Shown: positions 1 through 34,356 of the stretch, piece by piece
Position numbering within the stretch: position 1 is the stretch's first letter
Layout of the letters: each line of letters opens with the position of its first letter
Origin: Candidatus Delongbacteria bacterium
GTDB taxonomy: Bacteria; UBA4055
Assembly: GCA_003252515.1 (NCBI GenBank)
Contig: QKDR01000005.1
Coordinates: forward strand, 1-34,356
Direction: 5' to 3'
Length of the DNA: 34,356 nucleotides
The notes under the pieces: model-generated
What the model saw: only the letters and a program-made list of their open reading frames with translations
Databases searched by the model: none
Told to the model about the DNA's origin: nothing
Made by a program: the position numbers and the translations under genes

Positions 1-502
1 ACTGCAGAGAAAGAATCAGTCCTATGAGGAACGAAAGTAGAGATACTATAGGAACGGCGTTGTTTCCCATAAGAAATATCTGCTCATAGACAGAACCTTT
101 TCTTCTGCCTGTAGAATTGAATAAAGACCAGATAGAATAGTAGAAAACGTCAGCTGACAGAATAATAAAATATCTCAGTTGTCCGAAAAATTCCGTGACT
201 GTGTATACCATTTTATCAATAAATGATCCCTGTTCTTTCTCTGTCTTGTAATTCGAAATATTTCTGAATTCTTCAAGCTCTTTAGAAACTTCTCCGGAAA
301 GGACGGTCTTAATATTTTTATCGTCCATTATTCTGTTTAGAGTCGCAAGGGCGAGGGTACCGACTTTTTTAACAGAAGACATATCGATCGTCAAAGAAGT
401 TTTATTCCTTTTGAGCTCGGAATAGATTTTGGAAAAATTCCCTAATTCCTCATTGCCGAAACTTTCGCTGATGAAAATCGTATCGTGCGTTGACCTTATC
501 AT
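1..502 (-). CDS. STAS-MlaE family ABC permease of an MCE lipid transporter (partial, cut by left edge)
   Basis: Read by hand from an ATG at 502 on the minus strand; the frame stays open to base 1, so the C-terminal part lies outside the window. Residues 1 to about 85 look like a STAS domain (MlaB-like fold; TIDMSSVKKVGTLALATLN resembles the core strand-helix). About residue 145 onward matches the start of an MlaE permease (MGNNAVPIVSLLSFLIGLIL). STAS-MlaE fusions are known in MCE systems, where the permease sits in the inner membrane and works with an MlaF-type ATPase and MCE proteins to move phospholipids between membranes. It starts 4 bases after the upstream gene's stop, with AGGA directly in front of the ATG, and is the fourth gene of a minus-strand operon beginning at 3640. 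The ATPase is not seen and may lie beyond the left edge. Confidence 0.85.
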   Translation of the reverse strand, partial: MIRSTHDTIFISESFGNEELGNFSKIYSELKRNKTSLTIDMSSVKKVGTLALATLNRIMDDKNIKTVLSGEVSKELEEFRNISNYKTEKEQGSFIDKMVYTVTEFFGQLRYFIILSADVFYYSIWSLFNSTGRRKGSVYEQIFLMGNNAVPIVSLLSFLIGLILSLQ

Positions 503-506
503 TATC

Positions 507-2045
507 CTACCGGTTTATGTAATATGAGAATTCAAGCGCGAGCCTGTGGTTGTAGACCCAGTAATTAAAGGGAGAATCCGCTATATGATCGTAATTCAGG
601 GAGAAATTATAATCAATGGACATATATCGGAAAAGTTTGAAGATAACGTCGTTTTCCCACTCAATATTGTAATTTCTGTCTTCATCGAGATTATAGAACA
701 GATTCGCAGTAGAAGTATAGGTTATGTTCCCCGCGAAATTAAAATCCGCTCCGGCCGTAATAACAATACCCTTTGAATAAAGATCATCCAGTTCCGTAAA
801 CTCATTCGTCCCGAGTTCTGAAAAGACATTTTCGTTAAAATCCTGCCTGAACCCGAATCCCGTTCTTAAAAACAGATTTGAGTTAGATGATTTAATAAAA
901 GTAAAGTTCAGGCCAATATTCTCATTCAGATTGACCGGTGACAGAGGATCAGATTCCTTGAACTTATTGATGCCGGTTTTTATATCCTGAGAACCGTCTC
1001 TGTAAGTCACTGTTACAGAATCAGTTTCGGGAATGTCGTATTTATAATCGGGAAATATATTTGTCTCGAGAATGAGCTCTGAATACACTCCGAACACATC
1101 CGTGAAATAATAGATCCCCGTGTTGCTCAATGTAAGCTGATCTGAGCTGACCCTCAACCCGTCGGTCCCTTCAAGTTTCGAGAATTCTTCGTTCAGGGAT
1201 TGTCTGAAATTCAGATAATAAGGTTTAGCGTCATAAATGATCCTGTTGTCGATTTTTGCCTGTGAAATAATATCGGTCGAATTTTCACCTTCCCCGTCTT
1301 CATTGTCGCTGTAAAAAGATACCGATCCTTTAAGATTAAGTTTATCGTACCAGGCCTTCTTCGAGTCGCCGAAATTTTCGAGTAGGCCGAGCTCTCCCGA
1401 TCCGATGAACTGCTGAAGATCATTAATAACGACCACAATTTCAGTAAGTTCCGAAGGTTTAATCTCGAAAGTCGAGAAATTGACAATAGTATTGTACGGT
1501 TCTCCCTGTTTAACCAGCTTGTATTTACCGGGAGGGAGTATCCAGGTCGTGTTCATATCGTCAAAACTGCTTTCCTCTCTGCTGTATCTTGATCCGACCG
1601 ATATGCCGGTTCCAAGGTGCATTATCTCATAACCGAAACGGACATACTCCATATTCTCATTTATAACGTTCACGATAAGTCCTGACCAGTCCGGTTCTAT
1701 AAGTGTCGTCTGATGTTCGTAGATAGTGAAGTGCTTCTGTACGAGGTCAAGCGGGTCTTCGGACGATCCGAAAAGCAGTGTGTATTTTCCCGGTTTGAGA
1801 AATATGCTCTTACCGGGATTTTCATCGTCTGTTACAGTTCCGGCTCCGCTGTTGTAGATCTTCATATAAGGTTCCCATTCCGGGACGGACATCACAGGGA
1901 CGAACAGTCTGCCCATGCCGAGCTGGTCATCAGCTCCTTCGGTAGCGATCTGATCGCGCGGAGGTTCACTTAACCATGTGTCACCCGTTGCGGCCAGTAT
2001 TAAGCCTGCAATAAATAACAGGATCAGAAAATAATTTTTTCTCAT
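507..2045 (-). CDS. Exported PEGA-like / predicted outer-membrane beta-barrel protein in MCE operon
   Basis: A 512-aa protein with a clear signal peptide (residues 1-19, hydrophobic LILLFIAGLILAATG). The next 200 residues look like two small beta-sandwich modules, each with a proline-glycine turn (IFLKPGKYTLLFG and WILPPGKYKLV), resembling PEGA-type carbohydrate-binding-like folds. From about residue 225 to the end the sequence alternates polar and hydrophobic residues and is rich in Tyr, Phe and Asn, as expected for a barrel (DUF481-like at best). It does not end in a clean aromatic residue (last residues SYYINR). It lies 1 base after the auxiliary lipoprotein gene and 4 bases before the MlaE-like permease gene, so it is embedded in a lipid-transport operon. 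I infer an outer-membrane component of that transporter; the family is not recognised. Confidence 0.7.
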   Translation of the reverse strand: MRKNYFLILLFIAGLILAATGDTWLSEPPRDQIATEGADDQLGMGRLFVPVMSVPEWEPYMKIYNSGAGTVTDDENPGKSIFLKPGKYTLLFGSSEDPLDLVQKHFTIYEHQTTLIEPDWSGLIVNVINENMEYVRFGYEIMHLGTGISVGSRYSREESSFDDMNTTWILPPGKYKLVKQGEPYNTIVNFSTFEIKPSELTEIVVVINDLQQFIGSGELGLLENFGDSKKAWYDKLNLKGSVSFYSDNEDGEGENSTDIISQAKIDNRIIYDAKPYYLNFRQSLNEEFSKLEGTDGLRVSSDQLTLSNTGIYYFTDVFGVYSELILETNIFPDYKYDIPETDSVTVTYRDGSQDIKTGINKFKESDPLSPVNLNENIGLNFTFIKSSNSNLFLRTGFGFRQDFNENVFSELGTNEFTELDDLYSKGIVITAGADFNFAGNITYTSTANLFYNLDEDRNYNIEWENDVIFKLFRYMSIDYNFSLNYDHIADSPFNYWVYNHRLALEFSYYINR

Positions 2046-2046
2046 T

Positions 2047-2667
2047 CTACTGTTTGTTCTTAGTTTGTGTAAAATGATCGACTATTTTTATCAGGAATTC
2101 ATTTGTTCCTTTCTGAAGCAGTTCCCCGGTAGTTTTTACAAAAAAAGCCACATCGTAATTCTTTATATCCCTTTTTTCATCGATCCTGTGAGTAACGATT
2201 ATATTTCTGTTCCTGTCCTTAAGCTCCATTACAATATTCAGATGAGCCTGTACTGAATTCGCACCGTTATAGATCTCAAGATTGTTTATGGTGCCTGTAA
2301 TGAAATAGTCAGGTGTACTTGAAATGAAATCTCTTCCGCACTCTTTAAATATTCCGGCCGTATTTATGTGGTATATCAGAAGATCAGGGATAGCCCTGTC
2401 CGGTCTCAAAGCCCAGTTGTTCCTTTCGTCGAAAGACAGCTTATGAAGCGATTCTCTTATGACAATGGAGTTCCTGTCGTATATTCTGTTCATCTCAAAA
2501 TTCTGAACCTCTACTCTCGCATCGATCGGAAGTGAAGATATCTTGAATCTGCTCAGATTTTCCGGATCGGGCAGATAAGAAAGAACATAATAGTCTTTTA
2601 TCGTTTTTACGCTGCATGCGGTGATAATCAGAAAGAACAGAAATATTATACGGGATTTATTTTTCAC
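2047..2667 (-). CDS. ABC-type transport auxiliary lipoprotein (PqiC-like) of MCE system
   Basis: A 206-aa lipoprotein starting at GTG 2667. The N-terminus is a lipoprotein signal (FFLIITAC, lipid-modified Cys at residue 18), directly followed by the DYYVLSY strand typical of the ABC_trans_aux family (PqiC and relatives). Members are tethered in the periplasm and accompany MCE proteins. The C-terminal part has the usual beta-strand then helix pattern (NIVMELKDRNRNIIVTHRI, then an amphipathic helix to the end). The start overlaps the MCE gene by 11 bases, indicating translational coupling; the GTG has an AAGGAAG stretch just upstream. Placement next to an MCE gene is the strongest support for the call. 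Confidence 0.8.
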   Translation of the reverse strand: MKNKSRIIFLFFLIITACSVKTIKDYYVLSYLPDPENLSRFKISSLPIDARVEVQNFEMNRIYDRNSIVIRESLHKLSFDERNNWALRPDRAIPDLLIYHINTAGIFKECGRDFISSTPDYFITGTINNLEIYNGANSVQAHLNIVMELKDRNRNIIVTHRIDEKRDIKNYDVAFFVKTTGELLQKGTNEFLIKIVDHFTQTKNKQ

Positions 2668-3640
2668 CTTCCTTACCTCTTATTAAAATATCGGGATTAT
2701 CCCTTATCAGGATAGCGAACTCGTTAATATTTTCGAGCGTTTCTTTAAATAATTCTATTGATCTTAAGATATCGTTCCTGCCCTGCAGAAAAGTTCTGTC
2801 CAGCGTGGAAACGGTTGATTCTGACTGGGTCACAAGCTTGTTAAGTGAGCTGATCAGTTCCTCCAGATCTTTTGAATTGATCTTCCTGGTGATTTCAGCT
2901 ATGTTCTTAAGAGCCTGATCCATTTCATTTGAGTCGAGCTTCTTGTCAATATTCCTGAGAGTTTTCGTAAGCGCGATGGAAGCGTTTGAGAAATTATCGA
3001 TCATTACCGAGCTTTTCTTAAGTATCCTGCCGAGTTCTTTATTGTTCGAGCTGAGGAATTCATTTGCTCCTGTTATAAGAGTGTCAAGTTTACGGGAATC
3101 TTTTTCAAGCTGAGAGATCAGATCTACGAATTTTGTTGAGTTCTCTCTTTCTGTTATGTAAATAAGATTATTTAGAAGTGACTCGATCTTTTGTGCTATT
3201 ATTTCAGCTTTACCGCTAATATCGTCGAATATGTCCGAACCGGCTTTGATAAACTGCTCGGGTTGAAGGTTTTTATCCTCATTTTCACCGCCGGTGATCT
3301 CTATCTGCTTAAGTCCTGTCGCAATGCTCTGGTACGACAGATTGGCTTCGGCAGTCTCTTTTATCGGTGTGCCTTCCTTAACACTTACTGTTACTATGAT
3401 CTCGGCTATATTGTCAGGATTTACTGTTATGTCCATAACTTTTCCGATATTTATACCGTAAAATTTAACGTCAGTACCGACATTAAGGCCCGATACCGAC
3501 TGTTTCTGCAGCTTGATGTAATAAATATCGCTTCTGGACATTATTTTCTTTCCGACCATCAGGAACATGATATAGAGAAAAACTATCAGAGCTACTGTTA
3601 CCAGTGATACAACTCTTATTTTCTGGGCTTTTGTGACCAT
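2657..3640 (-). CDS. MlaD-type MCE domain protein
   Basis: A 327-aa protein. Residues 10-31 form one N-terminal membrane anchor (VVSLVTVALIVFLYIMFLMVG). Residues about 38-120 are an MCE domain (SGLNVGTDVKFYGINIGKV is the hallmark strand-turn-strand), followed by a long helical tail (about 150-320) with coiled-coil character. MCE proteins form periplasmic hexamers that bind lipids and bridge membranes with the MlaE permease. It is the first gene of a four-gene minus-strand operon. The ATG at 3640 has GGGGA in front. The gene upstream is transcribed divergently, so the operon promoter should lie in 3641-3760, but I found no convincing -35/-10 pair for it. Confidence 0.9.
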   Translation of the reverse strand: MVTKAQKIRVVSLVTVALIVFLYIMFLMVGKKIMSRSDIYYIKLQKQSVSGLNVGTDVKFYGINIGKVMDITVNPDNIAEIIVTVSVKEGTPIKETAEANLSYQSIATGLKQIEITGGENEDKNLQPEQFIKAGSDIFDDISGKAEIIAQKIESLLNNLIYITERENSTKFVDLISQLEKDSRKLDTLITGANEFLSSNNKELGRILKKSSVMIDNFSNASIALTKTLRNIDKKLDSNEMDQALKNIAEITRKINSKDLEELISSLNKLVTQSESTVSTLDRTFLQGRNDILRSIELFKETLENINEFAILIRDNPDILIRGKEGEK

Positions 3641-3763
3641 TTCTTCCCCGATAAAATTATTCAGTGGATAAAATACGAATTTTGTACTTCAATGTCTATA
3701 AAAAAATAAAGTTTTATGATCGCGCATGAACCGAATGATTATTTTGTTGTTTAATCAATGTGT

Positions 3764-3792
3764 TTGACAAAGCGTAATAAAAGAATTATTTT
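3764..3792 (+). promoter_or_regulatory. Sigma70-like promoter of the lipoprotein/propeller/Por-like operon
   Basis: TTGACA at 3764-3769, 17-base spacer, TATTTT at 3787-3792. Transcription would begin near 3799, between this box and the ATG at 3827. This excludes the longer reading frame opening at 3758 and supports the internal start that gives a lipoprotein signal. Confidence 0.65.
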
Positions 3793-3826
3793 TCAATCCC
3801 GACATTATAAGAAGACAGGCAGAATA

Positions 3827-5059
3827 ATGAAGATACTCAGAAACATAAATGCAATAACGGCGATAACCGGTATTCTTCTCATGATATGGTCATGCGCTCA
3901 GGATGACCCCGTTACACCTGATGAAGATAAATATTTCTTACGGGATATTGAAAGATCAGTCGTGCCTTTCAGGATCAAAGCTGAAAGTAATGAAATATAT
4001 CGCTATAAGATAGCTGTTGAAACGAATTACGGTATTAACGACGGTTTTAAAATAGATGCTTTTTTCAGATCAGGTCAGGATTCATTACATATGGATTTGT
4101 ATGACGACGGTGTAAGCGATGATTCTTTAAGGAACGATCTTGCAGCGTCAAATAATATATGGTCGGGTGGTATAAATGCTAATGATTTTCCTTATGACGG
4201 GGACTGGAAAATAAACGTGAACTATCTCTTATCGGATTCTGTTGTTCTGGCAACAGAAGAATGCGGAACTGTTTATGTCGTGATAAATTCACTGCCGGTC
4301 ATTGACTCTCTTTCAGGCATAAACGATTCGGACGTCTTCGAATCCGGTTTCGATACCAGAAACGTGGAAGTGACGGTTTCAGATTCAAATAATCTGACAG
4401 TACCTTATGACGAGCAGGTACTTAAACTTGAACTTCTTGACAATTCGGGTATTGTGCTTAAAGAGAGCAGTTATTCAAGAATAAATACGACACAGGATTT
4501 TCTATTTAATATTGATTCCACATTTGCAGCTGCGATTCCGTTCTCAAGGAATTACAGAATTAAACTGACAGCAACAGATCTTTATGGAGACAGCTCATTC
4601 CGGGAGCTTACGAACATTACTATAAGGAACACCGCGCCTGTTCTGGATGCCGCAGGGTTAGTTTATCCGGATACGGTTTTTATTCCGGTTCAGGATTCTA
4701 TATATTTCAGCGTAACGGTAAAAGTGAACGATCCTCAGGGACATTTAGAGTATCAGGATATTGACGAAGTGACGGTCACTATTAATTCCGTACCTTTCAG
4801 TATGAGAGACGACGGCAACGAAAATTATTATCCGTACAACAGCGGAGATCTTATCAAGAACGACGGTATTTATACGGCTACATTTAAAGTTAAAAGCACA
4901 AATATCGAAGCTGTATATCCTTTTCAGGTTCAGGCTTGTGATAAAGTAGGAAATCTCAGTAATGTGCTGAACGGACAGATCGAGTTTATAAATGGCAGTA
5001 AAAATCATATGGAAATCAACGGTTATGAAAATTCGAATTATATTGATATTTTTAAGTAG
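3827..5059 (+). CDS. Exported lipoprotein with tandem Ig-like/anchor-type repeats
   Basis: The frame is open from 3758, but the ATG at 3827 is preferred because it lies downstream of a good promoter and starts a lipoprotein signal (MKILRNINAITAITGILLMI then WSCAQ, lipid Cys about residue 23). The mature 390 residues are acidic and beta-rich. They contain two copies of a pattern in which a DDG motif is followed by an Asn-Asp/Asn-Asn turn and a strand (LYDDGVSDD...NNIWSGG and MRDDGNENY...NDGIYTATF), as in choice-of-anchor-type modules of FCB lipoproteins, with an Ig-like stretch between them (TATDLYGDSSFRELTNITIR). Function unknown; probably envelope-attached. Its 3' end overlaps the next gene by 35 bases, so the two are coupled. 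Confidence 0.75.
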   Translation: MKILRNINAITAITGILLMIWSCAQDDPVTPDEDKYFLRDIERSVVPFRIKAESNEIYRYKIAVETNYGINDGFKIDAFFRSGQDSLHMDLYDDGVSDDSLRNDLAASNNIWSGGINANDFPYDGDWKINVNYLLSDSVVLATEECGTVYVVINSLPVIDSLSGINDSDVFESGFDTRNVEVTVSDSNNLTVPYDEQVLKLELLDNSGIVLKESSYSRINTTQDFLFNIDSTFAAAIPFSRNYRIKLTATDLYGDSSFRELTNITIRNTAPVLDAAGLVYPDTVFIPVQDSIYFSVTVKVNDPQGHLEYQDIDEVTVTINSVPFSMRDDGNENYYPYNSGDLIKNDGIYTATFKVKSTNIEAVYPFQVQACDKVGNLSNVLNGQIEFINGSKNHMEINGYENSNYIDIFK

Positions 5060-6491
5060 TTTAGCGGTTTTAGGAGCGGTTCCGTTAACCTTTGAACTCG
5101 CAGGGAAAAGTCAGATCAAAGCCTGGGAAGCAGAAAGCAACAGGCTTGAAGGTAATTTCATTCTCGATATAATTGAAAATAGAAATCAGATCTCAGAACC
5201 TGATACTGCAGTATTTGCCGCCACAGGCGCCGGTTTCTCTTACGGTTACAATACAACGGAATCTGTTGAGGATCTGAAGTGGAGAAATTCAATAGTAGGG
5301 TATGGCGGATCAAGCGCGATAGCGATTGACAGGTTCAACAATATCTGGATGACTACCGCCGCTGATTCTTTCGTCACCGATGTTGACGCTTTTGTTCCGG
5401 TCGGGACAGGAGTGCATATCTCGCCGGACTCAGGCAGGACATGGACTCATTTCCCGCAGCCCGGGATAACACCGGTGCAGGGACTGGCTTACGATATGGC
5501 ATGCGACAGTCTCGGAGGCGTATGGATGGCCTGTTTCGGGCAGTCCCTGCAGAAGTCCGACGATACGGGGCAGAGCTGGCGCACGCTGACATGCGACCAC
5601 AAGGTCTGGGACCCGTTCTCATACATGAACCAGAGGATGTTCTCGGTACATATTACTGACTCAGGAAATCTGTGGGTCGGGACGGCGGAAGGGATCAACC
5701 TGTGCACCAGTTATAATGTGCCGGACAGCCTGAGAGCATGGAAGCAGTACACATACTCTGACGGACTTACAGGGAATTTTGTTACTTCGGTCAGGTCTGT
5801 TTACGACAGCATAGAAGGCAAAGAATATATCTACGCCGCGACATGGCTCGCAGAAAATCAGTCAGAGGTCAATGGTGTTTCATATACCGACAATAACGGT
5901 ATGACATGGAACAGATGTCTTGTCGGAGAGAAGGTATACAGTTTCGGGTTCAGAGGCAGAGACGTTTACGCATGCGGGGAATCGGGACTGTGGAAGTCGT
6001 ACGATTACGGGAATTACTGGGAGAAATATCGGATAAGAGCATGGTCGGATATTAAGAAAGGTTATGTAGATATCGGACAGGTATATTCTTTTCTTTATCA
6101 GAACGATATAATGTTCGTTGGAACAGGTCAGGGGATGGTAGTCAGCGGGGACGACGGGAACACATGGCGTATGATCGAGGCATACGAACCTTCATCCGAT
6201 TCTTCAAATGATACTTATGCTTATCCGAACCCTTTCTCGCCGCAAAAGTTCGGGGAAGTAAAACTTCAGTTTAAACTCGCAGAAGGCTCTCAGGTGACTT
6301 GCGAAGTGTTCAATTTCGCTATGGAGAAAGTAAGGACGGTAACATCTTCAGTCTATTTTTCTTCAGGTGAACACTATCTTGTATGGGACGGGAAGGACAG
6401 TTACGGCAAGACTGCCGCCAACGGTGTTTATTTCTATATAATAAGCTACGGGGACGATAAGGTCTGGAATAAAATCATCATCTTTGAATAA
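5025..6491 (+). CDS. Secreted Asp-box (BNR) beta-propeller protein with T9SS-type C-terminal sorting domain
   Basis: The start is taken at ATG 5025, which gives a signal peptide (MKIRIILIFLSSLAVLGAVP); a start at 4992 would place 11 extra residues before it. The protein is 488 aa. Five Asp-box motifs of the S-x-D-x-G-x-x-W type are visible (ISPDSGRTW, KSDDTGQSW, TDNNGMTW, SYDYGNYW, SGDDGNTW), as in two-component-sensor-like or sialidase-like propellers, but no catalytic sialidase residues can be assigned. The last 85 residues form a FlgD/T9SS-like sorting domain (AYPNPFSPQKFGE ... GVYFYIISYG ... KIIIFE). Probably exported through the outer membrane and surface-anchored or released. The middle of the gene (about 5380-5700) is clearly more GC-rich than the flanks. 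Confidence 0.8.
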   Translation: MKIRIILIFLSSLAVLGAVPLTFELAGKSQIKAWEAESNRLEGNFILDIIENRNQISEPDTAVFAATGAGFSYGYNTTESVEDLKWRNSIVGYGGSSAIAIDRFNNIWMTTAADSFVTDVDAFVPVGTGVHISPDSGRTWTHFPQPGITPVQGLAYDMACDSLGGVWMACFGQSLQKSDDTGQSWRTLTCDHKVWDPFSYMNQRMFSVHITDSGNLWVGTAEGINLCTSYNVPDSLRAWKQYTYSDGLTGNFVTSVRSVYDSIEGKEYIYAATWLAENQSEVNGVSYTDNNGMTWNRCLVGEKVYSFGFRGRDVYACGESGLWKSYDYGNYWEKYRIRAWSDIKKGYVDIGQVYSFLYQNDIMFVGTGQGMVVSGDDGNTWRMIEAYEPSSDSSNDTYAYPNPFSPQKFGEVKLQFKLAEGSQVTCEVFNFAMEKVRTVTSSVYFSSGEHYLVWDGKDSYGKTAANGVYFYIISYGDDKVWNKIIIFE

Positions 6492-6501
6492 CGGAAATAA
6501 T

Positions 6502-7458
6502 ATGAAAAAATTATTTACAATACTGATCATCACTGCTTCTGTAATTCTCAACTCGACTGAAACGGCAGGTTCTGCGGGTTCGTTCCTGCGTTACGGGCTT
6601 GATGCGCGCTCTGAAAGTCTGGGAAGGGCTGTAACTGCCGATACGGGTTCATCTTACGCGATATTTTTCAATCCCGCGGCAGCTTCCCATATAACGGAAA
6701 AGCAAGTACTCTGCGGAATGAAGATACTCTCAATGGACAGGAATTTCGTCTACCTGTCTTATGTTCATCCTATGGGCAGGAACGCGACTGTGAGCGGAGG
6801 GATCCTCTATACGGGAACCGGTGACATTGAGGGAAGGGACAAGTACGGCGACCAGTTTGATACTTACTCTTACAACGAGAACATGTTCTATTTAAATTTC
6901 GGATTAAGACCGAAGGAGTTCATGTCGATCGGAGTTAGCGCAAAACTGCTGTGGGCACGCCTTCCGGAGTTCGATTTCGAGAACGAGACGGTGTCTTCGC
7001 TCACATTCGCTTACGACATCGGTGCTATCTTTGTTATGCCGTCATACCAGGATCTTTCGCTTGGACTCACTGCGCGTAATATGAAAGGCAAGAATTCCTG
7101 GGACAGCTCGAAGGTATGGACCGACGGGTCATCATCGGACGATTATTATCCGGCATCATATTCCATCGGAGCTTCCTGGAGTCCCGAATTCAACAGGGAC
7201 TTCAGAATATATGCCGATTTGAATTCTATAGATTTTAAAGACAACGGCTACGGTTTCGGCGTCGAATGGATAAAAAGATTTGAAACGAACGATAGTTCGG
7301 TCGCTTTGAGAGGAGGAACAATATCCGGATGGCTAAGTTTCGGCTTCGGGTACGAGTTCAGAATAGCTGATTATAAAATGATAGTCGATTATTCATATAC
7401 GCATGAAGACATATCGGTATGGGATCCTCATACGGTCTCATGGAGATTTTATTTCTAA
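6502..7458 (+). CDS. PorV/PorQ family outer-membrane protein
   Basis: Start chosen at ATG 6502 (MKKLFTILIITASVILNS signal peptide) rather than a TTG at 6484. The 318-aa protein begins its mature part with AGSAGSFLRYGLDARSESLG and has FFNPAAASH about 55 residues in, the hallmark N-terminus of PorV/PorQ-like proteins (UPF0164 type). It is predicted to be a FadL-like 14-strand barrel and ends in aromatic residues (WRFYF), a typical BAM recognition end. PorV-type proteins act as T9SS shuttle or acceptor proteins. Its position 10 bases after a gene with a T9SS-like tail fits that role, but many genomes carry many paralogues, so a core T9SS role is an inference. Confidence 0.85.
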   Translation: MKKLFTILIITASVILNSTETAGSAGSFLRYGLDARSESLGRAVTADTGSSYAIFFNPAAASHITEKQVLCGMKILSMDRNFVYLSYVHPMGRNATVSGGILYTGTGDIEGRDKYGDQFDTYSYNENMFYLNFGLRPKEFMSIGVSAKLLWARLPEFDFENETVSSLTFAYDIGAIFVMPSYQDLSLGLTARNMKGKNSWDSSKVWTDGSSSDDYYPASYSIGASWSPEFNRDFRIYADLNSIDFKDNGYGFGVEWIKRFETNDSSVALRGGTISGWLSFGFGYEFRIADYKMIVDYSYTHEDISVWDPHTVSWRFYF

Positions 7459-7473
7459 AATAAGGATTTACGC

Positions 7474-8370
7474 ATGATCAGAATTGTATCTTTGTTAATA
7501 CTTTTTGCAGCCGGGATCGTTTCAGCGGAATCGGGATTTTATTTTCTCAGAACGGAGAAAACTCCATCACTGATCTCAACGGCACAGACTTCGTATCTTT
7601 TCAACGGTACGATCCGGAACACGGAGTATAATCCTGCGTCTGTTCTCAGCGGAAGCATGTTCGAGGGCAGCGTGTCGTATTCATCACCGGATGAGGACGA
7701 ATCAGTAATTGATTTTTCTACTGCCTATAGCGAAAATGATGTTCTTTACGGGATGCAGTTGTCGTATATGAGTATTACAGGTCTTGAGGGGAGAGAGGTC
7801 CCGTCTGATGATCCCGATTATGATTTCGGCGCGAGAAATATGATCGTATCGTTCACTTACGCGAGAAAGTTAGGTTTAGGTTTAACAGCAGGTATAACTG
7901 GAAAGTATCTATTTGAAAAGATCGAATACGATGATGCTTCAGGTCTCGCCGGTTCGGTCGGTATATACAGAGAAAATAATTTTACTGAAGGTTTGAATTT
8001 AGGTCTGGCCGTGAACAATTTCGGCAGTCTGAGCGAACTTGACTCTGAAAGTGCCGATCTCCCGCTCGATGTCGTTCTCGGAGCAGGTTACGGGATTACA
8101 TTGACCGGGGATTTCAGGATCGGTCTGGGCAACAGTACAAGATATCTGGTCAATGACGAGGAAACAGAGAATTTTACAGGTATGGAGATCGGTTACCAGA
8201 AAAAAGCTTTCGTCAGGTTCGGTTACAGAGCGAATAACGAGGGCAGTCCCTTCTCTGCAGGCATAGGATTCTCGATAAATAATATAACTTTCGATTACTC
8301 GTATACCCCGTTTACTGACGATGCGGTTAACGACAATCACGCTGTTTCAGTCGGGTATTGTATCAAGTGA
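7474..8370 (+). CDS. Second PorV/PorQ-like outer-membrane barrel protein
   Basis: A 298-aa protein with a signal peptide (MIRIVSLLILFAAGIVSA), starting 15 bases after the previous gene with AAGGA upstream. It has the family layout: early NTEYNPASVLSG (compare FFNPAAASH in the neighbour), repeated amphipathic strands (LGLGLTAGITGKYLFEKIEY, LNLGLAVNNFG, AFVRFGYRANNEG), and a closing strand (NHAVSVGYCIK). It is shorter and more diverged than the upstream copy; it ends in Lys, not in an aromatic residue. Probably the last gene of the operon that begins at 3827. Confidence 0.75.
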   Translation: MIRIVSLLILFAAGIVSAESGFYFLRTEKTPSLISTAQTSYLFNGTIRNTEYNPASVLSGSMFEGSVSYSSPDEDESVIDFSTAYSENDVLYGMQLSYMSITGLEGREVPSDDPDYDFGARNMIVSFTYARKLGLGLTAGITGKYLFEKIEYDDASGLAGSVGIYRENNFTEGLNLGLAVNNFGSLSELDSESADLPLDVVLGAGYGITLTGDFRIGLGNSTRYLVNDEETENFTGMEIGYQKKAFVRFGYRANNEGSPFSAGIGFSINNITFDYSYTPFTDDAVNDNHAVSVGYCIK

Positions 8371-8444
8371 TCAAAGAAAGTACTTTTATAAAACGGATTT
8401 AAGAATTACATTCCATATAAATTAAAAAAACTTAGGAGAACATC

Positions 8445-9248
8445 ATGGACCTCTCTGATTTTTTATCTGAAAAATATATCAAAGTAATAAGTGGAAATAT
8501 GGAAAAAGACAGCCTGCTCGTCGAGATCGCCGGGTTAGCTTCACAGGATCAGAAAGAGAGGAACATGATCTTTCGCAAGCTTAAGGAAAGAGAAGATCTG
8601 GGTTCCACCGGATTCGGTAACGGGATCGCCATTCCTCATTGCGCGCTTGATAATATAGATGAATTCATAGTAGGGATCATTACAGCCCCTGACGGTATTG
8701 GATTCGATTCGCTGGACAAAGAGCCCGTAAAGGTGTTCGTATTCATTATCGCTCCTGAAAAGAAAAGAAATCATCACATAAGGTTCCTCTCTGCAGTTTC
8801 GGGTATTTTAAAGCAGCAGGAGGCAGTAAATGAACTTCTTTCTGAAAAAACTCCGACCGCCATAATGGAAAGTTTTCTCAGATATTCTCTTCCGTCAGGA
8901 ATAAATAAGAAAGAAAGCAGAGAGTTCAATGTCATGCACGTTCTCTGTCAGCTGGAGGATAAATTCGATGATATAATGGGGATAATCACTGAAGTAAGCG
9001 AATGTGATATAACTGTCATTGAAGCTAACAATGCCGAGAAATATATTCACTCAATGCCGCTTTTCGCGAAATTCTGGGGTGACGAATCGAAAGGCTTCAA
9101 CCGGATCATTACTACGATCCTGCCTAAGTCCAATACGAACGATATTCTGAGAAAGATAAACAACATTATAGACGCTCTACCGGAAAGGACCGGCATTCTT
9201 GTCTACATTCATACGGTCGAATACATTAACGGAAATCTGAACTTGTAG
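8445..9248 (+). CDS. PTS IIA-like (PtsN/FruA-type) protein with C-terminal regulatory domain
   Basis: A 267-aa protein; AGGAGA lies 5 bases before the ATG. Residues 1-147 are a PTS EIIA domain of the fructose/nitrogen type: LKEREDLGSTGFGNGIAIPH contains the phosphorylatable His65, and VKVFVFIIAPEKKRNHHIRF is the conserved second strand. No other PTS component is nearby. Residues about 158-267 form an additional alpha/beta domain (MHVLCQLEDKFDDIMGIITE ... GILVYIHTVEYING) that looks like a small P-II/ACT-like regulator fold; this is an inference from pattern only. The gene is 7 bases ahead of a cation:proton antiporter gene, so the likely job is to regulate that transporter, analogous to IIA-Ntr control of potassium transport. 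Confidence 0.85.
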   Translation: MDLSDFLSEKYIKVISGNMEKDSLLVEIAGLASQDQKERNMIFRKLKEREDLGSTGFGNGIAIPHCALDNIDEFIVGIITAPDGIGFDSLDKEPVKVFVFIIAPEKKRNHHIRFLSAVSGILKQQEAVNELLSEKTPTAIMESFLRYSLPSGINKKESREFNVMHVLCQLEDKFDDIMGIITEVSECDITVIEANNAEKYIHSMPLFAKFWGDESKGFNRIITTILPKSNTNDILRKINNIIDALPERTGILVYIHTVEYINGNLNL

Positions 9249-9255
9249 GGAAAAT

Positions 9256-10527
9256 ATGCACGAACTCAGCTCTATACCAATTTTACTGATCCTCGGAACC
9301 GTCATAGTTGTCGGTTTTTACATAGGCAACAACATGAAATACATGAAGCTGCCTTCACTGATAGGATATATGGTCTTCGGAGTTCTGCTCGGACCGTCAT
9401 TGTTCGATATTATGCACGACGATATTCAGCAGGACCTGTCTTTTATAACCGATATAGCATTGAGTTTTGTAGCATTAAGTATAGGTCTGGAGCTGAAATT
9501 CTCTGTCCTCAAGAAACTGGGTAAGGGTATAATATATATTATAATCGCCGAATCTTTCGCGGCGTTCATAGTAGTTTTTCTCGTTGTATATATTTTCACT
9601 AAAGACATAGCTCTGTCGCTGATATTCGGATCTGTAGCTCCCGCAAGCGCGCCGGCAGGGACAGTAGCTGTGATCCATGAATACAAAGCCAAAGGGAATC
9701 TGACTAAAGCGCTTTACGCTATAGTCGGGTTTGACGACGGTCTGGGTATAATAATTTTCGGTTTCGCGGCCGCGATGGCAAAGTATTTCCTTATGACTGA
9801 AACAGGTGACGCTTCGGGCAGTATACTTTCGGCGATGATATTCCCGTTAAAAGAAGTGCTCCTCAGCCTTATAATAGGCGCGATCCTTGCAATAATCATT
9901 TCACTTCTTGCAAGGAACATGAAAAAAGAAGGCGGTCTTGTTATTCTGATATTCGGCTTTTCATTCATCGCCTGCGGGTTGAGCGAACTGTTCCATTTAT
10001 CGATAATCCTTACGAATATGATACTGGGTATGGTGATCGTCAACACCCAGCCTCATTTTGTTGTCCAGAAATTCCATGAAAGGCTTGTTCTTTTTATGCC
10101 ACTGCTGTTCATTCTGTTCTTCACACTTGCGGGTGCGAACCTGCATGTTTCATCCCTGCCGTCACTCGGAGTGCTGGGCGTTCTGTATATTTTAGCAAGA
10201 TCCGCCGGTCTGATCGGAGGATCAAGGATCGGTGCGATGTTCGGAAATGTCGAAGACAAGATAAAGAAGTGGGTGGGCCTGGGCATACTGTCACAGGCAG
10301 GTGTCGCTATAGGTCTGTCACTGATAGTCAAGTATGAATTCTCCGGACTGGGTAAAGTCGTCGAAACTGTCAACGGTGTAAATATCACGACCGGCGATAA
10401 AGTCGGTTCAATTGTGATAACGACTGTAACCGCGACCTGTATTTTTTTTGAGATAATCGGACCTATATTAACAAAGATAGCACTTACCAAAGCGGGGGAG
10501 ATCAACACTAATGAAAAAACCGGTTAA
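9256..10527 (+). CDS. CPA2-family cation:proton antiporter (Kef/NapA-like membrane domain)
   Basis: A 423-aa polytopic membrane protein with about 12-13 hydrophobic segments. Family features: LPSLIGYMVFGVLLGPSLF near residues 32-50, LSIGLELKF (74-82), APASAPAGTVAVIHEY (128-143) and a buried acidic pair in GFDDGLGIIIFG (Asp160-Asp161), corresponding to the ion-binding region. A double acidic residue is generally associated with electrogenic exchange, but the exact alignment is uncertain. There is no C-terminal TrkA/RCK domain; the neighbouring IIA-like protein may supply regulation in trans. AGGG lies 5 bases before the ATG. The 3' end overlaps the next gene by 17 bases. Confidence 0.88.
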   Translation: MHELSSIPILLILGTVIVVGFYIGNNMKYMKLPSLIGYMVFGVLLGPSLFDIMHDDIQQDLSFITDIALSFVALSIGLELKFSVLKKLGKGIIYIIIAESFAAFIVVFLVVYIFTKDIALSLIFGSVAPASAPAGTVAVIHEYKAKGNLTKALYAIVGFDDGLGIIIFGFAAAMAKYFLMTETGDASGSILSAMIFPLKEVLLSLIIGAILAIIISLLARNMKKEGGLVILIFGFSFIACGLSELFHLSIILTNMILGMVIVNTQPHFVVQKFHERLVLFMPLLFILFFTLAGANLHVSSLPSLGVLGVLYILARSAGLIGGSRIGAMFGNVEDKIKKWVGLGILSQAGVAIGLSLIVKYEFSGLGKVVETVNGVNITTGDKVGSIVITTVTATCIFFEIIGPILTKIALTKAGEINTNEKTG

Positions 10528-10852
10528 AGCAGCACTGTTTTCTGCCCTTGTATTCCCGGGAACCGGGCATTTATTCGTGAAAAAGCCTGTCCGCGGGTTT
10601 ATATTAATGGGCATTGGTTTGTTGTCGCTTTATATGCTAGTGTCCGGTCCGATAGAAAGAGCTTTTGACATTACGGAAAAGATCAAAACAGGGAAGATAC
10701 CTCCTGATATGAATATCATTATCGGATTGGTGTCACAACCTTTTTCAGGAACTGAAGTTCAGGTGATGAATTGCGGTTTCTGGATCTTGATCGTAATATG
10801 GGCTTTTGGTATTATTGATTCTTACAGGATCGGTTTGGATTTGAAAAAGTGA
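10511..10852 (+). CDS. Small TM2-like membrane protein
   Basis: A 113-aa protein. MKKPVKAALFSALVFPGTGH resembles the opening of TM2/DUF5683/DUF6677-type small membrane proteins (PG-x-GH, then a membrane hairpin RGFILMGIGLLSLYMLVSG). A second hydrophobic segment (FWILIVIWAFGIIDSYRIG) carries the family's DSY/DAY end motif. The start overlaps the antiporter gene by 17 bases and has GGGGGAG 9 bases upstream. It ends just before a strong terminator. Function unknown; co-transcription with the antiporter is clear, functional linkage is inference. Confidence 0.75.
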   Translation: MKKPVKAALFSALVFPGTGHLFVKKPVRGFILMGIGLLSLYMLVSGPIERAFDITEKIKTGKIPPDMNIIIGLVSQPFSGTEVQVMNCGFWILIVIWAFGIIDSYRIGLDLKK

Positions 10853-10858
10853 TATAAA

Positions 10859-10886
10859 AAAAGCCTCTGAAATTCGAGAGGCTTTT
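10859..10886. terminator. Bidirectional intrinsic terminator between the antiporter operon and htpG
   Basis: Arms AAAAGCCTCT (10859-10868) and AGAGGCTTTT (10877-10886) with an 8-base loop. Read on the minus strand the stem is followed by a run of seven T (htpG side, stronger); on the plus strand by TTTT. It sits between two convergent gene ends and can serve both. Confidence 0.9.
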
Positions 10887-10905
10887 CCGAAAGATAAATA
10901 TTAGA

Positions 10906-12846
10906 CTATTTTTTCGCTTCCATTGCCATGAGATCGGCCATTTTCTGCGCGAACCTGACTGGATCTTTGGGCATAGCTCCTTCAGCTATTAGAGCCTGAT
11001 CGTACAACAGCTCTGAATAATCCTTAAGTCTGGCGTCTTTCTTGTTCGCTTCATAGATCGAATTCAGGGAATCGAAGAGCGGATGCTTCGGGTTGATCTC
11101 GAGTATTCTCTGTGTTTTGGGGACTTCCTGGTTCATGGCTTTGAACATTTTCTCCATGTTCGGCGTCATCGCATGCTCATCAGAAACAAGGCAGACCGCG
11201 CTTGAAGTCAGTCTTGTCGATACTCTCACTTCCTTTATATCGTCTTTCAGATAGTCTTTCATCACATCGAAGAGAGATTTGAATTTCTTTGTGACTTCCT
11301 CGGTTTCTTTTTTTGTCTCTTCAGCGTCACCAAGGTTGATCTCGCCCTTGCCGATGGATTTGAGAGGTTTCTTGTCATATTCAAAAAAGTTGTTGGTTAT
11401 GAACTCATCGATCGGATCTGTAAAGAAAAGAACTTCGTAATCTTTAGCTTTGAATTTCTCTATGTGCGGAGAATTTTCGAGTATATCCCTTTTCTCGCCG
11501 GAAATGTAATAAATGTCCTTCTGACCTTCAGGCATTCTTGAAACGTAATCTTTCAGGCTTGTAAGTTTACCTTTCTCAGTCTTGGTCGATTCGAACATAA
11601 GAAGTTCTGCGAGTTTGTCCTTGTTCTCATAATCCGTATAAAGACCTTCTTTGAGCACTTTACCGAAATTAGTGTAGAACTCAAGATATTTTTCCGGTTC
11701 CTTCTCTTTCATTTTCTTAAGAGTGTCGATCAGCTTTTTCACGAGATTCGTCTTTATCTTTTCAAGAGCCTTGTCTTCCTGAAGGATCTCTCTTGATACG
11801 TTAAGCGGAAGGTCGGCTGAATCAACGACTCCTTTTACGAATCTGAAATATTCCGGAAGAAGGTTCTTGTTGTCGTCCATGATGAAAACGTTCTTTATAT
11901 ATAAACTAACGCCGGTTTTAGCTTCTCTCCAGAACATATCGAAAGGCGCTTTCTTGGGCAGATAAAGGAGCGCTTTGTATGACAGAAGCCCTTCGACGCT
12001 CAGATGTATTCTTTCAAGCGGTTCCTCCCAATCGTGCGAAATATGCTTGTAGAATTCGTTGTAATCCTCGTTCTTGATCTCCTTTTTATCCTTCTGCCAT
12101 ATAGCTTTCATGGAATTAAGAGTAAGTTCCTCGAATTTCGTTACAGCTTCGGCATCTTTGATCTCCTTGCCGTCCTTGTCTTTAGGTTTTTCATCTCTCT
12201 GAACGGTCATGATTATCGGATATGAGATATAGTCGGAATATTTTTTTACGATATCCTTGATCTTCCACTCATTGGCGAAGTCTTTATTTTCTTTATTAAG
12301 ATACAGTACGATCTCCGTACCTCTTTCAGTTCTGTCTGATTCGTCTAATGTGAATTTCTCTTTTCCGTCAGATTCCCATCTTACCGCAGGTTCTTTGCTT
12401 CCCGCTCTTTTTGTGTTTATCACTATCTTTTCAGACACTATGAAAGCCGAATAGAATCCTACCCCGAACTGGCCGATAAGCTGATCTGTATTCGCTTCTT
12501 TATCCTTGGATTTAAGGTCCTTAAGTTTAGCAAGGAATTCCTTTGTCCCGGATTTCGCGATCGTGCCGATATTCTCTATGATCTCATCCTTCGTCATACC
12601 TATACCGTTATCGCTGACAGTAATAGTACCGGCATCGCTGTTGAAGTCTATTCTGACTTTAAGGTCAGTGTTGTTCTCAAGTATCTTTTTGTTCTTCAGT
12701 CCTTCAAGTCTGAGTTTGTCAAGCGCGTCAGATGAGTTGGATACCAGCTCCCTGATGAATATCTCCTTGTTTGAGTAGAGTGAATGGGTCACCAGTTCTA
12801 GAAGCTGGCTTACTTCGGTCTTGAATTTCATTGTACTCTTTGTCAT
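10906..12846 (-). CDS. htpG: Molecular chaperone HtpG (Hsp90)
   Basis: A 646-aa full-length Hsp90. The N-terminal ATPase (GHKL fold) shows IFIRELVSNSSDALDKLR (the Asn/Asp region that binds ATP), DNGIGMTKDEI, IGQFGVGFYSAFIVS (ATP lid) and GTEIVLYL. The middle domain carries the client/ATP-sensing region with DLPLNVSREILQED, whose Arg contacts the gamma phosphate. The C-terminal dimerisation domain ends in MAMEAKK without a eukaryotic MEEVD tail. It is a cytosolic stress chaperone. AGGAG precedes the ATG. It is monocistronic, ended by the shared hairpin at 10859-10886; a palindrome next to the candidate -10 suggests repressor control. Confidence 0.98.
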   Translation of the reverse strand: MTKSTMKFKTEVSQLLELVTHSLYSNKEIFIRELVSNSSDALDKLRLEGLKNKKILENNTDLKVRIDFNSDAGTITVSDNGIGMTKDEIIENIGTIAKSGTKEFLAKLKDLKSKDKEANTDQLIGQFGVGFYSAFIVSEKIVINTKRAGSKEPAVRWESDGKEKFTLDESDRTERGTEIVLYLNKENKDFANEWKIKDIVKKYSDYISYPIIMTVQRDEKPKDKDGKEIKDAEAVTKFEELTLNSMKAIWQKDKKEIKNEDYNEFYKHISHDWEEPLERIHLSVEGLLSYKALLYLPKKAPFDMFWREAKTGVSLYIKNVFIMDDNKNLLPEYFRFVKGVVDSADLPLNVSREILQEDKALEKIKTNLVKKLIDTLKKMKEKEPEKYLEFYTNFGKVLKEGLYTDYENKDKLAELLMFESTKTEKGKLTSLKDYVSRMPEGQKDIYYISGEKRDILENSPHIEKFKAKDYEVLFFTDPIDEFITNNFFEYDKKPLKSIGKGEINLGDAEETKKETEEVTKKFKSLFDVMKDYLKDDIKEVRVSTRLTSSAVCLVSDEHAMTPNMEKMFKAMNQEVPKTQRILEINPKHPLFDSLNSIYEANKKDARLKDYSELLYDQALIAEGAMPKDPVRFAQKMADLMAMEAKK

Positions 12847-12925
12847 TTTAGCTCCTTTATTTCAATTAATAAATTTCCGGATTTTATATAATGCAAAAAT
12901 GAAGCCAATTGAAATCAGGCTTGAA

Positions 12926-12944
12926 ATTATATGACACTGTGTCA
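12926..12944 (-). promoter_or_regulatory. Candidate htpG -10 box with abutting palindromic operator
   Basis: On the minus strand TATAAT (12926-12931) immediately follows a perfect 6+1+6 palindrome at 12932-12944 (TGACAC, T, GTGTCA on the plus strand). The -35 region is poor (TCAAAT at 17 bases). Transcription would start near 12919, giving a leader of about 73 bases before the ATG at 12846. No CIRCE element (TTAGCACTC-N9-GAGTGCTAA) is present. The remaining part of the 12847-13072 gap shows no gene. Confidence 0.5.
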
Positions 12945-13072
12945 GATAATTTGAATATTTGTCTTTGAATCTGACAATTATCCTATGATTATCGTCATAA
13001 TTAAGTATATTACAATTAGAAGGATACAGCCAAGTTTGAAATAGAAAGTGAAAGTAAAAGCAGGAGGATATC

Positions 13073-13741
13073 ATGTCATTACGCAGGTACAACTCTCATT
13101 CAGCCTCGTCAGCAGCGGAGATCACCACGATAACAGTAATGCTGATCCTTACGGCAGTGTTCGCTTTTTTCAAGACTACGCAATTTGAACTAAAAATCAC
13201 TGATGTAAAATTTGAATTTTTTGATCCTCCTGAAGGTCCGGTAATAATACCTGTTCCAAGACCGACTACTCCGCCGCGGGTGTTCATACCCTCGGGAATG
13301 GACCCTGTAGAAGAAACATTGGCGGGAGATGATCCTCTGGTTTTTGTTCCGGAAGATTTTAACAAGAAACCTTTACCTCCAATAGAATTCAGTGGAATAA
13401 AGGACATCAAAGATGTTGATGCAATACCTTTCGTGCTGGTTCAGGAAAAACCTTTGCTGAGTGTTTCGGAGAAAAATAAACTTGTAAAAACCCTGACACT
13501 TAATTTCCCGGAGCTTGCCAGAAAATCGAACACTGAAGGGAAAGTTAAGCTGAGTTTCGTATGTTCAGCGGAAGGTTTCCCGACGAATATTGAGATAATC
13601 AGTGAAAAACCGAAAAACATGGGATTCGGAGAAGCGGCGGTAAGATCGCTAAAAACAGTCAGGTTCACTCCGGGTTATCAGAGCGATAAAGCAGTCGCTG
13701 TAAGGATGTCGATACCTTTGAATTTCAGTCTGACTAAATAG
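13073..13741 (+). CDS. TonB-like energy transducer protein
   Basis: A 222-aa protein with AGGAGGA 5-6 bases before the ATG. A short cytoplasmic N-terminus, one membrane segment (ITTITVMLILTAVFAFF, about 18-34), then a proline-rich spacer (GPVIIPVPRPTTPPRVFIP) and acidic linker. The C-terminal 75 residues have the TonB-C fold pattern (GKVKLSFVCSAEGFPTNIEI ... GFGEAAVRSLKTVRFTPGY, ending VAVRMSIPLNF). It would couple the proton-motive force to an outer-membrane receptor, with ExbB/ExbD encoded elsewhere; no receptor is adjacent. Its stop lies 10 bases from the convergent stop of the next gene. Confidence 0.82.
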   Translation: MSLRRYNSHSASSAAEITTITVMLILTAVFAFFKTTQFELKITDVKFEFFDPPEGPVIIPVPRPTTPPRVFIPSGMDPVEETLAGDDPLVFVPEDFNKKPLPPIEFSGIKDIKDVDAIPFVLVQEKPLLSVSEKNKLVKTLTLNFPELARKSNTEGKVKLSFVCSAEGFPTNIEIISEKPKNMGFGEAAVRSLKTVRFTPGYQSDKAVAVRMSIPLNFSLTK

Positions 13742-13751
13742 AACTACGGAA

Positions 13752-16601
13752 TCATTTGTAACTGATCAAAGAAGTTATTTTATAGAATTTTTTGGGACCG
13801 GACTCAGTTCCGGTCCATGTGTTTTCGGAAGAAGTACCGGTCTGAGTGAACGCTCCTGAAGGATCGTCCGAAGCATAAATTATATAACCTGTTGCATTTT
13901 CCACAGCGTTCCACGACAGCTCAACAGAGGTTCCGTTATATATTATTTCCGGGACAAGCGGTGCAGAGAGTTGAGAAACTGAGATATTGTCCAGATACCA
14001 CCCTCTGTAATTATAAAGTGAATCGCTTCCGAACTGCCATTTGATCAGAACGTTTTCTCCCGAATAAGAGGACAGGTCTATAAGAGCTGATACCCATCCG
14101 CCGGAACTGCCGGAATAACATGTTTCTCCGGGCATAGGGTTCGTGTATCCTGTAGAAATAACGTGAGTATACCCGGGATCGGGTACCAGTATACTCCAGT
14201 TCGATCCGCCGTCAACAGATATCTTGACGTTCCCGCCGTCATAAGCGGTCGTTCCCGAACCTGCTTCGGCTTCGAACCAGTGGTCGAAAGTCAGGACGGA
14301 TGCGGACGGAAGAGGAGAGTCGGATATGTTCCATTCGAGTGATGAGTTCGTATTGTCTGAATGATCAGCGTTAAGAACAGTACCCCAGATATTACCGCCT
14401 GATACCGATCCTACAAGGCTGTCCGTTCCGTACTGCCAGTCACCGCCGGCAGTAAACTCCGGAGTGACTTGAGTCAGTCTGATCCTGTCATATACGATCT
14501 TGAACACTTTTTCTTTTTCATCATGCGGGATTTTCACGGTTTTACTGCCGGTCGCGTCGCCGAGGTAGATGAACTCGTCATCAGTTCCGGCGAACAGGAA
14601 CGTTCCGAGGCCGACCCAGGAGCCGGCGTTCGCTGACTGATCGACGATTACGATATCGTTCGTGCCGTTGTGGTGCACCTGATATTTCGCGTTCGTAATA
14701 AGTTCGGTATCCGAAGGAATAAAGACTTCAACATTATAGTCACCCGGATACTGAATGACCGGATCCCACGACGCACAGTAATCGTCGACGGATGTTCCTG
14801 TCATGGCTCCGGTCCACCAGTAAGTCTCTGATCCTGTATCGACATGACGCCAGTATTTCATGCCCGTCGTACCGTCCGCAAGCATCCAGAAGCCGTCGTT
14901 CATATAGTCGAAATCGTCATAGCCAGTACCGTAAGCAAGCTGCTTATCGTCAACTTCAAGACCGGGAGCATCAGGCATAGTCCCGATCGCCGATGTCGTC
15001 CATGCCACCGTTGACAGGTTTTCGTAACCGTTGTTGAATCCCGGCCAGTCATAAATGACTCCCGCTCCGTCCTCACTCGGATAAGCGATGTTCTTGTTAC
15101 CGTAGGGATCATTGTAATAAAGCAGCTGCTGTCCGGCGTTCGCGATCCCGATCGGATCGATCAGGTGTCCGCTGGCTGTAAGCATCACACACATAGGGTG
15201 CATGTATCCGTCAGTCAGATTTCCGGAGATAACAGTATAAAAATTCGACCAATACTGAACTGAAGTAAGTCCGTGCTGCTGGAGGTAGTATTTCTGGTTC
15301 GTGGAAGGTGAAGCGCCTCCGTGCCCGTTGTCGTTCCACATGAATCCGTCTCCTCCTCCGGTCCCGTAATAAGTCTGATATGTATCCGACCAGTACCTTA
15401 TGTCGTATGTGAAATTCTTATAAATATAGTTATCGAAGATCACGTGAGCCCAGTTGTTGTTCGAGGTCTGCCAGTGCGGGATTATCTTATAGTACGCCAG
15501 GGCCATTGCGCATGAAGTCGCGGCGCAGCATCCGTACCTGTGACCGTAGAGATCCGTGCTGAAAACCTGATTGATATAAGGAACATCGAGCATGTCTTTG
15601 GTGTTACTTTTTCCTGTTATGATGATCGGTTTAAGCCCGAGTATATCTTCGTGTTTATAGAAAATACTGCTGCCGTTAATTTTTGAGTTGCTCAATTCAG
15701 CTTCTTTTATTTCATTACCGTAAAAAGTACCGAAATATAATTTCCCGTTTTTGAAGAGTGGCGACATTTCATAAATATCAGGTGTTGAAGTGAGAGCGGT
15801 CGTTTTTCCGCTGGCAGTATCAAGTAAATATAGTTCGGAAGAGATAAGCTCTTCCTCATTGTGTTTAACTGAGGAGTATACGATCTGATCTGTACTTGTC
15901 CAGTTAAAATCTGAAATGCGGGAGTATTCCAATGTTATGCCTGAATTAATGTCATGAACAAAAAGGGTTCCGTCAATAGAAGATAAAGCGATCTTTTTAG
16001 AATCTTCAGACCATTTGAAATCGACGTATTCCCGGTCATTCAGGACAGTATTTCTCTTAAATGCAGTGAGATCAATTATATCAAAGCTCTGTCCTGTCCC
16101 GTTTATGCAAATGTATTTTCCGTCAGGGGAAATCACGGAAAGGTTTGAATAATTACCGATACCGATATCTTTTACAGTTCCGTCCGCATAGCTGATCCTC
16201 AAAGTGTTTTTTATCGTAAACGCCTTAGTACCGTCAGCTGAAAAGCTTATCTGTCCGCAGTATCCCGATCTTTTTTCCAGCTCAATGATCTTTCCGGTAA
16301 CAATATCCAGTATTGCAGGGGACTGAAGGCCTGTCTCAGTATCAATATATTTAAAACCGATCATATTATCATGAACAGAAAAATATCTTCCGCATCCGGG
16401 ATTTTCCAGAAGTACTCTGAAATAACTGCCATTGATCAGATATAGTGCGTTATCAAGATTATTTGATGCAATAATACCAGATTCCGAGGAAGTCAGTTTA
16501 GTAAAATAGCCGTTATTTTCAGCCTTTACGAGTTCTTCCTGACTAATGGATGGATAGCAGAAGAGTGAATAAAATAATAATGCAGGTAAGAAATGCTTCA
16601 T
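13752..16601 (-). CDS. Secreted multidomain C39-family cysteine peptidase with propeller, golvesin-like and FN3 domains
   Basis: Start placed at ATG 16601 (AGGAGG upstream; signal peptide MKHFLPALLFYSLFCYPSIS); an in-frame extension to 16661 runs through the promoter. The protein is 949 aa. Residues 25-320: WD40/TolB-like propeller (repeats such as FSADGTKAFTI, ISPDGKYICI, WSEDSKKIALSS). Residues about 335-525: peptidase C39-like domain with Cys359 in YGCCAATSCAMALAYY, His479 in TASGHLIDPIG and Asp498 in YYNDPYG, a plausible catalytic triad. Next a golvesin/xanthan-lyase C-terminal-like domain (about 590-700, YPGDYNVEVFIP), a choice-of-anchor J/MAM-like domain (about 715-870, ending GWYLDNISVS) and an FN3 module ending KKFYKITSLISYK. 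No YPNPF sorting tail. Divergent from a second cysteine peptidase gene. Confidence 0.85.
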   Translation of the reverse strand: MKHFLPALLFYSLFCYPSISQEELVKAENNGYFTKLTSSESGIIASNNLDNALYLINGSYFRVLLENPGCGRYFSVHDNMIGFKYIDTETGLQSPAILDIVTGKIIELEKRSGYCGQISFSADGTKAFTIKNTLRISYADGTVKDIGIGNYSNLSVISPDGKYICINGTGQSFDIIDLTAFKRNTVLNDREYVDFKWSEDSKKIALSSIDGTLFVHDINSGITLEYSRISDFNWTSTDQIVYSSVKHNEEELISSELYLLDTASGKTTALTSTPDIYEMSPLFKNGKLYFGTFYGNEIKEAELSNSKINGSSIFYKHEDILGLKPIIITGKSNTKDMLDVPYINQVFSTDLYGHRYGCCAATSCAMALAYYKIIPHWQTSNNNWAHVIFDNYIYKNFTYDIRYWSDTYQTYYGTGGGDGFMWNDNGHGGASPSTNQKYYLQQHGLTSVQYWSNFYTVISGNLTDGYMHPMCVMLTASGHLIDPIGIANAGQQLLYYNDPYGNKNIAYPSEDGAGVIYDWPGFNNGYENLSTVAWTTSAIGTMPDAPGLEVDDKQLAYGTGYDDFDYMNDGFWMLADGTTGMKYWRHVDTGSETYWWTGAMTGTSVDDYCASWDPVIQYPGDYNVEVFIPSDTELITNAKYQVHHNGTNDIVIVDQSANAGSWVGLGTFLFAGTDDEFIYLGDATGSKTVKIPHDEKEKVFKIVYDRIRLTQVTPEFTAGGDWQYGTDSLVGSVSGGNIWGTVLNADHSDNTNSSLEWNISDSPLPSASVLTFDHWFEAEAGSGTTAYDGGNVKISVDGGSNWSILVPDPGYTHVISTGYTNPMPGETCYSGSSGGWVSALIDLSSYSGENVLIKWQFGSDSLYNYRGWYLDNISVSQLSAPLVPEIIYNGTSVELSWNAVENATGYIIYASDDPSGAFTQTGTSSENTWTGTESGPKKFYKITSLISYK

Positions 16602-16626
16602 CAGAACCTCCTGATCGTATCTTAAT

Positions 16627-16655
16627 AAAATACAAAAAAAAAAGCGCGAATTCAA
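16627..16655 (-). promoter_or_regulatory. Promoter of the C39-like peptidase gene with a 10-T spacer tract
   Basis: On the minus strand: TTGAAT (16650-16655), 17-base spacer, TATTTT (16627-16632). The spacer contains ten consecutive T (plus-strand A 16634-16643). Start of transcription would be near 16620, about 20 bases before the ATG. A homopolymer of this length in the spacer is a classic site for slipped-strand length change that alters promoter strength. Confidence 0.6.
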
Positions 16656-16732
16656 CCTCAAAAAAACTGATTTTTCTTTTATGAGATGTCTTAAGAATTT
16701 GTTATTTTACATCAAACGAAGGAGGTTAAGTT

Positions 16733-19447
16733 ATGAAAATAAAATTTTATGTTTTTATTTTTCTTGTTTCATGTATACTGTCAATTAATGCTCAGCAAAT
16801 ACTGTATGAGGGTTTTGAGAGCGGAACTTTCCCGCCGGCAGGATGGAGCCAGGTTAAAGTAGGGCAGGGTTTCACTACCAGTGTCGGATATGAGGACGGA
16901 GGGTTTGTTCACGGCGGAACTTATTCCGCCGTTCACTGGGACGACACGGGTGAGCAGGATGACTGGCTGATCAGTTCTCCCATAGAATTGCCGGCAGAAA
17001 GCAAATATGTTCTGTCATTCTGGCAGACAGCTTACTGGACTTTTTATTATTCATTCAGCGAAGTATCGGTTTCGACTGACAAGATCAACTGGACTCAGAT
17101 CTATGAGCCGCCATATGAGTCTGACAATGCTGAGCTTGATGTTATATATGATGGTGTTTGGATGCCTGTGTTTCTTGATCTATCCGTCTGGACAGGTCAG
17201 ACTGTATATATCGGATTTCATTATCAGGGAGATTTTAACCATCAGTGGTTCATCGATGATATTGAGGTTTATACAGACAATGAAGGTCCAGTGGTTGAAA
17301 GTGTGACCGGCAATCCTGTATTGACTCCCGATATCGGCGCGTTCCTGAATAATGATCTGATCCTGAAAGTAGAATTGAGTGATTTAAGCGGTATCGGAGC
17401 CTTGAAAGGATATTATACGGTAGGCGGTTCAGAAGTGACAGAATTAGAATTCAGCTGTTCAGATGAAAATTCATACTGGTCAGGTATGGTCCCCGCTCAA
17501 CCGGACACTGTTTCTGGAACTATATATTTTGAAGCTGAAGATATCTGCGGTAATATAACAACTACCGGTCAGTACCCGTTTGTGTTCGCCGAAGATAATG
17601 AAGCCCCTCTCCTCACCGCTTTTTACAACGGCGAGACATGGGTAGGTCATGATATGACCCCGACATTATTATTTAAAGATGAATCGGCAATTCAGTTATG
17701 CAGGGGGTTTTACAGTAAAGACGGTTATGCGAACGTGTATGAATTCGATCTCTTTCCTAACAAGATTCATGAGTATATCTACTCCGGAACAATACCGTCC
17801 GAAAGTGAACCTCTGACAGGCAAACTATATTTCGAGATTGAAGATTCAGAAGGTAATAAAACTACAACTGATCAGTATAATGTAAAATGGTTTTCGGGTT
17901 ACACAAGGCAGTTCGATCTGAGAGATTTTGACGGGATTAATTATGTCACATCAGTAAAATCTCAACAGGGAGGAACATGCTGGACGCACGGTGCAATGGC
18001 AAGTATGGAAAGCAATCTGCTTTTTACTGGAAACTGGTATGACAACGGAGAGACCGGGGAACCCAATCTCGCGGAATATCATCTTGACTGGTGGAACGGA
18101 TTCAATCAGGAGTATAATCAGGATATATATCCGTTAAGTGAGGGCCTTGAAGTTCATATGGGCGGGGATTATCTTGTTACCGCAGCCTATACTTCGAGAG
18201 GCGAAGGCGCCGTAAGGGATATTGACGGCCAGTCTTATGAAACAGCACCTCTGCGGGATGATACAGGGTATCATCGTTATTACCCCAGGCATATCGAGTG
18301 GTTTACGATCGGTGATCATCTTGAAAGCATTGATATGATAAAATTCAGGATAATGACCGAGGGAGCTGTAGGTACATGTATGATGTACGACGCGCAATTT
18401 ATAGATAATTATATTCATTACCAGCCGCCCTCAGATCCGCTTGAACCGAATCACGCTGTTACTATTGTCGGCTGGGACGATGACAAAGTGACACAGGCTC
18501 CCGAAGGACCGGGTGCGTGGCTGGTCAAGAACAGCTGGGGTGAATACTGGGGAAATGCAGGTTATTTCTGGATCTCATATTATGATAAGCACTCGTGCAG
18601 GAACTGGGAAATGGGGGCGATCTCATTCAGAGATGTAGAACCCATGGATTATTCCAGTATCTATTATCACGATTATCACGGGTGGCGCGATACAATGGAA
18701 GACTGTACTGAAGCGTTTAACGCATTCACTGCCGAAGACAGCGAATATATCTGTTCTGTAAGTTTTTATACCGCTCAGGATAATGTATCTTTTACAGCCA
18801 GAATTTACGATTCTTTTACAGGCGGAATACTTTCAGGTGAACTTGCGGACGTATCAGGAGCATTTGATCACCGGGGATTTCACACTGTCGATCTGCCTTC
18901 ACCGGTAAGTATAGAATACGGTCAAGATTTTTATATATATCTTTACCTGTCCAAAGGCGGTCAGCCTTATGACAGAACTTCTGACATACCGGTTCTTTTG
19001 GGATCTAAAGGGAAAACGATCGTACGGTCCGCGGCATCTGCCGGAGAAAGTTATTATAACAGCGGTAAAGGCTGGACTGATATGCAGGACTATACCGGTG
19101 ACGGATATCCCGGGACCTCAAATTTCTGTATCAAGGCTTTATGCAGAAAATCTTTCGGAATAGATACGGACATTATACCTGAAAGAGTAAAACTGTATAA
19201 GAATTACCCTAATCCTTTTAATCCGGCTACAACGATCTCATTTACTTTGAAATCGGATACAAATGTCAGATTATCGGTCTTTAACATGAAAGGTGAAGTA
19301 GTCGCTGAACCTGTCAATGAGTTCAGAAAGGCCGGAAATCACACAGTCGTCTTCAATGCAGGTTCAATGACAAGCGGTATTTATTTCTACAGATTGGAAG
19401 GGGACGGTTTCGCACCGGTTACAAGAAAAATGATATTAACAAAATAA
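16733..19447 (+). CDS. Secreted papain-like (C1A) cysteine peptidase with T9SS C-terminal domain
   Basis: A 904-aa protein; AGGAGG precedes the ATG and a signal peptide ends at about residue 20 (ILSINA). Residues 21-180: choice-of-anchor J/MAM-like domain ([16 protein letters not shown] ... WFIDDIEVY). Residues 185-385: two Ig-like repeats. Residues 390-640: papain-fold peptidase with oxyanion Gln411/412 and Cys416 in [10 protein letters not shown], His574 in [10 protein letters not shown] and Asn600 in [10 protein letters not shown], so the full set of active-site residues is present. Residues 640-800: lectin-like beta domain often following C1 in bacteria. The last 85 residues are a T9SS sorting domain ([14 protein letters not shown] ... 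GIYFYRLEG). Probably surface-exposed or released, degrading protein. Divergent from the C39-like peptidase gene. Confidence 0.92.
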
Positions 19448-19462
19448 AACGGAAAAAGTAAT

Positions 19463-20044
19463 ATGGGATTCACTGACTCAGCTCTCTTCGTTTCGGTCGG
19501 TATACCGGTACTGATCGCGCTGGCAAGGGTAGTTGACGTATCTATCGGTACGATCAAGATCATTTTCATAGCGAAAGGGTACAGGTTCATTGCGCCGATC
19601 CTGGCGTTCTTTGAGATAATAATATGGCTCGGCGCGATCGGACAGGTCATGAAGAATCTTGACAATGTCGGTAACATGATAGGTTATGCTCTGGGATTCG
19701 CTATGGGGAACTATGTCGGAATGGTGATCGAGAACAGGATAGCTCTGGGAACGGTAGTATTAAGAGTGATAACAAAGACAGGTGCGGAAGAACTGATCGA
19801 GCATCTGAGAGAGGAAACGGATTATGGCGTCACTGTAAGCCCGGCCGAAGGTTCGTCCGGGCCTGTAAGCATTATATTCATGGTGCTAAAACGGGCGGAT
19901 CTGAAACATGTCATCTCAATAATAAAAAAACACAATCCTCATGCATTTTATTCCATAGAGGACGTCAGATATGTATCAGATGGGGTCTTTCCCCCTTCGC
20001 GGTCAGGTTTCCCTGATTTTAAAAGGCTGAAAAAAGGAAAATAA
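19463..20044 (+). CDS. UPF0316-type membrane protein (DUF5698 + DUF2179)
   Basis: A 193-aa protein. Three membrane segments in the first 95 residues (LIALARVVDVSIGTIKIIFI with the family's R-x-x-D-x-S-x-GT motif, ILAFFEIIIWLGAIGQV, IGYALGFAMGNYVGMVIE) form the DUF5698 domain. Residues 98-175 are a cytosolic ferredoxin-like DUF2179 domain (VVLRVITKTGAEELIEHLRE ... YSIEDVRYVSDG). The family is widespread and of unknown function; DUF2179 resembles nucleotide-binding regulator folds. It begins 15 bases after the peptidase gene and may be read from the same transcript. Its stop is 3 bases from the convergent stop of the next gene, with no terminator visible. Confidence 0.88.
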   Translation: MGFTDSALFVSVGIPVLIALARVVDVSIGTIKIIFIAKGYRFIAPILAFFEIIIWLGAIGQVMKNLDNVGNMIGYALGFAMGNYVGMVIENRIALGTVVLRVITKTGAEELIEHLREETDYGVTVSPAEGSSGPVSIIFMVLKRADLKHVISIIKKHNPHAFYSIEDVRYVSDGVFPPSRSGFPDFKRLKKGK

Positions 20045-20047
20045 AGA

Positions 20048-20599
20048 TCAGAAAAGGAACCCGATACCGATACCTGCTCCGATCTTTGTGACTCTTTTAA
20101 GTTCGTTATAGCTGAAATCGCCGTCGATGAACGTATCTATATCGTCCTCGAAGAATTTATATCCGAGGTCGATGTTGTAGATAATTCGTCCGGTATGGAA
20201 TTCAAAGCTGATCCCGGTTCCGATGTTATATGAGTTTGTAATTGATACGGTTTTTTTGTCCTGTCTGCCATCAGTATCGTCATCGTTGTAGTAATATCCC
20301 CCGATCAGCCAGTATACTCCGGTCTTTTCAGATCTGTAAATATATCTGTGAAATTCCGCGCCGATGTCGTAATTTATTATCGTGCGGGTCTCTCCGCTTT
20401 TTGTTCTTTCGTAATAGTAGGCTACCCCCATGAACTGAATCCTGAAGTCGTTACCGAGTATTCTGGAATAGTATAATCCGTAACCGGAAATATTGGACGC
20501 TTTTAGACCGGAGGAATTTAAAAGGTCCGTTCCGTAATTACCGTCAGCCGCGAAAAGAAAAACGGATAGGATCATAGTCAGTAATAAGATCGTTTTCAT
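20048..20599 (-). CDS. Small outer-membrane beta-barrel protein, paralogue A
   Basis: A 183-aa protein with a signal peptide (MKTILLLTMILSVFLFA) and a predicted 8-strand barrel ending in aromatic residues (GIGIGFLF). It contains SNISGYGLYYSR near the N-terminus and GTGISFEFHTGRIIYNIDLG in the second half. The same arrangement occurs in the upstream gene (SNISGYGLSFSK ... GVGVEFVTKKKLAFNIDIG), so the pair arose by tandem duplication and then diverged strongly. It follows paralogue B by 16 bases. Function unknown; OmpA-barrel/OmpW-like size only. Confidence 0.75.
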   Translation of the reverse strand: MKTILLLTMILSVFLFAADGNYGTDLLNSSGLKASNISGYGLYYSRILGNDFRIQFMGVAYYYERTKSGETRTIINYDIGAEFHRYIYRSEKTGVYWLIGGYYYNDDDTDGRQDKKTVSITNSYNIGTGISFEFHTGRIIYNIDLGYKFFEDDIDTFIDGDFSYNELKRVTKIGAGIGIGFLF

Positions 20600-20615
20600 T
20601 CAAAACGCCGAAAGG

Positions 20616-21197
20616 TCAGTAAAGGTATGATATGCCGATCCCGAGACCGACCATCGTATTGTTCTCTTCGACCGGGATACCGGACTCTTTGCCGTCCGAA
20701 TGCTCGAATCTGTAGCCGATGTCAATGTTGAATGCCAGTTTTTTCTTTGTAACGAACTCAACACCAACACCTATACCGCCTGTAAGCTTATCGAAATCAT
20801 CATCAGTATTCGTGATCATCAGACCTGTATAACTCCGTTCCTTTTCTCTGTCCTGGCTTTTGGACACGAATATTCCCCCCAGAGCGTACACTCTTGTGCT
20901 TTCACTTTTGAAAACGTCCCTCTGGAGTTCGATCCCGTAATCATAATTAATGTTCTTTGAGTCTTCAAGAAGACTGTCTTTGAAACCCTTCACATATTCA
21001 TCATAGAAAACAATTCCGCAGAATTTAACGTTGTAATTGTCGAACAGGCGTTTGGAAAAACTGAGACCGTACCCTGAGATATTCGAAAATTTCACTCCGA
21101 TGGAATTTCGGGGCTGGTAATCGGTATTTGCATTGTCTTCCTGCGAATAGCAGAACAGAGCTGCGGTCAGAATTATAAACAATACTATATTTTTCAT
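20616..21197 (-). CDS. Small outer-membrane beta-barrel protein, paralogue B
   Basis: A 193-aa protein with a signal peptide (MKNIVLFIILTAALFCYS), GAGG upstream of the ATG and a predicted 8-strand barrel ending LGIGISYLY (terminal aromatic residue as used by BAM). Related along its length to the downstream gene, sharing the SNISGYGL motif and the acidic extracellular-type loops (IEVN-like turns with DD clusters). Located 21 bases after the 319-residue barrel gene, so the three form one minus-strand operon. Function unknown. Confidence 0.75.
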   Translation of the reverse strand: MKNIVLFIILTAALFCYSQEDNANTDYQPRNSIGVKFSNISGYGLSFSKRLFDNYNVKFCGIVFYDEYVKGFKDSLLEDSKNINYDYGIELQRDVFKSESTRVYALGGIFVSKSQDREKERSYTGLMITNTDDDFDKLTGGIGVGVEFVTKKKLAFNIDIGYRFEHSDGKESGIPVEENNTMVGLGIGISYLY

Positions 21198-21218
21198 TTT
21201 ATCAGCCTCATCTTTAAT

Positions 21219-22070
21219 TTAGAAATGATATGTCAAACTTATTAACGGGATAAGAAGCCATATATCGCTGCCGGTTATATCGAAGAATTTTATTGCCGCC
21301 AGGTCCGCCGATATCTTCTCTCCGAAGAATCTTAGACCGAACAGCATAACGCCTTTTGTTTCGATCTCATCAAAAATCCCTCCGTTAAGATATTCAATTA
21401 TAAGCTTCGAGCTTTCAGAAGTTCTGTGTGTCAGGCCGAGACTGAAACTGAATATGGATTCTGAACCTTTTGTTTCTGTGGACGTAAGCCCTCCGATATA
21501 GAAATTGAAAGTTGACTTCGGATTAAGATAATAATTAAACGCGGTACCGTATGTAATGAGCCCGGTATCGGATTCTTCGAGAACTGTATTATATGTCCCC
21601 ATTATGCTCATGTTCATTTTATAAGGATCGCTGAATGTCCTGTACTTGAAGCCGAAAGACAAAGGGCCTTCCGTGATCATCTCGGGAATTATCGGGAATA
21701 AGAATCCGGTAGATACATGCAGATTGTCCGTTGGGGAATACCCGACGTTCATATAGAACAGTTCGTAATCGGAAATGTACCAGGTGCCTTTAGGATTAGT
21801 CTCCGCTGAAGGCATGAACAGAAGAGAACAGTGGTTCGGGTCGTCATATTTGTACCCTGTTCTCTCGTCCAGTTCAGTGATAAGTTTGATGTCAGCCCGG
21901 TTGATCTTCATCTCGCCGAAAGTATCGGAAATAACTGTCATAACTTCACTCTCCTCGCTTATGATCTCGCAGGTGATCCTTTCCCCGCTTTTCAGCTCGA
22001 TTATCTTTTTCGAATATAATTGCTGAACAAACAATAAAAAAAATATGAAAATCAGAACGGTCTTTTTCAT
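21219..22070 (-). CDS. Exported protein with SH3-like N-terminal module and outer-membrane barrel
   Basis: Start taken at ATG 22070 (AAGGAG upstream, signal peptide MKKTVLIFIFFLLFVQQLYS). The frame is open to 22235 but that extension crosses the terminator of the upstream gene. Product about 283 aa. Residues 20-70 (KIIELKSGERITCEIISEES ... FGEMKINRADIKLI) form a small beta-barrel of the Sm/SH3-like type found at the start of many FCB outer-membrane proteins. The remaining 200 residues are barrel-like (LHVSTGFLFPIIPEMI, LSFGFKYRTF, FNFYIGGLTSTE) and end in Phe (SLTYHF). First gene of a three-gene barrel operon. Function unknown. Confidence 0.78.
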   Translation of the reverse strand: MKKTVLIFIFFLLFVQQLYSKKIIELKSGERITCEIISEESEVMTVISDTFGEMKINRADIKLITELDERTGYKYDDPNHCSLLFMPSAETNPKGTWYISDYELFYMNVGYSPTDNLHVSTGFLFPIIPEMITEGPLSFGFKYRTFSDPYKMNMSIMGTYNTVLEESDTGLITYGTAFNYYLNPKSTFNFYIGGLTSTETKGSESIFSFSLGLTHRTSESSKLIIEYLNGGIFDEIETKGVMLFGLRFFGEKISADLAAIKFFDITGSDIWLLIPLISLTYHF

Positions 22071-22131
22071 GATAATACTCCTTATTCTTATATGGTAAGT
22101 TAATAAAACAAAATGTCTAAGGCAAATAAAA

Positions 22132-22155
22132 AAGGGCGGAAATAAATCCGCCCTT
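22132..22155 (-). terminator. Intrinsic terminator of the adhesin-like gene
   Basis: Arms AAGGGCGGA (22132-22140) and TCCGCCCTT (22147-22155), 6-base loop. On the minus strand the stem is followed by TTTTTTATTTG. It lies 19 bases after the stop of the 974-aa gene and upstream of the next minus-strand gene. Confidence 0.92.
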
Positions 22156-22174
22156 CTAGTGAGTATATCTGATT

Positions 22175-25099
22175 TTAATAAACAGCCGTTACGTAATAGA
22201 ATTTCTTCTGTTCCGTCTGATCCGGAATAGAACATTCATTAGTATATACCTCAGTCTCAAATGTCCATGCTGAAGGATCGGCGTACGGATCTGCCGAGGA
22301 ATATACTTTGTATGAAGACGCGGACGGGATGTTCTCCCAGTAAATTGATGAAATACCGTTCGTGTATCCGCCTCCTGTAATAACAGGAACAGGTATTATG
22401 CCGTCATATACGAATATCTTTCTTGTCGGACCGGCGTTAGTCTGACAGTAGTAAGTACCGCCATGATCAAGGTCTATCGGTACCAGCCACCTTAATACAT
22501 CAGTGTAAATTCCGCTGAAATCAGTATTTGTGGCTTCGACAGGGCTGTTGTTGAAATACCATTCATAAGGCGCGTCAACGATCTCGGACAGGAAGTACAG
22601 ATACGAGCTCGCTATTTCAGAACCGTACGTGAGAACGATCTGCTGATCGACGGTTCCCGTGAAGCTGGTAGTGGTGTTTGACCAGGTTCCGCTGTTCTTT
22701 ACGTTGCCGGTAGCGTTAATATTAAGGTCGTAGATCGTACCGTTCTGCAGGATTCCCTGATTGTCGAAATCATCATTAATAGTCAGAGTATAAGTGTATG
22801 ATGATTTGTTCTGGATCGTCGCGTAATTCAGGATCGATCCGTTCAGAGAGCAGTTGTCGTTCGAGAGTTCAAAAGTTCCTCTCATTATCAGGTTCTCAAG
22901 GCTCGTGTTCTGCATATAGAATCCGCTGCCGGCTTCAAATTCGGACTGGGCTTTTGCGGTCGTTCCCGCGCCGATTATCCTTGTATTGTTCATGTAGCCG
23001 CCTGAAATATAGAGGTTGTGCCCTTCGGTCAGGTCGATGTAATAATTACCGTTGAAATTGATGAGCGAGTTCACGAATTCGAGATCGGATTTCGCTATAA
23101 CACCGTTACCGTTTGAACAGCTTACATAAACAGGGGAGAAAGGAGCGGAGAAGGAGTTTGATATATTCTGCGCTGCCGTACCGGATAAAATAAGCATCTG
23201 GTTCGTCCATGTTCCGCCGTTGTGAAGATCGGACCCGCGGAAGTCTGTATAAAGATAGTATCCGCCCGGGTTGCTTGTGATAATCCCTTCATTGTCAAAA
23301 TCGGCGTTTATCGTAAGAGTATAATTGTAAGATGACTTATTTTGGATCGTCGCGTAGTTAAGGATCGATCCGTTCAGAGAGCAGTTGTCATTCGAGAGAT
23401 CAAAAGTTCCTCTGAGTGTCAGGTTCTCAAGGCTCGTGTTCTGCATATAGAATCCGTTGCCGGCCTCAAATTCCGACTGGGCTGGTGCTTTCGTTCCTGC
23501 ACCGAATATGTTCGTGTTGTTCATATAGCCGCCTGAAATATAGAGGTTATACCCTTCGGTCAGGTCAATATAATAATTACCGTTGAAATTAATGAGCGAG
23601 TTCACGAATTCGAGGTCGGATTTCGCTATAACACCGTTACCGTTTGAACAGCTTATATAAACCGGGGAGAACGGAGTTGAGAAGGAATTTGATATATTCT
23701 GTGCGTCCGTACCGGATAATATGAGCATCTGATTCGTCCATGTTCCGCCGTTGTGAAGGTTTGACCCGTAGAAGTCTGTATAAAGATAATATCCGCCCGG
23801 ATTGCTTGTGATAATCCCTTCGTTGTCAAAATCTGCGTTTATCGTAAGAGTATAATTGTAAGATGATCTGTTCTGTATCGTCGCGTAGTTAAGGATCGAT
23901 CCGTTCAGAGAGCAGTTGTCGTCTGAGATATCAAGAGTACCGTTCAGCACGAGATCTGTAATGTCGGTATTCTGCAGATAACAGTTGTTTGAAGTTTCAA
24001 AATAAGAAATGTTCCCTACAGTTCCGGCTCCGGTCAAGTTCGTGTTGATCATATATCCGCCTGATACGTAAAGCCCGTAACCGTCCTGAAGCGTTATGGG
24101 ATTGTCGTTAAAATCGATCAGAGAATTTTCAAAGTACAGATCTGACTGTGATGTAATACCTGAAGGATTGAGACATGCAGTATTTACAGCACTTACGGGG
24201 CAACTGAATGCCGTTGTGATATTCTGTACAGTTGTACCGGATAAATAGAAATACTGAGGAGTGAATGATGCCTTATTTGTAAAATCCCCGTAACATATAA
24301 CAGATGAATTGGTGACAGTACCGTTGTTTTCAAGATATCCGTAAGATTCAAAATATGTTCCGTAGGGCGGATTATCTGCAATTGAGCCGTTATTTATAAA
24401 GTTATCCTGAGAAATGAAAGTCCTCGGTGCGTTACTCCAGGATTTTATCTCGCCGTTATTGACGCAGTTGCCTGTCGCGATCACGTTGTCTTCGATAAGA
24501 GTAATTCCCGAATAGATAAGATTATATCCCGTTGAATTATTAATGAAAGACCCGTTCACCATATAGAGATATGAAACAGGCGTGTCTCCGGTTTGCCCCA
24601 TGATATTTCCGCCGGTAAAATAACAGTTGTCAAGATTCAATCCGAAACCGTTTTGAAGATCAAGCACACCGCCAAACATAAAGGTGATGACCGAGTTCCT
24701 GAAATAGAGATCTGTCGCACCAATGATAGGCGTAGGAGTCATAATGTTGAAGTAAGCCGGTTCAATACTTGCAAGGGGAGCCGGGGTTAAGATGGTTTGA
24801 AGCGTTCCGTTCATATTGAAAGTGTTATTTTTTATTATGCCTGAATTTATCAGGTTCCCGGAGCAGTTCAAAGTCAGCAAATAACCTAAAGTATGGTCCT
24901 GGATTATTCCCATGTTGTTAATATTACCGTTTACAGTCAATGTGTAACTGCCGTTGTAACACTGAACGGTACCGCTTGGAAGGACATTAAGGTCTTCATT
25001 AAGAGTAACATCGGACGTGATCTCATAAACCCCGGCTACGTCAAGCGCGAATATATTCGGCAGCAGAGTCATTAGTAAAATTACAAAAAATCTTTTCAT
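22175..25099 (-). CDS. Large secreted adhesin-like repeat protein (parallel beta-helix type) with Ig/FN3 tail
   Basis: Start placed at ATG 25099 (AGGAG 7 bases upstream; signal peptide MKRFFVILLMTLLPNIFA), product 974 aa. The body is Asn-, Gly-, Ser- and Thr-rich with short strands separated by GN/NG turns (SGNLINSGIIKNNTF, NNGTVTNSSVICYGDF), as in right-handed beta-helix adhesins. It holds at least four copies of a roughly 177-residue unit; the last two and a partial third are nearly identical. Near the C-terminus comes an Ig-like segment with GGTYYCQTNAG, then an FN3-like module ending KKFYYVTAVY, like the end of the C39-like peptidase. No catalytic residues and no YPNPF tail. Probably a cell-surface or matrix protein. 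Confidence 0.8.
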   Translation of the reverse strand: MKRFFVILLMTLLPNIFALDVAGVYEITSDVTLNEDLNVLPSGTVQCYNGSYTLTVNGNINNMGIIQDHTLGYLLTLNCSGNLINSGIIKNNTFNMNGTLQTILTPAPLASIEPAYFNIMTPTPIIGATDLYFRNSVITFMFGGVLDLQNGFGLNLDNCYFTGGNIMGQTGDTPVSYLYMVNGSFINNSTGYNLIYSGITLIEDNVIATGNCVNNGEIKSWSNAPRTFISQDNFINNGSIADNPPYGTYFESYGYLENNGTVTNSSVICYGDFTNKASFTPQYFYLSGTTVQNITTAFSCPVSAVNTACLNPSGITSQSDLYFENSLIDFNDNPITLQDGYGLYVSGGYMINTNLTGAGTVGNISYFETSNNCYLQNTDITDLVLNGTLDISDDNCSLNGSILNYATIQNRSSYNYTLTINADFDNEGIITSNPGGYYLYTDFYGSNLHNGGTWTNQMLILSGTDAQNISNSFSTPFSPVYISCSNGNGVIAKSDLEFVNSLINFNGNYYIDLTEGYNLYISGGYMNNTNIFGAGTKAPAQSEFEAGNGFYMQNTSLENLTLRGTFDLSNDNCSLNGSILNYATIQNKSSYNYTLTINADFDNEGIITSNPGGYYLYTDFRGSDLHNGGTWTNQMLILSGTAAQNISNSFSAPFSPVYVSCSNGNGVIAKSDLEFVNSLINFNGNYYIDLTEGHNLYISGGYMNNTRIIGAGTTAKAQSEFEAGSGFYMQNTSLENLIMRGTFELSNDNCSLNGSILNYATIQNKSSYTYTLTINDDFDNQGILQNGTIYDLNINATGNVKNSGTWSNTTTSFTGTVDQQIVLTYGSEIASSYLYFLSEIVDAPYEWYFNNSPVEATNTDFSGIYTDVLRWLVPIDLDHGGTYYCQTNAGPTRKIFVYDGIIPVPVITGGGYTNGISSIYWENIPSASSYKVYSSADPYADPSAWTFETEVYTNECSIPDQTEQKKFYYVTAVY
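22831..23892 (-). repeat. Tandem 531-bp coding repeat (two near-identical full units)
   Basis: The string GGATCGATCCGTTCAGAGAG recurs at 22831, 23362 and 23893, exactly 531 bases apart (177 codons), so the frame is preserved. Units 22831-23361 and 23362-23892 match at most positions by eye, and a partial third copy extends above 23893. Differences are mostly silent or conservative. The protein keeps a more degenerate version of the same unit further N-terminal. Confidence 0.92.
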
Positions 25100-25124
25100 A
25101 TAATTCTCCTTAAAATTTTTGGAT

Positions 25125-25153
25125 AAATTAGTGATAATACCGGAATTTTGCAA
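25125..25153 (-). promoter_or_regulatory. Candidate promoter of the adhesin-like gene
   Basis: On the minus strand TTGCAA (25148-25153), 17-base spacer, TAATTT (25125-25130), about 26 bases ahead of the ATG at 25099. It lies in the short gap after the ABC exporter gene, for which no terminator is seen, so read-through from the exporter operon is also possible. Confidence 0.45.
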
Positions 25154-25163
25154 GATAATAATT

Positions 25164-26957
25164 TTAAAACACGATCTCGTTCTCGTTCTCCTTCATCTGT
25201 GTAGTCCATAAACGGTGATAGACGCCGTGCAGGGCCAAAAGTTCGGAGTGTGTTCCGGTCTCGGCGACTTTTCCGTTCTCCATAACGATGATCCTGTCGA
25301 CTCCGACGATGGTCGTCAGCCTGTGCGCTATGATTATCATAGTCCTGTCGCCCATGATCTTTTCAATAGCTTCCTGGATCACGTTCTCGGAGATGGAGTC
25401 GATGGATGCGGTCGCTTCGTCTAAGATAAGGATCTTAGGGTCTTTCAGAAGCGCTCTGGCTATGGAAAGTCTCTGTCTCTGACCGCCTGAGAGTTTAAGC
25501 CCCCTTTCACCGATCACGGTGTCGAACCTGAGAGGAAGCTCGTTGATGAAATCGTATATGTCGGCGTCACGGCAGGCTTTCTCAACGCGCTCCTTCGTCG
25601 CGTCAAGGTCGGCATACTTAAGGTTGTTCATGATCGTGTCGTTGAACAGCAGAGCGTCCTGGAATACAATGGAGATATTCTTCCTGTATTCGTCAATGTC
25701 GAGCGCTTTTATATCTGATCCGTTGAATTTTACAGTTCCTGATTCAGGATCGTAGAATCTGAGTACTAGGTTCACGATCGTGGATTTACCTGCGCCGCTT
25801 GGTCCCACTATTGCGACCGACTGACCGTCCTCAATCTTGAGACTTACTCCGTTGAGCGCGATCTTTTCTTTGTCTTTTTCGTATCTGAACTCAACATCGG
25901 AGAATTCTATCTCGCCTTTCGTGCAGTCTGTTTTCTCCGGTTTATCGGCGACAACAAGTTCATCAGGATACTCGATATATTCATATATCCTGTCGATCGA
26001 AACGAATGCGGAAATAACGAAGATCATCGTACCTGAAAGCTCGAAGATGGGCTCGAAAAGATTTCTGACCAGCATGACGAAAGCCAGAAGGATTCCCAGC
26101 GTGATCTCGGTCCCGGTCAGGAGTTTGATCCCGTACACGATGATCGTCACGTAGAAAGCGTGCCAGAATATCGTCGCGACTACCTCGAACATCCTGTTGG
26201 TTATTCCCAGGCTGATACTGTCTTTTATGAAGTCGCGGCTTTTTTTTAGATGTCTTGCGGCCTCGTAATTCTCGTTCCCGAACGCCATGACGATCTTTAT
26301 GTTGGACAGGATCTCCTGCAGAAAACCGAGCAGCCGGCCCCATTTTTCGGATGTTCTTTTCCTGTATTTTTTGAAAAAGTTCATCACTATCGTCACGAAA
26401 ATGTACTGAAGACCTATCAGGATCAGTATCGCGACAGTTATCTTCCAGCTGAGATAAAATAACATGGTCAGCGAAAAGAATATCTTTAAAAATGCGTTGA
26501 AAAAATCGAAGAACGCATCGGAAGCGAGATAAGATACAGAACCGACGTCGTTGTTCATCCTTGAAGTTATTTCGCCAGAAACTCTCTTGGAATAGAATAT
26601 AGGTGATTTCAACAGAAGTGCGTTGAACAGTTTTTCCCTGATATCTTTTCTGATATTGTACTGCAGGTGCCATCTTATATAAATATGACCTAAAAACAAA
26701 CCGCTGAAAACTATGAAAAGAATGGTAACCGCAGTGAAGAAAATGTTGAGCGAAAAGATATCTTTCAAAGGTATGATTTCGTCCACCGAATACTGTATCA
26801 CGAGCGGGGGCAGAGTAATTATCATGTTGCTGATGACGTCAAAAAAAGCGAGAACAAGGATCAGCCACTTATACTTAGCCATGAACTTGTATAATTTTGG
26901 AAGTCTTGTCAGCATCTGCCTGTAGGAGATGTCGTATTTGTTATGCTCCTTTTCCAT
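25164..26957 (-). CDS. ABC exporter half-transporter (TMD-NBD), second of a pair
   Basis: A 597-aa type IV ABC exporter subunit. Residues 30-320: six membrane helices (ABC_membrane), including the coupling-helix region IFYSKRVSGEITSRMNNDV. C-terminal ATPase: Walker A GPSGAGKS (385-392), Q-loop VFQDALLFND, signature LSGGQRQRLSIARALL, Walker B ILILDEATASID with the catalytic Glu, and switch His in IIAHRLTT. All consensus ATPase residues are present. It overlaps the preceding half-transporter gene by 17 bases, with GGGAG just before the ATG. The two half-transporters probably form a heterodimer; adjacency to an HlyD-type adaptor gene suggests export across the envelope. Substrate unknown. Confidence 0.93.
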   Translation of the reverse strand: MEKEHNKYDISYRQMLTRLPKLYKFMAKYKWLILVLAFFDVISNMIITLPPLVIQYSVDEIIPLKDIFSLNIFFTAVTILFIVFSGLFLGHIYIRWHLQYNIRKDIREKLFNALLLKSPIFYSKRVSGEITSRMNNDVGSVSYLASDAFFDFFNAFLKIFFSLTMLFYLSWKITVAILILIGLQYIFVTIVMNFFKKYRKRTSEKWGRLLGFLQEILSNIKIVMAFGNENYEAARHLKKSRDFIKDSISLGITNRMFEVVATIFWHAFYVTIIVYGIKLLTGTEITLGILLAFVMLVRNLFEPIFELSGTMIFVISAFVSIDRIYEYIEYPDELVVADKPEKTDCTKGEIEFSDVEFRYEKDKEKIALNGVSLKIEDGQSVAIVGPSGAGKSTIVNLVLRFYDPESGTVKFNGSDIKALDIDEYRKNISIVFQDALLFNDTIMNNLKYADLDATKERVEKACRDADIYDFINELPLRFDTVIGERGLKLSGGQRQRLSIARALLKDPKILILDEATASIDSISENVIQEAIEKIMGDRTMIIIAHRLTTIVGVDRIIVMENGKVAETGTHSELLALHGVYHRLWTTQMKENENEIVF

Positions 26958-28707
26958 CGCTCCCGTTGTTATGGTTCCCCTTTTTCAATTGTTCGTTCCA
27001 CAGCCGTCTGTATTCACTGTCCGCATCTGCGAAAAGCGCTTCATGCTTTCCGGACTCTATGATCCTGCCGCTCTTGAAAACGAATATTCTGTCCGCCTCG
27101 ACTACAGTGGAAAGCCTGTGAGCGATTATGATCGAAGTCGGTTTCTGCATGACTTTTTTCATTGTCTCCGATATCAGCATCTCGGACCTTGTATCAAGCG
27201 CTGATGTAGCCTCGTCGAATACTACTATGTTCGGATTCCGTAGTATGAGCCTGCAGATTGATATCCTCTGTTTCTCGCCGCCGGAGAAATTTTTGCCTTT
27301 TTCCTCTACCATGGTATCAAGACCGTTCGGCAGTTTATTGACAAGCTCTTCAAGCAATGTCATCCTGACCGCGTCCATGATCTCATCGTCAGATATTTTC
27401 CGGGTCGCTCCGTATGCCAGGTTCTCTCTCAAAGTAGCAACGAACATATCGGTCTCCTGGAACACGACACCGATGTTCCTTCTAAGCAGCCTCAGACTGT
27501 AATCCGTCAGCGGTTTTCCGTCCAGAAGTATCCTGCCGCTGTCCGGATCGTAAAATCTGAAGATCAGGTTGGTTATCGTGGATTTACCGCTTCCGGATTC
27601 CCCGACGAACGCGACGGTTTCTCCAGTGTTGATCCTGAACGACATATCAAAAATTACCTGTTTGTTCTTCTCGTAGCTGAAATCGACGTTCTCGAATTCT
27701 ATCTCACCTTTTATGACGGCGGTCTTTATCGGGTTCGGAGATTCGATGACCTCGGGTTTTTCGTTAAGATACGCTTTCACCCTCTGAACGCCGACTACGC
27801 TTTCCTGAAACCTGTTTATCGCCATGACAATGCTGAAGACAGGCCATATGTACTGGACCGAATACATCCACATCGTTACAAGTTCGCCTATGCTCATCCT
27901 TTCAATGATGATCATGTAGCTTCCGATCCAGAGAACAAGCAGAGGAGTGAAATTCCTCAGGAACATGGTCACCGACCGCAGCTGGCTCCTTACAGACGCG
28001 ATGTTCATCGCCTGGTCAATTATTTTATCCGATCTTACTGAATGGATGAATTCTTCGTATTTCTTCTGAACGAATACCTGGATCACTTTTATAAGCGTTA
28101 TTCTTTCCTGAAGGTACCCGATCAGCTTGGATTCTTTCTCTCTTGTCTCCTTAATATCTCTGTGCATCCTCCTGACGGCGAAAAAGACGAATACCGACTG
28201 TATAATTATCATTACGAACATAGGTGTCGCGAGGATAGGATTGAGGTAAAATATAGCCGCCGTGATGAATACGAATTTTGATATGTTTGTCACCAGAGAG
28301 ATGATCTCGATAGTGAGAATATTCTGGATCGCGGCCACGTCAATGTTGAGTCTTTCCAGTATCTCTCCCGAATGCCTGTCCGAATAGAATTTTAATGATA
28401 GCCTCTGAAGATGCCTGAGCAGGTAGTTCCTTATATCGAAAGTTATCATCGAGCCCATATAGGACATGATGTAGCCGACCAGAAAGTCGATGAACGCCAT
28501 TATCAGTACTATAAGGATAATTATCGCGACAACGAAGTTAATTGATTTGAAGTCGTGATTGGGCAGAAAGTCATCGAGGATCACGGTAAATGTAAGATAG
28601 GGCAGTGCCGTGCTCAGAATATTATAGAATAAAAGGAAAATTATCAGGCTGAACAGAGATGTCTTATAAGGCTTAATGAACCTGAATATGTAGAGTATGT
28701 CCTTCAA
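26941..28707 (-). CDS. ABC exporter half-transporter (TMD-NBD), first of a pair
   Basis: A 588-aa half-transporter. The start is a TTG at 28707, one base after the adaptor gene's stop; no ATG exists before the first membrane helix, and FRFIKPYKTSL is the typical elbow helix, so TTG is well supported. Six N-terminal membrane helices, then an ATPase: Walker A GESGSGKST, Q-loop VFQETDMFVA, signature FSGGEKQRISICRLIL (a slight departure from LSGGQ), Walker B IVVFDEATSALD, and His in IIAHRLSTV. Both sites of a heterodimer with the next gene would keep a catalytic Glu, so neither is obviously degenerate. Overlaps the downstream gene by 17 bases. Confidence 0.92.
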   Translation of the reverse strand: MKDILYIFRFIKPYKTSLFSLIIFLLFYNILSTALPYLTFTVILDDFLPNHDFKSINFVVAIIILIVLIMAFIDFLVGYIMSYMGSMITFDIRNYLLRHLQRLSLKFYSDRHSGEILERLNIDVAAIQNILTIEIISLVTNISKFVFITAAIFYLNPILATPMFVMIIIQSVFVFFAVRRMHRDIKETREKESKLIGYLQERITLIKVIQVFVQKKYEEFIHSVRSDKIIDQAMNIASVRSQLRSVTMFLRNFTPLLVLWIGSYMIIIERMSIGELVTMWMYSVQYIWPVFSIVMAINRFQESVVGVQRVKAYLNEKPEVIESPNPIKTAVIKGEIEFENVDFSYEKNKQVIFDMSFRINTGETVAFVGESGSGKSTITNLIFRFYDPDSGRILLDGKPLTDYSLRLLRRNIGVVFQETDMFVATLRENLAYGATRKISDDEIMDAVRMTLLEELVNKLPNGLDTMVEEKGKNFSGGEKQRISICRLILRNPNIVVFDEATSALDTRSEMLISETMKKVMQKPTSIIIAHRLSTVVEADRIFVFKSGRIIESGKHEALFADADSEYRRLWNEQLKKGNHNNGSDGKGA

Positions 28708-28708
28708 T

Positions 28709-29800
28709 CTAGTTTATGTCCGCGTATTTAACCATCTGTTCCCACAGTATCCTCAGTATGGGGAGATTTTCTTCCGTTATGATTATAGCTTCCCCGACCA
28801 CACCGGCATGAATAAAGCGTTTTCTGCCCCTGTCGAAAAATTCAGTGCTTTCGACCTCAATCTCTACCGGGAACGATATTTCTCCGTTGAAAGTCTCTGA
28901 TTTAAGTCCGGTCTTTTTTACGATGCCGCGGATGAAATCCTTTCCTCTGAAAGTGTCCACGTTGAAATATGCTTCCTGCCCTTCTTTGACCCGTACTACG
29001 TCTGATCCGGAAGCATAACCGATAAAATCTATTTTATCGTAAGAGACAACATCGCCGATCTTGTCGCCTTTAGAAAAATACGCGTTTAGATTGTTGTTCA
29101 TTCTTCCGGCTACAAGTCTTCCGTCCATTTTCGCTCTGATCTTGAGGCCGTCATCTCTTTTCTTCAGATAAGAGAGTTTGTTCTCCTCTATTTCAAGCTC
29201 TTTCTGTTTGAATTTATAATTAAGATAGGATGAGGCGTCAAGCTTCTGCAGCTGCTTGTTCAGCTCATTGAGCTGGATCTGGATAGATTTTACTTCCAGT
29301 TCTTTCTGTTTAAGCGCTATATTAGCACCTTCGTACTCATCCTTCGAGATTATTTTCTTTTCATACAGGTCGGATTTGTCGGTCTGTACTTCCCTGTAGT
29401 ATTTTTCCTCGTCCTTCTTGACCTTCAATTCTTCTTTAAGTTTCGTTACATCGTAAGTGCTCAGGCTTACATCAAGTTCTTTCAGCTGTAATATTTCCTC
29501 CAGTTCCAGTTTATACAGCATTATTCTGTTCTCGGAATCGGCGATCTCCATTTCCAGATCACTGTTCGTGAGGGTCATTATAAGATCTCCGGCTTTTACT
29601 TCAGAGTTCTCGATCTTGTGAATTTCAGAAGCGAAACCTTCTTCTTCGATTACGACGGGAGATATATTCCTGTATGTAAACGCGCCGGGTATGATCACTT
29701 TTCTGTCAATTCTCATAAGCGTCAGTATCATGATCGCCGTAACGAGAAGCAGAAGCATGGCGAAAGCGATCAGTATTGATTTTTTTATTGTGATCCTCAT
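28709..29800 (-). CDS. HlyD/MFP-family periplasmic adaptor protein
   Basis: Start taken at ATG 29800; a TTG at 29812 would add four residues. Product about 363 aa. One N-terminal membrane helix (SILIAFAMLLLLVTAIMILTL), a first lipoyl half (GAFTYRNISPVVIEEEGFAS ... VKAGDLIMTLTN), a long alpha-helical hairpin at about 80-220 with heptad pattern and many Lys/Glu, the second lipoyl half (KIRAKMDGRLVAGRMN), and a beta-barrel domain (GQEAYFNVDTF ... ISFPVEIEVES). HlyD-type adaptors bridge inner-membrane exporters to an outer-membrane channel; no TolC gene is present here. It lies between coaE and the ABC pair with gaps of 13 and 1 bases. Confidence 0.85.
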   Translation of the reverse strand: MRITIKKSILIAFAMLLLLVTAIMILTLMRIDRKVIIPGAFTYRNISPVVIEEEGFASEIHKIENSEVKAGDLIMTLTNSDLEMEIADSENRIMLYKLELEEILQLKELDVSLSTYDVTKLKEELKVKKDEEKYYREVQTDKSDLYEKKIISKDEYEGANIALKQKELEVKSIQIQLNELNKQLQKLDASSYLNYKFKQKELEIEENKLSYLKKRDDGLKIRAKMDGRLVAGRMNNNLNAYFSKGDKIGDVVSYDKIDFIGYASGSDVVRVKEGQEAYFNVDTFRGKDFIRGIVKKTGLKSETFNGEISFPVEIEVESTEFFDRGRKRFIHAGVVGEAIIITEENLPILRILWEQMVKYADIN

Positions 29801-29813
29801 AACCCCGTCCAAA

Positions 29814-30386
29814 TTATATTTTTAATTCTGAAAAGATGGCGCGTATCTTATCCGTCAGTTCCGTAACGCCGCCGTTGGTCTCTATAATGAAGTCGGCTTT
29901 TTTCTCCAGTTTATCGTACTTGGACTGCGCGTTTACCCTAAGTTCCGCCTGTTCTTCCGTGATTCCCTCTCTTTTTATGATCCGGTCGACAGCAGTCTTA
30001 TGATCGGTTCTGACGTAAATGATCCAGTCCATTCTTTTATTCAGCCCGGATTCGAAAAGTATCGCCCCTTCCACTATGCAGTTCTCATTTGATCCCATCG
30101 CTTTTTCAGCTTCTGCGGTTATATACCTGAAGAAAATGCCGTTCAGTTTCTCGAGTTCATTTTTATTTCCGAAAACGAGAGCACCGAGTTTTTTCCTGTC
30201 TATACCTTCTTCGGTAACATATTCCTTTCCGAACTTGCAGATTATCTCTGCTGTTATCTCCGGGTAGATCGATACGACTTCCTTGCCGATCCTGTCCAGA
30301 TTAATATGTAGAAATCCTCTTTCCGCGAAGAAATTCGCCACTGTTGTTTTTCCGCTCCCGGATTTGCCGAATATGCCTATCTTCAA
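29814..30386 (-). CDS. coaE: Dephospho-CoA kinase
   Basis: A 190-aa P-loop kinase catalysing the last step of coenzyme A synthesis (dephospho-CoA plus ATP). N-terminal P-loop GKSGSGKTT (residues 7-15; the usual family form is GGIGSGKS, so this is a variant), LDRIGKEVV in place of the DAD-x-x-x-x-E motif, the RKKLGALVFGN stretch, and the lid/adenine region IIYVRTDHKTAVDRIIKREG followed by A-x-x-R (AELRVNAQ). It starts with TTG at 30386, supported by GGAG 5 bases upstream and by the protein's N-terminus. It is the first gene of the exporter operon; combining coaE with an exporter is probably just operon packing. Confidence 0.85.
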   Translation of the reverse strand: MKIGIFGKSGSGKTTVANFFAERGFLHINLDRIGKEVVSIYPEITAEIICKFGKEYVTEEGIDRKKLGALVFGNKNELEKLNGIFFRYITAEAEKAMGSNENCIVEGAILFESGLNKRMDWIIYVRTDHKTAVDRIIKREGITEEQAELRVNAQSKYDKLEKKADFIIETNGGVTELTDKIRAIFSELKI

Positions 30387-30422
30387 TGCTTCTCCGCTCT
30401 CTCTTATATAAAATATGCCGTA

Positions 30423-30450
30423 AATATAAACTTTTTGAAGCTTTATTCAA
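30423..30450 (-). promoter_or_regulatory. Promoter of the coaE-adaptor-ABC exporter operon
   Basis: On the minus strand TTGAAT (30445-30450), 16-base spacer, TATATT (30423-30428). Start near 30416 would give a 30-base leader that contains the GGAG ahead of the TTG start at 30386. It faces the plus-strand promoter at 30568; the 30387-30636 gap holds only these two promoters. Confidence 0.55.
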
Positions 30451-30567
30451 GTATTATATTGATAAAATTATATTAATTGGTGACGAAATATGCGGATATT
30501 AGGATGAATGATTAAACAGGACAATGTTAAAATGTCGTGAATAATGAGAAAAAATCTCTTAAAACAC

Positions 30568-30596
30568 TTGACAAAACAAGTAATTGTCTGTATATT
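30568..30596 (+). promoter_or_regulatory. Near-consensus promoter of the RloAB-TIR operon with overlapping inverted repeat
   Basis: TTGACA (30568-30573), exactly 17-base spacer, TATATT (30591-30596). An inverted repeat ACTTG-N6-CAAGT (30566-30581) overlaps the -35 box, and GACAA (30570-30574) is mirrored by TTGTC (30584-30588). Such overlap suggests a repressor site. Transcription would start near 30603, ruling out a start codon at 30544. Confidence 0.8.
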
Positions 30597-30636
30597 GTCT
30601 TCGGGTGGAGAAAATAATTACAATAAAGGGTTTAAA

Positions 30637-31965
30637 ATGCTGATAGGATTTGAAATTGAGAACTGGATGTCATATAAAGGTAAAACGGAATTCTCTATGA
30701 TCGCGAGCAGAGAAAGGCAGCATGGAGAGAGGGTTCCAAAGATCCCGAAGTTTCAGAGCAGGATACTTCCGATAGCTTCGATCTATGGCGGCAACGCTTC
30801 AGGAAAAACAAACTTCTTCAAAGCAATAGATTTTGTAAAAGATTTTGTTGTTGAGGGTACTAAACCGGACAGTATGATATTATGCGAACCGTTCAGACTT
30901 GATAATGAAAGCGCGGATAAACCGACAAGTTTCAAAACAGTTATGCTCATAGATGAGGTTATATATGATTACAGTTTTTCTGTAACAAGAAAAGCCGTGA
31001 TAAACGAGAGACTTGTTCAGATAACAAGCACAAATGAGAAAGTGTTATATGACAGAAAAGACGGAAACCCGAATTTTCATAAATCTTTGAAAAGGGACGG
31101 CCTTTTAAAATTCGCTTTTATGGGTACAAGGCCGAATCAGCTGTTTCTTACAAATTCAGTCTCACAGAGTGTGGATACTTTCAGAAATGTTTACGACTGG
31201 TTCAAAAACACTCTTGTACTTATAGCTCCTGATGCGCGTTTCGGAAGATATGAAAGTTTTTTTGATGACAGTGATCCTCTTTTTAAAAAAATGAATACAA
31301 TATTGTCTCAACTTGATACAGGTATTGCCAGCTTGAAATATATAAATGTTCCTTTCGATAGTATTCCGATACCTGAACAAATAAAAATAAAACTTAAAGA
31401 AGACATATCTGATAAAACTGTGGCTAAACTTCATTCCCCAGACACAAGTGAAAGATATATTGTTATGAGAGTAGACGGTGAATTGATAGCCAAAAAGCTG
31501 GTTGCTTACCATAAAAATAAAAGCGGTTCCGATGAGAAGTTTGAATTTCAGCAGGAGTCTGACGGATCATTAAGAGTAATTGATCTTTTGCCATCATTTA
31601 TCAGGCTATCGGAATTCAATTCAAATAGAGTAATCATTGTAGATGAATTAAATAGGAGTTTGCATACTCAGCTTACAAAACAGCTGATCAGATGTTATTT
31701 GGCTAACTGCGATGAAAAATACAGATCTCAATTACTTTTCACAACTCATGATCTTCTTCTGATGGATCAGCAGCTTCTCCGCAGAGATGAAATGTGGGCG
31801 GCAGACAGGGATGAAGAAGGAATATCAAGCCTCAGAGCGTTTATTGAATTCAAAGAGATCAGGTATGATAAAGATATTATGAAAAGTTATCTGCAGGGAA
31901 GACTTGGAGGAATCCCGAAGATCACACTGAAGAAGGATAAAGTTCTTAACGACAGGAAATGTTGA
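30637..31965 (+). CDS. RloA/AbiLi-like AAA (AAA15/21, OLD-like) ATPase
   Basis: Start at ATG 30637 (AAGGG upstream and downstream of the promoter); 442 aa. The N-terminus LIGFEIENWMSYKGKTEFSM is the SMC/RecF-like opening of this family. Walker A GGNASGKT at 51-58, an ABC-like signature region ESDGSLRVIDLLP (about 308-320), Walker B VIIVDELNRS (332-341, Asp336-Glu337) and the switch His371 in FTTHD. This set is the abortive-infection/RloA ATPase pattern. RloA-type proteins pair with RloB proteins in the AbiL phage-defence system. The stop overlaps the next gene's start by one base (TGATG). Compared with the two last genes of the operon its base composition looks host-like. Confidence 0.9.
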   Translation: MLIGFEIENWMSYKGKTEFSMIASRERQHGERVPKIPKFQSRILPIASIYGGNASGKTNFFKAIDFVKDFVVEGTKPDSMILCEPFRLDNESADKPTSFKTVMLIDEVIYDYSFSVTRKAVINERLVQITSTNEKVLYDRKDGNPNFHKSLKRDGLLKFAFMGTRPNQLFLTNSVSQSVDTFRNVYDWFKNTLVLIAPDARFGRYESFFDDSDPLFKKMNTILSQLDTGIASLKYINVPFDSIPIPEQIKIKLKEDISDKTVAKLHSPDTSERYIVMRVDGELIAKKLVAYHKNKSGSDEKFEFQQESDGSLRVIDLLPSFIRLSEFNSNRVIIVDELNRSLHTQLTKQLIRCYLANCDEKYRSQLLFTTHDLLLMDQQLLRRDEMWAADRDEEGISSLRAFIEFKEIRYDKDIMKSYLQGRLGGIPKITLKKDKVLNDRKC

Positions 31966-32564
31966 TGGCTTTAAACCGAAGAAAGTTCGAAAGAAAATAT
32001 GTCGCTGTAAGGAGTTATAAGAAACTGTTCATCATTTCGACGGAAGGACAGAAAACCGAGCCTGAATATTTTGAGATTTTCGACAATCGCAATGCTATAA
32101 TCAAAGTTAAATGTCTAAAGTCGGGAAAAGACAGTTCACCTTTAAGAGTATTAAAGAGAATGGAAAAATATATAAAAGAAGAAAGCCTTTTAGATACAGA
32201 TGAAGCATGGCTCGTTGTTGACAGGGACCAGTGGACTGAAAAACAGTTGTCGGAATTAAACCAGTGGGCTGAAAAGAAAGAAAATCACGGTTTCGCCCTA
32301 AGCAACCCTAAGTTCGAGTTCTGGTTGCTCCTTCACTTCGAAGATGTAAAATCCGTAAAGACATCAAAAGACTGTACTGCAAAGCTGAAAAAACATATTC
32401 CCGATTATGATAAAAGCATAAATCCTGATAAGATCACCGACAAAATGATAAATGATGCGATCACAAGAGCGAAAAGCAGAGACAAAGGTTCGTTTGAGGA
32501 TAATTTGAGGAGTTTAGGGAGTACGGTTTATAAAGTGGTTGAGAAGATAATGGAGAGGAAATAA
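31965..32564 (+). CDS. RloB/AbiLii-like TOPRIM-type protein
   Basis: Start taken at the ATG within TGATG (31965), AGGA 7 bases upstream; an ATG at 31959 is the alternative. Product 199 aa. RloB family features: FIISTEGQKTEPEYF (Glu27, the first acidic TOPRIM residue), AWLVVDRDQW (Asp86, Asp88, the DxD pair), and SNPKFEFWLLLHFE (113-126), the family hallmark. TOPRIM proteins are metal-dependent nucleases or related enzymes; RloB with RloA gives abortive-infection type phage resistance. The exact activity is not shown by sequence alone. The stop shares one base with the next ATG (TAATG). Confidence 0.92.
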   Translation: MALNRRKFERKYVAVRSYKKLFIISTEGQKTEPEYFEIFDNRNAIIKVKCLKSGKDSSPLRVLKRMEKYIKEESLLDTDEAWLVVDRDQWTEKQLSELNQWAEKKENHGFALSNPKFEFWLLLHFEDVKSVKTSKDCTAKLKKHIPDYDKSINPDKITDKMINDAITRAKSRDKGSFEDNLRSLGSTVYKVVEKIMERK

Positions 32565-33868
32565 TGAAATCAGTTCGTACCCATGATCTAGCATCTCATA
32601 GAGCTTTCTTTACAGAATATGATTTGCACGGTGATCCCAAATATTGGATAGTTGATTCAGTCAAAGAAGCTGTTAGTAAGGATATGGAAAGGAAATTAAA
32701 ATTATTATTATTAACTAAATCTAGTGTTATAGTAGCAGCATCACAGTTACTTGAATCTCCATTTGCTCATTCAATTATCATAGAAAATCCTGAACTTATT
32801 GAAAGTGGTGCTATAGTATCGTCATTGAAATTTGGGCATAATTCAACGAGAGAATTCCTAAATATAAAAAGAGATGAAGAAATAAAGAGTAAAAATAATA
32901 CATATCATTCTGCTGAAGCATTTGATATCGCAAATTTAATAGATGATAAAGGTACATCAATTAGGTGGCATTTGGCAGTTATGAGCGATTGGTTTAGAGA
33001 TAGATTAGTCAAAGACCTCTCTGATGACAGTAGTTTGATTAGAACTTTTTTAAGATCTAAAAAAATACATTTTCCGCTGGAAATAGGGAATTTATTAAAA
33101 TATGAAAAAGGACTATCACGAGGTAGAGTTGAAGACATTGTAAAGAATTATGGCAATCAAAAGCTTACAGAATTTTTGAAAGTTTATGCTGATTTTATTT
33201 ATTATTTAAGTGGTGCAAGAGCAACAGAATCTGAAGGAGTATTACCACAAGAGAATTTAGTTGATATATCAATTTCTGAATTTATGGGACATAAAATGAA
33301 TTTATCGGAAAATGATATTTTTTTTAAAGTTTTTATAGATACAGTAAAAGCAAAAACTTCTACGATTTTTCCGTCAGATTTTCTTGATATCTTATCTATA
33401 AAGGATGTTTTAGATTTAAGATCAGTTGCTGTATCAGATGAATTTGTAGCAAAATATAATATTTTACAATCAAAAACCAAAGAAGCTATTAATATAACTG
33501 ATTCAGATCGCTTAGTTCTACATCTAAGTGAGTTAGAAGAATTTGAATCAAAACTTTTTGTGAACTTTAATGAATCTTTAAATACTGAGCTAGGAAAAAA
33601 ATTGACAAGAATTCGTCAAAATTCAGCTGTAAAGACATTACATTCGGTTTCATCAATTGCTGGTTTTGGTATTGATGCATATAAAGACTTAGTAGTATCA
33701 GGATTAAAATGGATGTCTTTTGATAAGATTGCAGATAAAATTGATAAAAAAGTTGAAATCGGTTTAAAAACATGTTCGCAACTATTATATAAAATGAATC
33801 TGCTTGATAGACAATTATTTCTTGACTATGTAGATACATTGAAAAATAAATATAAGGAAAAGCTTTAA
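32564..33868 (+). CDS. Unrecognised 434-aa protein, third gene of candidate defence operon
   Basis: I do not recognise the family. It is a soluble-looking, mostly helical protein without signal peptide or membrane helix. Visible features: an N-terminal region of Lys-rich helices (MERKLKLLLLTKSSVIVAAS), a loop with SLKFGHNSTREFLNIKRDEE (about 87-106), a central segment RWHLAVMSDWFRDRLVKDLS, and a C-terminal helical part (SSIAGFGIDAYKDLVVSG). No P-loop, no HEPN R-x4-6-H motif and no HxH or PD-D/ExK nuclease signature were found. Start ATG shares a base with the RloB stop (GAGAGGA upstream), and its own stop shares a base with the TIR gene's ATG. The gene is strikingly AT-rich (33301-33360 has 20% G+C). 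I infer a sensor, adaptor or regulator for the TIR protein. Confidence 0.8.
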   Translation: MKSVRTHDLASHRAFFTEYDLHGDPKYWIVDSVKEAVSKDMERKLKLLLLTKSSVIVAASQLLESPFAHSIIIENPELIESGAIVSSLKFGHNSTREFLNIKRDEEIKSKNNTYHSAEAFDIANLIDDKGTSIRWHLAVMSDWFRDRLVKDLSDDSSLIRTFLRSKKIHFPLEIGNLLKYEKGLSRGRVEDIVKNYGNQKLTEFLKVYADFIYYLSGARATESEGVLPQENLVDISISEFMGHKMNLSENDIFFKVFIDTVKAKTSTIFPSDFLDILSIKDVLDLRSVAVSDEFVAKYNILQSKTKEAINITDSDRLVLHLSELEEFESKLFVNFNESLNTELGKKLTRIRQNSAVKTLHSVSSIAGFGIDAYKDLVVSGLKWMSFDKIADKIDKKVEIGLKTCSQLLYKMNLLDRQLFLDYVDTLKNKYKEKL

Positions 33869-34356
33869 TGAAAGTGTTTGTTAGTCATTCAATGAAAGAT
33901 CATGCTTTGATAGAAAGTATGAATTACGTTTTAAGCCAAAGTGGAATAAAGCTTCTTCTAGCAGAACATGAAATAGATATAACTCATACTATCACTGATA
34001 AAATTAAAAGTATGATCGAGGATTGTAGTTTTGGATTAATTTTGTTAACAAAGAATGGTATTAAATCGGGTTTTGTAAGGGAAGAAATTGGATATTTAGA
34101 AGCAAAAAAGAAACCAAATGTAATGATAGTAGAAAAAGGTGTTGAGAAAAAATACGGTGGTTTCAAATTTGGTCATGATTATATACAATTAGATGTCGAT
34201 AAACCTGAGAATGCAATAAAAAAAATCAATGATACTTTGATGAAATTCTGGAATGAAATGAAAGAAAAAGAAGAACAAAGAAAAGAAGATAATAAGGCTA
34301 TACTTATAGGTCTAGGTGTTCTAGCATCATTCATTGTAATTTTACTTAGTGATAAT
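33868..34356 (+). CDS. TIR-domain protein with C-terminal membrane helix (partial, cut by right edge)
   Basis: Read by hand: ATG at 33868 in TAATG, AAGGA upstream, open for 163 codons to the window end. Residues 1-115 form a TIR domain: MKVFVSHSMKDHALIESM (box 1, VFVSHS), ITDKIKSMIEDCSFGLILLT (helix and strand, box 2 area) and SGFVREEIGYLE, where Glu73 aligns with the NAD-hydrolase glutamate seen in SARM1-like and bacterial TIRs. Residues 120-142 are a charged, helical linker (KEKEEQRKEDNK), and 144-160 a membrane helix (AILIGLGVLASFIVILL). A membrane-tethered TIR enzyme suggests NAD depletion or signal production at the membrane. It may continue beyond the edge into a further domain. Confidence 0.88.
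   Translation, partial: MKVFVSHSMKDHALIESMNYVLSQSGIKLLLAEHEIDITHTITDKIKSMIEDCSFGLILLTKNGIKSGFVREEIGYLEAKKKPNVMIVEKGVEKKYGGFKFGHDYIQLDVDKPENAIKKINDTLMKFWNEMKEKEEQRKEDNKAILIGLGVLASFIVILLSDN

Follow-up and report, generated by a model that had tools for sequence, protein, structure and literature searches.

Organisation of the locus

The window, that is the whole stretch of DNA that was analysed, corresponds to one entire contig of 34356 bases, which forms part of a draft genome of a Candidatus Delongbacteria bacterium (2.52 Mb in 183 contigs; 95.9 % complete). From position 30568 onwards a sigma-70-like promoter is followed by the genes for RloA, RloB, an orphan protein here termed X, and a TIR protein, all encoded on the same strand (Table 1). 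Promoter-like sites overall occur at a frequency not above that in shuffled sequences, and no terminator-like sites were observed inside the operon in the region scanned. Both the promoter and the three successive stop/start overlaps noted in an initial annotation of this DNA could be confirmed. Overlaps of -1 to -7 between RloA and RloB are frequent in other RloAB loci, while those at RloB/X and X/TIR are specific to the window locus. The four genes share a promoter and translational coupling, and would be expected to be co-transcribed.

The TIR frame runs off the end of the contig in frame, at its membrane tail and with no stop codon before position 34356, and no other contig of the same genome matches the contig end. 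As the contig stops inside this open reading frame, the 3' end of the operon lies beyond the available sequence, and the "four-gene operon" of the initial annotation, although accurate as regards the four open reading frames, must be read as a lower bound.

Table 1. Features of the window operon and of loci used for comparison
Feature	Location	Strand	Basis and remarks
Sigma-70-like promoter TTGACA-17-TATATT	30568..30596	+	11/12 consensus positions; top score in region
RloA, AbiLi-type AAA_21 ABC ATPase, 442 aa	30637..31965	+	PF13304 2.5e-36; PADLOC AbiLi 2.1e-73; alignment with relatives
RloA/RloB junction TGATG	31963-31967	+	Stop/start overlap
RloB, AbiLii-type TOPRIM nuclease, 199 aa	31965..32564	+	PF13707 1.9e-38; AbiLii 5e-24; alignment
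RloB/X junction TAATG	32562..32566	+	Stop/start overlap; abrupt base-composition change here
X, orphan protein, 434 aa	32564..33868	+	GC 0.29, GC3 0.16; no recognised relatives
X/TIR junction TAATG	33866..33870	+	Stop/start overlap
TIR protein with C-terminal TM helix, 163 aa seen	33868..34356	+	TIR_2 1e-10; CAP12-PCTIR_TIR (PF10137) 1.3e-7; PADLOC ThsB 4.7e-10
Predicted catalytic Glu E73 of TIR (VREEIG)	34084..34086	+	Invariant in alignment of TIR relatives; aligned with Glu column of solved bacterial TIR
Predicted C-terminal TM helix of TIR protein	34297..34353	+	19-residue hydropathy 2.42; hydrophobic tail common to relatives
G011: RloAB, then KTSC + Cap15 (2TM effector) + DncV-like CD-NTase	L070 8238-11913		CBASS; close, same strand
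G010: RloAB, then 719-aa AAA_13/SMC-like ATPase + KTSC protein	L071 29-4176		PADLOC PDC-S06/S46 matches (ATPase)
G012: "integron cassette protein" family M1E1E6-like, directly behind RloAB	L072 13780-14139		Pfam, 1.4e-20; contig ends soon after
G003: RloAB, then no co-directional gene
TIR - ~93-aa - PIN cassette loci	Genome contigs; L088-L095, L100, L101, L103, L105

RloA and RloB

The open reading frame of RloA opens mechanically at position 30544, while alignment with relatives, which included the Geminocystis and Klebsiella plasmid copies, favours the start MLIGFEIENW at 30637. The Walker A motif (GGNASGKT, at about 30787-30810) and a Walker-B-like motif (VIIVDEL) are both retained in this alignment, and the acidic TOPRIM motifs of RloB (Glu and DxD, in TEGQKTE and VVDRD, respectively) are intact and conserved with the relatives. 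An alternative ATG for RloB at 31959 matches the -7 overlap found in the relatives. On the basis of these sequences RloA and RloB are members of the known RloAB/AbiL (AbiLi-AbiLii) abortive-infection family and represent a complete system, agreeing with that family in protein content, order and overlap as well as in the ATPase and TOPRIM motifs. The window operon differs from it in that two further genes of foreign composition are located behind RloB.

Published work describes RloB as OLD_TOPRIM-related and assigns the role of toxic effector in AbiL to AbiLii (PMC10440598). The pair also resembles PARIS (AriA-AriB), in which an ABC ATPase sensor is likewise combined with a TOPRIM nuclease, and probably has a trigger-and-release mechanism in common with it; in PARIS, AriB is held by AriA, is set free in response to a phage protein and then cleaves tRNA (PMC12409363). 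Membership of PARIS was, however, rejected, with RloA matching AbiLi at 245.3 bits and AriA, a general relative only, at 109.6 bits, and with RloB belonging to PF13707 and having no AriB match.

Protein X

The reading frame of X runs for 434 codons without a stop, whereas the longest such run in 2000 shuffles was 115, and with GC contents of 0.40, 0.30 and 0.16 at the three codon positions it is certainly a genuine gene. No family match for X was obtained in Pfam, PADLOC or PHROG, and the sole NCBIfam match was insignificant. Relatives were absent from plasmids and phages (tblastn, also at E 10) and from about 600 genomes searched, where matches at E 0.04-0.07 were checked and rejected. Scans of viral and genome contigs with short peptide patterns, which reach close relatives only, likewise yielded none; some of these patterns were derived from a hand-made degenerate alignment, the extra rows of which are invented conservative variants that served solely to widen the patterns, and matches obtained with motif patterns were judged to be due to chance. 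A weak alignment with DNA polymerase beta in the PDB (E 0.017), on a helical stretch, was also taken as chance, and the single-sequence structure model (pLDDT 31.7) was unusable. As only close relatives are within reach of the peptide-pattern scans, X may have a known fold and be evolving fast.

The TIR protein and its relatives

The last protein of the operon is of the small TIR-TM type and is predicted to be an NADase with its catalytic glutamate in place. Its relatives are small TIR-TM proteins encoded in draft genomes of many bacteria and some archaea (e.g. L012-L016 and L087-L105), which share its size, catalytic glutamate and C-terminal TM helix. They differ from it in that none adjoins X, while many have a gene for a ~93-aa protein and a PIN gene downstream. 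The nearest relative, in an Ignavibacteria genome (L087; 44 % identity), has neither an X-like neighbour nor this downstream pair.

Several known systems bear comparison with the X-TIR pair. As in Thoeris, a small TIR protein adjoins a second gene, and the top PADLOC matches of the window TIR are ThsB models, although these also match other small TIR-TM proteins lacking ThsA. It differs from Thoeris in the absence of ThsA, in the TM helix of the TIR protein and in X, which, having no PADLOC or Pfam match, shows no recognised SIR2, SLOG or macro domain. The PF10137 match similarly recalls the CAP12/PycTIR effectors of CBASS and Pycsar, but the four genes of the window include neither a cyclase nor a recognised ligand-binding domain; PADLOC comparison of the four operon proteins, covering the genes up to the contig end, gave no match to a CD-NTase or Pycsar cyclase. 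The identities proposed in the initial annotation (RloAB/AbiL, an unknown 434-aa protein and a membrane TIR) were borne out by Pfam, PADLOC and alignment, including the comparison with defence-system models that it had called for, in which RloA, RloB and the TIR protein were matched and X was not. Among the papers searched, none joined RloA, RloB and TIR.

A conserved three-gene cassette can be distinguished in the TIR loci, in which a TIR-TM protein (about 160 aa) is followed, with nearly fixed spacing, by a ~93-aa protein that belongs to no Pfam family and by a PIN-domain protein of about 130 aa. It occurs in Nitrospira, Elusimicrobia, Aerophobetes, WOR-3, Phycisphaerae, Brocadiaceae, a Methanobacteriaceae bin and others. 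The window TIR could be the first gene of such a cassette cut by the contig end, in which case the acquired unit would be larger than X-TIR: both downstream genes lie just behind the TIR gene in 12/25 genome TIR loci, and the next cassette gene would begin at about the position where the window contig ends. With the window TIR closest to L087, which has no cassette, this explanation is nevertheless highly improbable.

Genes behind RloAB in other genomes

RloB was detected above the Pfam cut-off in 34/290 genomes sampled. The thirteen genomes available for the source phylum all belong to one family. Thirty RloAB loci, including that of the window, were read, most of them with a flank of 1.5 kb, which covers the next gene rather than the whole island. 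When the genes behind RloAB were tabulated, as the initial annotation had proposed, X or TIR followed RloAB in 0/29 of the other loci, and the neighbours varied. No matches to X, TIR or the TIR profile were found at E<=10 among the 1063 ORFs of the RloAB loci; the same profile does recover TIR proteins in the TIR loci. A Klebsiella plasmid of 4982 bp has, according to its (incomplete) gene table, RloAB plus mobilisation genes only. As the other RloAB loci, including this 5-kb plasmid copy, lack X and TIR, RloAB appears not to need X-TIR.

Within the source family the RloAB proteins are orthologous (53-71 % identity) and precede different genes in each genome (Table 1). These comprise a CBASS operon in G011, where the two systems lie side by side and are possibly co-transcribed, an ATPase gene and a KTSC gene in G010, and an integron cassette protein gene in G012. 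A small KTSC protein is thus encoded behind RloAB in two of the family's genomes, and in G003 no co-directional gene follows. Elsewhere, AbiE is found behind RloAB (G065), and a CBASS-like operon is located upstream of RloAB on an Agrobacterium plasmid. The slot after RloAB thus holds variable genes, several of which are defence modules.

One system or two modules

The base composition of the operon changes abruptly within the coupled genes. The GC3 values of RloA and RloB are 0.35 and 0.41, respectively, while those of X and the TIR gene are 0.16 and 0.19, with a range of 0.40-0.61 for the other window genes over 150 aa; the break from 0.41 to 0.16 coincides with the RloB/X junction. In G010 and G012 the low GC3 of the downstream genes is less distinct from that of RloAB, where RloB itself has values of 0.26-0.27. 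Their composition suggests that X and TIR were acquired together from an AT-rich source and placed exactly behind the RloB stop codon.

Two proposals had been made in the initial annotation, namely that RloAB feeds the membrane TIR through a new protein, or that two defence modules have been fused. According to the first, the RloA/RloB complex would detect the phage and, via X, activate the membrane TIR, giving a four-component machine with one trigger and two effectors. Such a machine would be striking, and the single promoter, the overlaps throughout and the absence of an internal terminator-like site are consistent with it, as is the combination of a sensor with interchangeable effectors known from other defence systems. 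The evidence nonetheless speaks against it: X or TIR occurs in no other RloAB locus examined, RloAB is complete without X-TIR elsewhere, the composition breaks at RloB/X, and in relatives the position of X-TIR is taken by other genes, which include known defence modules. An integrated system is accordingly very unlikely, and the proposal that RloAB feeds the TIR protein is left unsupported.

The second proposal fits the independence of RloAB and the composition break better. The locus is probably a composite defence operon, in which an autonomous RloAB/AbiL system and a separately acquired candidate X-TIR module are co-transcribed. Two modules are favoured over a four-part machine because RloAB stands alone or with other genes elsewhere, because GC3 breaks at RloB/X, and because orthologous RloAB in the source family precedes different genes in each genome; the occurrence of TIR relatives without X was also counted in favour. 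Against this, the run of one-base overlaps across the four genes could reflect a co-adapted stoichiometry, the pairing of X with TIR comes from a single contig, and X, for which relatives are not known, may have RloAB rather than TIR as its partner. Two findings had been named beforehand as speaking against the initial interpretation: RloAB being followed by unrelated genes in relatives, which was observed, and the X-TIR pair always occurring in a different known system, which was not, as no second X was found.

X and TIR may also be mutually unrelated, with an orphan gene and a stand-alone TIR-TM gene merely clustered in a defence island. The closest TIR relatives, L087 among them, have no adjoining X-like gene, as would be expected in that case, but the unusual composition common to X and TIR and their one-base overlap suggest joint acquisition, and a chance clustering appears rather unlikely.

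Proposed mechanism and implications

We infer the biochemical activities in the following scheme, as well as the partnership of X with the TIR protein. By analogy with PARIS, RloAB most likely consists of a TOPRIM nuclease kept in check by an ATPase sensor: the ABC-type ATPase RloA would sense a phage protein and keep RloB inactive until triggered, and the freed RloB would cleave DNA or RNA, in the latter case probably tRNA as in PARIS, stopping infection. The X-TIR module would have come from an AT-rich source and been inserted directly after the RloB stop codon. X is most simply viewed as a regulator or sensor that probably controls the membrane-anchored TIR NADase, which would deplete NAD+ or make a signal, leading to cell arrest. 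Alternatively, in the manner of Thoeris, the TIR protein may be the signal maker and X the effector.

While RloAB represents a known family, the combination of an orphan protein with a membrane TIR in the window is new; this candidate X-TIR module, from one contig, may be a TIR defence module not described before. Also new is the pattern that the slot just behind RloAB differs in gene content from genome to genome in the source lineage (X-TIR, CBASS, or an ATPase and KTSC). If this pattern holds more widely, the genes directly behind RloAB operons would provide a route to the discovery of defence modules.

What the first reader, a model, noticed from the sequence alone, without database searches (positions are those of the whole stretch)
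32564..33868. 434-aa protein of no recognisable family as candidate new defence component
It sits between RloB and a TIR gene with one-base overlaps on both sides, a position usually taken by sensors or effector-activating partners. I can see no nuclease, ATPase, HEPN or membrane motif. Its composition differs from the two genes before it but matches the TIR gene, so these two probably moved together as a TIR/partner pair.
Basis: partly seen in the sequence, partly recalled or inferred. Interest (0 to 1): 0.7.

Follow-up and report, generated by a model that had tools for sequence, protein, structure and literature searches.

The report
Unnamed mobile defence-island protein family
The gene makes a member of a rare, unnamed protein family that turns up in scattered bacteria and archaea, often inside antivirus gene clusters, but its neighbour in this operon, a TIR gene, is not a regular companion of the family.

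Summary
The ORF is real: 434 aa, TAATG one-base overlaps on both sides, and base composition like the TIR gene and unlike RloA/RloB. Pfam, PADLOC, PHROGs, NCBIfam and PDB sequences give nothing credible. After several blank searches, a composite query of likely conserved motifs found eight relatives in bacterial and archaeal MAGs, 28-51% identical (the lowest partly masked). This is a conserved, unnamed family of about 435 aa. With eight rows AlphaFold2 models residues 1-225 fairly well: four strands and helices, Rossmann-like, with a poorly modelled helical C-terminal half. No solved fold matches clearly. A PIN-nuclease reading rests on topology and invariant acids; profile and motif tests do not support it. 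Contexts vary: inside an Hma operon, behind HsdS, beside a Dcm/HATPase/HNH locus, between attC-like sites in an archaeal MAG, or alone. Two of nine copies are broken. Only the window has a TIR gene directly adjacent. Best reading: a mobile add-on defence protein, probably with its own enzymatic domain, not a dedicated TIR partner. The biochemical activity is not shown.

The parts
32564..33868 (+). 434-aa member of the unnamed family (the finding)
   Evidence: ORF; eight relatives 28-51% identical
32564..33238 (+). N-terminal alpha/beta domain, residues about 1-225
   Evidence: AlphaFold2 on alignment A3: strands 13-17, 53-58, 84-89, 131-135 with helices between; block pLDDT mostly 70-93, one block at 49
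33239..33865 (+). C-terminal helical part, residues 226-434, low-confidence model
   Evidence: block pLDDT 34-75
32609..32617 (+). invariant F16-T17-E18 at the end of the first strand
   Evidence: invariant in 8 of 8 rows of A2
32753..32758 (+). invariant E64-S65 just after the second strand
   Evidence: 8 of 8 rows
33191..33217 (+). motif D210-F-x-Y-Y-L-S-G-A218
   Evidence: 8 of 8 rows
33233..33265 (+). motif E224-G-V-L-P-Q-E-N-L-x-D234; EGVLPQEN was a search seed, so its invariance is partly by construction
   Evidence: 8 of 8 rows
30544..31965 (+). RloA-like AAA ATPase (PADLOC AbiLi, AriA-like); a start at 30637 is plausible
31959..32564 (+). RloB-like protein (PADLOC AbiLii)
33868..34356 (+). 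TIR protein, open at the contig end, with a hydrophobic stretch near residues 142-162
30568..30596 (+). best promoter-like match (11 of 12) before RloA; no terminator-like site found from here to the contig end
   Evidence: 14 promoter-like sites found, 17.4 expected by chance

Best explanation
The gene belongs to an undescribed, rare, mobile family of about 435-aa soluble proteins that is carried as an add-on inside or beside other defence modules. Shown: the family exists across bacteria and archaea; it has a conserved N-terminal alpha/beta domain with invariant polar motifs; its neighbours change from genome to genome; some copies are broken. Inferred: the invariant FTE, ES, DFxYYLSGA and EGVLPQEN residues form a pocket that cleaves or binds a nucleotide or nucleic acid, and the helical C-terminal half senses infection or holds the enzyme off. 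It would then act as an effector in its own right, with no fixed partner. In this window it is read in one operon with AbiL-like RloA/RloB and a TIR gene and shares composition with the TIR gene, so those two may have arrived together here, but the TIR gene is not a required partner of the family.
For: Eight relatives from 155 candidate stretches, with full-length or long matches of E 1e-51 to 1e-101. Family alignment with dozens of invariant residues. Hma operon around L020 (HmaA 1.6e-135, HmaB 8.7e-112, HmaC 1.2e-83), with the gene 48 bases after a UvrD-type helicase and 44 bases before HmaB. HsdS 10 bases upstream in L019, with N6-Mtase and IS200 transposase pieces near. Dcm, HATPase and HNH genes at L026. 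attC-like palindromes and repeats around the L021 copy. Gene lower in GC than its locus by over 0.04 in L020, L021, L024 and L025 (4 of 8) and low in the window. Broken copies L023 (C-terminal piece on another contig) and L026. Archaeal and bacterial copies interleave in the tree. PMC12839542 (passages read) reports nuclease effectors often embedded in the core loci of the DUF499/DUF1156 systems, the kind of locus L020 lies in.
Against: No biochemical or phage data exist. L024, L025 and L022 show no clear defence genes next to the family gene. The model of residues 230-270 and 305-370 is poor and no solved fold matches, so an enzymatic role is a guess from conservation. The relatives were found with a seed that favours one motif, so the sample is small and skewed.
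Confidence: 0.45

Rival explanations
1. Dedicated partner of the TIR protein (sensor, activator or inhibitor), moved together with it as a two-gene system.
For: One-base overlap and shared low GC3 with TIR. The nearest relative L026 is a broken gene, so a lost TIR cannot be excluded in this subfamily. L021 has a DUF4062 gene upstream and a TIR-like ORF downstream.
Against: No TIR relative in the eight loci by tblastn (best E 2.7). Direct TIR adjacency in 1 of 9 loci. In L020 the gene lies inside an Hma operon instead.
Confidence: 0.25
2. A cargo or housekeeping-type gene that merely hitch-hikes in mobile regions and has no defence role.
For: L024 and L025 are beside ordinary genes; rare and patchy; two of nine copies broken.
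Against: Placement inside the Hma core locus and directly behind HsdS; defence genes at 3 of 8 relatives besides the window.
Confidence: 0.2
3. A divergent PIN-like RNase effector: E18 after the first strand, E64 after the second, D210 and E230 would be the four metal-binding acids, with a helical insertion as in PIN_12 proteins.
For: All four acids invariant in 8 of 8 rows (E230 is in the search seed). Strand order compatible; VapC chains 3zvk_C Z 3.6 (rmsd 4.4, 112 aligned) and 5ecw_A Z 3.5 (rmsd 4.2, 110 aligned) over most of the chain. Acid spacing 46/146/20 against 40/128/24 in the PIN_12 protein L027 of the same genome (counted from positions).
Against: hhalign of the family N-terminus against five PIN alignments gave probabilities under 0.4%, no better than the reversed control. 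Acid-anchored motif scores against PIN sequences were mean z -0.01 to 0.73. Cyclodipeptide synthases score slightly higher (Z up to 4.2, rmsd 5.4, 149 aligned), and all Z are in the range of chance.
Confidence: 0.15
4. A third subunit of the AbiL (RloA/RloB) system.
For: One-base overlap with RloB; no terminator found between.
Against: RloB is in 9 of 13 genomes of this phylum while this family is in 1 of 13; composition differs; none of the relatives' scanned neighbours is RloB.
Confidence: 0.05

Closest known systems
PIN / PIN_12 (DUF4935) nucleases and VapC toxins
   Same: Alpha/beta domain with strands in compatible order, an invariant acid after strand 1 and after strand 2, a D in a helix motif D-F-x-Y-Y like the D-F-L-I-W and D-A-I-I-Y-Y of two PIN_12 proteins, large helical insertion in PIN_12
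   Different: No Pfam PIN match, no profile-profile match, Glu where PINs have Asp, C-terminal helical half of about 200 aa
Thoeris (ThsA/ThsB) and other TIR two-gene systems
   Same: TIR gene next door with weak ThsB-type PADLOC matches (5e-10)
   Different: No SIR2, SLOG, macro or transmembrane module in the partner; TIR not conserved with the family
Hma / BREX-related (DUF499-DUF1156-helicase) systems
   Same: One relative (L020) sits inside such a core locus, a place where auxiliary effectors are reported
   Different: Not a core gene: no Hma genes were found around the other relatives in the neighbours scanned
AbiL (RloA/RloB)
   Same: Upstream neighbours in the window
   Different: Not co-distributed with this family

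Membership tests
PIN-like nuclease | Match to a PIN-clan sequence model | tested here: not met
   Pfam scans of the window protein and five relatives, no PIN at E up to 1; hhalign under 0.4%
PIN-like nuclease | PIN topology of a 3-2-1-4-5 parallel sheet | tested here: inconclusive
   Four strands in compatible order in the model; VapC Z 3.5-3.6, cyclodipeptide synthases up to 4.2
PIN-like nuclease | Three to four conserved metal-binding acids at strand ends | tested here: inconclusive
   E18, E64, D210, E230 invariant in 8 of 8; geometry unknown, motif scores near chance
PIN-like nuclease | Metal-dependent RNase activity | not testable with these tools
   needs protein
Dedicated TIR partner | Recurrent adjacency to a TIR gene | tested here: not met
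   1 of 9 loci has a TIR gene directly beside it; flanks of L023, L024 and L025 are short on one side
Thoeris | SIR2-SLOG, macro or transmembrane ThsA partner | tested here: not met
   No such domain in the 434-aa protein
AbiL third component | Co-occurrence with RloA/RloB | tested here: not met
   RloB in 9 of 13 genomes, this family in 1 of 13
SLOG, CARF or STAND sensor | Fold or sequence match | tested here: inconclusive
   Not listed in Foldseek or VIA rows, which does not exclude them

The most novel reading that the evidence does not exclude
The family is the first seen of a class of stand-alone immune effectors with its own active site (perhaps a PIN-like metal nuclease built on E18, E64, D210 and E230), spread between bacteria and archaea as integron cassettes and by insertion into existing defence operons such as Hma, AbiL-TIR and type I RM, where it adds a second line of attack.
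Probability: 0.15. Interest if true: 0.75.

Novelty: new variant of a known kind. Interest (0 to 1): 0.5.

Why it matters
It gives an unnamed, testable protein family with defined conserved motifs and nine located members, some in well-known defence operons. If it is an effector, it would be a new module that defence systems pick up; if it is a TIR regulator in this subfamily, it would add to the short list of TIR activators. The correction also matters: adjacency and shared composition in one operon would have led to naming it a TIR partner.

Tried and rejected
Relatives by single-sequence searches: none in genome contigs and viral contigs by peptide patterns, none in 72,556 plasmid or 50,697 phage records by tblastn, none in 12 other genomes of the phylum, 385 others in a wider sample that includes those 12, 291 in another phylum and 5. 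Degenerate patterns in viral contigs: 0 and 3 hits, the 3 being chance. A decoy alignment used only to steer pattern choice gave nothing. The profile A3 gave three weak hits in 386 genomes; I read their alignments as chance; also none in 17 and 2 genomes, in viral contigs with A2, or in plasmids and phages with the L020 protein.

Folds: the single-sequence AlphaFold2 model was useless (mean pLDDT 31.7). Foldseek on the alignment-based model gave nothing under E 0.2 in PDB or 0.6 in BFVD. The weak DNA polymerase beta match to residues 326-407 (E 0.017) vanished with the profile and is taken as chance. SLOG, CARF, STAND and known Abi folds did not appear among the listed rows, which excludes none of them. 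PIN: see rivals; sequence tests negative. TIR relatives: none in plasmids, viral contigs or phages; the PDB match of the TIR protein was to a designed barrel and is chance.

Rows dropped: L025 was left out of the alignments because parts of it are masked; L026 is cut to its first 166 residues in A3; L023 lacks its C-terminus.

Full report
What was checked. The ORF, its length and both one-base overlaps are as described. An open run of this length does not arise in shuffles of the same bases (at most 139 codons in 500). GC3 is 0.156 for this gene and 0.190 for TIR, against 0.346 and 0.421 for RloA and RloB and about 0.5-0.6 for the four chromosomal genes measured upstream. The contig ends at 34356, so the TIR gene is open and nothing beyond it is known.

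No known family. Pfam, PADLOC, PHROGs and NCBIfam give nothing (best NCBIfam row E 0.13). PDB sequences give only a weak polymerase beta stretch (E 0.017) that a family profile does not reproduce. The first searches for relatives all failed.

Finding the family. A 79-aa query joined from six pieces of the window protein that looked like conserved motifs was scanned against the genome-contig collection (84,980 species by the tool's description): 155 stretches matched a pattern and 8 encode relatives. All eight carry the exact seed EGVLPQEN, so conservation of that motif is partly by construction and relatives that lack it are missed. Against the full window protein they match at E 1e-51 to 1e-101, 28-51% identity (the lowest, L025, is partly masked). 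Hosts by record title: Chlorobiaceae, Syntrophaceae, an unclassified archaeon, Myxococcales, Thermoplasmata, Ignavibacteria, Zixibacteria and Aequorivita, all MAGs. In a tree of 8 (L025 left out) the window protein groups with Aequorivita (100/99) and the two archaeal copies group with Ignavibacteria (100/100). The family is rare: none in 385 other genomes of a wide sample with either the single sequence or the profile at E 0.001.

Anatomy. Invariant in 8 of 8 rows: R13, F16-T-E18, R43-K44, K46-L47, L50, K52, L62, E64-S65, F98, W135, F144, R147-L148, D151, S157, R186, L201, D210-F211, Y213-Y-L-S-G-A218, E224-G-V-L-P-Q-E-N-L232, D234, S236, L247-S248, F253. AlphaFold2 on A3 gave mean pLDDT 66.4 and pTM 0.58: residues 1-225 mostly 70-93, with strands 13-17, 53-58, 84-89 and 131-135 between helices; the rest is helical and poor. 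Foldseek has no match under E 0.2. The structural aligner gives cyclodipeptide synthases up to Z 4.2 and VapC toxins Z 3.5-3.6, all within chance. E18, E64, D210 and E230 sit where PIN nucleases have acids (recalled layout), with spacing like that of a PIN_12 protein in the same genome (L027), but profile comparison and an acid-anchored motif test do not support homology. I keep PIN as a rival at 0.15.

Contexts. L020: inside an Hma operon (HmaA, HmaB, HmaC in PADLOC; DUF1156 methylase and DUF499 in Pfam), 48 bases after a UvrD-type helicase and 44 before HmaB. PMC12839542 (passages) describes such DUF499/DUF1156 loci and says nuclease effectors are often embedded in them. L019: 10 bases after HsdS, with an N6-Mtase fragment, Fic and an IS200 transposase nearby. 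L026: the gene has a stop at codon 171 of its frame from 2901 and is lost after about residue 254 where a convergent HATPase gene ends; Dcm and HNH genes lie beyond. L021: between two attC-like palindromes (z -1.53 and -2.64) that share an exact 13-mer (0.12 matches expected for up to two mismatches), with a 25-base repeat bracketing the DUF4062 gene and this gene; a TIR-like ORF follows. Integrons in archaea are reported (PMC9668308, title and start of abstract). No attC model was run, so 'integron cassette' is an inference. L023: truncated at 341 aa, with the C-terminal 111 residues found near the end of another contig. L022, L024 and L025: no clear defence genes. The window is the only locus with a TIR gene directly beside the gene.

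Reading. Changing neighbours, GC lower than the locus in 4 of 8 relatives by more than 0.04 and low in the window, broken copies and cross-domain spread point to a mobile accessory gene. Its places inside or next to defence modules (3 of 8 relatives, plus the window, which was picked for that reason) point to defence. Invariant polar motifs in the alpha/beta domain point to a ligand or catalytic site. A self-contained effector is my best guess; a TIR partner restricted to this subfamily is the main rival. No step of the mechanism has been shown. I did not find this family named in the four libraries; the seven paper searches were by topic and cannot show that it is not in print.

Noticed in passing
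L021:5208-7914: Array of attC-like repeats around a DUF4062 gene and the family gene, followed by a TIR-like ORF, in an archaeal MAG; looks like an integron cassette array.
   Followed up: partly
L026:2901-6408: Family gene in an Aequorivita MAG carries a stop and is cut by a convergent HATPase gene next to a Dcm-type methylase and an HNH gene.
   Followed up: partly
L023:6461-7723 and L050 (G695:C170): Family gene split in a Thermoplasmata MAG: residues 1-341 near one contig end, 325-435 near another, as if an inserted repeat separated them.
   Followed up: partly
window 33868-34356: TIR protein ends in a hydrophobic stretch (hydropathy 2.42) and is open at the contig end; may be a TIR with a membrane anchor.
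   Followed up: no
L027 (G000:C4:6115-6708): A PIN_12 protein of about 419 aa with C-terminal Cys-rich, zinc-ribbon-like repeats in the same genome.
   Followed up: no
own phylum, L003-L012: RloB genes are common in this small phylum (9 of 13 genomes).
   Followed up: no
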